This document shows positions 1-64,000 of a DNA stretch of 64,000 bases, one piece after another. Below the pieces are notes generated by a model. That model was not told where the DNA came from, ran no database searches, and was given only the letters and a program-made list of their open reading frames with translations. The translations under genes were made by a program, and so were the position numbers. This DNA comes from Cymodocea nodosa. Taxonomy: Eukaryota > Streptophyta > Magnoliopsida > Alismatales > Cymodoceaceae. The stretch spans positions 3,980,501 through 4,044,500 of the forward strand of contig JAZBRI010000003.1 in assembly GCA_036874045.1 (NCBI GenBank). Direction: 5' to 3'. Position 1 is the first letter of the stretch; every line of letters starts with the position of its first letter.

Positions 1-727
1 CATGAAGTGATAGAGTAGACTTTTGATTCATTGTTTGATGAGGGAAAAAAATGGATTAGGTTCATTAAATGTGACATTGGTAGAAATAATAAACTTTCTA
101 GAAGAGGAGAACTAAAGTCTATGCCTTTTATCTTTCAAAAAAAATCAATACCGTTTACAATTCAAAAGAAACGTTGAGACCCTTTCTGTATTCAATGGTA
201 GTCATCAAAGACTCATTTGGTGGACTTGGCAAGTGTCTTGTCTAGGATGTTGAGCATAACAAACATGCCCAATTACTTTGTGGAATGTTGGAAAAGGGTT
301 TTATATATGGATAGTTGTAGTGGAATGTCACCAAAAAAGAATTGCAAAGGCATTCTATTTATGAAATGCCTGAGAGAGTAGCATTGAACCACAATTACAT
401 AGGCACGTTCATTTGAATCATGAGTATTTGAGCAACATCAAGGATATGTTAGTGTTTGTGTTTCAAAACTCTATTTTGTTGTGAAGTATGAAGGTAGGTG
501 GCTTGTTGAAGATTGCTAAAAGTTTATAATATCAGATTGAATAAACTATAAAGCATTATCCACGTGTGACTTTGGTGTTATATAATTGAGTTTTTATTTA
601 TTTTGACTGTGGTAGACAGTTGTGACTTGTGTTTCAGCAAGAATACCCAAAACACTAAAGAAATGTTGTAAACAAAGGCCATGTAATAACTGTAACCATG
701 AATTGATGAAACTGAAGTTAAACCCTA

Positions 728-1841
728 GGGGCTTGTTTGTGCACTTGGAAAATGAAGGGAAAAAAAAATGAGGCAAATGAGGAAAACAATGGAAAAAAAA
801 ATGATGGAAATTCTTTTCAAGTAGAAAGTTTTTTTTGTTGTTTGTGTAGCTGACAGAAATTAAAATTCAGGTATTTGTGGACTTGATGGAAAATAATGGA
901 AATTAGATTTTGGATGTTTGTGTATGTGGTAGAAAATGATAAAAATTTAAAAATTATATATTAACATAATAAAACTACTAATTATAATTTTCATCTGTTC
1001 TTTCGTCACTTTTACATTCTTTTTTTAATTCCTTTGTCTTTTTCACAATATAGATGTTTTTTTTAAAAGTCATTACTTTATTTTATTTTTATGTCCTTTT
1101 CCCTTTTGTTGTCAAGATTGTTTTCTTTCATTTTATTTTTTCTCTCCCTCTTTCTTTTTTTTTTCATTTTTTTGTTTACTCATTGCTCTTTACATTTCTT
1201 TTTTTCTTTTCCTTTTCTTATTTTCCCTTTTCCATTCATTTTCTTTTTCTTTCTTTTTTGTTTTGCTGCTTTTTTCTTCGTCCAACACGAAATCTGGCCA
1301 CATTGAAGGTAGAAGGGGGTAGATAGTGCTTCAGTAGTTGTGCAATGCTTCAACGGATGCATGGTGCTTTGGTGGGCATGTGATACTTCAATGGATGTGT
1401 AGTGCTTTGATGCTTGGGTGAAAGTTGCGATCGGTAGTAGGCGGATGTGTGGTGCTTCAATGCACAAGTGACGGTTGTGGCTGATAGCATGTGATGTGTG
1501 GTGCTTCGATGGATCTACAATAAGTTGTTGGTGAAGGTTGCAGCTCAGGCAATGGCAGCAGGTGACAGGTGAAGCATGCATGGGTGAGGGGCTTCTTGGG
1601 TGGAAGCATGTGTGGGTGAGGGGCTTCTCAGACGGGCTATTGGAAAAAAATTGTAGAGGTTGAGAGGTAGGAAGAATTTATTAGTCTACCCTTTTATACA
1701 TCATTAAATGCTGGTAATTTTTTTCCTTTTCTGGGTTGGCACAAATGCTTGCATCTTTTGGAAAAAAATTTCACTAGATGTTGGTTTTCTGCTGAAAAAG
1801 TTTTTCCATTTCCAATGTTTTCCACTGGCATAAATACCCAC
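728..1841. mobile_element. Possible non-autonomous TIR transposon
   Basis: The left end reads GGGGCTTGTTTGTGCACTTG (about 728-747), and the reverse complement of the right end reads GTGGGTATTTATGCCAGTGG (about 1822-1841). These are imperfect terminal inverted repeats that continue into a shared GGAAAA. Inner ends on both sides are also similar (TGGAAAA / TTTTCCA runs). Both flanks carry TAG next to the element, which may be a 3-bp target duplication. No transposase is visible, so this would be a deletion derivative or MITE-like element. Confidence 0.4.
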
Positions 1842-2810
1842 TAGATGCTAAAGTTTATCAATTTAAATGGACTTTGTTTCATCATATTGGAAGGATGGAA
1901 AAGGGTAGCAGAACAATATTTACTGAATCTAAAAGACTCACTAGTAATAGACTCAATTGTCATCTATGTGAAAGGCTATTGTAACGTTCTTGTGCATGAA
2001 TGACCAAGATGATGGTTTCGTGATGGTAAATAGGCTAGTCCCATTGATATTTCATCTTGAACCAACCAGTTGAGTTCTTTTAGCTTAGCCATTCAAATCA
2101 ACATCTTTCTTGTTTGAAAATCTTGAAATTCACAATAGTATGGGATGAATGTTGTTGCAAGGGATAACAGGGTGCAAGTAATGACACTAATTGAAAGAAG
2201 GTTTGCTGGAAAATCTAGGATGTTGAAAGCTTTGTTCAAGTGTGGCTAAGTAGGGACTTGAACATTCCCCATCCTTACTGCTAGACTTTGATCTCAACTA
2301 GTAATAGAATCAATATAAGTGTTAGGTTGTTGGGAAAGTCCGATAAAATAGTCATGGTTACCTAACAGATCAAAAGAGATTCTTGAAAGAAACTTGCTTG
2401 TTCTGTTGTACATTGGAGCAACAATGGTAGTGGGTGTGGCAAGTGGTGTCAGCAGTTCTGGTGTTGGCAATGGTGGTGTTGGCTGCAACACTGTGCAGCA
2501 AGGTAGGCTTGTGTGCATTTGGGTTGGGTATTGGGGGTTTATTGGTGTTATTTTGCTGTAGGAAAGGTTATGTTTTATTTTAGGGTTGATCAATGGGTAT
2601 GGATTTGGTAAATGCCTTCGATTAAGAAATAATACGGTTTGTTGAACCAAGATTGGCTGGTTGGAATGTCAGATCATTAGTTTGATTGATCTGAACACCC
2701 AAATTGGCCAGCCTTGGACTTGTAAACCAGTAGAGTTGGAGGAGGCTGTCTGAGGTGATTGTTAGATTTTGGGGAGGTGGTGACTGTTGATTGTGGGTGA
2801 TTAGAACCTT

Positions 2811-3000
2811 GCTCTGATATCATGTTAATGGAGGAGAAAATGAGATTCATTGATTGACATCAAAATACTCATGTAAGAGAGGTAAGTGAATTGGCTTTCT
2901 TATTAAAGCTTTCAAGAAGAGGCAGCTGGTTCTTCCTGTTCATAAATGATGGCAGTGCAAATATGGAAGGCTTTTTATTGGCAAAGCCTTCGATCAGATT
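2811..3000 (-). mobile_element. Possible Copia LTR edge with primer binding site
   Basis: On the minus strand, ATGATATCAGAGCAAGG lies at about 2807-2823 and resembles the initiator-Met tRNA primer binding site (TGGTATCAGAGC) of plant Copia elements. If real, an LTR would end at about 2824 with internal sequence to the left. A minus-strand open stretch at 2294-2650 could be gag remnant but shows no recognised motif. No matching second LTR was found. Right boundary is arbitrary. Confidence 0.3.
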
Positions 3001-3696
3001 GCTGAAGGTCACTATTTGGTGAACCAACAGAGTTTGAGAGTGGGTAGTTGAATAAACGGGAGTACCCCAAAAGTTGATGTTAGTGGTGGTATTTTACAAA
3101 GTCTATCTATTCTTACATGGGACACTGAATTATCACAAAAATTGGACAAGATGGGTACCAAACCACACTAGACTATTACGGCAGAATTTCTACTGGAAGA
3201 GAATGAGTAAGGAGACTATGTGGTTTGTGTGAGCACTCAAGCCAGCTGGACGTCTCCAGCCCCTTCCAAATCCATAGAAGATTTGGATTGGGTTTGTCAT
3301 GGCTTTAATCACAAACATGCCTTGATGCTTTCTCTCTGATATTGATGGTGGTGGACAGATTAAGTATGCACATGTCTTGGCTCTTAAACATCTCTACAGA
3401 GTAGAAGAGGAGTTGGAAGTGGGAGCTTGGGTTTGTCTGGACTTGTCTGGCTTTTACTTTGTTTCTTGGGTATCTATCATCCATCGCCCTGACGGATGCG
3501 CTATATTTTCTGCCTTGTGTCTTTTTCTTCTACATAAAATTTTTCTTTTATGACCATTAAGTATTGAGCAATTTATGTTTATCCCTAAATCCACTCAAAA
3601 CTATAACAAGGTCTTTTTAGAAAACTTCTTGTTGTATGGCTACAATAATTCCTTTTTTTTATGGTTATCTTGATTTGAGATTTTTTTTTGTTATAG

Positions 3697-6600
3697 CTAT
3701 TCTGGATGTCATCTTGAGCTGGAAGGCAAGAAAAAGCATGCCGTCATCTGTTAAATTAAGATATATCCTGAAGGTTGTTTCTGCTGCAATTTGGGTGATT
3801 GTTCTTCCCATCTGCTATGCCTATACTTGGGAGAATCCTTCTGGTGTAGTAGGAACCATTAAAAGTTGGATTGGAGCAAATGGCAGGAACCAGCCCTCTC
3901 TATATATCTTGGCGGTGATTATATATCTGTCTCCAAATGTACTATCTGCATTGTTATTTCTTTTTCCTTGCATACGACGATCTTTGGAGAGATCAGACTA
4001 CAGGATTGTGACACTTATGATGTGGTGGTCTCAGGTTCTTGCTTGCTTTAATGCTTTTCTCCTTTCTTACACGTTTCTGTGTTATATTTTTCTTGGATGC
4101 TCTTGTACACGTCATTCAATAAATTAATGTGCTGTTTTATATTTTCTGAAATACCTTTTTTTTTGATAGCCACGTCTCTTTGTAGCCCGAGGAATGCATG
4201 AAAGCAGCCTTTCCCTTTTCAAGTAGGCATCTCTACGTAATGTAAATCATGAAGTTTGGTTGCAGTATTTACTTAAAATTTGCAAACCTTGACTGCCAGG
4301 TACACCATGTTTTGGGTTCTCCTTATAGTTGCGAAGTTGGCATTCAGCTATTATATTGAGGTATTGACGTTCTTTTGCTCCATTTGTTGTGTTCTACTTG
4401 AATTTGCTAATATTTAGTAATTTTAATTTGCTTGGGCTAATAAATGTTGTTAGATGTAATGCTATTTAGATTTGTATAATAGATATGTTATCTCATATAT
4501 CTTATTTTTAAATAAAATATTTGTTGAAAAACAAGGAAAAATGGATAGTGGAATGCAAAAAGGAAACACAGCACTAGACTTTAAGATAATAGAAAGGTCA
4601 TAATGGCAGGGAAAGTTGAGAAAAGGATAATGAGGATTTCTTCTCTCTTAGTTTCCACAAGAATAAAGCCAAACAGTACAAGGCTCTCTTAAGTCTTTTG
4701 GGGATTATTTTAACATGGTAAATGCAGGTGGGAGATGAACCGATGGGTCCTTAGTGGTGATGTCTAAGCCTCTGTCCTAGGCCCTCCCTTCATCTGATTT
4801 TCTTACAGCTCCATTTGTGAGTTTTTCTCCTGCATACCAATGTCCCCTTCTGGCTGAGTTGATTGGTGTTGCATTAGAATAACATTATCGATAGTTATTT
4901 TCTAAGGTCCATTCTTGACTTTTGTTGTCTCTTTTTCTGATTGTGACCCATTCCTCTTGTGTATTGTTGGTGTTGTTGTCCTTTGTTCAGTTAGTTACAG
5001 GATCATTTGAAAGCCTTTTATCTACCTCATTGTTCTGTGATGGGGGAGTTTGACGTCCTCCCTCTTGCACTAGCCTATTTTTCTGCATAGGGTGTCTACC
5101 ACGACAATCCTCCTGGAGATGCCCAAACCTACAGTAGGCAGCACAGTATCTAGGTGTGCTCTTTCCATATTCAACAAGCTGGACTATCACCTCCTCTCCA
5201 CACTTGATTGTAATTGAGCTAGGTAAGGATTTAGAGACATCTATTTCTACACACAATGCAGTGAATCTAGGCCTAACAACTCTGGATAGGTGCATTCCTA
5301 ACAACCCAACTCTGCATTTTAGTGTTAATGGAGCTTGAAGATGAGCCTGTAGTTTGGGAAGGAAAACCCAAACAGGAACCCAAGATGAATCAAATTCAAG
5401 GGAGAACGAAGGGGACCATTGAGACACCACCATTTTCTTCTCATTAATTAGCCATGAGTTTTTGACATATGCTTTGGTGAGATCCTCCTTGTTCTAAAAT
5501 TTAAGGACGTACCTTAAATCCAAGGCTATCAAACAGAAATCTGTTGAGAAAGTACCAGTCTTCTTCAAAGCATTGAATTTTTTTTTGCCATGGGAGGTGT
5601 AGCCAAGAAGAACCTTCCCGCCAGTGTCCATTGGAGAGCATCTGCTAAAGTTGACACTTCCTCTGTTGTGAAGACCACCTCTTCTTGCTGTTCACTGTGC
5701 TTGGCTCTCTGAGTAGAACCTTGAGAAAATTTGGTGGGACCAGGACATCCCTCATCATTGCCGCAAACAATGACCTTGTGGTCCATTTTTTTGTTGACGT
5801 TGATTGCGTAGGTTAAAAAAGGGGTTTGTGACATGGGCAGGAATTGTTTGCCGTTGTTGTCAAGTGAAACTGCTGAAACTATTGTGATTTCTCTAGTGGT
5901 GATGAGTCTATGGGTGGGGTCGACCTTTACTTTGGTGCAGCCTTTGTTGGGGAGTTTAATTTTGCAAAAGTGTGGAATTGGAACTTCCTTTGGGGTTGTT
6001 CAGAATGTCTCTCTTGATAATGGTGATTCCTAGGTCATGAATATCTTGATGCATTCATATAGGTTTTTCTAGAGTTTTTATATTACAATATTGGTTCTTG
6101 GAATGTTGGTGTAAATTTGGTAAAACATGTATGGGGAATTTTAACTCTCTTCTGCACGGATATTTGTTAAAACATTTTCAAGTACTGGTCTTTCCTTTGT
6201 GTTCTCTGTGCTGTGCCTATTGTTGGAGGATCATTTTTGTAATCACCACCTTCAAATCTAAATTACTGCATTACTTTTGGTGGATCACCTTGTCTTCGTT
6301 TCTTGTAGAGGCTCATATAGCATTTTTCTCATTTTTCCATTCTGCTCTGAGTTGTCTCCCATTTTATGGTATTCATCAGTTGAGCAAGAAGTGTATCTGT
6401 GACTTTGCAATTAATGATTATTTTGATTTGATGTGTTTATATGGCAGCCATTTCATACGTTGTATATGCTTGATTTATTAGTTATTTGTTGTATCTCATT
6501 GATGCAGCTAAGGCCACTTGTTCAACCGACTAAAGATATCATGGATACCCCAATAACAAGCTACAAATGGCATGAATTTTTTCCTCAAGGTATCAAAGCT

Positions 6601-6895
6601 TAGTTATTTAAGTTTTACATGTATATGGGATTGAAATGTAACAATTTCAGTGGTGATGCAGCGAAGAATAACATTGGCGTTGTTATTGCCTTGTGGGCCC
6701 CTATCATTCTTGTATGCTATAACCAGACCTTCATATTAATCAATTGATGGGTGTGGGTTTCTTGTTTTCAGATCAAATTTAATGTATCATATCTTATTTC
6801 ATTTCTAGGTATATTTTATGGATACTCAGATTTGGTATGCAATATTTTCCACATTGTTTGGAGGCATTTATGGAGCATTTCGTCGGCTTGGTGAG
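3697..6895 (+). CDS. CALS9: Callose synthase exons 1-6 of window (N-terminal membrane region)
   Basis: Six exons encode the stretch from the conserved [14 protein letters not shown] segment, through several hydrophobic helices ([36 protein letters not shown]), to [21 protein letters not shown]. Motifs [22 protein letters not shown] and [15 protein letters not shown] are all family-typical. The first exon starts right after a T-rich tract ending TTATAG at 3696, in phase 1 (a G from an unseen exon would complete Ala). No upstream exon was found in 1-3696. The 2.1-kb intron 4361-6507 holds a LINE ORF1 relic on the other strand. Confidence 0.9.
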
Positions 6896-9800
6896 GTATG
6901 CTCTAATTCATTTGTTATTTACTTCTTCACATCCTTTGTTTATACACTGTGTTTCTTGTTTGACTTTCACTCCTGTAATGCCAATGACTGTTTTGACTGC
7001 AACCCTATTTCATAAATTTTTCATGGATCCTATGAAAATAAAGAAATAGGGTTTAGATTGGTTTTTATCTGTTTTGTATTTTGAAGTTGATCATTTCTAT
7101 GAGTACTGTTTCTGGTGTATTTTATGCAATTGATTTCGTCATTGGTGGTTCAAACTCTGAAATAGTTTAAAGGTAATCTAAAAGATACCTAATCCTTGTA
7201 AAGTATGTGTAAAAAAATACGTCTAAATTTACAAACCATGCAAAACCTTTAAAAAGGAAGTTTGTGAAAGATAAACCATCTAAGTTATGAGTCATGTTTT
7301 TAGTGCATGTTATTCATTGGTTCCATCATTTTAGGTTGGGACTAATGGATAGCTTGATCTTTTGGATTTTGTGCGCCCTTTATCTAGTTTCAAGTCATTA
7401 CTCTCTCCAATCTATACTTAAGTGGTAATGTTATCAAATGTTTTCTGTAATTATTAGCATCATAGACATCGCCAAAGAAAAAAAAGGTGACTAGCATCCT
7501 TGAATTTGTCCGAAATCATCTGTGCACAGTTGATTCTATAGATAACTGTATCTTGTGTTTAAAAATAGCTAAAGCATAGAATAATGAGTGATTATCATTG
7601 TTAACACAATACGTGTTTAGCCATTTGTGTACAATTTTTATCAACATATTATCAGAAGATTAAAATAGGATGAATGAAGTGAAGAAATGCTTCTAAAATA
7701 TTATGTGGTAAGAGCATACACTTAAAATTACTATAAAACTACCATTCACCCAACTGTACTTTATGACTTAGAATATTGGACTGTAAAGCATGATCATATG
7801 TAGAAAGTTAGTGTTCTTGAGATACATATGCTTAGATGAATTAATGGTGATACCATAATGGATAGACTAAGAATGATTTATTAGAAATAGAGTAAAATTA
7901 CAATAATTGAAGATAAACTAAGGGAAAATGAGCTTAGGTGGTTTAGTCATATCCTTAGAAGAGTATGGAATGCGTTAGTTATGTGAGGAGAATTAATTTG
8001 TATGGAAGAAATTATAAGTAGAGATAAACTTAAAATTTCTTTGGAATTTTATGAAGGATTTAAATTTACATTTTTTAACTGAAAATTTAACAATAGATAG
8101 AAATATTTGAAACAAAGGGATTTATGTGGCCAACAATAACATATTTAATAGAAATATTACATGTAGTGAGATTATAATTTGGATTGTTCGCTTCCCTAGT
8201 GATAAGATTGTCAATTGAGTGAGGTTGATTAGCACATTGACTTGTAAATCCTCAGTGATCTATGATCTAGGGTCCCTTTGGTTAAGGCATTTGTATTCCC
8301 ATTCACTTCCCTATGGGCATGTTGAGTATCTCTTTAGGTTTTGTAGTTAGTCCGAAAAGGAATGAGCTTGCCAACTGGAGCAGTCTTTTGCCAAAATCAT
8401 CTGGAGAGCCTGCTTCGAGTTAGATTTGATAATAATGTTTTTTAGATCCTCCCCCATGCCTTTGTAGAGTTGAATGCCATCAAGAATGGCCCTGTGTTCA
8501 GCAACTATAGGTAAAAGATTTTGATAAAATCTACAGCATGCCAAGAGGACATTCACTTGCTTGTCCCTAACAAGACTGCTGCTACCTGCTGAAAAAGTGG
8601 TTTGTGTTGAGTTTCAAACAGCCTTGGTGAGGTGGCTCCCAAGTGTACCAGTCAAAAATGCCCTGCCTTGATTGGATGTGCTTTGTGTTTAGTTTTCCAA
8701 TCTTGTATAGACATGGCTACTGATAATTTGGTATTGTGAATAATCTCTTTGATCCCAACGAAGGCTTTGTGAAGAATGTTCCTGAGGCTGCCCTTATTCA
8801 ACCCATCTTGACTGCACATCTCTGCTTCCAGATTTCCCATAACAACACAACACAACAGATCTTCCTTAAGAGCTGATTTGGGTTACGGGAGTGGCTTTGA
8901 AGATTATAAAGTGCACATTCATTCCAGCAGATGGGGTTGGTAAAATGAATGTCGAAAATTGCACCCAAACAGATCTGATGGAGGCTAGCCTACTCTCCCT
9001 AGAAAAACGGGTGTATGGTTGATTCCCCCCTTTTGAAGTTTAAACAACAAGGGCCGATGGAAGCTTAGATTGATGCCTCTGCAGTTTAGATTCATTTCTG
9101 GTGGGAGGCCATTCCACATCAGACTTTAAAGGAAGAAAGATACTTGGTTAGAAGGAATTTGCTCTAGATGTTATTGCCCCAACACTTTTTCGCTGCTTTT
9201 GTTCTGTTAAACTTCCATGTTGACTTGACAGAAAAGTCCCTATTGCTGTTCCATCTCCTCAAGAAAATATCATTCTCGTCCTTGGCCCTGCTGTGACCAT
9301 TATTGACCACTTGCAGAAGGCTAGGAGGAAGTTCTAATCTCTCCAGCAAGAAATTCTGCACAGCAACCTGCCTCACATGAATAGTTTCAGTTCTTGCAGC
9401 AGGATGAATCTGATCAATCAAGGTACCCAAAGGAAGCCAACTCACGGTCCAAAAACTAAACTCACCCCATATTAGGATTGACTTCGTTCTCCCAAGCTTG
9501 AGCAAGCAGACTAGTCAGAAGACTAGGTCTGCTGGATTGTTGTTGTGTCTCTTTGGGCCTTCAATGGTATAACTTGTGTGCTGAATCCATAGTAAATTTA
9601 CTGAAGAATTTTCTTTTATTAATGGTAGTTGTGTAATTGAGTAAGTGGATATCCATATATTATAGGTGATTCTATATATGCAATCTATTTTGTATATTAT
9701 GGATAGTTTACGTATATTATTAGCTGATTCTATATATGCAATCTATTTTTTATATTATGGATAGTTTACGTATATTATTAGCTGATTCTATATATGTATA

Positions 9801-12800
9801 TTTTATCAAATAATACTATTGTTTCTTCCCTCTAGATCTTTGGGATGGGGGGGATGCCATTGCCTATTTAGATCCTACTTTCTCACAAGTGTTAGGGAAC
9901 TCCATTAATGTTTTGGCTTTACGCACAGATTAGAGTGCTGTGATGAGTAGCTGTAGAGATTTTGTGCCTTGTGACCATGTATCTATTTGAGCCTTAGGGA
10001 GAGGTGTATGTCCAGCTGCAACACTCGGAAATGTTAACATTGTAGCAGACTAATCATGTTTCAAACTATTGCTATGTGAAATTTAGAAGACCAGTGTGGG
10101 TACAACAGGTGTGTATTGTTGTTAAAAGTGCTATTACTTTACCACTTGTTCCTTGTGAGGAGTAAGAGTGTTTTGTTGACTGTAGAGTCACTCGGACTAA
10201 TTTGACCTGTGCTTCTAATGCAACCACAGTAGGTATTAGTCTGTTGTCAGCATCTTTGCATTGTTCATAGATTATAAATTCGAGTTGCTACACTTATGGT
10301 AACTCATCATGATCTGTATGCTGGGCTATACTGATTGTTTGATATTTGCACCATCTCAATTTGCCAGTTGAGGTCATTGTTTTGTTTCTGGAGTAGAAGT
10401 CATTGGGGCTTCTTTGTAATTGCATCTAAAGGTGCTTTATGTTTCTCATTTTCTTGTCACCCTTTTTCTATTCTATTAGTGCCATTAGTAAAACTTTACT
10501 TTTCTTTGTGACATTTTCCCCATATCACTGTATTTTTGGTATCTGTGAACAGACTAGGATTGGTATCTGTGAACATCCATTGATTGTCCTTCGTTGTGAT
10601 TAATGCCTTGTAAATGGTTATCGTAGTTGATATTTTTTCCCTTTTTGATTGGCTTGCCTTTATTTAGAGAGTTTGCTTTGTCTGTTTTTATTGATTCCTT
10701 TGACATATATTAATCAAATGCATTAAAATATCACACTGGAAAACTTCAAAGGTTAAGGTGATGTATGCTTTACCCTATTCTCAACCAAATTTTATTGATT
10801 ACCAAATCATAATGGATGCACCCCTTTCCACCCAAATGTTTTAATTTGTTATAGATGAATATTTTTGTCAAATGCATACTGAGATTGATTGCTTGAAGAT
10901 TTGGTGAACAAGGAACTGATCATCATTTTTTATACTGTTGAGGTGCTTGTTGATATCTATACCATGGTATTAGAGACGATTGTTTTGAGTTGTTATCCAA
11001 CAAATTAGACAGTGTTTGATTGGAGCAGGACGTTACTTGTATTGTTGGGTAGATGGATGTCCACATATCCCCAAGTTGTTATATGGCTTAACACACACAC
11101 ACACACATATGCACAAATGTAGGTAGATACATCAATTAGCAGGATTCGTTTTTCTTCTAGGAATTTGTTGTAATGAAAATGAGTGGATGCTCTGTTTTCT
11201 TTCTTTACAGTATAATGCATATAGTTGTGTTTGTATAGTCTGTTGTGTTGCTTCATAATCTTTCCCAGTGCATTCCCTTTTAACATGTTTTTATTCTCAT
11301 TTCTGCTCTTAAAAACGCATTGAATCATGATATTAATCTTGTTTGGAATTGAGAATTAGTTTCCTTTCTTTTGTAATTTAGATCCGAACATTGGGAATGC
11401 TTAGATCTCGTTTTGAATCTATTCCTGGAGCCTTCAATGCTAAATTGGTTCCTCCAGAAAAGCCTACTCCATTGAAGAAGGGACTGAGGGCTACTTTATC
11501 CCGAAGATTTGGCGAGGTTTGACTTTGAATAGTGTTTATGATTGACAGCTATCATGCAATGTGATTCACTGTTCAGCATGTTGGGATACTCCATTCCCTG
11601 TCAAAAAATTTTATTGCTAAATTTTCTTGATATTGTTGATTAGGGTTGGTGAAAGCATGTTAAGAATTTTATTTACACTGTTGTTGTTGAATAATTCTGT
11701 TTATTTTTTCTTATATGTATTCTATTTGAAATGTTGCGATTGATATCTGTAACTCATGAGAATATCATATGTATGCGATTCTGTAATAGTATTTGTATCC
11801 TTACTAATAGCATGAATATTAGGCGGGAAGATTGACAATGCATTGTGTGGATACCTAGGCAAGGCCTATGTCATTTTTTTTAGATATATTTTCTCACATA
11901 TAAAATATATGCTTATGTTTAGTAGAAGCCTGAGTAAAAAACAAAGAAAATAAATGTTGTATGATTTAATGTACAAAAAGCAAACAAGGTGAAAATAATG
12001 GTGATGCGATGGAGATGGGATGAGTCTCTCTCTAGAAATCATCAAAGATGTTGGAGATTGAGAATAGGGTCATTGCAAGTTAGGTTATGTTTATGGAAGG
12101 GAAGAGGGCGACAACTCGAAAGAAAAGAGGTGTCTTATAGAATAGGGTTGAAATTTTCATTATTCTTAATGGATGATACCAATTCATTTGTGATGTTGAT
12201 GATCAATACATTCCTTTATTTTTTGTAAAGTGTTTTGTACTTAGATTTCAGCTTGCACTCTTCCCGATCAGACACTTTTGAGAGTGTGCTGGCAATAAGG
12301 GCTCAGGTTGTTATCATCACACATCAAAGACTCATACACCATGGTAGTCATGCGCTTCAATGAAGCCATTTCTTTTGGAAATTGTGAAGCTGCTTTTCTT
12401 TACCTTTTTTTGGGGAAAAACTATGGAAACATTTTTAAAATATGTAGATCCTTGTGGATTAATATCTGAATCCACTGGTATCAAAATGAAAACAAAAAAT
12501 TATGCATTGAAGATTATTTCTAGACTGCAGTTATTTTATTGCTCTTGCCTCTTTGGGACATTTTTTTTGTTTTCTTTGATGCATATTTTGCATTAATGTT
12601 TCGTCAAAGATATGTTGGCTAACGGCAACCTGTTGGTGTGTCATTTTTGCTGAGTTCTGTCATATTAATTTTCTTCTCAGCAGTTATGTACCTTTGGGAT
12701 ATGTTGGAAAAATGGAATTGTTTATGTAATTTACTTCTCTTTGATTGTCTTAAATTGCTTTGGATGAATGACTAAATTATCATGTTATTGCTTTTCTGTT

Positions 12801-15800
12801 GGAACTCCTTATTTCAGATTCCAGCCAGTTCTAAGGAAAAAGAAAATGCAAGATTCTCCCAGCTATGGAACCTGATAATTACTGGTTTCCGTGAAGAAGA
12901 TCTTATTAACAACAGGTTCTACCATATGTTGGAATATAATGCTCATTAGAGGTGGAATTATTACTTTTGTGATTGACATTTTCATATGTTTGCAGAGAAA
13001 GAGACCTATTACTTGTTCCATACTGGGCTGATCGGGATCTTGATCTGATTCAGTGGCCACCCTTCCTTCTTGCTAGCAAGGTTTTGTACTTTGATTGTCT
13101 TGTATCGACATTGTTTAAACATTTCTGGAACCCTTAAGTGATTTAGTTTGTTTTGTGTGCTGATAGATACCTATAGCATTGGACATGGCTAAAGATAGTA
13201 ATGGTAAAGACCGTGAACTGAAGAAGAGGTTGCATGCTGATAGCTATATGCTTAGTGCTGTCTGTGAGTGCTATGCATCTTTCAGAAATATTGTCAAATA
13301 TATGGTTGAAGGGGAGCGGGAGAAAGAGTGAGCCCTGCCTTTCATGATATCCTACTTGAACTAATTTCTTTGACCAAACACAGATTTTCTGATGTAACTA
13401 ATAATATTGAACTTTTTAGTGTTATAAATGGAATATTTGCTGCGGTGGACAATCATATTGAGAAAGACACACTGACTACTGTCTGCAGTATGAGTGCTCT
13501 ACCAGGTCTCTATGAGCACTTTGTGAAGCTGATAAAATGCCTGGTAAATGATATATGATGATTTCATGGGTTTGTTTTAGTGGTGTGCAAGGATATGTTT
13601 GATTTTGTACTCACTTGTTTTGATTGTTCTTTCAATAAAAGTCAGTTTCACACTCTAATCCTTGTGTGGCCTTTTTAGATGAATAACAAACCTGAAGATA
13701 GGGATCAAGTTGTCATTCTCTTCCAGGATATGCTAGAGGTTGCAACAAGAGATATAATGGAGGAACAGTTTGCTGGGTAAATATTTATCAACTCACAGAT
13801 CCTTTATTACTTAATCATTACTGCAACATAAAATTTTGATTGCCTTAATTTTTGCTGCAGCTTTTTAGATTCAAACCATGGGGTATCATATGGAAGGTAT
13901 GAAGGGCAATGGATGACTCCACTTGACAAACAACATCAGTTGTTTGCGTCATCTGGTGCAATAAAATTTCCAGTACCAGAATCAGATGCTTGGACAGAGA
14001 AGGTGGATGCCGGATTTGGATTGTACATGTTTCATGGAAGATTGTGTTTCTTGTTCTCTAAGTTTATTATGCTGATTGTTCTCTATTCATGTGCAGATTA
14101 AAAGACTCAATCTCTTACTCACTGTCAAGGAATCTGCTATGGACGTTCCTGTCAACTTAGATGCTCGGAGGCGAATTGCATTCTTTACAAATTCTTTGTT
14201 CATGGATATGCCTGATGCTCCAAAAGTCCGCAACATGCTTTCATTTTCGTAAGGCACCTTATAATTCTTTCTTTCTTTTTCTTTTATGTAGTTACATTCA
14301 AAATTTCTTTTATCCAACGATTGAATGCATTTACTAGGCGATTTTCTTAATGCTCTCTATAGACTTTTCTTCCTATAGGTAATTTTTCTTGGTCATTATG
14401 GAGTTTTTCTGTGATGGTTAGAATGCTCTACTCTGTTTTGAAATTTTTTAATCCTCAATCAATATTTGTTGTTCTTTTTTTTATTTGTTTTTTTTAGAAG
14501 AGTTGTGTGTTTGCACTTTTGAAACATCCAAACAATATGCCAGTCACAAGATAAAAATACCAGTGAAAGAATTATTTGTGGAATACTGGATTACCTTGCA
14601 AAGAAGTTCAGGCTTGTTGTTTTGTTTGGGCTGATAATTTTGTTTATTGGAGGACTTGGAACAAGTTCTAGGTTTAAGCTAAATGGGTTGTGTAGTTTTT
14701 TGTTGTAAATATTCTGTACTTAATTACCGTATGTCAATCATTGTTGTAGCTATTCTTTCAGATGGTTGAACTTAATTTAGGTTTGATGTCTTGGTTCACC
14801 CAATTATTTATCTAAAAAAATGTTTGAAATCTTGCATGACCCAATCATTTGTTGTTTGAATGAATGGCTGGATGAACAAGACGGCTCCATGCTCTTTTCC
14901 CCTCGTATAGGGATTTGGTTGTGTTGTTTGAATTTTTCCTGCCAAAAAGATTGGATATGATGACATTATAGCAGCTGCAATTGATCCAGAGGGAATATTC
15001 AATTTCGGCACAAAACAGTGAAAATGGTAGCATAAAAGGACATCTTGGTTTTTTCTTTTAATCCAAGCACATAATACAATCCAACGTCACATTTTTGTAC
15101 AAAATTTGGTCTTTTGCTTTGATCGAAGTGCATAATACAATTTCATATTGAACATTAAATGAGAAATACAAAATAATTTACAGAAAGATATATTGATGCC
15201 ATTTCACTAAGCACCAGTGCTCCTTTGTAAACTAATGATTGTGGATTTCATACATCAAATTTTGGGTTATTTTTTACATTCATTGTGCATTGGTCTTAGT
15301 CTTGCACCCTTAAATATTGGCCAGGTTATACCATTCTTGCTATTTAGAACTATTGCTTGAAAATGCAGTGTCTTGACCCCTTACTACGAGGAAGATGTTC
15401 TTTTTTCACTTAATGAACTGGAGCATCAAAATGAAGATGGTGTTTCGATACTTTTCTATTTGCAGAAAATACACCCAGGTTATCTTGCATGCTTTTTTCT
15501 CAAAGTTCACAAATATTACAGGTTTTTTGTTGTTCCGTATTATATGTGCTTTAAGCCTTTGCTGTATTGGTAAAGTTGCTACATTATGACCTAGAGATGA
15601 TGGATTTGAAATCTTGGTGATAGCATGTGCATTAATTGGGGGGGGGGGGGGCAAGATTGCGTACAATTTGTTCTCTCTAGAGCATACATTTGTGGGAACT
15701 TTATTGTTTACTTTTTACTGTTTTTCATATTAAACGTGTTCTTTAGTGTAATATTTTTTGTCATTCAATTGATGTTTAGATGAGTGGACAAATTTTCTTG

Positions 15801-18800
15801 AGAGGGTGGGCATAAGTGAGGATGAAGTCCGGAATAATCCAGAACTGCATGAGGAGCAGCTACGCCTTTGGGCCTCATACAGAGGCCAGACTCTGACTAG
15901 AACAGGTTTATGAATCATGATATATTATTTTATTTTTTGGCGAGCACCTTTGTTCAATTATGCTATTTATTAGTATCAGGCTGGATCGCATGTCATTTCA
16001 ATATGCTTTGTATGCGCAGTTAGAGGTATGATGTACTATAGGAAAGCATTAGAGCTTCAGGCCTTCCTTGATATGGCCAAAGATGATGGTGAGATTGTGA
16101 AACAAACATTTATTTTTTCTACATTAATTTCAGCTGACATTTGCATGGTATTTCAGATCTTTTGGATGGATACAAGGCCATTGAAATATCATCCGAAGAA
16201 CATTCAAAAGTTGAAAGATCATTGTGGGCTCAATGTCAAGCTGTATCTGACATGAAGTTCACTTATGTAGTATCATGTCAGAAATATGGAATTCATAAAC
16301 GGTCTGGTGATCAGCGTGCTCAAGATATATTGCGACTCATGACAATGTATGCACAAAATGATTTTAGTTACTTTTTCATTTTTGAAGTTTCAGTTAACAG
16401 CAGGTTTTGTTAAGATAGCGGTTAAAAATATATATTTTATGATTTGATTCTGTTCTATTTTTTGTGTTATGCGGTACATGCAATTACGCTTTCCATCTAT
16501 TTTGGCATCCCGTGGTTTTCTTTTATTGTCAATCAGTGTTAGGTCAATTTCCAGTCAACATTAAAGAAACTCGAAAATAACTTAGAAAATATTGTTTCTC
16601 AATTTTATATTGAAAGCCTTTTTTTTTTCTACATAGATTATGCCATTATGGCAGTATTTGTTGTTTTAGACTTGTATAAGATTCTGCTTGTTGCTTATTT
16701 CACTGATGGTAATACTGTAATAGTCCTTTTGGTGACCTAAGCATTTTCTTATGTGATTTTCATAAAAGTTGTCCTTTTTTTTGATTTTGAAAGTTACACC
16801 CTACAACAGATATCCTTCCCTACGTGTGGCATATATTGATGAAGTTGAGAAGCCATCGAAAGAAAAATCTAAGAAGACCAACGATAAAGTGTATTATTCA
16901 GCTTTAGCGAAGGTGGCTTTGTACAAGCATGATGATGCGACTGAAGCAGTGCCGAACCTTGATCAGGTGAATATTTTATTTGTCCAGAGTTGTTTTTTTG
17001 GAACCAGTGGGGAACAGCATATTGTTACAACGAAATGAAGGATACAAATGGTTATCAAAAAGAAATGAAATGGAAAACAAAAGAACAATGATCCTGAGAC
17101 AGGATCAGAGAATGGGAAATATGAAAATGATGTTTTAGATTTGATGTGACATCAACAAAATCTGGGGGGAAGAAAGTGATCAATAGATAATCATGTAATA
17201 GGATCTCTTACACACCAGTCAATAATGAGTATCATCTCTTTAAGTTGGGGTTTGTGTAGTGAAGAGATAGGGAGAAAATTTTTCCTCCTATTTTCTATAT
17301 TTATGTCTTTAGAAATAGGAGGAGAAGATTTTCTGTCATCTCCTCTCATATTTAGAAAAAATACCTTTGTCCATTTTCCATCTCATTCCTTTGAAAACGC
17401 TAGAAAATGATATTAACTTATAATATAATAAATATATAGTAAGTAGCATATAATCATCAACGTAATTATAATAAATTGAAATGTAGTAATTATAATTATA
17501 ATAACAAATAACTTATTGTAGTTATAATATATTGGAATAAATGATAATGTTAATGCAATATCAATGAAGTATGATTATGATAATAAATAAATAATAATGT
17601 ATTATAATTATAATAGATTAAAATAAAAATAATGTTGAAGAATGATATTGGATTATAATACGTTAAAGTATAATAATGTTAATGCTACAAGAATAAATAA
17701 TTCGTAATTATATGTTAGGTCAACTTAATAATACGTTAAATAAGTAATCTTAATTCCAACATAATATAAATAATTCCAATACAACTTAATAATATTAAAT
17801 AATATGTTAACTTATTCCAGCACAATATATATAATATGTTAAATAGATAACATTGAGCGATAATATTTATTTAAAGTTATAAAATCTTTTTGAAATGGGT
17901 TTTTAATAGTTATGAGATATTGGTATTCCTAATGGAATTGGTAGAAGACAATTGGAACTTGCTCTAATCACTGATTCAATTTGTCAACCCCACTAGAACT
18001 CTTGCTTTGGAAATAGTGGCTCCTGAAGGTCATTTGGTCTCTTTTATGATGACTTTGAAGGACTTGCTCACACCTTTGGAGTTCCCTAACATTTTGTTTA
18101 GAGCTCTAGTTTAGGAAAATGAAGAATAAATGTTGACATTCTCTACAGAAAAAGTCTCCTAGCTCACTAGTGCTTTTAGTTGGACACTAGTGAGGCATTT
18201 CACCTCTTAACATTTGTCCATGTTTGACATCATGTTGTAGATAAAGAGGGTGGTCTCTTTTCAAGTTGATTTCTTCTTAGTGATGATTGATTCTAGGTAT
18301 ATACTGATGAAGTTCAATTCTAAAGAAGGTTTTGTCCAAGCTTATGTGAAAGATCATTGGTTGATTGAGGGTAAAGGGGTGCTTTTCACCTGTTGGTCTC
18401 CCTCTTTCTCTCCCAGGTTGGAATCTGCATGGGCACTAGTTTAGGTGTATCTCCTAAAGCTGTGGGTTCACCTCCAAGCTCTTGTTGATGTGAAGTCCAT
18501 GGTTGGTATGTTTAAGAGGTTTTTGTTTATGCACTAAGATATTTAGAGATTTAGTTGACTAGGCTTAATAGTTGTATGCGCTAAGATGGGCTTGTCAAAG
18601 TCCTCTTGAGAACCATCAAAATTAGGGACGACACTTAATTGATAAACCAACTGGTTGAATATGGACAAAGAGCCTAGATTTTGTTCTTCTTGTTTCAAGA
18701 TAGAACATCATACAGAGTAATGCTGGTAGGCAAGGAAACATTCGCACTTGTTGGAAGAAACTACTTGGGAGACAATCCCAATTGATGTCACTAATGAAGA

Positions 18801-21800
18801 ACGAAGGTAGCTACAGACTTTGAAGATAGATGAGATGAACATGGTCCGAATTGAAACAACTACAACTAGCAGCAGAGAGAAGACAATTGAAGGTCTGAAT
18901 GTCAAATAGGGCAAATGAACTTGGGTCTTTGACTGAAAAAGTAAAACAAGAAAACTAGCAAGGTTTCTTCTTCCAATAGTTAGGAGGACAGACCAATTGA
19001 AGTAGAACCTTTGCACAATGTTGATAGACAACACAATCAAGAACTAAGGATTACCTAGGTTGACATAGAAGAGGAGGCCTTAGAGCAATAATTGGTGATT
19101 GGAGATGTTCATAATACTGTAGATGGCTCTATTAATGAACGAGAGTGGGTAAGGTTGGGTGTGGAGACAAAATTTAAATACAAGTCAAAAGTAGAGGGAA
19201 CCCATTAATCAAAAAGACGTTTGTTCATGGCCGCTCCAAATCTTGTAGAGGGAACCCATTGATCAAAAAGACGTTTGTTCATGGCCACTCCAAATCTTGT
19301 AGAGGAAACAAGGGCAATAACATGTAGTTGGTGGCGGTTGTAGGGGATGACTCTTGCCTGGCATGTTCGAACACTTCCTATTAGACTTTTGTTGGAGATA
19401 TTCTTGAAATCCCTTGGTTACCATGAAGATTTTTGTTTAGAATTGTAGGTGCTTGGGGAGTAAGGCCTCTCAATTTTATATCAAAGTAAAATATATGAAA
19501 GTGAAATACATTTAGCTTTTTGGTCAAAACACAGTCATGTCTCTTGCCATGAATTAGAACAAAGTTCCACCTTCTAGATTACCTTATTGGATGGGAATAG
19601 TTCGCTTTTCATGATAGTCTATGCCTCTTGTAGTGTAGGTACTAGACGTCATCTATGGGAATAGCTTTAGGAGGTAAATGGTCGATTTCCTAAGTCTCTA
19701 TGGATCATCGATGGTAATTTCTATGTGGTCAAGTGAGCAAAGGATGTCATTTCTTGTGGCACTTTTAAACAAGTGGGAGAGAGATTTCAATGATACGATT
19801 CATGATATAGGCTTGAAGGAACCCTTTTTTCCTGGCAAGCTTCTTTCTTGGTGTAACAATCAAGGTGGTAAAGGTAGACAATATGGAAGATTGGATAGAA
19901 CCTTGATGAACAATAATGGTAATTCTCATTGGATAATTCTGGTTAAGTTCCAAACCCAGATTCATTTAGATCACTCCTTGACGATATTGTCTCTTACAAT
20001 TGATTAGTGGTTAGGAGTTGCACCTTTTTGTGTCCAAGGAATGTAGACCTGCTTGATGATTTGAAGGAGGTTTCTTTTATTTGGAACAATATACATATTC
20101 ATTGCCCCATAAAGAGAATGGGCAGGAAATTGTTAGCCTTGAAGAATCACCTCAAATGCTAGAATAAACAGAAATTTGGAGATATAGATCGAGCAAGTAA
20201 CCGATTAATGTAAGAAATTTTGGTGTACTGAAAATGAGCTCTAGAAGTGCGTGAATGAAGAGGCTTTTCCCCCATTACAATAGTTGAAGTCTTCCTTGGT
20301 TATAGGAAATCAGCAAAAGGATATTTTCTTTACACAGATGGCTGATATTAAAGGTCTGGTTGAAGGAGATAAGAATTCAACTTATTTCCTCAAGGCAATC
20401 AACAAAAGAAAGCAAGTGAATTGGTTAGGTGTGCTTATGGTCGATAATAGATTCAACTCGTTGGATGTAGTGAGTGACAACGGAAAATATTTCTTTACCA
20501 ATCTTTGCATGATGGAGGGTTCGCAAGGTGCTAGTTACCTTGTTCAAAACATCGTGGAGTTAATGAGTGCAAATGACAATGAACTCTTCAACAATGTCCC
20601 TAATCGAAAGGAGATTAATGATGCTTTTTCCATTGATAATGATCATACCCCTAGCCCTGATGGATTTACAACTGAATTTTGTTAGTTGTGTTGTGATATT
20701 ATTATAGATGACTTAATATAGGTAGTCTAACAATTTTTCTAGGGTTATAGGTTAGATGACTCTTAGATGGCTACCTTTCTTGCATTGATCCGCAAAAAGG
20801 AGGATCCAAGTAATTTTTAGGATCTTAGGCTAATCAGCCTCTACAATGTCAAATATAAAGTTATATCAAAAATTTTGTCTTAAATAGTGGTGGGCTTGCT
20901 TCTAAAAATTATATCTCCCTTGCAAGGAGCTTTTGTGGCAAGTAGAAGTATTGTTGACAATGTAGCCCTAGCTCAAGGATTCAAAGGGGGAAATATCATC
21001 CTCAACCTAGATATGAAAATCAGAGGCAATTGGACAAGTTTTGGCTATGTTCAGGTTTTCTCTTGCTAGCATTGAATTACTTAAGAAACGTATTGAATAC
21101 AATAGTTTCTCTATAGTGATTAATGGGAAGACTTCCAATTTTTTTGGAGCTTCAAGAGGCTTGCAACAATGCAATCCACTCTGACCATACCTCTTCATTA
21201 TTATGGAGGAAGTGCTAAGTTGAGGGCTTTGGAATTTGATCTCATCAAGTAGGTTAACCCTCTACCCTCTACAATTTAGGCAAACATAGCACAAGAGTCT
21301 CCCATGTTTATGTTAGTCATGCTATTCTATTCTTGAATGGTATTAAAAATGGTCTCAAAAGTGTTTTTGACCTTCTACAAGAATGTCAATGTTTCTCAAG
21401 GTAGAAGTCAACCTAAACAAGAGTTTTTAGGTGGTACCTAAGAATTTATCCTACCAGAGAGAAGGCATGATCCATGAGCTTATGAGTTTCCAATGGGGGA
21501 ATTTCCCTTATCAATATTTAAAGGTAAATCCAAACATATATTTTTTGAGGTCCTAGTGCAAAAGATCCAAAGCAAATTGGTGGGATGGAAGAGTAAGCTT
21601 CTCTTCCCTAAGGCCAAGATCACTCTTTTAAAACATGTGTTTTCCAATTTGCCTATCTATCTTATGAGTGCATTTAACATTCCAATGGGGTTTCTTGATA
21701 GAATTCAGCCTATGTTTGCTAGCTTTCTATGGGGAAAAGATAAATCTCATTAGATTAAAGGGAGCAATATCACAAAGCCGTTAGAGGAAGGTGGCTTGGG

Positions 21801-24800
21801 CATGAGAGATCTTAAAGAGTTCATGTTGACAATAAGAATGAAAATGACTTGGAGGCTAATCAAAAACAAAACTTCGTGGGCTGAAGTCATCATTGAGAAA
21901 TATGGTATTCCCGTTGATAAACAAGCCCAAAGCGAGTTGGCTAGATGGAAATCACTATGTATTGCCTAGAGATACATATGTCTACTACATGGATGGGGGG
22001 AATAGACGATGCCAACTTTTGGTATGATTGGTGGCTTCCCTTTGGGTTGATTTCAAGCTTGATCAAAGTGGGGGCTAAATTAGAGTAAGTGATAGTTGCT
22101 TAGGTAGCAATCAATTGAAATGTTTTAAATTATATCTACCTTCCTAGCCATCTCATTGATGAGATACATCAACATGTAGGCCTACATATGGATTCTATAG
22201 ACAACTTTATCTATATTGGAACATCAGATGGGGATCTATTGGTTAAATCCGTATGGGATTCCATTAGGAAACGTAATAGCCCAACAAGATGAAATTGATT
22301 CATACCTACCAAGATCTCCTTCTTACTTTGGCATCTCTTTCACTTTGTCCTTTTGATAGAGGTCCATGCCAAGAAAAGGGGATACCATATGGCATCAACA
22401 TGCCTATGTTGTAGAATCCAACTACTGGAAGACTTAGAATATCATCCCCACTTTAATGGAGAGTGGGCAATCTAATGCAGAGCGTGGGAAATAGGAAGCT
22501 CTACCAACCAACAAGAATTTTAGCTTGTCCACAATTCCTTGTTTTAGAAGGGCAAGCTTCTTGCCAAGAATTCCCTAAAATTCTTAGTGGCTAAGATTCT
22601 CTGGGAATGCTCAAGGGAATGTTGTTCTATGATACATGGGAATGGTGGAAGATCATCCTTTGCTAACATCAAGGCCAAGGTTGAGTCCTCCTTGGATACA
22701 TTTCATGAGACCCATGTCAAGGTTAAACACTATTTAGATGAGGTTTTGCTTTTGTCAAGACTAGTATTTAAAATCTTAGATGCTAGACTCCAACAAACTT
22801 ATTGGTTTGCTTGGGAAAGCCCCTTCAAATGAGATTCAAACTTGATATGGTTGGTGTGGTAAGCATGAGTGGGAAAGCCTCAGGTGGTGGAATTATTTGC
22901 AACGAAGAAAGGGAGATGATTGTCATCTTCTTTAATCCTTATGTTCAGCTGAATGTGGTGATGGTGGAATTCCATGCCATGCTCAATGGAGTATTTGTTG
23001 GAAATAACTTGGGTATCCTTCTAGATAGAATTTGATTCCTCTACTCGCATCGAGGGTTTGAGTAACAATCATTGTATATCTTTGGAGAAGTAATGCCACT
23101 CTAGTCCACTTTGACAAGTTGAGTCAACCAAGCACACTTCCTTAGACATGTGCATCAAGAAGCCAACCATCTAGCTGATATGTTGGCTAAGCTGGGACTA
23201 AATAGCAACCAAAGATGCCTCTATCATTTGGCAACAGATCTTCTAAGAGAGGCTTATCAATGGTGACATCTAGATAAATTAGGGGTTCCTAATGGGACCT
23301 CTTAGTTTAGCATCCTATCCTGTAACTTTGTTCCTCCTTGATTGGGTCCCCACCCCATAATAAATTGGGGTTTTTATATTTAAAAAAAATTAGGGGAATT
23401 TTATTAAAAAAAGTGCTGCAGTTCTGACAAGTACATGCAGTGCAGTCTACGCCAAGGATGGAAATGACGATCTTGTTTAATGGAGTCCTTACTCTATAAG
23501 CTTCCCATCAGTTAATTATATGTTAAATAAAATAAATTGAAATCCGCAATTTAAAATAATTTTGAAATCAGTATTTAACAGGACAAAATTACTGAACTGT
23601 GTTAGATGCTTATGATCTTGTGCTTGTTCACTTTCAGGCTTTTCTTTTTTCATCCTGTAATCTTCTACAGTCATGAATTCCATCCAGTCTTTCTTTTTCA
23701 CTGTCCACTTCAAGAATCTTGAAAGGCTGATTAATACAAATCAATCACTTTGCTCTGAAGATCATCTCTTTCACTTTAGTATACCATGGGATTTAGAAAT
23801 TCCCTTACTTTGTGTAGACGTTGATCGAAATGCATGTTCAATTTCTTATCTAGTATTACACTATAGGCCCATATTCACTTTATTCCCAAAATTATCATTA
23901 ATAGGAAGCTTGGTTTTTCCAGTTGCTTGTGAAATATGGCTTATAATTGGTTTTTTGTCTGTATAAGCGAATCTCAGCAATTGAGATATTAGGTGGGAAG
24001 CACTCAAACAATCTTCCATGATGTCTTGAAAGGACATTGATACCCTGGGTTTTACCGCAAATTTCCCTTGCTTCTCGTTAGCCCATGGAGAGACGCCAAA
24101 ATTGAAAAACAAAAGCACCTTTAAGAATAGCTTTCATGCCTTAAAAGATTGTGGTGTAAGGATAGTTGTTGCAAATCTTGGTACACCACATATAACAAGT
24201 TCTTTCTTGTTTGAAACTTTGAGAAAATAGTCATGAACATGGGTGTGCCAGTAGATGAAGTTTTTTTCCTTCAAATTCTAATAACCTTTTTGAAATTCTT
24301 GAATTTTACAATATCCTCTCGTGTTGTGATCAAGGCAATGAGTTCCACATGGTGACCGAATATGATAACAACAATAATCTGAGTCATCATCTTATTATGT
24401 GGGATATGGTGTCGAAATATAGTGGGATATTTTTCCATTGACTTCTTTCCTGCAAGAACATAATGTGTTGTCCTTACCTCCACAATTTCTATCCCAAGAA
24501 GATTTGTGTCGTCCTGTCCAAGCAAGTTGGCATTTTTCTATTCACGTGCAGTTTCATTGGTGTTAAGGAAGAAGTCTCCTTTTGGACAATTTACTGTGAT
24601 GTCAAGCCAGCTTCTTTATCTTCATCTGTCCATCCGTCAGTGATCTATGTCGTCCCATATCTCTTCCAATGTATCATGTATTATTTTCTCAAGTTAAAGA
24701 CATTTCCATTTTTTTTTTTTTTTAAAATAAGGGCTTGCTTATACAGTGGTAAGAAGGTAGCATATGTCCCCTTCCATGACATATAATGACCTCATATAAA

Positions 24801-27800
24801 ACATCTATTTCAATGACAACCCACATTGCTTTATGGCATTAGTAAACAATTAATCAAGGAATTCTTTTTATTGCTTCTTAAAGTGATCTTCCAAGATGGT
24901 TTTCTTTAATTCATTTGCTCTTCTATTCATCAGAAATTGAGCAAGGTTCTTTCAGCGTAATGCCTCAAGTTGCTGGACTTCCGGTCAAGTTCATGCTTGC
25001 AGTACTTGGATATAGATATAGATATGTAGACAGAGATTGACAAATATCATGAAACCTCTCATGGGGACGATCCCGTTTTTCTTACCCTTATTTACTGCTA
25101 ATTTTGTCCTTGCTCTTCTCCTTGCCATAATGTTTACTTAAATTTGTTGTATACTGGACGTGATGATTTCAGTTTGTATTGACATTCTTTGCATAGTATG
25201 CCCATTTAGGAGGGATTTGTGCATTTGGAATCTGACAGAATTAAAAATTTTTTCCGTTAGATTCTGAGTCATGACATATTTGTGTATTTTGAAATTTAAA
25301 TTCCTTTAGAATTTGAATTTAAATCATGTGTAAAGATTGAAAAAATGAATTTATAACTTAAAAGGTTGGAATTCATTTTAAAAAAGATCGCTCGCTTACC
25401 TTTGACTGTTGAATTATATATTGTTAATATTTTTTATTTAATTAATTATTTTAATATTATTTTTATTAAAAATAAAATATTAATTATTTTATTATTATTA
25501 ATATTATTTAATTTTATAATATTAAAATCATAAATATTATTTAATTTAATTATTATTATTATTATATTTATTTTTTTTATTATATTATTTAATATATAAT
25601 ATCAAAATTTCAAAAATTATATAATTTTCTTAACTTTCCGTGGCTAACACAAACGAAGTCTTAAAAGTCATTTATGGTTAACAGAATGTTCAGAATTATA
25701 TTTTTTTATAATCAAAGTATTTCAATAATTATTTATTATTTACTTTCATTTATTCACTTCATAATAATTATATTTTTAAAAAAGTTATTTATTATTACAT
25801 TTCGAGGAATATAGAATTTATAATTAAACTTTTGTTGTTTTAAACATGTATTATAACTAAAAAGTTATCAATTTTTGTAATTTTTGATTTATTTTATATA
25901 ATGATATACTTAATTAATTGATAAATGATATATAAACATTTAATTTAATAATATATTCATTTATTAATGTAAATAATTCATTTCTTGATTAATTACATTT
26001 TTACTGATTAATTTAATTCATTAATTAACTTTATTAAAAATCAATTATGTTCAATTCCCTTCAATTCTGTCATGTGCACAAATACTTAAATTTCAATTTC
26101 TGTCAAATTCCTGAACGTGCACAAACACCTAGATTTTGAATTCTTTCCATCAAATTCCGTTAGAATTCAAATTCTGCGGAATTTAAATTCTAGGTGCACA
26201 AACAGACCTTTAGTCATCATGTTTCAATATTGGGTTTTCTTCACCTTGAAACATAAATCCTTTGTTGCTGTGTCTCTGCAATTATTTCATGTATAATTTC
26301 TTTCTGATGGTTCTTCTGTCTCTTTTGAGCAATGGTTTCTTTGTGGTTAGGTTATTTATAGGATCAAGCTCCCTGGCCCTGCAATATTAGGTGAAGGAAA
26401 GCCTGAAAATCAGAACCATGCAATTATATTTACACGTGGTGAAGGTCTGCAAGCGATCGATATGAATCAGGTGGCATATTCATGATAGAATTTTGAATCA
26501 TCTACTTTCTTGGTTTTGTGTTAGTGATATCTTTATTTCTTTCAGGATAACTACATGGAAGAGGCGTTGAAAGTGAGAAACTTGCTGCAGGAATTTCTGA
26601 AGAAACATGAAGGGAGCCGACCTTCTATCCTTGGAGTCAGGGAACATATATTTACTGGAAGGTGAGCTTATTAATAATAGCAAGGGATTTTGACTAAAAG
26701 TACTATTTTAATTGCAATTCGTAATAATTCAGGATTTTCCATGTAGTGTATCTTCTCTCGCATGGTTTATGTCACACCAAGAAACTAGTTTTGTGACTAT
26801 TGGACAAAGGCTCCTTGCCAACCCTCTAAGGTAAGTTCCTTGTTTTGATGTTATAAACCGAATAGTAAATATTAATGCATAGACTAACATAGTTGCTTGC
26901 TCAAAATTCATGGAATGAATTTTTCTAATTTTACTTGGAAATCTTCTTTATTTACATTTTATGTTTATTTTTATGATTTTATCTATAGTTATCAATTTTT
27001 GTTAGGTGTTTGGTTATTTTTTATTCTGTCAATGTGTTGGTTGCATTTGAGGATGGATTCTATAGAGACTAAAAATCCATTTTTCATTGGGTGAGTTAGA
27101 TGTGGATAGAATGTTTCTTTTTTTTTTGGGAGTGTAATAATTCTTATTTTGTTTCCAAAGCCTAAAAATGTCTTGAATCCATTTATACTTATAAATGGAA
27201 TTTATTTTGAAAGAAGCTATTTTACTCTATTCTTGAATTTGTTTTTGCATCAAGATTTTTTGTTCTAAAGAAATTATCTTTGATACTATTATTCTTAGGA
27301 GGCCAAAGAATGCATCTGTTATGAGTGGAGAATTAATTAGTATTGAAGGAATTAGAAAAAGTAAAAAAAATTCTAAAATTACTTGATTAGGAATTATGAG
27401 AAAAGATTTAAATTTAAAAGTTTATGTGTAGATAAATATACATGAAAGAAAATTATTCATATGACCAAGCTCACATAGTGATATTGTGCTTGAATTGTTG
27501 CTATAAGTATATAAATTAAAATCAATTGGTGGGTGCAAATTGAAAAAAATTTCAAAAATTAGAAAGAGATTCTTCTTGTTCTGACTTTTGTTATGTGCTA
27601 CTGATGTTTTCCCCACCTTTCTACTTTTTATTTGAAATTTATTTTCACTGATTTCCCTAGTTGCACATGCTAGCACTTTTTTTTTTGTGTATCTCACAAA
27701 GTTTATCATGTGTAAGTGATATTTTTATTCCTTTTGCTAGAATATATGTAAATAAGTGGATATCCAGTTAGGAGTTTGAATGGATATCCATATATTTATT

Positions 27801-30800
27801 TTTTATATATTTGTACCTATAACTCTAACCATGTGGCTGAAATGAATTAGAACATTAGGGCATATTTCACTTCCTTTTCAACATGGTATTAGAACATTAG
27901 GGAAAAAACCTGAGGTTTTTGCATCATCACCACCTTTGTTGCTGATCTTCGTCACTGATCATTAGTCATGAGTCTCACTAGCATTGAAAGAGTTGTTGCA
28001 TGTCTCACGAGTGATGGTTTGTCATGTCCCTTATGGGTTGTGATGTTGCTGATTGTGAGCTACGTGGATCATGAGTTGTAGTTATCTTTTGTGAGCTATG
28101 TGGGTCATGGTAAAGGAGCTACGTAGGTTGTTAGAGATCAATTTTAATCACTCCCACCAGCATTAGTGTTTGTTGATGCTTGTTTCTCTGATAGTCCTCC
28201 TTGTGGATCACCATGTATCCTTTAGTATACCTTTTCCATCTGCTGAATTGATCTTGCCTTCGTTGTTTTTCGTTATTCATTCATGATCAACAATTGTCAA
28301 TGCTAAGCACAATGTGATAGCCGGTTGTGAAGTTTCCTCTCGTCAATTTGGGTGCATGTACTTGTACTATTGATATTATTTTATTCCTTCAAATGGTGTG
28401 TAGGGTTCCTAGACAATTTTGTTGTTAGAGTGGTAGTGGTTGTGATTCAGAATTTTTCTCCCTTTTTAAATTTCAGGTGTTTTGCCTTACATTTAAGAAT
28501 AGTTGCTTGTGATCCATTTATCAAAAACTTGCTAGGTGTATTAAAGAAATTAAATGGCTCAAATTACATTTTATGGGCATAAAGGTTTGAAGCAATGGTG
28601 ATTGCACATGAATAGAAGCATCACTAACAATTGATGCTCTAGATGTCAATGACTCCATTTATAGAAACTTGTTTGTTAATGATGTAATAATTGTCTTGGA
28701 TTCTGTCTAGTATAGGACCTCTCATTACTTGAAAGGCAACAATGATGTGACATGTTGAGAAGATTTAAGATACTCTTCATAGGACTTATGGTTACGAGAA
28801 TAACATACCGAAAATGTACCATCTATATGAACAAATATTCAATTTTAAATAGGAAGACAAAATTTGTCAAGAATGTTATAGCATAGGAAGTAATTGTCAA
28901 GGGACTCATTATCAACATTATGGAAAATTTGGTTATCATTCTAAAAGTGTTGGGACAAGTTTTGCAAATCCTAGATGGCTAATGTCAATGTTGAGCCTTC
29001 ATAATCCACCACAGTTCCATGATTTGACTTTATTATGGTGATTATTTCACAAGTTAATTATGAGATTCTCCTTAGTCACAAGGAATAGATTCCATTGTCA
29101 TGTGTATTCATTACTTCCTCCTCTCATCTAGGTATTGCTGTTGGCATTGTCTTGCTTGCTTTCAATGATTATTCTTGGATTATAGATTTCGGAGATCTTA
29201 CGTATTAGGTGCATTTACCTTATTTGATTGCCTATCAGTGATAAATCTAGAGTGACCATTATAGCCATTAATTAGCTCTTTTGCATTTATTTGCCTAGTT
29301 TGTCATTCTTAGGTGGATTATTGTTGGGAGAAAGAGTATCTATTGGAGTTCTCCATATGTTATTCCAACATGACTGTTGGAGTTCTCTATATGTCTATTA
29401 AGGTTTGTTATGTATCTATTGGAGTTCTCTATACATCTATTAGGGTTTCTTATGTATCTGTTGGAGTCCTCTATATGTTTATTGTGATTCTCTATGTATC
29501 TGTTGGAGTTTCTCATATGTTTATTGGGATTCACCATGTGTCCATTGCTTGTACTTGGCCTTTGTCGCTTGCTTGTGAGGTCGTTAGCTTTGGTGAAGCT
29601 GTCGTGAACTTGGTTTATTAAAGTAGTCAACCGTCAATGTAGTGCTACCAATTAGTCATTTGTAGCCAGTCGCTAGTTGAAGGCTTAACTATAAAAGTCA
29701 GTTGTTATTTATCACCATTATTTGCCATGGGAAGTTGTGCACCATTAATAAAATGTTTTACTCTAATTTCTGAAAAATTGAATGGAGCCAATTATTTACT
29801 TTAGGCTTAGAGTTTTCAAACTGTGGTTATGGTTTACAAAAAATTGTTCCACTTAATTGCTAATCCCCTTGATGATAGGGTTGACACCTATATGGATTGG
29901 TTAGGCGATGACTCCGCCATTGTTTTGTGGATGCTAGCTAGCATGGAACCTTCTATAGCTTTGGGGTGTGTCTATGTTGCATCTAGCTTGTCAGATGTGA
30001 TTATCTTTACAACAACCTTACAACCTTGTGAAGAACATTGCTCAAACTTTTCATGCATATGAAAGTCTTTTTAATTTGGAACGAAGGTATATTTCTTTGC
30101 AAAATTATTACAATACCTTTCATGAAATAATTCAAGTGCGCGATCTATATCAACCTTTTGCAACTAATATTTGTGTCTTCAATTGATATCGTGAAGAGTT
30201 AGTCGTGGTTGCCTTTCTAATAGGATTGAATCTAGAGATGGCCTCCCATATCCAAGGGCAAATTTTAGGGACTAATCGAATGCCTGAATTGGAGGTGACT
30301 TTTGCCAAAGTTCTACGTGTATCTCATGTAATTTCCTTTCCTACAACAAACAACATAGCTTTGACTACCTCTTCCTCTCGAGGTAGAGACAAACCCCCTA
30401 GTGGTCGTGCACGACCAAAATGTCATCATTGTGGAAAAATTGGTTACAAACAAGATTGGTGTTGGGACAAAGTAGGCAAACCGACATGGGCCAAGACAAT
30501 TACAAATACCTTTGATCAGCCTCTAGGATCGTCAATTGTGACTATTTTGTAAGTGGATTATGAATGGTTTATGTAGCTACAAGTGTCTAACTCCTTTGCC
30601 ACTGCGAGCTTGGCATCTACCTCAAGTATGAGAATGACTATAGTGGTTGAGAATGGTAGTACTTGGATTATAGACTCAGACACATCACAACACATGATAG
30701 GTAGTTCGAGTCTCTTTACTCGCCTATAATAGTTATCTAACCTACATAGTGTCACTATTGCTAATGACCATTCTTGTTAGATATCTGGTAAAGAGTCTAT

Positions 30801-33800
30801 ACATGCCACCTCCAATATCTGACTAGACAGTACCTTATTTATTCTTGAACTTTTTGTAAACTTGTTATCTATCAATGTCATTACTACCTAGTTATCTTGT
30901 TATGTAACCTTCTTTTTCTTTCATTGTATTTTTTAGGACTTGCAAGTAGGGAAAAGAATTGGTTTGGGTCATAAAAGAAGTATTGAGGTGTATGTTATGG
31001 TTCGTGATACACCTTCTTGTGGCCTGATCACTTTGCTATCTTCTATAGAGTTCCCCTTCTTGTGGCACTCTAGGTTTAGTCATCCTTCTCTTTGAAAGCT
31101 TCGTTAGGCCTTACCATGGATATCTATTTCTGAGTTTGTGTGTGCATTATGCTAGTTAGGCAAGCGTAGTCATTCTTCCTATCATCGTGTCATTTTTACT
31201 ATCAGTTGTTCTATGTTTGATCTTATGCATTATGATGTGTAGGGTTCTAGTTGTGTAGTGTCGAGTAGTCGATGTCATTATTATATTGTGTTTATTGATG
31301 ATTATTCTCATGTCTGTTGGGTGTGCCTCTTGAAGAGTCATCAAAATATTGTGTACATTGTTCAAATCTTTTTAAATGAAGTGAAAACTCAATTTTTTGT
31401 TACTCCTAAATGCCTATGTACTGATAATATTTTAGAGTTTACTAGTATGAATTTTAAAAAATTTTATGTTGAATAGGGAATCATTCATCAAACATCTTGT
31501 GCTCACACTTCTTTGTAAAATGAAATTACAGAACGCAAACATCGTCATCTCCTAGACATTACTTGCACTATTTTGCTTTAGATGAATGTTTCCAAGCATT
31601 TCTAATTTGATGTCATTCTTACGGTAGCTTATCTTGTCAATTGAATGCCTTCCACCTCTTTCGTAGGTGAAACTCCTATTCACCATCTTTATCTAGATCA
31701 TGAACTTTTTAGTCTTTCCCTACGTATTTTTGGTTGTATTGCATATGTCTAAAATCTTACTCTTAGTCTTGACAAGTTGGATGCTCGAGCTCCTAATTGT
31801 ATTTTTATTGGGTACTCTCGGACACAAAAAGGATATTGATACTATTGTCCTCCCACACATTGATACTATACTTTTGTTGATGTTATCTTCTTTGAACATC
31901 AACCCTACTACTCCTTGAGTGCCTCTCCAACTATTGAATTCGTCCCTATTCCTACTCCTAGTACCCTTTGTGATGACCCTCCTGACACTACTCCTAGCCA
32001 TGACTCTAATGTAGATAACAAAGTTTTAGACTAGCCACTACATGTGTATCATCGGTGCCAACATTTCTTGGAGCCTTCTTTGACTCTTCCTTCTACAACT
32101 TCTATAGGTCTGCTAACCTAGGTTGTGCCTTCTTCTCATGATCTTCCTATTGCTCTTTGTAAAGATGCATGTACTTGCACACAACATCCTTTTGCTCACT
32201 TTATTTCTTATGATCACCTAAGCCCATCTTGTCATGCCTTTGTTGTGGCACTCTTGTCTAAGTCTCTTCTAGACACATATTAAAAGGCCCTTCAGCTACC
32301 ATACTGGAAAGTTGTTATGGATGATGGGGTGTGCTACAATTTCGTGTTACGTGGAAACTAGTTGTATGTTTTGTAGACACCAATGTAGTCTCTTGCAAGT
32401 GGGCTTTCATGGTGAAATACAAGTCTGATGGTTTTGTGGAGAGATACAAGGCTTGCCTAGTTACTTGTGGCTTTACATAGGAATATAGAGTTGACTATGT
32501 CGAAACTTTCTCTCTAGTTGCCCATCTCAACTCTGTTCAGGTGTTTCTCTCACTTGTCGGTAATCAACAGTGGGAACTACACCAACTTGATGTCAAAAAT
32601 GCGTTTCTGTATGAGGACCTTATTGAAGATGTCTATATGGAGCAACTACCAAGCTATGTTGCATAGGGGGAGTATCAGGTTTGCAGGTTAAAGAGAATTA
32701 TCTATGGTTTGAAACAAAACCCACAGGTGTGGTTCAACAAGTTAATTCAAGTCATGTTTAGTAGGGGTTTTCATCGTTGCATAGTGGATCATTCTATTTT
32801 TATCAAGTAAACTACAAGAGGGTTTGCTATTCTTGTTGTGTATGTAGATGACATTCTTTCATGGGCAGTGATACTAATGATGTTCTTAAAATCAAAGAGT
32901 ATCTTGGCAAAGTATTTTAGACTAAGGATATGGGGAGACCTAGATACTTCCTTGGGATTGAGTGTACATATTCAAAAGGGAAAATGATACTCTTCCAATG
33001 AAAGTATGCACTAGATCTTTTAAAGGAAATTGGGAGTCTTGGTTGCAAACTAGAAAGCACACCAATTGAACAAAGTTCGCAATTTTAGGACACTATAAGC
33101 AAGAAACTAGATAATCCTGAATAATATCGAAGGCTAGTGAGCAAGTTTATTTACCTCATTGTTACTAGACTAGATATTGCTTATATGGTGGGGTTGCTAA
33201 GTCAATTCATGCACAAGCTAAGGAAAGTCCATTAGACAGAAGTTCAAGGATTACTAGCCTATATCAAGGGTACACCAAGAAAAGGTCTACCATACTAGGC
33301 TAATGGACACTTGAAGATTGAAGCCTTCTCATATGCCAGCTATGTAGGAGATATGGCAAGACGGAAATTCCACTTTAGGATATCTCACATATATAGGAGG
33401 GAACCTTGTCACTTGGAGAAGTAAGAAATAAAATGTTGTCTCATGCTCTAGTTTTGAATAAGAGTACAAATCAATAAGAGAAGCCAATTTGTGAAATGAT
33501 ATGGCTTAGATCTTTCCTTCAAGAATGTGAGGTCATCGTACAAGAACCTATGCCTATGTATTGTGACAACCAGTCTACGATCCACATAATTAAGAATGAA
33601 ATCTTTCATGATCACACCAAACGTTTTGAGATTGATTGCTACCATGTCAAGGTCTTGGTGACTAAAAGGATCATTTATACTTCATACACTCTATCATCGA
33701 AAGAACTTGCTGACATCCTTACGAAGAGTTTAAGTTGAGTGTCATTTGATTATATTTGTAACAAGTTGAGTATGAAAAATATATATCTTCTAACTTGAGG

Positions 33801-36800
33801 GGGAGTGTGAGTTAATATATTAGGATCTGTTTCAGGATCTGTATAAGATCCATTTATAGATCTTATATATATATGTTGTGTAATCATCTTAGAAAATCAA
33901 TTAAGAAACTTTGATTTATACACCTTCAAAACAAGCTGCCAACGTATGACCTCCTATCTCTTGTATATGGACAACACAATCCTATTCGTTAATGAGAGAA
34001 GAAATACCCTTACAGCAGCCTTGGATTTGCTACTGGAGTATCAGGTTTTTTTAGGGTAGAAGATCAATGCTTCCAAGATCTTTTACATTACTTCTAAGAA
34101 AAGCTCTCATTTTAGGACTCAAATGATAGAAGAGGTGATTGGCTTTAATCAGGGGATAAATTCCTTTCAAATATTTATGTTGTCCTATCTTTAAAGGAAT
34201 AACTGAGGATTTAATTCAAAAATTTCAGGGCAAGCTTGCACATCGGAAGGCGAAAGTCCTCTCTCCTAGAGGTAGAATAACTCTAATCAAGCATGTGTTC
34301 TCTAGCATGCCAATACATCTTTTGAGCATTTATAATCTCCTTGTTGGCATACTAGATAAGCTCTAAAAGTTGTGTGGTGATTTTCTTTGGGGTGCTTCCA
34401 ATGAGAACTATTGAGCTCATTGGGTGAGTTGGAATTAGTTCTCGAAGCCTATTTGCATGAAAATGGCCTAGAGACTCAAGTTTGATGATAATATTTGTTT
34501 TGAATTAATCAGACAGCTACAAGATAATGATGCTATCCCAGGAGGTGACAAAATTTCTGCTAGCTGCAAGGCTATTCTACTTGCTTGGAACAAGGTGTGC
34601 TAGTTAACCAAATGGACAAAAGCTATGGTTGGAAAGCTGCAGGCTGGTTGACATTGCCTTTGAGGTTGCCCTAGATCCTGTTTCCATTGCTATTGTGCAT
34701 AGAGACCCTTGTCATCTAGATTCCTTCTCTTTCCTGGCTAATCTTGTCAGTGAGATCAAGGATAAAAGCATAAATGAAGCTGAAGACACTTTTAGATGGA
34801 TGTGAGATGTAAAGATATTATTTGAATGAAATCAACCTCGGAAACTACAAGGGCTAAGAAGGATCCTATGAGTTGGAACTTGGGAATGTGGAAGTGTTTT
34901 TTGCCTACTAAATTTTTTTTCTTGTTGTAGAGATGGTTTTGTAAGATTCTTCCTACTGATGAGTATGCAAAAAGGTGGGGCTACTCCATAGTACCAAGAT
35001 GTATTTGCTGCAAAACTGTTAAGAATATAGATTCATTTGATCACACATCTTTTGATGGTAATTGGGCCCATTTGAGCAGAAGCTTGTTTGAGGATATTGA
35101 CTTCAGAAATTTGTGGCTGAGATTACTAGTTTGGAGCTAAAAGTGCAAAATTTTGGGGGTAGGGAGAATGGCACAAACTTGAACCAGCTACAAGAGAGGC
35201 TCATTGATGCTGAGCAATGAAAAGGGGTCTTTCTTGCACAGAAGGAAAGGATGAATTGGCTACATGCAGGAGATCACAACTCTAAATATCTTCTCACAAT
35301 AATTAATCATAGGAACCACAAGGACGCTTTTGCAGGGCTCTTAATAAATCCAAGGTTCAGAAATTCCATAGGTAATGTTCTTCAGGGTGGTTTGGATTTC
35401 TTTAGTAGGCTGCTGTCCTTTGAGGCAATTGTTGATCCCATGCCATTCCTTCAGGAAATTCCTACATTATTATCTAATCTGGATAACAAGATGCTATGCA
35501 GGAGACTAGAGATGGAGGAAATCATGGCTGCTGTTCAGTCCATTGACGACAATCATGCTCCTGGCCCAAATGGTTTTTCAGCTATGGTTTTTAGAGATTG
35601 TTGGGATATTATTAAACCAGATATGATAAAAGTTATTCAATTTGTTTTTGAGGGCCAGCCTCTCAGCTAGGCTTGGAAGGTGACCTTTCTGGCCTTTGTT
35701 CTAAAGGACAGACCTTGTGATTTCCTTGAGTTTAGGTCTATTAGTTTGTGCAACATGTTTTACTAGATTTTGGTTAAAGTTATGGCACTTAGGATTGCTC
35801 TCCTCTTGAGCAAGCTTATCTTTCTCCATCTAAGTGCTTTTGTAGCAGGCCAAACTATCTTTGATAATATCAATCTTGCTCAAAAGCTAGTCTAAAGAAT
35901 TGATAAAGGTAGAAGTAGTGATAACCTCATCCTTAATATTGACATGGAAAAAATCTGACAGATTGAAGTTTGGCTTTTGCATTAAATGGGCCATCCTCAT
36001 CGGGGGTATGTGGAATTCAATAAGTTTGTGATGCTGATTAATGGCTCTCCCAGAACCTTCTTTCCAGCTTCTAGAGAGTTGAGACAAGGTGATCGAATCT
36101 CTCCTAGACTCTTTATCCTGGTTGAGGAAGTGCTTAACAGAGACCTTGCTAAACTAGTAGAAGACAGAGTTATGATGTCATATTTCACTGGAAAGGAGGA
36201 TTTCCTTATCTTGCATCTTTTGTTCATTGTTGATCTTTTTAATCTGTCCAGCAGACTCTTAGTTTTCTTGACAAGTATCATGAAGTTTCAGGTCAAAGGA
36301 TAAACAAGGCAAAGAACTGCTTCTATGTGACCAACAACTCTCTTAGCCAACATCGTGATATGATCAAAGTGTTACTGGCTTTTAATAGAGATCCACTGCA
36401 TTCAAGTATCTTGGTTGCACAATTTATTAGGGTAGAACCAAAAATGCTTATTTTAAGATGATGGTCCATAAAGTTTAGAACAAGCTTGCGGGCTGGTGTA
36501 GCTCGACTCTCAGCTTGGTTGGTCAGCTCATGCATATCCACCACATCTTTTTGAGTATTCCTATCTATGTCCTCAGCAGTTTTGACGTTCCTTTTGGTAC
36601 CATTCCGTGATTGAACAAGTTGAGTTATTTTCTTTGGGGAGGCAATGCAGAAGGTCGAAGGGTGCATTTGGAAGTTATTCGCAAACCTCTCTTGGAGGGT
36701 GGATTGGGCATTTTCCGCCTAGTGGAATTGATGGTGGCACTTCAGATGAAAAAGTTTGGTAATGCCACTATGATGGATCACTATGGGCTAGTTTTATACA

Positions 36801-39800
36801 GACAATCTATAGGACACCTGACTGCTTATTAAGCCAACATTCCTTGCCTAGTAGGGTCCACCTCTTCATTTAGACTTGGGACAACTTGAGATTATCTCTA
36901 ATCTGGAAGGAAGGAGTAAGATTAGCTTTTTGTTGGCTAGATGGCATCTGTCGGGGATCTTGGCCGATCATACCTCTCCAGCCATTGGAACAAAAGCTAT
37001 TACGATGAGGGAGGTGGTGGGAGGAAACTACCCTTTGGAGTGCCTAGTTCTCTCTCCTAACCTCTTTCAAGAGGTTATACATGAATTGAACAAAGTTAGT
37101 GATGAGGATGATTCTTTTTTCTGGTGGAGCAACAATGGGGAATTCTCTGTTAAATCAACTTGGGAGCTAATCAAATGTAAAGCAGATATGTGCAGTAAAT
37201 TTATCCTGACTAAAATTTCCTTCATCTAGAGATTGATGAGGAATGCACTACTCCTAGAGACAAATCTGAAAGGTAGAGGTATCAATCTAACATCCATATG
37301 CCCTTGCTGCTTAAACTTCAAGAGTGAGGAATCTATTGAACATCTGTTCTTTCAAGGGAAATGGGCTAACCTTGGACGTATACAGTTAGGCACCATCTTT
37401 GATAGGTCACTGGCGGGATTGGGTGCTATGCATTCTCCAGAGTCAGTCTTGTAGCTTGAATCAACTTACTAGGATGATATGTTGTACTACTTTACTATGG
37501 GAGATCTGGAAGGAACAGTGTACAATTAAGATGGAATCTGGTAGGGGCAGCTTTAAGAATATTCTTCACAGGACTTGTGATAACATCAAAGAGATTATTC
37601 ATGATGTTAGATTGCCACTTGCCACATCTACATGGGATTGGAGTATCTTAGCCAAACTAAGTGCTAAATGTATTGAATCAAGAAGTGGCCTGATTGAATT
37701 GTATGACTGGGAGTCCCTTGTCAAGGTTGCTTAATGCTTAACATAGATGGTGCCTCGTTTGCTTCCTTCTCAATTGGTTGTGATTGCATTGTTAGAAATG
37801 ATCAAGCAAACATTATTATCTTGTACTCCAACTACTATCTAAACCTCTTGTCTGTAGCAGCTGAACTCAAAGTTATTATGGATGATATTCAAGTTTGTAA
37901 GGACTTGGGGATGATCTAGAGAACGCCATTATCGAATCTGACTTGAAATAGGCCATTAGCATGATTTTGGGTGAGGATTGTACTTGTTGGCAAGTTCATT
38001 CCTTTTAGGACTAACTACAGAGTTTGTGGATACAGGTGAATATGTGGATCACATCTTTAGGGAAGCCCATGGAAGTGTGAATGCCCTAGCAAAAGATGCC
38101 TTGGTGGATAAATCTAAGATCTACAAATTGCATGCTGAACTACCTAGCTTGGTTGATACTCTTGTTGCTTTGGGGGCAAATTTCCCTACAAACTTTAGGG
38201 TTAGTCATGTTGATGAGCTTGCTGATGGTTCTGGGGTAAAGCCTAGCTCCCTGCTTACACGTTTTTGATTTATGGGTCTTTGGTTCATGAATAGATTTTT
38301 TTAAAAAAAAGAAAGAAAGAAAGAATGACACATTGAGGTTATCATTTTATTGGAGATAATGTGATCAAGGGTGTTTTATCTATGCCTTATATTCAATCCT
38401 TGGTTCAACTTGTAGATTGATATATGCTAGGGTGTTGTGGTATTTGAAAATTTATATAACAAGCTAGGCATGATTGATATATATGCTCTAGCTTGACAGG
38501 TATTATTAAAATATAAGTAAATAAATATTTATCCAAGATATCTATATATCTATCATATATATATATATTTGTATGTGTAGCCCTAACTGGGTGACTGTAA
38601 TGAATATTCTGTTCCTTTACAACGTATTTAATGCACATATTTTGGGCATTTACTTCATTTATTTTGTGTGAACCTCATTTAGGATTTAGTTTCCCCTGAT
38701 TCTAATTTCAAATTCCGTTTCCGTTTGTCGGGTTGGGGGTGTCAACCTATTTTTATACTTAAGCTTAAAACTACTTTGGTTGAACTAAAACGTTAAATGA
38801 ATGTTGCTTAATTTCACTCTGGTAAAACATTTTTTTTAGAAGCTTTGGTTGAAGCTTAAAACTGCTTGGTTGAACTAAAACGTTGAACTAAAACATTTAT
38901 TTTGCTTTTGTAATTTTCTTGAAAATGCTAGTTTAATTTCATACGCTAGATTTAAATAATTGTTACTACACAAACTTGAATGTTTTTTTGGTCTGAGCAT
39001 TTTTATGGCTATGATTCATATCATTTTAAGGTTTAAATTCTAAATCACTCTGGTAAATATGTGCTTCACATTTCGAAGAATATTATAGTACATTTTATTC
39101 ATAAACTTATGAAAATATATGTAATAACAGGCATTTATTGCCTGATTGAAATGTAAAAAGACTGAAAAATGTAAAAAGTAAAAAAATAGAGGACTGTTGT
39201 GAATAAATCCCCTGTTATGATTTATATAAATACTAGTAAAAATTGTGAGGTATGCATACGTTTGATAGCTGATACATAAATTTTCCTGTTCATCAGTTTT
39301 CATTAGTCCACAGTGGTTGGTATATGCTAACTCCTGGCTACTGAATCATTTGTTTGAGGTATTTGGATGTTGACTTCCATTTCTGGTATCTTCGTCTCCC
39401 CTTTGGTTTTAGGGTATTGAGACTTTTGGATTGGAACTTGCTGATGGTGCAAGTGAAAATTGTCAGGCTGGCAAAGCTCATTTTCTGTCTTTGGGTGGCA
39501 AGATGCCACTGCTCTGTTATTTTGTCCAATCTGTCAATATACTATGTTTTTTTCCAAGATCTTGGCAAAAGACTAAATAGCTTTATGAGGCAATTCCGAT
39601 GGTATGAAGGCAAATGAGTGTCTCATAAGTTCTATGTTTTGGTGGCCCGGTCAAAAGTTTAATGCACTTGTGCAGATGGGAGCTTTTGTCTTCTACATAT
39701 GCATAGCTTTTGCTGGAACTACTTGGGACATGGCTAAAGTGGGGGGAGGCGGTGTATATCTAGCAGAAGAATGTTGTGACAAAGTGCTACGGAGGTGTTT

Positions 39801-42800
39801 ATCATTTGGATCTTTCATCTAGTTGGAGAGGCCGAAGGTGGTATAGAGGGGAATTATTGGGTCAATTGAATAACTCCCAGGGATTCACAAGCTAAGGTTG
39901 GAGATAGGAAGTTGGGAAATTTTTGGAAGGTGAGGTGGATCCGTGGCTGTCCATTGCAGGTATTCTCCCCTAACTTCTTGTGAATTACCATCACACCCTC
40001 TGATTTGCAGTAGCAGGTGTTGGTATTATAGGTGTGACTTGCCAAGGAAAACTCTGATGATGTTATTAGTGGCTAGCTCCACACTTGTTCTCCTGAGTTG
40101 GTGTGTTGCTTGCCCCTATTTGTGGTGCGGAGATTTTTCCTTTGTAGGACTATTGTTTCATTACTGCTGGTCTAATTTGTTGTTGAGGTCTTTTCGCTTG
40201 CCTGGTGTTTGAGTCTGTTCTCTCTCTCTCTCTCTCTGGGCTTATCTTCTTGAATAGCTTGTATTTTTTTTTCTTCCATTTATTTATCAAGTAATTGCTT
40301 ACTACTGACAAATAATAAAGTTTCCTGTTCCTGTTAGGAAGCTAATATTTTAAAAGGAATTTCTGGGTTGAGTATTCCATTGGGAATCCTTTTTCAATTC
40401 TTTACTGTTACTTGTCCGATATATTTTTTTTTGAAAGTACAATCCAAATAACATGTACATTATGGTTCTTTTGAAGTAAAAAGAAGATACACATGCAATT
40501 GTAACATTTCATGGTCATTTGATTTTTCTTTGTTTAATGGAATTAAACACAAACACAAGTTGGCAAAATTTTTCTAACGTGTGGTATTTTTTATTCTTGA
40601 AATGTGATCAAAATTGATGTTGGAATACGAAGTCGTTAACCATAGGTAATTTTGTTTACCATATTTTCAATGACATGACTTGATGTTACGATATTTTACC
40701 AACAAATTTTTTCAACTTATCAAAGTCTGATACGAGATTGATGTTGAATTCCTTCATTTTATTCTGCACTTCTTATGCATGTCATGGAATATTGTGTAGC
40801 TGTAGCCTTTTGAATATTTTGAAATTTTGACAACCAAAATTTCATGATTTGCAGAGTTCGCTTTCACTACGGCCATCCTGATGTTTTTGATCGTTTATTC
40901 CACCTCACAAGAGGTGGTATTAGTAAAGCCTCAAAGATCATTAATTTAAGCGAGGACATTTTTGCAGGTTTTTCCAGACTTGAAATTCCCATCTCAGCTA
41001 TGAGGTTGTCATTGCTTATTGTTACATTCATATTTGCTCTATTCTTGTAGGTTTCAATTCCACACTTCGTGAAGGAAATATTACACACCATGAGTACCTG
41101 CAAGTTGGAAAGGGAAGAGATGTTGGACTTAACCAAATTTCACTTTTTGAAGCTAAGATAGCTAATGGAAATGGAGAGCAGACATTAAGTCGTGACATAT
41201 ACAGGCTTGGACATCGTTTTGATTTTTTTCGGATGTTGTCATGTTATTTCACTACAGTTGGTTTCTACTTCAGCACCTTGGTACGGCATTCACAATCTAC
41301 CATTGACGTGGCATTATATTTTCCAGTTATAAACTGATTCTTGTTATTGGATTGTTCAGGTTACTGTCCTTATCGTTTATGTTTTCCTATATGGACGACT
41401 TTATCTTGTTCTTAGTGGACTTGATAAAGAACTTGCAACTGGTAGAAAGTTTGCACATAATCAGTCACTCCAAGTGGCTTTGGCTTCGCAGTCCTTTGTT
41501 CAACTTGGATTTCTTATGGGACTTCCTATGTTGATGGAAATTGGTTTAGAACATGGATTCCGCACAGCATTAAGTGAATTCATCATGATGCAATTGCAAT
41601 TGGCTTCTGTGTTTTTTACATTTTCTCTGGGTACCAAGACACATTATTTTGGAAGGACGTTGCTCCATGGAGGTGCAGAGTATAGAGCAACAGGTCGAGG
41701 ATTTGTGGTGTTCCATGCCAAGTTTGCTGAAAACTACAGGCTCTACTCTCGTAGTCATTTTGTCAAGGGATTGGAACTAATGCTTTTGCTTATAGTATAC
41801 CTAATGTTTAGCAATTTATATCAGAGTCCAGTAGGTTATATTTTTATCACAGTTTCTATGTGGTTTATGGTTGGATCATGGTTGTTTGCTCCATTCTTGT
41901 TCAATCCTTCTGGGTTTGAATGGCAAAAGATTGTGGATGACTGGACTGATTGGAAAAAGTGGATTAGTAACCGTGGTGGAATTGGAGTGTCCCCTGAGAG
42001 AAGTTGGGAGTCATGGTGGGAAAAGGAGCATGAGCATCTTCATTATACTGGAAAACGTGGGATCATTACTGAGATAATGTTGGCATTGCGCTTTTTCATC
42101 TATCAATATGGGCTTGTTTATCACTTGGACATTACAAAGCACACCAAAAGCGTCTTGGTATGCATTTTTAATCTACCAAAATTTGGAGTATTTGTCAAAT
42201 GACTTTATGAGCATCTTAGAATTTCCACTATAGTTGTAGCTATTTCTTTTTGATATTTTGTCTACAAGAATGCTTTGTTGTCTATTGCATCTTATCTTCA
42301 GTATGCGAGAATTACATTTCCTTCTTCTTGTTTGGAACAGGTATATGGTGTCTCTTGGCTTGTTATCTTCGCAATGCTTCTTGTGATGAAGGTTGATAAA
42401 TATTGTCTATTCTATCTTATTTTTGCAGCTACACATAGGATGTGGTACTCTTCTTTAGACAGTATTGCAAAGAAATGATTATTTTATTTGTTGGCTTATC
42501 TTCTACATTATTAATCACTTCCTTGTTTCTTTAACAAAATCCGCTACATTAAGTTATTAAAATTAATTGAGAATGTGATGTTTAGGTCTCAGTATTTTTT
42601 GTTGAAAATTTCCAGCTTTGTTTATATTCAGTTCGGATTTTTCTTTTGTTATTTCTTCAACTGTCGTTCCAGGTTAGTCTACCTTGTCATTTGCTTTTTC
42701 CTTTCAGTTTGCTATATAGACCATCATGAATTATTTTTATGTTGAGTTGTTGTAGAAGATAAAATTATTTAAATTGAAGATTATAGAAATATAGAGTAGA

Positions 42801-45800
42801 ATTTATGCTGGATGTTTGCAGGTTTCTAATTGGTTTTTAATATTAGTAGTTTGTTGATCTCACCGCTTGCCTTGGTTTTCGATGGTCTTCTAATATCAAT
42901 CGGTTAGATTGTTTGCTTCCTTTACCTTCCAAGTTGGAAAAAGATCACTGAGTAGATGCACTATTCACTATGTAAGAAAATTAATATAATTATCAGTATT
43001 CATCCAATAGAAAATTAATAATACTGAGTTTGTTTAAATGTATATCGGTTTGCTGAAATTGAATATAGAATGTAGTTAAAGGCATCAAGCATCATGAAGA
43101 AGACAATGTATAGGTTTATTTATTTCATCTATTATGGGCATGCCTAGCTGCCATAGATGGTTATTGGAGCAGTATTGATGAATAGATTTGAAAATAAAAT
43201 GTTTGTCAGGGACAAATAGATATGATTTAAATCGTTGAAGTTAATGCTAGGGTTTAATGAGGTGATTAGAGGAAAAGAAGGAGATTAGAGCTTCATTCAA
43301 TTAGGAGTATATATACAAAACAGGTATGTATATGAATTAAAGATCGATATACTCAAGTACAACATTACTAACTCTCCCTCAAGTTGGAAACTACAAGTCA
43401 AACAAACCTAGTTTGTTACAAAAATAATGTGTTTGGTGCACTCATGGAAAGTATCATTGTTGGTTATACAAATGATGGTTTGATTGTCGCAATACATAAA
43501 TATGGGGGAAGAAACTTAAAACTTCAAGTTCTGTCAATAACAAAGGAATCCAAACCAATTCATTAGTAGTTTAAGATGTAACTCTATACTCTACTTCAAC
43601 ACTAGATTTTGAGATAATATTCTGTTTTTTAATTCTTCAAGTCGTCAAATTGCCTTCAAAATAAATACAATATCTAAGAGTAGATTTTCTATCAGATTTG
43701 TCACCTGCTTATCCAAAGTCAAAATATATAGCAACATTGAGATGTCCATTGTTTGAGTAGATTAGGCCTTTTCCTAGATGTCCTTTGATATATACTACAA
43801 CCCACAAGCCACCCTACTAATGAACCATTTTGGGATTCTTCATAAATTGACTCAAAAAGCCAACTGCAAAGGAGATGTCTAGTTGCATCACAATTAGATA
43901 AATAACTTTTCCAATAATGGCTACCATCCTCAAATATCTTAGAACTCTTATCCCAAAATGGATTGAGATCTTTTGGTGTTAGTTCCGGTTTACACCCTAG
44001 GAGACTTGTTTCTTTTAACAAATCAAGTGTATATTTTCTTTGAGAAAGAGTCATTTTCCTTTAGACATAGGTAAAAACTCTATCCTTAAAAAGTATCTTG
44101 GTTTTCCCACATCCCTTATTACAAAGTGTTTACCAAGAAAGACCTTGATAATAGTGATTCCAACAGCATCATCACCTATCAATAGAATATCATCTATATA
44201 TATCGTCAAAATGGTGTAACCAACTAAGGACTATAGAATTGTCTACTGCACATTTCTTGAACCCATGGGAAAGCATAATAAAGCTAAGCGTACAAGTCAT
44301 ACTTTCTTTGAATTCATAGATAGTCTTATGTAGATGCCATATTTGATTTTCCTCTTAAACAACATATCCTAGAGGTTGTTCCATATTGGTTTTTTCTTAC
44401 AAATCACTGTAAAGAAATGCATTTTGAACATTCAATTGAGAAATAGCCTAAGACTTGTAGACAATATGGGAGAGGAGGATGTAGATGGAGCCCAAGTGAG
44501 CAATAGGAAAGAATATCTCTGAATAATCAATGTTATGGGTTTGAGTGAACCTACGAGCAACAAAACGAGTTTTATGATGTTCAACAATGCTATCAGGTCA
44601 ATACTTGACAGTAAAGACCCAATGACATCCAATGATAGAAGTGTCTTTGAGGCGAGGAACTATCATGTCTTTTGATCAAGAAGTACCTGCATTTCAACAT
44701 CCATAGTTTTCTTCTAATGTAGAAGGATAAACGTGTCTTTATGATTCTTAGATATAGATTTGGAGGTCAAGGCAAGGGTAAATCATTTGCAATCAAGAAA
44801 AAGACCATAAGAAGAAATATAGTTAAAAATAATGAGTAGTGCAAGAGCAGGTACCTTTTTGAAAGGTAATGGGTCAAGTGGGGCCAGATCTAGCAAGGTG
44901 GAGGATGATAGTTCAGTAGAAGGTGTTGGGGTCTAATGATGTTGCCATCAATAAACCTATAGGGGTGGTTGTGAGGGAGGAATTTCTAACGGAGCAAGGG
45001 ATGCAATCAGAATGGTGGAGGGATCAATGGCAAGTAATTGGGGTAGTGAAAGTGGCGACTTATCAATCGTAGAAGAGAAATAGGGAACATTTTCCTAAAA
45101 TATCACATCAACTAAGATAACAAAAAGTACTTTATGGATTGAGGAGAAAGTTTATCAAGTCTTGGTAAGAGATTTTTAACAAAGGCTATACACTTAAAAA
45201 CATTAGGAGAAGAGAAAAAAGTTCTTTATTGGGTAGGAGGCATTGTAAACAAATAGAACTTAAAGAGAAGGTATACGATTGATCAAATGAAAAGCAATGA
45301 CAACAATAGCAGACTAAAGATATTTGTATACATACATCTCAATTAAAAGGTTGTAGGCAACATCCAAAAGGTGATGACGTTTATATTTGGTATCATTTTG
45401 CTGAGATGTGTGTACAAGTAGTCTGATGAAGGATGTCATAGTTAGCACAAAAAGAGGCAATATCAGACTAAGTAAATTCAAGTGTATTATCAACGTGAAA
45501 TTTTGAAAGTAACATCAAATTGATTTTGAATTTTATTGAAAAAGGTATGGATAACATTAATCATATTTTGACAATTTTTTAACAGATATAATCATGATGT
45601 TCTAGAAAAATCGTCAACGAATACAACATAATGGTAAAACTAGATATAAGTGTGACCCTAGAGGGTCTCCAAACATCAGAATGAAGAGGAGAGGAAGGAG
45701 GGAAATGTTGATCAAAACTCTGGTTAGCTTTGATACCAAGTTAATGCTAGGGTTTAGTGAGGTGATTAGAGGAAAAGGAGATTAGGGCTTCATTCTTTTA

Positions 45801-46509
45801 TAAGGAGTTTATATTACAAGACATGTATATGGATCTTTGAATTTTACATATTTAGATGAGTTGCTTAATTTAAATATTCTTTTGCTGCTACTTTTTCAAG
45901 TTAGATATTTGCTTATTCTTGCTGTGCATCCTTTTGGTGATTTGCTTTGACGTGTAATTTTTCAGACTGTATCCATTGGGAGAAGGAAATTCAGTGCAAC
46001 CTTCCAGCTTGCTTTTAGGCTGATTAAAGGCCTCATCTTTTTAACTTTTATTGCCATTTTGATTGCGTTGATAGCCGTTCCACACATGACTCTACGAGAT
46101 ATCATAGTATGTGTCTTCGCCTTCACGCCAACAGGGTGGGGGATACTTTTGGTAGGTTATACATTTGTTTACACTTTTCTTTTGAAAATAAATCTTTTTA
46201 AGCTTGGCTTGTTTATTTTCTTCTTAGTTGATGTATGCAAAACTTGTTTACATTTGTTCTTGCTACCAACAGATTGCACAGGCTTGCAAACCTCTCGTAG
46301 TAAGGACTGGGCTCTGGAGCTCCGTTCGAGCTCTTGCTCGTGGCTATGAGATAATTATGGGCTTGTTTCTTTTTATGCCGGTGGCATTCCTTGCTTGGTT
46401 TCCGTTTGTCTCGGAGTTTCAGAGTCGTATGCTATTTAACCAGGCTTTCAGCAGAGGTCTACAGATATCCCGCATTCTTGGCCAAAGGAAATCCCGACAC
46501 AAGGAGTAG
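3697..46509 (+). CDS. CALS9: Callose synthase 9 (GSL10)-like, 5' part outside the window
   Basis: Plasma-membrane 1,3-beta-glucan synthase making callose from UDP-glucose. Exons read by splice sites and family match: 3697-4034, 4170-4222, 4300-4360, 6508-6589, 6662-6711, 6809-6895, 11382-11516, 12818-12915, 12996-13080, 13167-13327, 13420-13543, 13679-13776, 13861-14002, 14097-14248, 15369-15478, 15780-15905, 16020-16088, 16157-16346, 16810-16966, 26351-26470, 26546-26661, 26747-26830, 40855-40967, 41051-41280, 41360-42157, 42341-42391, 45966-46151, 46273-46509. All phases agree, giving about 1417 codons with no internal stop; family members have about 1900, so some 480-500 N-terminal residues are missing to the left. 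All introns use GT-AG. Wording in the C-terminal half fits CALS9/GSL10 better than CALS10/GSL8, judged from memory. In Arabidopsis that clade is needed for pollen development. Five introns are swollen by transposons. Confidence 0.93.
4984..5840 (-). pseudogene. LINE ORF1 (DUF4283 / zinc-knuckle gag-like) fragment
   Basis: Two minus-strand open stretches read as a plant LINE ORF1. The upstream one (5834-5565) contains [20 protein letters not shown]. The downstream one (5433-4987) contains [62 protein letters not shown] and a cysteine further on. The SFS..WVPVWV..LP pattern followed by a CCHC-like knuckle is the DUF4283/zf-CCHC_4 layout. Knuckle spacing (C-x3-C) is off and the two parts are not in one frame, so it is dead. 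It lies antisense in a callose synthase intron. Confidence 0.7.
7738..8170 (+). pseudogene. RTE-like LINE reverse transcriptase C-terminal relic
   Basis: With frameshifts and stops, the plus strand gives [14 protein letters not shown], then [18 protein letters not shown], then [16 protein letters not shown] and GELICMEE. This is the typical ending of plant RTE/non-LTR reverse transcriptases (family consensus LYGSECWPVK...MRMLRWM...REN RLRWFGHV.RR). The tail after 8000 is decayed. No endonuclease or RT core is present, so only the 3' end remains, as expected of 5'-truncated LINE insertions. Confidence 0.6.
8347..9520 (-). pseudogene. LINE 3' part: zf-RVT and RNase H relic
   Basis: Reading leftward, 9505-9164 gives [34 protein letters not shown] and [17 protein letters not shown], the zf-RVT region of plant LINEs. 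Then 8855-8652 and 8556-8347 give the RNase H (RVT_3) region with [20 protein letters not shown] and [20 protein letters not shown]. Frames are broken between the parts. It is the same family as the plus-strand LINE ending near 38.3 kb (see findings). It lies in the 4.5-kb callose synthase intron. Confidence 0.72.
9650..9805. repeat. 58-bp tandem repeat, about 2.5 copies
   Basis: The phrase GATTCTATATATG recurs at 9668, 9726 and 9784, exactly 58 bp apart. Units are nearly identical and contain CAATCTATTTT and GGATAGTTTACGTATATTA. It lies just right of the minus-strand LINE relic and shares GTGGATATCCATATAT with the LTR at 27.7 kb, so it may derive from LTR sequence. Confidence 0.85.
9806..11381. 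other. Intron sequence without a recognised gene
   Basis: No exon, transposon domain or RNA gene was recognised. A short (AC)8 microsatellite lies at 11091-11107. Confidence 0.6.
11382..16966 (+). CDS. CALS9: Callose synthase exons 7-19 of window (large cytoplasmic loop, first part)
   Basis: Thirteen exons cover the long hydrophilic loop. They begin [20 protein letters not shown] and run through [123 protein letters not shown] and [13 protein letters not shown] to NLDQ. This is the central glucan-synthase (FKS1-type) domain. Introns here are mostly short (70-1300 bp), unlike those on either side. No frameshift or stop was seen; one small oddity is the MTIYPSL junction at 16346/16810 where relatives have MTTYPSL. 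Confidence 0.92.
15638..15651. repeat. Poly-G tract (G14)
   Basis: Uninterrupted run of 14 G in the callose synthase intron 15479-15779; possible sequencing-length uncertainty. Confidence 0.9.
17400..17900. repeat. AT-rich low-complexity stretch
   Basis: Dense TAATAATA/TTATAATA motifs with almost no G or C, including repeated AATAATGTTAATG and AATATGTTAA phrases. No coding or terminal repeats were identified. It lies in the 9.4-kb callose synthase intron. Confidence 0.7.
18240..23405 (+). mobile_element. Decayed, nearly full-length LINE retrotransposon
   Basis: Parts occur in LINE order on the plus strand. ORF1 has DUF4283-like [18 protein letters not shown] (18.4 kb) and a knuckle [10 protein letters not shown] (18.68 kb). 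The endonuclease starts at about 19423 ([12 protein letters not shown]) and has the RLDR and DHS motifs near 19.89-19.98 kb. The reverse transcriptase has [51 protein letters not shown] (20.28-21.0 kb), [10 protein letters not shown] (21.16 kb) and [20 protein letters not shown] (21.57 kb). RNase H-like sequence lies at 22.8-23.25 kb, and an A-rich end at 23370-23412. Many stops and frameshifts show it is dead. Ends are approximate. Confidence 0.78.
19191..19306 (+). repeat. 54-bp tandem duplication inside the LINE
   Basis: GTAGAGGGAACCCATT starts at 19191 and again at 19245; the 54-bp units differ at only two positions (AATC/GATC, CCGC/CCAC). A third partial copy (GTAGAGGAAAC) follows. 54 bp equals 18 codons, so the duplication kept frame. 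Confidence 0.9.
25205..26213. mobile_element. TIR transposon, about 1 kb, with target duplication
   Basis: The element spans 25210-26208. Its left end is GAGGGATTTGTGCATTTGGA; the reverse complement of its right end is GGTCTGTTTGTGCACCTAGA, with about two thirds identity including TTTGTGCA. TTTAG flanks it on both sides (25205-25209 and 26209-26213), a likely 5-bp target site duplication. The interior is extremely AT-rich with no transposase, so it is non-autonomous. Its ends resemble those of the 728-1841 candidate. The superfamily is undecided. Confidence 0.55.
26351..26830 (+). CDS. CALS9: Callose synthase exons 20-22 of window (catalytic loop)
   Basis: Three exons encode [72 protein letters not shown] and [12 protein letters not shown], the most conserved catalytic-loop segments. 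This 480-bp island sits between a 9384-bp intron (16967-26350) and a 14024-bp intron (26831-40854), both full of retrotransposon relics. Phases on both sides match the flanking exons, so the island is still usable in the mRNA. Confidence 0.93.
27297..27490 (+). pseudogene. RTE-like LINE 3' tail relic
   Basis: The plus strand gives [20 protein letters not shown], then [16 protein letters not shown] and ERKLF, matching the last part of plant RTE-type reverse transcriptases (RR..DAPVRRGE...EG.RRGRGRPK.TW.E.IRKDL). It covers the segment just after the one kept at 7.7-8.2 kb. It is an independent 5'-truncated insertion in the 14-kb callose synthase intron. Confidence 0.55.
27735..27883 (+). repeat. 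Left LTR of the outer Copia
   Basis: 149 bp, followed by the primer-binding-like TGGTATTAGAAC. It matches 38504-38624 with several gaps; boundaries are judged by eye. Confidence 0.55.
29320..29548. repeat. 42-bp tandem repeat made of two 21-bp halves
   Basis: The units begin with TTGGAGTT/CCTCTATATG-like halves alternating with TTAGGGTTTCTTATGTATCTG-like halves. Spacing between successive TTGGAGT phrases is 42 bp and half units are 21 bp. On both strands the frame stays open: the plus strand repeats xGVLYxS and the minus strand repeats NSNRYIE-like heptads. It sits between the gag-protease relic of the outer Copia and the gag of the inner Copia. Confidence 0.85.
29600..33928 (+). mobile_element. 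Inner Copia retrotransposon, decayed
   Basis: Copia domains run in order on the plus strand. Gag: [20 protein letters not shown]-like sequence (29.83-29.95 kb). Zinc knuckle: [16 protein letters not shown] (30.42 kb, its His replaced by Tyr). Protease: [13 protein letters not shown] (30.66 kb, DSG to DSD). Integrase: 31.1-31.9 kb ([17 protein letters not shown]). Reverse transcriptase: [19 protein letters not shown]-like, [20 protein letters not shown] at 32841-32852. RNase [15 protein letters not shown] and [10 protein letters not shown] (33.55-33.74 kb). A purine tract TTGAGGGGGAG precedes a TG...CA LTR at 33806-33928. Many stops. No left LTR was found, so the left limit is approximate. Confidence 0.85.
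33806..33928 (+). repeat. Right LTR of the inner Copia
   Basis: Starts TGTGAGTTAATATATTAGG directly after the polypurine tract at 33795-33805 and ends near CACCTTCA. LINE sequence begins right after it. Confidence 0.55.
33929..35110 (+). pseudogene. LINE fragment A: end of RT plus zf-RVT
   Basis: It starts at the RT active-site region [20 protein letters not shown] (YADD-like). It continues with [40 protein letters not shown] and SIYNLLVG...DFLWGASN, then zf-RVT-like [12 protein letters not shown] and [15 protein letters not shown] near 34.9-35.0 kb. Stops and frameshifts are frequent. It overlaps in content with fragment B, so it is a separate copy. Confidence 0.7.
35111..38330 (+). pseudogene. 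LINE fragment B: RT, zf-RVT, RNase H and A-rich tail
   Basis: RT begins with [20 protein letters not shown] (35251), then [60 protein letters not shown] and [13 protein letters not shown] at the active site. zf-RVT has [20 protein letters not shown] (37.1 kb) and [20 protein letters not shown]. RNase H has [20 protein letters not shown] (37.74 kb) and [20 protein letters not shown]. It ends at AAAAAAAAGAAAGAAAGAAA (about 38302-38321), a LINE-type A-rich tail. The frame is repeatedly broken. Confidence 0.8.
38504..38624 (+). repeat. Right LTR of the outer Copia
   Basis: Starts TATTAAAATATAAGTAAATA and ends near CCTTTACAACG. It resembles 27735-27883 and follows GCTTGACAGG, a decayed purine tract. 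Confidence 0.5.
39330..39965 (+). pseudogene. Strongly decayed LINE fragment
   Basis: The plus strand gives [19 protein letters not shown], like the F.W.G stretch between RT and zf-RVT of plant LINEs. Further on it gives [19 protein letters not shown], like the GNGRSV.FW.D.WI.G motif that opens zf-RVT. The intervening reading is scrambled. It lies just upstream of callose synthase exon 23. Confidence 0.4.
40219..40237. repeat. (TC)n microsatellite
   Basis: About nine TC units in the 14-kb callose synthase intron. Confidence 0.9.
40855..42391 (+). CDS. CALS9: Callose synthase exons 23-26 of window (catalytic end and C-terminal membrane region)
   Basis: The exons carry [77 protein letters not shown] and [20 protein letters not shown] 798-bp exon follows with [19 protein letters not shown]; the RATG inside fits the RXTG motif linked to UDP-glucose binding in FKS-type synthases. 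Several membrane helices follow ([35 protein letters not shown]), then [14 protein letters not shown] and the short exon [17 protein letters not shown]. Confidence 0.94.
43239..45850 (-). mobile_element. Minus-strand Copia deletion derivative with two LTRs
   Basis: Similar sequences flank it: 43239-43371 and about 45739-45845, both starting AGTTAATGCTAGGGTTTA on the plus strand. Next to the right copy, the minus strand reads TGGTATCAAAGC (45727-45738), a Met-tRNA primer binding site, so this is the 5' LTR. Next to the left copy it reads CCAACTTGAGGGAG, a polypurine tract. Inside, the minus strand gives the RT motif [15 protein letters not shown] near 44.2 kb and [20 protein letters not shown] (44054-43995). 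The internal part is only about 2.35 kb, so gag and much of pol are deleted or decayed. Confidence 0.75.
45966..46509 (+). CDS. CALS9: Callose synthase last two exons
   Basis: Exon 45966-46151 encodes [20 protein letters not shown] and a hydrophobic helix. Exon 46273-46509 encodes [60 protein letters not shown] and [18 protein letters not shown], then stop TAG at 46507-46509. The C-terminus has the family's usual basic ending. A 3574-bp intron with a minus-strand Copia derivative precedes it. Confidence 0.94.
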
Positions 46510-48183
46510 CTCATAGTAGGCATTGGCGAGTTTAGCTATTTGGTTCCTTTAGTAGCTAATAGGTCTTATAGATTGTTAATTATGTCCCATGGTCATGATG
46601 AATACGAAGTTTAAATTGTGTTCTTTCACAGTCGTTTTAATTAAGGAGGGTAATGCTATGATGTTTTGCTCCATTTGGTGGCTGAAATCGTTTTATTCAT
46701 TTTTTGCCCGTTGTTTGTATAATTCATGCTCAAGAGAGAGCGAAGATCTACAGAAAACATTGCGAATAACTGGTGCATTTGAGGTAAGGCTCCAAAAACC
46801 CATATCTTCCCAAAAGAGTGGTAAAAGCATAGGAGAATAACTCAACTGTAGCTGCCATAATTGCTATCATCTATTTCATTTTTTACGACGAAATAGTACT
46901 TGGAAATGTATATTGTCGGAATGTTATATCCACTACAACTGTATTATTCGTGATTTTTAGATTTATTTTGTTAGAATTGAGTCATACGGCCTCTTTTCTT
47001 TAGCCTAGACCGTTGTTGATAAAAAGAAATGAAATTTACCACAGGTAAGCAGATGATGGATTAAATACTTTTGGGCTGCAGTAGTTGATTATCTAACTTA
47101 AATGGTAGGATTTTGGTGAAATCTGAAAGTATTTCTTTATATTCCATATTTCTGGAAAGAGTTGGGGAAATGAGTACGGTTGCGATCTATATTTAAGCTT
47201 TCGGAATGCGATGAGCACTATTAATTGGATGGTAGAGGGCTTTTTTTAATTTGTTTGCAATGTCTACCTTGCGATGTTCCACTCACAAATCTTCATTTTT
47301 TCTTCCAGAATTTTGCTGGCATTGATTTTGCTCTCAGTCTTCCAACTGCAGGGGATAAGATTAGGTACCTACAGCATTTGATTGAATTACGGTGGACCAA
47401 GAGAAGGGAAAATGGTATTATTACTTTCACGCCTTACGGGATAAGAAGCTGTTTCTTCGAAGGTTTCATCTTAAATGCAACATTCTCTCAAGGCAAATAT
47501 TGTAAATTACAATACATTATGTTTCGGTAACTTTAAAGCGGCCGTTAGCGGACATCTTCGAGGAGCAAAGCAAAAGCTTTAACAAGTTATGAAGACTGAC
47601 CAGTGTTTGACCTCCGATCCATCTAAATGTGACTGATGTTTTTTGTAGTAGACGTTCTTTTGACAAGAAAATAAGAATGCTCTGGTGCACAAGCCTCCTC
47701 AAGCCGACTGTGAACGTTGTAAGTAATGGGCGGATCAGAATTAGGGATGGAAGTGTCCTAACATTGCCAAAAGTGTACCGGTCTTGTCACTAGTAAGATT
47801 TGAGTCCAGTAACGAGGACGTCGTATTTGAAATCATATGGAGAAAGTTAATGCAGAGTTCTCAAATTAAAACGTAGTTATGGAATTAACCGCATGCACAG
47901 AGAAGACATCTCCTCTGCGTAAATCATGCATACTCTCCCTTTATCATCTCAATGTACAAATAAGTAATCCTATGATTTACAATATAGAAATAACTCCAGC
48001 CTCCTGGTGTACCGGTTATTTACCTAGTATCTTGTGACCAATAATATACAGTGACAATTAAAGTTTGATGCGACGCGTACGGTTCAATTCAACTTGAAGA
48101 ATTAATAATCATGATTACAGTGATGGTGGATCGCACCCGACAAAATAAATTGGAGGAACACACGGAAAGGAGGGACGACGTTC
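46510..48183. other. 3' flank of callose synthase and spacer to the expansin
   Basis: Nothing coding was recognised. The first few hundred bases are probably callose synthase 3' UTR; no clear AATAAA signal was seen. The callose synthase (+) and expansin (-) genes converge here. Confidence 0.55.
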
Positions 48184-49124
48184 TCAATCGTGCAACTGTT
48201 TGCCGGAGTAAGAGCGGCCGAAGCTCCATCTCTTGGGAACCACTTCGTAAGACGTGATCGTGGCCCCGTCGCTGGTGGTGACCTCGAACGACAGTGGCTG
48301 GCCCTTGAGGTCGGCGTTCACGTGCCAATTCTGCCCCCAGTTCCGGCCCATCTGGAGCCAACCTGTCCTCGACCCTTTGATCTTCACCGCGGCGACGTCT
48401 CCGACACCGGCAACGTTGCTGATCAGCACTGACAGGAAGACGCCATGGCCATCTACGGCGAACCGTATCCACCCTTCTCTCCTGCACTTGATCCTGCGGA
48501 AGCAAATATCAACAGATGTGTTTTTATGGAAGATGAACGTGTATGTATTGGGTTTTCAGAATCTAACACCCCCAACATCGCTAAGCGGAGCCCCCCCCCC
48601 CCCCCCCCCCCCCGTCCAGATCCCGACGCCGGAGAGAAGAGAAATGATCCCGGACGAAGACGAACTCACCTGCGGTACTCGATGGGCATGTTTCCGGCCT
48701 TCCAGATGGCGATCTTCTCGTACGCCGCAATGGGCATGACGAAGTGGTGATTGGGAGGATTACAATGTCCGGCCTCCTCCCCCGCCAGGGTGTAATTGGG
48801 CGGGCAGAAGTCGGTGGCGGTGACGACAATGGAGGTCCCGGGGAGGCAGTACCGGACTTCCTCCACGCACCGGACCTGGAAGCATGCCCCGCAGATGCCA
48901 CCTTTCTCGAAGATGGCTTGGCTCACCCCCGCCATCGCCCTCCCGTACCCGGCCTTGTCCAGATCTCCGTACCCGCACGCACCGCCCACGCTTTCCCGCT
49001 GGTCGGGGGCCGCGTAGTAGCTGGCCGTCGCCGGCGTCCACTCCTCCGAGGGGGCGGAGTGGAAGGAGGTCGGCAGTAGAAAGATCATCGATGCCAACAA
49101 CGTCGACAATTTCGTCGGTGGCAT
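48184..49124 (-). CDS. EXPA13: Alpha-expansin 13-like
   Basis: Secreted wall-loosening protein that acts non-hydrolytically on cellulose-hemicellulose contacts. Two exons: 49124-48670 and 48493-48184, giving 254 residues; the intron has a GT donor (CGCAG/GTGAGTT) and AG acceptor (TTCCGCAG/GATCAAG). A signal peptide covers about residues 1-26. The GH45-like domain follows with ASYYAAPDQRESVGGACGYG, ICGACFQVRCVEEVRYC, TATDFCPPNYTL and HCNPPNHHFVMPI. The C-terminal CBM63-like domain has VAAVKIKGSRTGWLQMGRNW, GQNWHVNADLKGQPLSFEVT and a final WSFGRSYSGKQLHD. GIWKAGNMP-type wording and the RES/VGGACGYGDL start point to the EXPA13 subgroup. The HFD motif of most alpha-expansins reads HFV. GC is far higher than in the callose synthase gene. 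Confidence 0.93.
48591..48613. repeat. Poly-C tract (C23) in the expansin intron
   Basis: An uninterrupted run of 23 C lies in the 176-bp intron (48494-48669); on the transcribed strand it is a G23 run about 57 nt downstream of the donor. Confidence 0.9.
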
Positions 49125-49550
49125 CTTGGATTCGATTCGAAGACGAAGGGAGCGTGGGGTTGGGGAAGAACACCACTGGCCGGCGGTGTGCTCAGCGTCC
49201 GCAGCCGAGTTCTCTCTTTTAAGAAATTTTTCTTTTTTTCAGAAGCATGTCTTATTTTACAAGTATTTAAAACTTTAATTTATAATTCATTAATTTACAG
49301 TATAATCTATTTTTTTTTATTATAATGAAGTGATTAATATTAAAGAAAGGAAAAGACTTTAATAACATCTACAATCAAAACCGCCATTCTACGTAAATGG
49401 ATATAAAAGATATTTAAGTCTAACAAAACAAAAGATTTGCAAGATAAAATAAATAAAAAAAGAGTTAATTATTCCAATGCTTCAAAGGAAAGCAAAGATC
49501 TAGATAACGAGAAATTTCGACCGACGAAGAGCGACGGAAGGCGGAAGGGG
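49125..49550. other. Upstream region of the expansin gene
   Basis: It should hold the expansin promoter (minus strand). CTTAAAAGAGAG at about 49213-49224 is a weak TATA-like candidate roughly 90 bp upstream of the ATG. The rest is AT-rich with no recognised gene. Confidence 0.35.
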
Positions 49551-49557
49551 CAGTGGT

Positions 49558-50107
49558 CGGAGCATCACCGTGGCTCGTGTTCCACCACCTTCTTCCAGAC
49601 CGGGTGGCTGGAGTTGTCTTCTACCAGGCAGGCGGGTGGCGGGGACGTGCACGAGGTCTGCGTGAGTGAACCCGCCGCCGGCCAGGTACTTGGTCTCCGG
49701 CCATTGGCGCTCGTTCACGTCGAGCACCTCTCCTAGCTTCTTCTCGGAGGCGTCGGCGATCGATGCGTCCGACGTCGGTCGAGGGAGGATGGATGACTCT
49801 GTTGAACACCGGAAGATCGAAGGTGATCGCCTCCACGTCTATCCACTGGTTGATGTTGGCGCGCTCCAACAGGTGGGCCCCGTCCTTTGCCGCGTAGTAT
49901 CGGTCGAATTGGTTGATCCACAGAATCTAACCAGCCAATTGACAATGAACGAGAGGTTTCATCAATATATATATATGTTAAGTCAGATCGTGTCCTTAAT
50001 TTCACCTGCTTTGCGAGCAAATCGGCCGTCCTGTGCTGCATGCCGGCGATGTCCACGTGCACGAGCTCGAGCTGGAGCTCCACCTCCTTCTCCGTCAGGC
50101 GGAGCAT
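49558..50107 (-). pseudogene. Phi-class glutathione S-transferase, broken
   Basis: The piece 50107-50006 encodes LTEKEVELQLELVHVDIAGM and HRTADLLAKQ, then a GT donor: the N-terminal thioredoxin-like fold of phi GSTs. The piece 49926-49558, after an AG acceptor, encodes FDRYYAAKDGAHLLERANIN, QWIDVEAITFDLPVFNRVI, then in another frame EKKLGEVLDVNERQWPETKY and LAGGGFTHADLVHVPAT, and finally in a third frame SSHPVWKKVVEHEP. The start region with the catalytic Ser is absent or out of frame, the small middle exon (PFG..P...DGD..LFES) is missing, and there are at least two frameshifts. It therefore cannot make a normal enzyme. Confidence 0.78.
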
Positions 50108-50183
50108 TTACCCACCGCGCCGACACTGCCGTGCGTGAGTGTAGATGAAAAAATAAAAACACTTCTTTTAATACAAACTCCAA

Positions 50184-51422
50184 TGAATCGCATTAGTTAA
50201 TTAACCTGATAGACCAAAATTCGCATCTCCACTCCTTGTTATCCTCGCTAATAACACAAGAAAGCATGCCTCTTATCAATAGAAGATAGACAAACTTTAG
50301 TAGAAATCAATTACAAAACTTTAAACTAAATGCAATGAAATAAATATGGATGAGCCGACGTAATCAAACCATGGGGAAGTGAAAATCAAAGAGAAAAGTG
50401 CACCTTGCACTTTATAAGGCTGTGATTGAGATGAAATATATATAATTGAGTTGAGGTCGCTCATCTTCTTCTAGAATATGGGTAGCTATATATAAACCTT
50501 ATATATAGTTGAGTTGAAGTCGAACGGACTGTGAATAATTTGGGAGAGAGAACTAGTGAGAGTTGTTGGAAACTGAATGTATTATTAGTCAAAAGATTAC
50601 AAATGTACCAAAATGGGGTGAATTTTAAGGCCAGAAGATGAGTGAAAGCTTACTCCCATCTGTTAAGAAAATTCTACCCAACAATTAGAAAATCAGTGTG
50701 CTAATTTCCACTTTGGCATGCTCAAGATTTTCTTCAATTGATTAAAAATGAAGGATAAATTAAAAATAGACGAAGAAAAGGAAATGATGCAGTTTTAGGT
50801 CGGAGGGTTTTCATTCCTCAAGCTCCTGTTTAAATTAGCTTCGAAACTAATGGTGGATTTCCATTCCTTCATTGTTGGGCTTATGAATCTTAAAACCCCT
50901 CCCAAAAGCTTAATTGCTCCCTCCCTCGCTCTCCTCTCTTCTAATAGAAAATTTGTGTTCAAACATAAACAAAAGTATTACTATTCATATCAAAAAAAAA
51001 AAAAAACTTTAACATTCTTGAATATTATTATTATTTCTTCAAAATTTCAATTACAATCCTCGAATATTGCTATGGGTCTTCTATATATCCCCAAGTTCCC
51101 ACCAATATATGGCAACTATTAATGATCATGTAGTTAGATGTCACGTCAATGTAACATAATGGAAGTGATGTAACGAGAAGATGATTAAAAAAAGGGTCCT
51201 TAGTTGAAAGCAATTAATTGGACTTATGTGTAATTGGACGAACTTTAAGGATTTTAATGTAATAAAAAAAGAAAAAACCTCGGGGAACGAGGGAGGCCAT
51301 CGTATTTTTACGGGGAGAATTCATTTTCACTGCCCGTAAGCTTCGAAAAGAGAGAGAGAGGAAAGGCGTGAGGAAGAGAAAGAGGGAGATGGTGACGAGG
51401 AGAGTTCAAGATGGGCTTTTAG
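50184..51422. other. AT-rich spacer without a recognised gene
   Basis: No coding or RNA gene was seen. A-runs lie at 50992-51006 and a GAGAGA-rich stretch at about 51350-51400. Confidence 0.55.
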
Positions 51423-52960
51423 GTAAGTATATTCTTAGCTTAATCAAGAATCAATTTGATATTCAAGGATTTTATTTGATTAAACTATTATGTAAGTGTA
51501 ACATGGAAAATTACAAAATGATGACAAGAATCTACAAAAAAAAAAAAAAAAAAAAAAAAAAGGACACAGATGAGGGGTTTTAGAGTCACCACCCAATTTG
51601 AATAAAGCTAAATTAGGAAAACCTAAGTCCTCCTTAGTCATGAAAATAGCTAAACCCAACTAGTGGCATAGACAGATGTTAGTAAGATTGGGAGCCACTT
51701 TCTCATGATCCAGAGATCGGATTCCCCCGATCTATGACTCGGAAAGTTGGGCTTATTCTCTTAACAGTGGTGGACAAAATTTCACAAAAATCCAAAGGTT
51801 GGATCGATGGCGATAAGCAAAACAAGTCAAGCATACAAACACAGATTCACTACTCTCCTAACCATGCAAGGGCAACAGCAAGGTTGAGGAAGATGGCATG
51901 AAGCGGTAAGTTGGAGTTTGGAGCCCAAGCGGCAGGTTGGAACGTTAGATTAGCGACGCTCAAACAGGGAAGGCGACGGTTGACGGTGGCACTCTCCAAT
52001 GACGAAAGCGTTGGTCGATGGTGGTGCTTGAGCGACAGAGTTGGCACATTTCCAACATCCTTTCCTTTGTACTAGGTTGCTTGAGGGTGGTGATTAGAGA
52101 TGCTACATTCCAAATGGTGGGATGCCAAAATGATTGAGGGCGATTGGGAAGCTCAAGTGCATGCCTTCGAGAAGTTTCTTTTTTTTTTTCTTCTAAACCT
52201 CTTCTCTCTCCTCTCTCCTCTCTCCTCATTCATGGTGTCCTTCCACGTGGATGTGCAGGGAGGCATCTCTTCGCCAGGGGGATGGATGCCTTAAAAGCTC
52301 CCCTGTTGCCCATCACATGGATGGGGTGAGAAGGCCCCATCCTGACTGTCGGATGGAGGAACGATCCAGGCCTTCAGAAGTTGAGGGGTCATGAAATTTT
52401 AACCCTCGGATTGGATGCATCTCCACCGTTGGATGGGGTTTGATGAATAAGCGAGGATCGTTTTGGATGGCCAAATTCAAGTGTGGCCCCTGGACGTGTG
52501 AAGTTGAAGAGCCACATGATCATGACCCTTAAAATATGACGCAATCTTAGTCCTTGGATTGAACGAATTCAGATCGAGCCATCAAATGGAAGGAGATGAA
52601 AGGCATCTAGGCCGCTCTGAATAGATTATTAAATATGGGCCATTGGATTGATATGATCGTGATCTCATAATCTGGGCTGCCCAAGGGAGGAGGTATCTTG
52701 TGCCCTCCGACTCCTGGGGATTACCTGGTGGGATGTAAGCTCGAGCTTACCAAGAAAGTAGAGTGTTTACGGTAAGTATATTTCTAGCTTTATTTCTAGC
52801 TTTATTCAAGATAAGTAATAATAAATTTGGCTTTGAGGATTTTATTTGTTTAAGTTATTTCATAAGTATTTTTCTACTTTTATTCAAAATTATGTACGAG
52901 CAAACCTAGTTTTGAGGATTCTTAATTTGATTAACCCATTCTGCAAGTATATTTTTAGTT
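51423..52960. repeat. Diverged repeat copies flanking an LTR-like non-coding block
   Basis: GTAAGTATATT.CTAGCTT followed by ATTCAAG and AGGATTTTATTTG occurs at about 51423, again at about 52771, and more diverged at about 52861. Between the first two lies 1.35 kb including A26 (51536-51561), GGTTTTAGAGTCACCACC (about 51577), and several CCGTTGGATGG / CATTGGATTGAT phrases (52.4-52.65 kb). These phrases resemble untranslated parts of plant LTR retrotransposons. No coding domain was found, so the assignment is tentative. Confidence 0.4.
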
Positions 52961-53400
52961 TTACCCAAAATATACAATAGACCTCCTTTGTAATTTTTAC
53001 TTATTAGTTGTTGAATAAATAGGGCTGAATTGTGAATTATTTGAAATAAAAATGTGCTTAATTCATTCATGTGTAATTTATTATTAAACAAATGTAGGAT
53101 CGTATGGCTACACAAGAGATGAATGAATTGTGCTTTTCAACTTTTTCAATTATAATTGAAACTTCAAAATTAAAAATAATTCGATACACTGTTTTCATAA
53201 AATCATTTTTATTTAAGGTTTCAATTACAAAGTATGATTCAATTTCTCTCAGAAATTGTAGATACAATTATATATCGATATCATGTTTCATCTATACAAT
53301 TTCATAACTACAAATAGAGAAAACTAATGTGCGGAATTTAAAACATTTCTCCTTGTTTTAGATCTTTCTTCTTCTTCTTTTTCTTCTTCAGCAATTCTTT

Positions 53401-53645
53401 AGTGACGAATATCTTGTCTTTCTCTACTTCACCGAATTTACTTTCTCTTGATACTTCAGATCTTCAGTGACATAAATCTTACCTTTTTCTGTTTTACTGA
53501 ATTTTCTTTCATCTAATACTTTAGATGTTTAGTGACATAAATTTTACTTTCTCTGCTTCACTAGATTTTCTTACATCTGATACTTTAGATCTTTAGTGAC
53601 ATAAATATTACTTTCTCTGCTTCACTGGATTTTCTTCGAGAGCTT
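53401..53645. repeat. 64-65-bp tandem repeat, nearly four copies
   Basis: AGTGAC(G/A)(T)AA starts units at 53401, 53466, 53531 and 53595. Each unit contains TTTCTCTGCTTCAC-GATTTTCTT and ends TACTTTAGATCTTT. Copies 2-4 are closest to each other; the fourth is cut at TTCTTCGAGAGC. Confidence 0.9.
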
Positions 53646-53959
53646 TTCCCCAAAGAGGTGTTTTTGATCTCTGAAAAGATTTTTTGTTTGGTGTGCAATG
53701 ATAACTGATCAACGAGAATTATATGACTTTTATACTGAATTTATTTTTCATGCATATCCTCCATATTTAATCACTATCAATCTTCCACTTCTTCACGTAT
53801 TTTCTTTTTCCTTCATCGAAATACATACGTTCTAACCCACGTTTACATTTTGAATTTTCTTTAATCATCAATCTTGGATCTCTGAAAAATTTCTTGCAAA
53901 ATAAACTTTCTCATCCAAAATTTTTCATTAAGTGTAATAATAAGTAGTCGTTACTTTAA

Positions 53960-54515
53960 TGTTAACTAAACGAGTAACACAAGTAGATATATAACTTAAC
54001 GTTTCTAACTTAATGAGTTCTTCATGTGCCAACTCATGTGACAAGTACTATAACTAACTCAACGAACTAAGTTCGTAGTGTTACGCTAATTCAACGAACC
54101 AACTTCGTGGTGTTATGATAACTCAACAAACCAATTTCGTTGTGTTACAGATAACTCAATGAACCAATAATAAATAAATATTTTTATAATAATAATTTTA
54201 CTACGTGTAAAAATAACAACTTAAGTTTATAACGTTAACTTAATGTGTTACCTTAGTATTCAATATAGCAACTCAACATGTTTAGTTATGTTAACTTAAC
54301 AAGTTAAACATGTGCACCTCACGTGATATAATATAATATTCGTAACATTTAATTTCACTACACGTACAACACTAACTTAACGAGTTTGTCTCTTCTTTTA
54401 CTCACTAACTTAACAAGTTCTCACGTGATCTATTTTAACATTTAAGCTTCTAACTTAACGAGTTCTCACGTGATCTCTATACAAATAACACTCTAACTTA
54501 ACAAGTTGTCTAAAT
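53960..54515. repeat. Cluster of AACTTAACGAGTT motifs and a 32-bp tandem array
   Basis: A 32-33-bp array has units at 54056, 54088, 54120 and 54153 (AACTCAACGAACCAACTTCG-like, then TGGTGTTA). Around it, AACTTAAC(G/A)AGTT or close variants occur many times up to about 54505. Arms AACTT/AAGTT can pair, and CGAACTAAGTTCG at 54063-54075 is a perfect short inverted repeat. No coding. Confidence 0.8.
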
Positions 54516-54539
54516 GTATACTATTCATGATACAGAAGA

Positions 54540-55990
54540 TATAATTTTAAAATATATCATGCTTTATGATAAAAACACACATTATCTTAACGTTTAGTTA
54601 AATGAGAAATTAATGCAACAAAACAACTAGTTATTTAACTTAGTATAATTTCAGATCCAATACAGACAATTATTTATATTAGTAAATTTTTTCTATATTA
54701 ATTGATGTTTTTAAATTACTTTCACAAATAATAATAATTAAACAAATATAATTACTTCAGCACACATCATCAAAATAAAATACTCAACAACAAATAAGGT
54801 TGAAATGTGAATTATTGAGATGACATGCATACTTTCAACTTAATTCATTTTTATATGGCTTAATATTGAATAAAGAGGGTTGAAACGATATATATTTGTG
54901 ATATGAAAATGCATGAGTGTTAACTCACTCTAATTCTATGTGATTTATTATGAAAATGCAATGTTGAAGCGTGTTGTTATGGTTGAAAGAAAAGGATACA
55001 AGAGCCTATTGCATTTATACATGATTTATGATTGAAAATGCAAGTTGAAATGTTGATTTACTTGATAAAAGATGCATGCTCGAACTTATTATATTTTATG
55101 TATTCGTTTGTAGATAATTACCCTTATGGTTATGTCATGGTCTAACCACAAAGACAAAAAATTATGGTATTATGTACATAATTAAAAATTAATATTTAGT
55201 CGACTCCAAGGCCTCAATTATAAGGCTAAAATCTGATCTGGGCCCAAGTTGCAAGATTATGTAACTGTGATAAAGTCTTTGGTTGTAATTATTGAAAATT
55301 GTCCTTAATTTATATTATACTTTTATAAATCAATAAATATGTTAAACTCACCTTGTTATGATAGCAAAAAATAATATGTTTGTACATGCATGTTAAATAT
55401 ACTTTAAAATTTAAGTTAAGATATACTTGTCAAGTTGCGGCTCTTTAAACTTGGTTAAGAAACTCACCGAGAGGAAAGACCAGCTACGATTGTTGTTCGA
55501 AATAGAGCTTAAATTTACGATCCTTCTTTGATTTTATATTTGTATATAATTAACCTAAGGAATGCGTTAACGATTTTGCGGTAGAAAAAATGTTTAGTTT
55601 TATTAGTGAAAAATCGATTATGTTATATAATAGAGTTTTGTTAAATTTATTGAATAAGTACCTTAACTTTATAATATTAAATATAAATTTTCTTTCTGAT
55701 ATCATGATAATTACCATATTCGAATTTTCACGTCGTCACATATAAATAATTAATGCAAGAGAGAAACGAACTTAATCAGAAGTTCCCCTCTAATATTTTT
55801 TCTTTTATTAGTGAATTGTTTTTTATTATTATATATATATATACACACGGTTTGGCGTTCGTTTATATATATCTTACTGCAGTTCATCAGAGTTTGCTCG
55901 TCCTTTTCAAGAAACCATACTCGTCCTCTTCTCCTCCCTAGCGATCGACGAGCACCGGCTGTCAGAAGCGCCGGGAGGAGATCGACGTAG
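54540..55990. other. AT-rich spacer and PP2C upstream region
   Basis: No gene was recognised. TATATATATAT at about 55832-55842 and TTTATATATATC at about 55862-55873 are TATA-box candidates for the PP2C gene; the second is about 120 bp before the ATG at 55991. Confidence 0.45.
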
Positions 55991-57646
55991 ATGGCTTTGT
56001 TCTGTGGGTGCTGGGGCATGATCAAGAGCGTCTTTGGCCTCGACGACGAGGACGACCATGAGAACGACACAACCTTCTGGTCCACCGATGGGAAGCATTA
56101 CAGTGGGGAATACTCGTACGCCGCGGTCCGAGCAAATTCGCCCGTCCAAGACTACTCCCAGTTCGACTTCGGGCCACCCGCCACCTTCTTCGGCATATAC
56201 GCCGGCCACAACGGCCGCGAAGCAGCCCAATACGTCTCCGAAAGGCTTTTCGGTCGAATCATGGGTACGCACGGCGCCTACACGTCACATCTCGTTAATC
56301 AGTTCGATTCTTACCACGGAATGATTAATTTTCTTTCCTTTCCCATGTATGAATGTATGTGGATGACAGAGCTCTGCGTGGAAGACGGGCACGTAGTGTC
56401 CAAGAAGACAATGAGGAGAGCCATTCTTGAAATGGAGAGAGGGTTCATCCAATCGACACAGGAGAATCCAAGGTTGGCCACGGTGGGGACGTCCTGCGTG
56501 ATCGGATTCATCCTGCGGCGGTCGGTGCTGGTGGCTAACCTGGGGGATTCCCGGGCTGTGATGTGTCGTCGTCGACTTCGCTACAAGAAGCCGGAGGAAG
56601 AGTTCGAAGTGGTTCAACTGACGAGAGAGCACAGCGTGAGGGAGCCGTCGATCAGGCAATCGATCGAACAGCAACACCCATGGGAACCCGACATCATTCG
56701 CAAGAGGGGACACACCTATTGCATCAAGGGAATGATACCGGTAATTAGTATAATTAAAGTGTACCTGCCAATTGATCACTTGATTAATGATCGATTAATT
56801 ACTTGTCTGCTTAAATATTTATTGATTAACTAATCGATCGATTAATTATATTGATGAAGGTGACGAGAAGTATAGGGGACGCGTACCTGAAGTCGACGGA
56901 GTTCGGGGTGGAAGACACGGAGAGTCCTTTCCACTTCGAGACGCCTCTGGCCAAGGCCGCCCTTTTTTCGGAGCCGGAGATCACCGAATGCCCTCGTAGC
57001 TGGGACGACTTGTGCCTGGTGTGCGCGTCCCACGGCCTGTGGGAGCACCTCTCCAATGAAGACGCCCTCCGCATCATCGTCGCCAACCTCCACAACAGAA
57101 AGGTGGCGACGCATGTTTAATCGATTCAGCCTCTATAAACAAACAGATACGCGTAAATCTACTCTGATACTCTTAAATTAGAATTTAACGTGTTTGATTA
57201 CGTACCCACCAGGGTATCGCGAGGAAGTTGGCCAGGGAAGCCATGAAAAGGTGCGCCAAACGGCTCTCGATAATGAGGTACGTACGTACTCAGTTGTGGT
57301 TACGTGCAGTTATGGTTGGTTGGTTTATTAGTTAAGTCGGTTGTGTAATATATATATATATATATATATAGATAATGATAATAATTGCATTGGCAGGAGG
57401 GTGGTGAACGGCATTACGCGAAGGGTGTGCCACGATGACATGACGGTGATGGTGGTGTACACCGACCCGAGCAAGCAGAAGTTGGTGGACTACAAACCGC
57501 TGGCCGCCAGAACCAGGCGGCCCTTCTCGGCGGCGCACGACCATTCCAAGTTTATACTGTGGACCGAGATCTGGGACGAGGACAAGGACGCCGCCTGCAC
57601 CTGGCCGTCGCCTTCTTCGGCTCGAGCTCGGATGAAGATCAAGTAA
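55991..57646 (+). CDS. Clade-D-like PP2C protein phosphatase, probably catalytically dead
   Basis: Five exons: 55991-56264, 56370-56740, 56860-57102, 57213-57277, 57397-57646. They join in frame to 400 residues with GT-AG introns. Clade-D features are GEYSYAAVRAN near residue 34, NLGDSRAVMCRR, REHSVREPSIRQSIEQQHPW, VTRSIGDAYLKSTEF, LAKAALFSEPEITECPRSWD, and a final HDDMTVMVVYTD. The usual metal-site motif YDGHGG reads YAGHNG, FASDGLWE reads CASHGLWE, and the N-terminal ED..SQVE reads QDYSQFD. Loss of these aspartates should abolish Mn/Mg binding. Family role: plasma-membrane-linked dephosphorylation, e.g. of H+-ATPases opposed by SAUR proteins; that may not apply here. It has a C-terminal extension of about 40 residues. 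High GC. Confidence 0.88.
57346..57371. repeat. (AT)n microsatellite in the last PP2C intron
   Basis: About 13 TA units between the fourth and fifth exons. Confidence 0.9.
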
Positions 57647-58582
57647 ATGAGGAAGGTGGATCTGTGAAACTGCTTGGTCCGGCTTCAATTAATCAAGTAC
57701 GCACGCACGCACGCACATCATCTAGGAAATCAACCCTGGTGCGATCGATCGCCGTAACCAGATGGACACCTGCAACATTTCGATTTGTTTCATGCATTTC
57801 TTCAAATAGGTTATAGGGTTTTCTTTTTTTACACCTGTACCCCAACTTCACTCTTTAAGGAGAAAGGGCTGAGTCAAAAAAGCTAACAAGTCGAAATGGG
57901 TTAACCACTAAAAACTCATCTGATTAAATAAGTCCCTAGCTAGAAACCACCCAATTAATGGAATATATGATGCACTTGGGCTGTGTGCGGATCCATGCAA
58001 ACAAAAATGGCCATCGAACATCTAAGTGTTACCCATATCTCAACATCCTTCAAACGTGACATCATTCTTAGACCTTACGTCCTTGAAAGTCCATGAGGAT
58101 CTCAATTTGATATCTAACTCGTGGATGCTAAAAGAACAATTTGCTGCATATCAAGCATATATATATATACATCCCTGATCCCATATATTCCATTCTGTGG
58201 AGTCGTTTGGCCGAATATTCCTAGTCATCGTACTTCATTCAAGTTAGGTTCATGAGGTAATTACCTAATATATTACACCACTTGTAATGATCCCCATAGC
58301 TTGTAATTAATCAAAAATTCATCTCAAATACCTCAATAATAAAATTTCCAATTGGATAGCACAAAGTTCCTTCCTAAGATTTGATGAGCATTCAATGATT
58401 CCATCTACGTACCAATTGAATTGTACCAAGAAATTTGTTCAACAATGTGGGTGAGCGACCTTGAAAGATCATCTAGTATGTATCCATTCATATATAACAT
58501 GCATTACAATATATTGAGATGAGCAAATTAAACATGCTTACGTGAACCATTGCATCATAAATCATAATTGAAGTAAAGCAAC

Positions 58583-58621
<39 letters not shown>

Positions 58622-61600
58622 GAATCATATCATGAGTTATGGATCTCATATTATGCATCATGGAATCATGTATTTCTATGCATGCATTAAATATCATTCC
58701 TGAGTCTCCACATGACTTTGCTTAGATCCTCACGTGCAACCTAAGGCCTACCATCAGGAGAGTTGCATGGTGTAGCCTTCAACACCACATCCCATTTTTT
58801 TCTAAAAATCACTTCACATTATTACATCACAAGCAACAATGATATCAAAATAAAAATAGTAGCATGCTAATAAGTACCATACGCGTATACCATTATTTCA
58901 TGGTACTCACTCATGAGGTCATCATCAACATTTCGTACTAACCATCATCATGAAGGACCTTAATTCATATGGTCACAATTTATTATTAGCCACATAACTC
59001 GATAATTTTATATTGGCAAGTCACTCTATAACAATGACTCATGCATGCCACATCGTACAATGATACCATTATGGAAGAATAAAATCATGTATATTATTAC
59101 TATCATATGGGCAAGATTACAGTAAGAAACATGTACATATTTAATATCAAGCAACGCGTACTATAAAAATCCCATTCTACTAAGTCAGTCTGGATATATA
59201 ACAAGAAATTTTAAACATAATCTTATCAGGTAACATAAATTATCATGATGGAATATGAATATGCTTATCAATTGTAATAAAAACCTAAGGTGAGTACATA
59301 ATATCTCCTAGTTGACAACTTATATTCACTAAAATTCATTTCACATGTTCTCTCCTTCTTGAATTCTAAAAGCACATGCAAAAATATGGCAGGGAAATTA
59401 AGAAAAAAGGGGAGAAGCTTATCCTATCCTTGAAAACCACCCTAATTCTTGCATCCCTTTTTAGATCAACAAAAACTTTCATCAAAATCTGTTAAATTTG
59501 CTCAACATGGACTATAGCATGATGAAGGGGAACGTTACTTGGTTTCTCAAGGAAGTGATGGGAAGCTAGGGTTTGGGGGTGTTTTTTCTTTTTCTCTCCT
59601 TCCTCTTTTCTCCTCTTTCTCTCGTCTATCCTGGGAATTTTTAACAACGTATGCCTCCTCCATCTCATTCCCTCCCTTACATGAGTGTAGGGAAGGTTAG
59701 AAAGCGCATGGGATTCATGTGATGCCTCATGTCCACGAAAGGCCTCATAAAGTGAAGTCACAAAAAAAAACAAATTTAATAGACTGGATGGTAACATCCT
59801 GCAATATAATTAAACTGGATGGCAGGATCTAATCATCTAATATAACTGTTGTGGGCACAAAATTTTGAACCGAAAAGATGGTACCTAATCAAGAAGGCAA
59901 CCCTAGGAAAACTAACTTTAGTTGTCCAATTCCTAATTCTCACAAATATGAAGGTTGTGGGTGTCAGTCCACCAGATTCATCTAATTAAATTGGACAACT
60001 AGATTTGAAGGTCTAGTTTGGATGATGACCACGTCTTACCATTCAATTTCACCAAAATTGCAAACTAAATGGTAGATATTTTCCATCCATTTTGGGTCTA
60101 TTTCTAATTTCAATGTTGACCAAATAGGCCACAAATCCCTACACAGTTCATTAATCTGAAATTCATCACATAAGATTTTAATAGTGATATGGGATATTAC
60201 AGGAACTATACTGAAATATACATGTCTAGAAAGTTGAGAGAAAAGGGCTATATCAATCTGAAATAATTGTTCATGACTATTTCAATATAAATAATTAAGA
60301 TCTATCACTTCAAAAAAATTACAAAGAAGATCGACTTATAATTGGTTATAATCAATGGGATAATGTAGTTTGCCTTCCATTGTATTGTTAAGTAAGAGGT
60401 TCTATATATGTTCAGGTCTAAACAAAGACACGGCTATTGTAAATGAAAAAATACCATATAAACAACCGTATGAGAGATACCCAAATAAAAGCTTTTTGTG
60501 AAGGCTATAACCAAATAAAAGTTGTAACCATATACGTATATGATGCATGTTCTTCCTGAAGTTAATGCAAAAAAGCTTATCATCAAAGTAGAAAGTAATA
60601 TTATCAGTCCCTACTATGAAGGAAGGAAGAAGAAAGGAGACTAATTTACAGAAGAAGAGAGTTATGAGCCATAAACAGACATGGATATGTCCAGGTTGAG
60701 ACTTTGTCCATCAGAATAATCTAAGCAGTAGTTTCTGTGATTTCTTCTTTAAGGAGATAACATGCTGCTGCTAGATGTTGGACAATAACTCGGGGACAAC
60801 GATAGTGATAGTGACAGAGAGCAATCATGCTTGGTATCTCCTCCTCCTCCTCTCACATCCTGTTTGCCGTGGGACCTTGAGTGCAGATGCCAGCCACCAG
60901 TCTCACGAGCTTGAAAAGATTCTTGATAATGGTATTGTTCTGTATTCTGCGCACAAATTATTAGCGGTTACCATGCAATGGCACAGGCATTCATATATGT
61001 GGCTTCTATTCCACCATTCATATGTATATGTATAATGTATAATGTGTATATCAACATGAGTATTGCCTTTTTGAGTGTGGATGGCCAAATTTCTTGCATA
61101 GTGTAAACCAAGAGAATCAATCTGCAAGCCTTCTGTTGTACGGGAGATTAAAGTAGTCCACACACTTCAGACGCATGCAAAAGTGTGGGTCATACATAAA
61201 TGCATCTCTTGTCTGAAATTTAAACGCTATATTCCAAATGTTTGGATGACATATTGTCAACAGTCTTATATTGGTTGTTTTTTGGCGCTGCTTCATTTTC
61301 TTTCTAAGGAAAAATGACCAGCTGTTTGGTGGCATGAGATGAGACCCACAGTTAAATGACATAAAGCAGACAAAGATGTAGATGAAAGGTATAGTACCAT
61401 TTCTATCTTATACATTCCATTTACTGTTTTTCTTCAAAATGCATTCATTTCACTGTGGGATTTAGAGAAAGAACTAGTGGAATGTCCCAAGCATTAGTTC
61501 ATGATCCCACTGGTAATATGAGAAGTTTATCGAACTTTGATATGTGGGGATCGCAAATTAGTCCAACCATGCTTTATTGATTTCATGCGATGATGCAGAG

Positions 61601-61706
61601 GAATTAAATCAAATCATCAGTGCAAACAAAAGGATAGCAGGAAGAATCCAAAGTGTGAAGTGGAAAGGCCTTAGTCTCCTTCCACATATTTCTTTTCGAT
61701 TAGTAG
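57647..61706. other. AT-rich spacer without a recognised gene
   Basis: The first part is PP2C 3' flank with a (GCAC)n run at 57700-57716. A (TA)n microsatellite of about 17 units lies at 58585-58618. A CT/GA-rich stretch lies near 59590-59630. Open stretches here (for example 59797-59492 minus and 60775-61035 plus) show no domain or codon pattern I trust. Repeated CATGA/ATCATG words at 58.5-59.2 kb suggest old repeats, unassigned. Confidence 0.5.
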
Positions 61707-63290
61707 TTAGTACCTTGAAACCATCAGATCTGTGTGTTCCCCAACAGGGGTTTCCTCTCTTGCAGAGTTGTTCTCTTTCTCCAGCGAGGAATCCAAGCTC
61801 CACTGCATTCCTCTGCCGTCTGAAACACTGCTTGATCCTGTTTTGCAGACCCATGGGTTGCACGTTGTTATGAAGATGGGAGGCGAGATTAATCCCCACT
61901 GTTCTTTGGCAGCATTGGATGTTCCTATGGATGGCATGCGCCTCTTCTACAAAGCTGTTAATAAAACCAAGAATGAAAGATCCCAAACTAGTTACGGATG
62001 CCAGAATTAAAGAAGCAAAAAGACCATCAGATCAGAACGATTTCGGCACTGCCTAGTTTCCAATTCAACCGTGCTTTCAATAATGTTTACCTTTTCCATG
62101 GCTGGTAACCATTCAAAACACTTGACGAGTCGAACACTTGATGTGATTTTGCTGCTGTAAATCTGTCTCTTTGGTTTTGTTTCTCGTCGACATGTTTTCC
62201 ATGAGAACGCTGGTCGTCGGTCGCTTGCGAGCAACGCCAATCTGAGCAAGAAGAAAGAGTTAAGGCAGGGGAAAAAGTGTCACAAATCACCATGCATTCT
62301 GATTAAAAATATATATAGAAATCTATATATATACATATATATCTAAACATAGAAATAGGTAGGTGGTTCTAATTTCTGTATTAACTATGTTGAAGACTAT
62401 AAAAAGAGATCTTCCAATCAGAAGGACCAATAAATTATTAATCTAGGACATTACCAGACTGCCACATTGACAGTTAGAACAGCAATATGGTTTGAAAATG
62501 GACTGTCACAGGACCAAGACAAGTACACTAAAATAAATAGCAGATGGGATGGAGAACACAAGATAAGGGGCATGAAGAGTGAAAAAAGAGAGAGAATGTA
62601 CTTCTTCCACACATAACTTAACGTTGTTATATCAACATTCAACAAGTGAACAATCATGTGTATCTAAGTGATAAGCGACTTTTTTGTTATCTTTAAGATT
62701 GTAGATTCAAACTTGAAGTGAATGCAAGTTGAAGCCGGTGGAAAGCATTCAACGAAAACATTCAACAAGTGAAGATGTGATAGAAAAGGGAAAAAAATAC
62801 CGAGTTGCACGGCATGCCTGTTCACATCATTCTTCACGCTCCTGTACATCTGTGCAGCACAAAGCAAGGGAAATGAATACAAATGTAGGAGCTAATGCAT
62901 ACAGGAAAGCAAGAAGAATAATTCGAAGGGAGGAACCTGAAGATGGCTCTTGACATGCGAAATGGTCAATCCTTCCACCTTCATGAGTTGCAGAACAAGC
63001 TTCGGGGTGGCCTCTACAAGCACCAACACATGTTGATAGGATGATACATACGATAGCAATGTTTTCATCAAACAGACAACGATGAGGTCAGAAACCAAGA
63101 AGAAGAAGAAGAAGAAGCCTTAAGAAGGAGGAGGAGGAGGAAGTGAAGGAGCTGGATATATACTTTGTTGGCCTCCAAGCTTTTCAATGGCATGCAAAAA
63201 GCAGCGGTGAAGATCTGGAGTCCATCTCAAACGAGGAACTTTGGATCGTACGTATTTCCTAACCATGCCTTTCTTTCCACTCTTCCCCAT
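61707..63290 (-). CDS. GARP (G2-like) MYB-type transcription factor
   Basis: Nuclear DNA-binding protein. Exons on the minus strand: 63290-63164, 63013-62937, 62849-62801, 62241-62091 and, less surely, 61941-61707; together 212 codons. The start ATG (63290) follows an in-frame TGA six bases upstream. Residues 1-15 are basic (MGKSGKKGMVRKYVR); the GARP domain then reads SKVPRLRWTPDLHRCFLHAI, EKLGGQQ, KATPKLVLQLMKVEGLTISH, VKSHLQ and MYRSVKNDVNRHAVQ. SHLQMYR is the family's hallmark. Exon 4 gives DWRCSQATDDQRSHGKH and QVFDSSSVLNGYQPWK. The C-terminus is uncertain: exon 5 joined at 61941 gives a Ser-rich tail ending DLMVSRY, while unspliced exon 4 would stop at 62087. It resembles the small At1g14600/At2g42660-type GARP proteins. 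Confidence 0.85.
63098..63141. repeat. (AAG)n and (GAG)n repeats in the first GARP intron
   Basis: AAG units at 63098-63117 and GAG units at 63126-63141; on the transcribed strand these form a pyrimidine-rich tract just inside the donor. Confidence 0.85.
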
Positions 63291-64000
63291 TTCTCACCAC
63301 CACACCGTTCCTGTACCTCTCAGCTTCCTTCTCTTTCATGCAGGATCCGCCCCCCCACCCGGAAGATGCAACAAAGATTAATATAAAGGAAAAGGAGCAC
63401 TGTTCCTCCCCCATGCTTTCTGTCGTCTTCTCTTCTCCAAATAAATGAATGAGATATAGCAGGCGATAAACAACCAAAGTGGGAGGTTTAATTTATGAGC
63501 TCCCCGTCCTTTCTACTTCATCTCTTACCCAAAACCCTAAATCCCAAGGAGCCATCCCCGTGGACGCTTAATCCTTCCTCGCCTTCTTAAGTACCACCAC
63601 CCTGATCGAAGTAGCGTGCACTGAGCTGGATGGTGATAATAAATGGATTACCAGAATCTAATGGAATTCGTGAAAGCCAACCAACCAACCAACCCACATA
63701 TATACGAAAAGATAGCCGAAGGAAAGAAAGGAAGATGAGGACGCAGAAAGAGGTCTGTCATGAACAGATGCAGCAGAGCATTGCCAAGCGAATTCTCTTG
63801 TTCTTGGGCTTGCTTTGGTAGACGATGGTGGTAGATGTGGGGTGCGTGTACAGGACTCCATCCTGTACCTGCCTTTTTCACGTACAAGTGGAAAAAGCTG
63901 GCTGGGCTATTTCGGTTCATAACATCATCATCCGTGGAAATTGAAGGAGTCGTTGCCGTCACAATATTCCTCTGATATCCTTGCTCTAGATATTAGAGTG
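63291..64000. promoter_or_regulatory. Upstream region of the GARP gene
   Basis: No other gene was recognised. A TATA-like CTATATCTC on the minus strand lies at about 63451-63459, some 160 bp before the ATG. An AAACCCTAA telo-box-like word lies at about 63533-63541 (plus). Both are pattern matches only. Confidence 0.35.

Follow-up and report, generated by a model that had tools for sequence, protein, structure and literature searches.

A probable, retained PP2C pseudophosphatase in the genome of Cymodocea nodosa

Non-catalytic PP2Cs and the clade-D phosphatases

In the PP2C phosphatases, the Glu and Asp residues of the conserved motifs are the ligands of two metal ions. Mutation of any single metal-coordinating residue is reported to abolish the activity, and among the animal members of the family, TAB1 and PHLPP1/2 are described as having lost metal ligands, the activity of PHLPP reportedly more than 450 million years ago (PMC13358185). 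Such pseudophosphatases have been described in plants too: RDO5/DOG18 (REDUCED DORMANCY5) of Arabidopsis is reported to be a family member without phosphatase activity that acts in seed dormancy and in antiviral RNAi (PMC5509711, PMC9151786), its other described features being nuclear localization, seed specificity and DOG1 binding.

The other known group relevant here is the clade-D PP2Cs (PP2C.D1-D9; PP2C38, PP2C48). Arabidopsis PP2C38 is reported to regulate the immune kinase BIK1 negatively and, when carrying D87N + D289N, to be completely devoid of activity (PMC4975489). SAUR proteins are described as inhibitors of the PP2C.D phosphatases whose action results in activation of the plasma-membrane H+-ATPase (PMC6016943, PMC9522268), and PP2C.D5 with the M328K substitution is reported to be immune to SAUR19 (PMC9522268). 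A scaffolding role of PP2C.D6 is left open by the authors of one of these reports, who consider it unlikely (PMC6016943).

The gene analyzed here lies in a 64,000-nucleotide stretch of the Cymodocea nodosa genome (hereafter, the window). It is likened to RDO5 by description; TAB1 and PHLPP1/2 differ from it in domain make-up, and their ligand losses are probably independent. The likeness to clade D was judged on six canonical genes of the same genome, which we take to be clade-D-type from motif resemblance and general knowledge of the family: the first three introns of the window gene are at matching places and phases, common to all six, and related GIAxxL, GLWEHLS and HDDxTV regions are present. 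It differs from these six genes in that Gln, Ala and His stand in place of three metal ligands out of four, and in having an extra fourth intron, an acidic linker and a different tail. Overall, this sequence comparison supports a relationship to clade D. Among the titles listed in searches of open-licence papers, none describes the lineage of the window gene and its two divergent paralogues (C9 and C2).

Gene model and metal ligands

The window gene (positions 55991-57646, plus strand) is a predicted five-exon PP2C gene with a coding sequence of 1203 nt (400 amino acids and a stop codon) and no internal stops; all four introns have GT-AG ends, so that the initial annotation of intact splice sites and 400 intact codons holds for the model. 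Its parts are as follows:

55991..56264, plus strand: exon 1, residues 1-91 and the first base of codon 92
56370..56740, plus strand: exon 2, holding NLGDSRAV and KGMIP
56860..57102, plus strand: exon 3, holding RSIGDAYLK and CASHGLWEHLSNE
57213..57277, plus strand: exon 4, holding GIARKLAREAMKRCAKRLSIM and two bases of Arg318
57278..57396, plus strand: intron 4, 119 nt with a TA run, splicing predicted
57397..57646, plus strand: exon 5, holding HDDMTVMVVYTDP, the C-terminal tail and the stop codon TAA

Exon 1 encodes a Cys-containing N terminus, the acidic linker DDEDD, FWSTDG, QDYSQFD and YAGHNG, and is 44-48% identical to the first exons of C9 and C2. The persistence of NLGDSRAV, RSIGDAYLK and HDDMTV, pointed out in the initial annotation, is borne out by their presence in exons 2, 3 and 5. 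The Pfam PP2C domain (PF00481) is matched over residues 64-310 with E=2.5e-30 and 106.4 bits (cut-off 20.3); the scores of C9 and C2 (78.2 and 77.3 bits) also place them within the PP2C fold by the same cut-off. Among the sequences of solved structures, 55 distinct matches were obtained at E up to 0.001, the best being a plant PP2C (4.5e-19).

The four ligand positions of the window gene are the following:

56147..56149, plus strand: Gln53, codon CAA; Glu (metal ligand) in the six canonical paralogues, Gln also in C9 and C2
56201..56203, plus strand: Ala71, codon GCC; replaces the bridging ligand Asp of YDGHGG, which is kept in C9 and C2
57031..57033, plus strand: His273, codon CAC; replaces the ligand Asp of ASDGLWE, a change seen in C9 and C2 as well
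57434..57436, plus strand: Asp331, codon GAT; the sole acidic ligand kept

Thus, of the four acidic ligands (Glu, Asp, Asp, Asp) by which an active PP2C was recognized, one is retained in the window gene, two each in C9 and C2, and all four in the six canonical genes. YAGHNG (starting at residue 70) and ASHGLWEH (at 271) read as originally described, in place of YDGHGG and ASDGLWE. The third described change, that of an acidic pair, stands in part: the first residue, Glu, is Gln53 at the start of QDYSQFD, and the Asp that follows is kept. His73 of the GH.G motif is kept too, and HDDMTV starts at residue 330. In the alignment with the six clade-D-type genes, a check of the kind that had been proposed, every ligand replaced in the window gene is retained by the six.

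Alignment with solved PP2Cs pairs YAGH with YDGH, ASHGLWE with ASDGLWD, and HDDMTV with EDNITV; YDGHGG and ASDGLWE of a canonical paralogue likewise align with solved PP2Cs, whereas its ED and HDDITV align weakly with pyruvate dehydrogenase phosphatase (9 and 4 bits alone). Beside this weak alignment of ED, the Glu is taken to be a ligand partly from general knowledge of the family. In the canonical gene C14, the Asp residues of YDGHGG and ASDGLWE are at positions 87 and 288, so D87 and D289 of PP2C38, the pair altered in the inactive mutant (PMC4975489), are likely to be the same two aspartates. By position, the window gene would have lost both, and C9 and C2 one each.

The ligand losses have to be read against the overall divergence of the gene. 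The six canonical paralogues share 128 invariant positions, of which 72 are kept in the window gene and 66 each in C9 and C2; with divergence this high, loss of at least three of the four ligands is not unusual by chance, and no enrichment of ligand loss over the other invariant positions was found in the window gene (hypergeometric probability 0.22). The observation carries weight because two of the ligand losses are common to two other intact genes.

Paralogues and descent

The genome (374.6 Mb in 28 contigs) contains at least 95 exon-level PP2C matches. A search with the window gene as the query gave 31 matches, at the gene itself and at twelve other loci, the eight closest of which were modelled: the divergent C9 and C2 and the canonical C5, C6, C12, C14, C17 and C18 (weaker loci on C10, C4, C6 and C5 are outside this set). 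All eight models are open without frameshifts; the start of the C6 model is placed too far upstream, and this model was shortened solely for use in the tree. C9 and C2 are intact over four exons, with neither stops nor frameshifts, and have Gln and His like the window gene, yet keep the Asp in YDGHHG.

When the whole genome was scanned for exact matches to the ASDGLWE codons in the His form, four places were found compared with none in the reversed control, namely the window gene, C9, C2 and a CAY match on contig C8 that was rejected as a chance site, with no PP2C around it. With any codon allowed at this position, the pattern occurs at 69 places, Asp accounting for 23 of them (by count; letters were shown for all but four); the reversed control yields 39, so that many of the remaining any-codon matches are chance ones.

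Over its full length, the protein of the window gene is as distant from C9 and C2 (32-33% identity) as from the canonical genes (31-36%). In 26 alignment columns, two ligand columns included, the residue is identical in all three and absent from the six. The third-position GC content is 0.77-0.83 in the three genes vs 0.39-0.50 in the canonical ones. In a tree of the nine genes with the altered ligand residues masked, the three are separated from the six with support of 100/99; with two distantly related PP2Cs from this genome added as an outgroup, the support for the group falls to 79/61, and a topology in which the window gene branches outside the remaining eight could not be rejected (p-AU 0.26).

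On the simplest reading of these sequences, the Glu and one Asp would have been lost once, in a common ancestor, before the window gene split from C9 and C2 (dS 1.3-1.5), and the bridging Asp would have been lost later in the window gene alone. Errors of sequencing or assembly are an extremely improbable source of the ligand changes: Ala71 is known from one locus, but Gln and His recur at three distinct loci, each set in different DNA. Loci C9 and C2, with 20 kb on either side, were compared with each other and with the window region, taken as the final 24 kb of the window and the adjoining 19.5 kb, using open frames of at least 35 aa. The window region and C2 share four matches and C9 and C2 share 11, all within the PP2C gene; the window region and C9 share 32, of which four are within the PP2C gene and the 28 elsewhere are read as retroelement pieces and antisense frames. 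No neighbour gene common to the three loci was seen among the open frames of the compared flanks.

A piece of contig C12 (19451676-19451945) was considered as a fourth gene of this kind and rejected, as it is a stop-bearing, intronless fragment. It spans the junction of exons 1 and 2 of the C2 gene without a gap (190 bp, 73% identity) and is likely to be a processed pseudogene related to that gene, an indirect sign of past germ-line transcription and splicing in the C2 lineage.

Constraint and competing explanations

The pairwise NG86 estimates are dS 0.77 and dN 0.27 for C9 vs C2, dS 1.31 and dN 0.72 for the window gene vs C9, and dS 1.46 and dN 0.69 for the window gene vs C2, the latter two comparisons being near saturation (pS 0.62-0.64); dS is saturated for the window gene and C9 vs C14. 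In a purpose-written codon branch model (327 gap-free codons, fixed tree), omega is 0.31 on the lineage of the three genes and 0.14 elsewhere (2dlnL 19.8), under the assumption of a single base composition that is violated by the contrast in third-position GC. For the tips of C9 and C2, an omega of 1 is strongly rejected (52.6); for that of the window gene, the rejection is marginal (5.2, p 0.023). When neutral evolution of its coding sequence was simulated with substitutions only, an open frame survived in 12% of the 1000 runs once 0.05 substitutions per site had accumulated, and in 0.1% at 0.2. On the simplest reading, then, the common ligand losses are much older than the time for which an unselected frame would stay open; the window gene itself could have been recently freed of constraint.

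Intron 4 has no counterpart in any of the eight paralogues, which makes this part of the five-exon structure a prediction; it carries a TA run, lies at MRY and may represent a recently gained intron or a disruption. The donor is predicted within the MRY codons, such that the Tyr codon falls within the intron: the genomic frame reads IMRY, then VRTQLW, with a stop a little later, and the spliced prediction reads IMRRVV (continuing as RVVNG), with Met kept and YSDL missing. With intron 4 unspliced, the reading frame would close at 57335, upstream of HDDMTV; SDL was not found in intron 4 in the three frames of the plus strand. The corresponding stretch is RE(M/T)RY(S/A)DL within a single exon in the six canonical genes, C5 being one with Thr at the Met position, and RCMRYMDL and RRMRYRDL in C9 and C2, respectively; the window gene thus lacks this clade-D mark. 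Because the Met of REMRYSDL is residue 329 in C14, it is likely to be the counterpart of M328 of PP2C.D5 (PMC9522268), and REMRYSDL is probably a SAUR-sensitivity motif.

It is likely that the window gene encodes a retained, catalytically dead PP2C, a protein that probably works by binding rather than as an enzyme. The marks of a pseudophosphatase, namely a PP2C domain, missing ligands and retention, are all found, with evidence for the tip of the window gene alone being marginal and with inactivity predicted; retention is best supported because two intact paralogues share part of the ligand loss. The predicted intact frame would encode a PP2C fold in which, judging from the known biochemistry, the absence of both the bridging Asp and that of ASDG would prevent the two-metal centre from forming, so that phosphoserine and phosphothreonine would not be hydrolysed by the PP2C mechanism. 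A retained non-enzymatic role had been proposed from the start and fits the intact frame, the lost ligands and the two losses shared with C9 and C2, but its SAUR part is weakened by the predicted interruption of MRYSDL. That the protein is a decoy for the SAUR proteins that inhibit clade-D PP2Cs is very unlikely: the gene resembles the clade-D-type ones and MRYxDL is kept in C9 and C2, but YSDL is gone from its own stretch, although Met stays; the motif mapping behind this objection is positional, from M328K, and C5 has Thr there. An unlikely reading is that the pseudophosphatase family is retained except for the window gene, which would be a young pseudogene in decay. Ala71, as a third lost ligand, and intron 4 are private to it among the nine genes, a TA-rich insertion breaks its fourth exon, its omega is only marginally below 1, and an open frame can outlast 0.05 substitutions per site of neutrality; against this, its splice sites fit GT-AG, exon 5 is in frame after the insertion and keeps HDDMTV and a related tail, the 400 codons are stop-free, and it keeps more canonical invariants than C9 or C2.

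There is also a small chance that His and the kept Asp (in C9 and C2, also the Asp of YDGHHG) bind a single Zn or similar ion, which would serve structure or regulation, as in human PHLPP2, reported to be inactive with one zinc in the catalytic site (PMC13358185). All three genes have the same His replacement, but this may merely reflect common descent, and because of Ala71 the four positions of the window gene offer no more than His273 and Asp331. As for the function of a retained, dead protein, a tentative and rather doubtful proposal is that it docks on one or more phosphoproteins or regulators handled by clade-D phosphatases and, by shielding or scaffolding them, counteracts the active enzymes; a partner in common with the clade-D targets is possible, the candidates being the plasma-membrane H+-ATPase and immune receptor-like cytoplasmic kinases of the BIK1 kind. 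A more far-reaching and quite improbable version would have an old, clade-D-related lineage, probably monocot judging by its high third-position GC and sequence style, whose two-metal centre was converted into a His/Asp site for one metal or left as an empty pocket, giving rise to an antagonist that protects against clade-D phosphatases, with the window gene escaping SAUR control through a new intron that replaced YSDL. A further plant lineage beside RDO5, with three intact members next to active clade-D-type enzymes, would make the tuning of phosphatase signalling by dead paralogues testable, and is a reason for surveys of the PP2C family to inspect the ligand residues before naming a gene a phosphatase.

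Elsewhere in the window, a 140-codon open frame at 61609-62031 (minus strand) gave no Pfam match at E up to 0.01, and three other features were recognized:

4987..5493, minus strand: DUF4283 match, which we take to be typical of retroelement remains
41333..42202, plus strand: 1,3-beta-glucan (callose) synthase exon (Pfam Glucan_synthase)
48666..49238, minus strand: expansin-like exon (Pfam DPBB_1 and EXPB1_D1)
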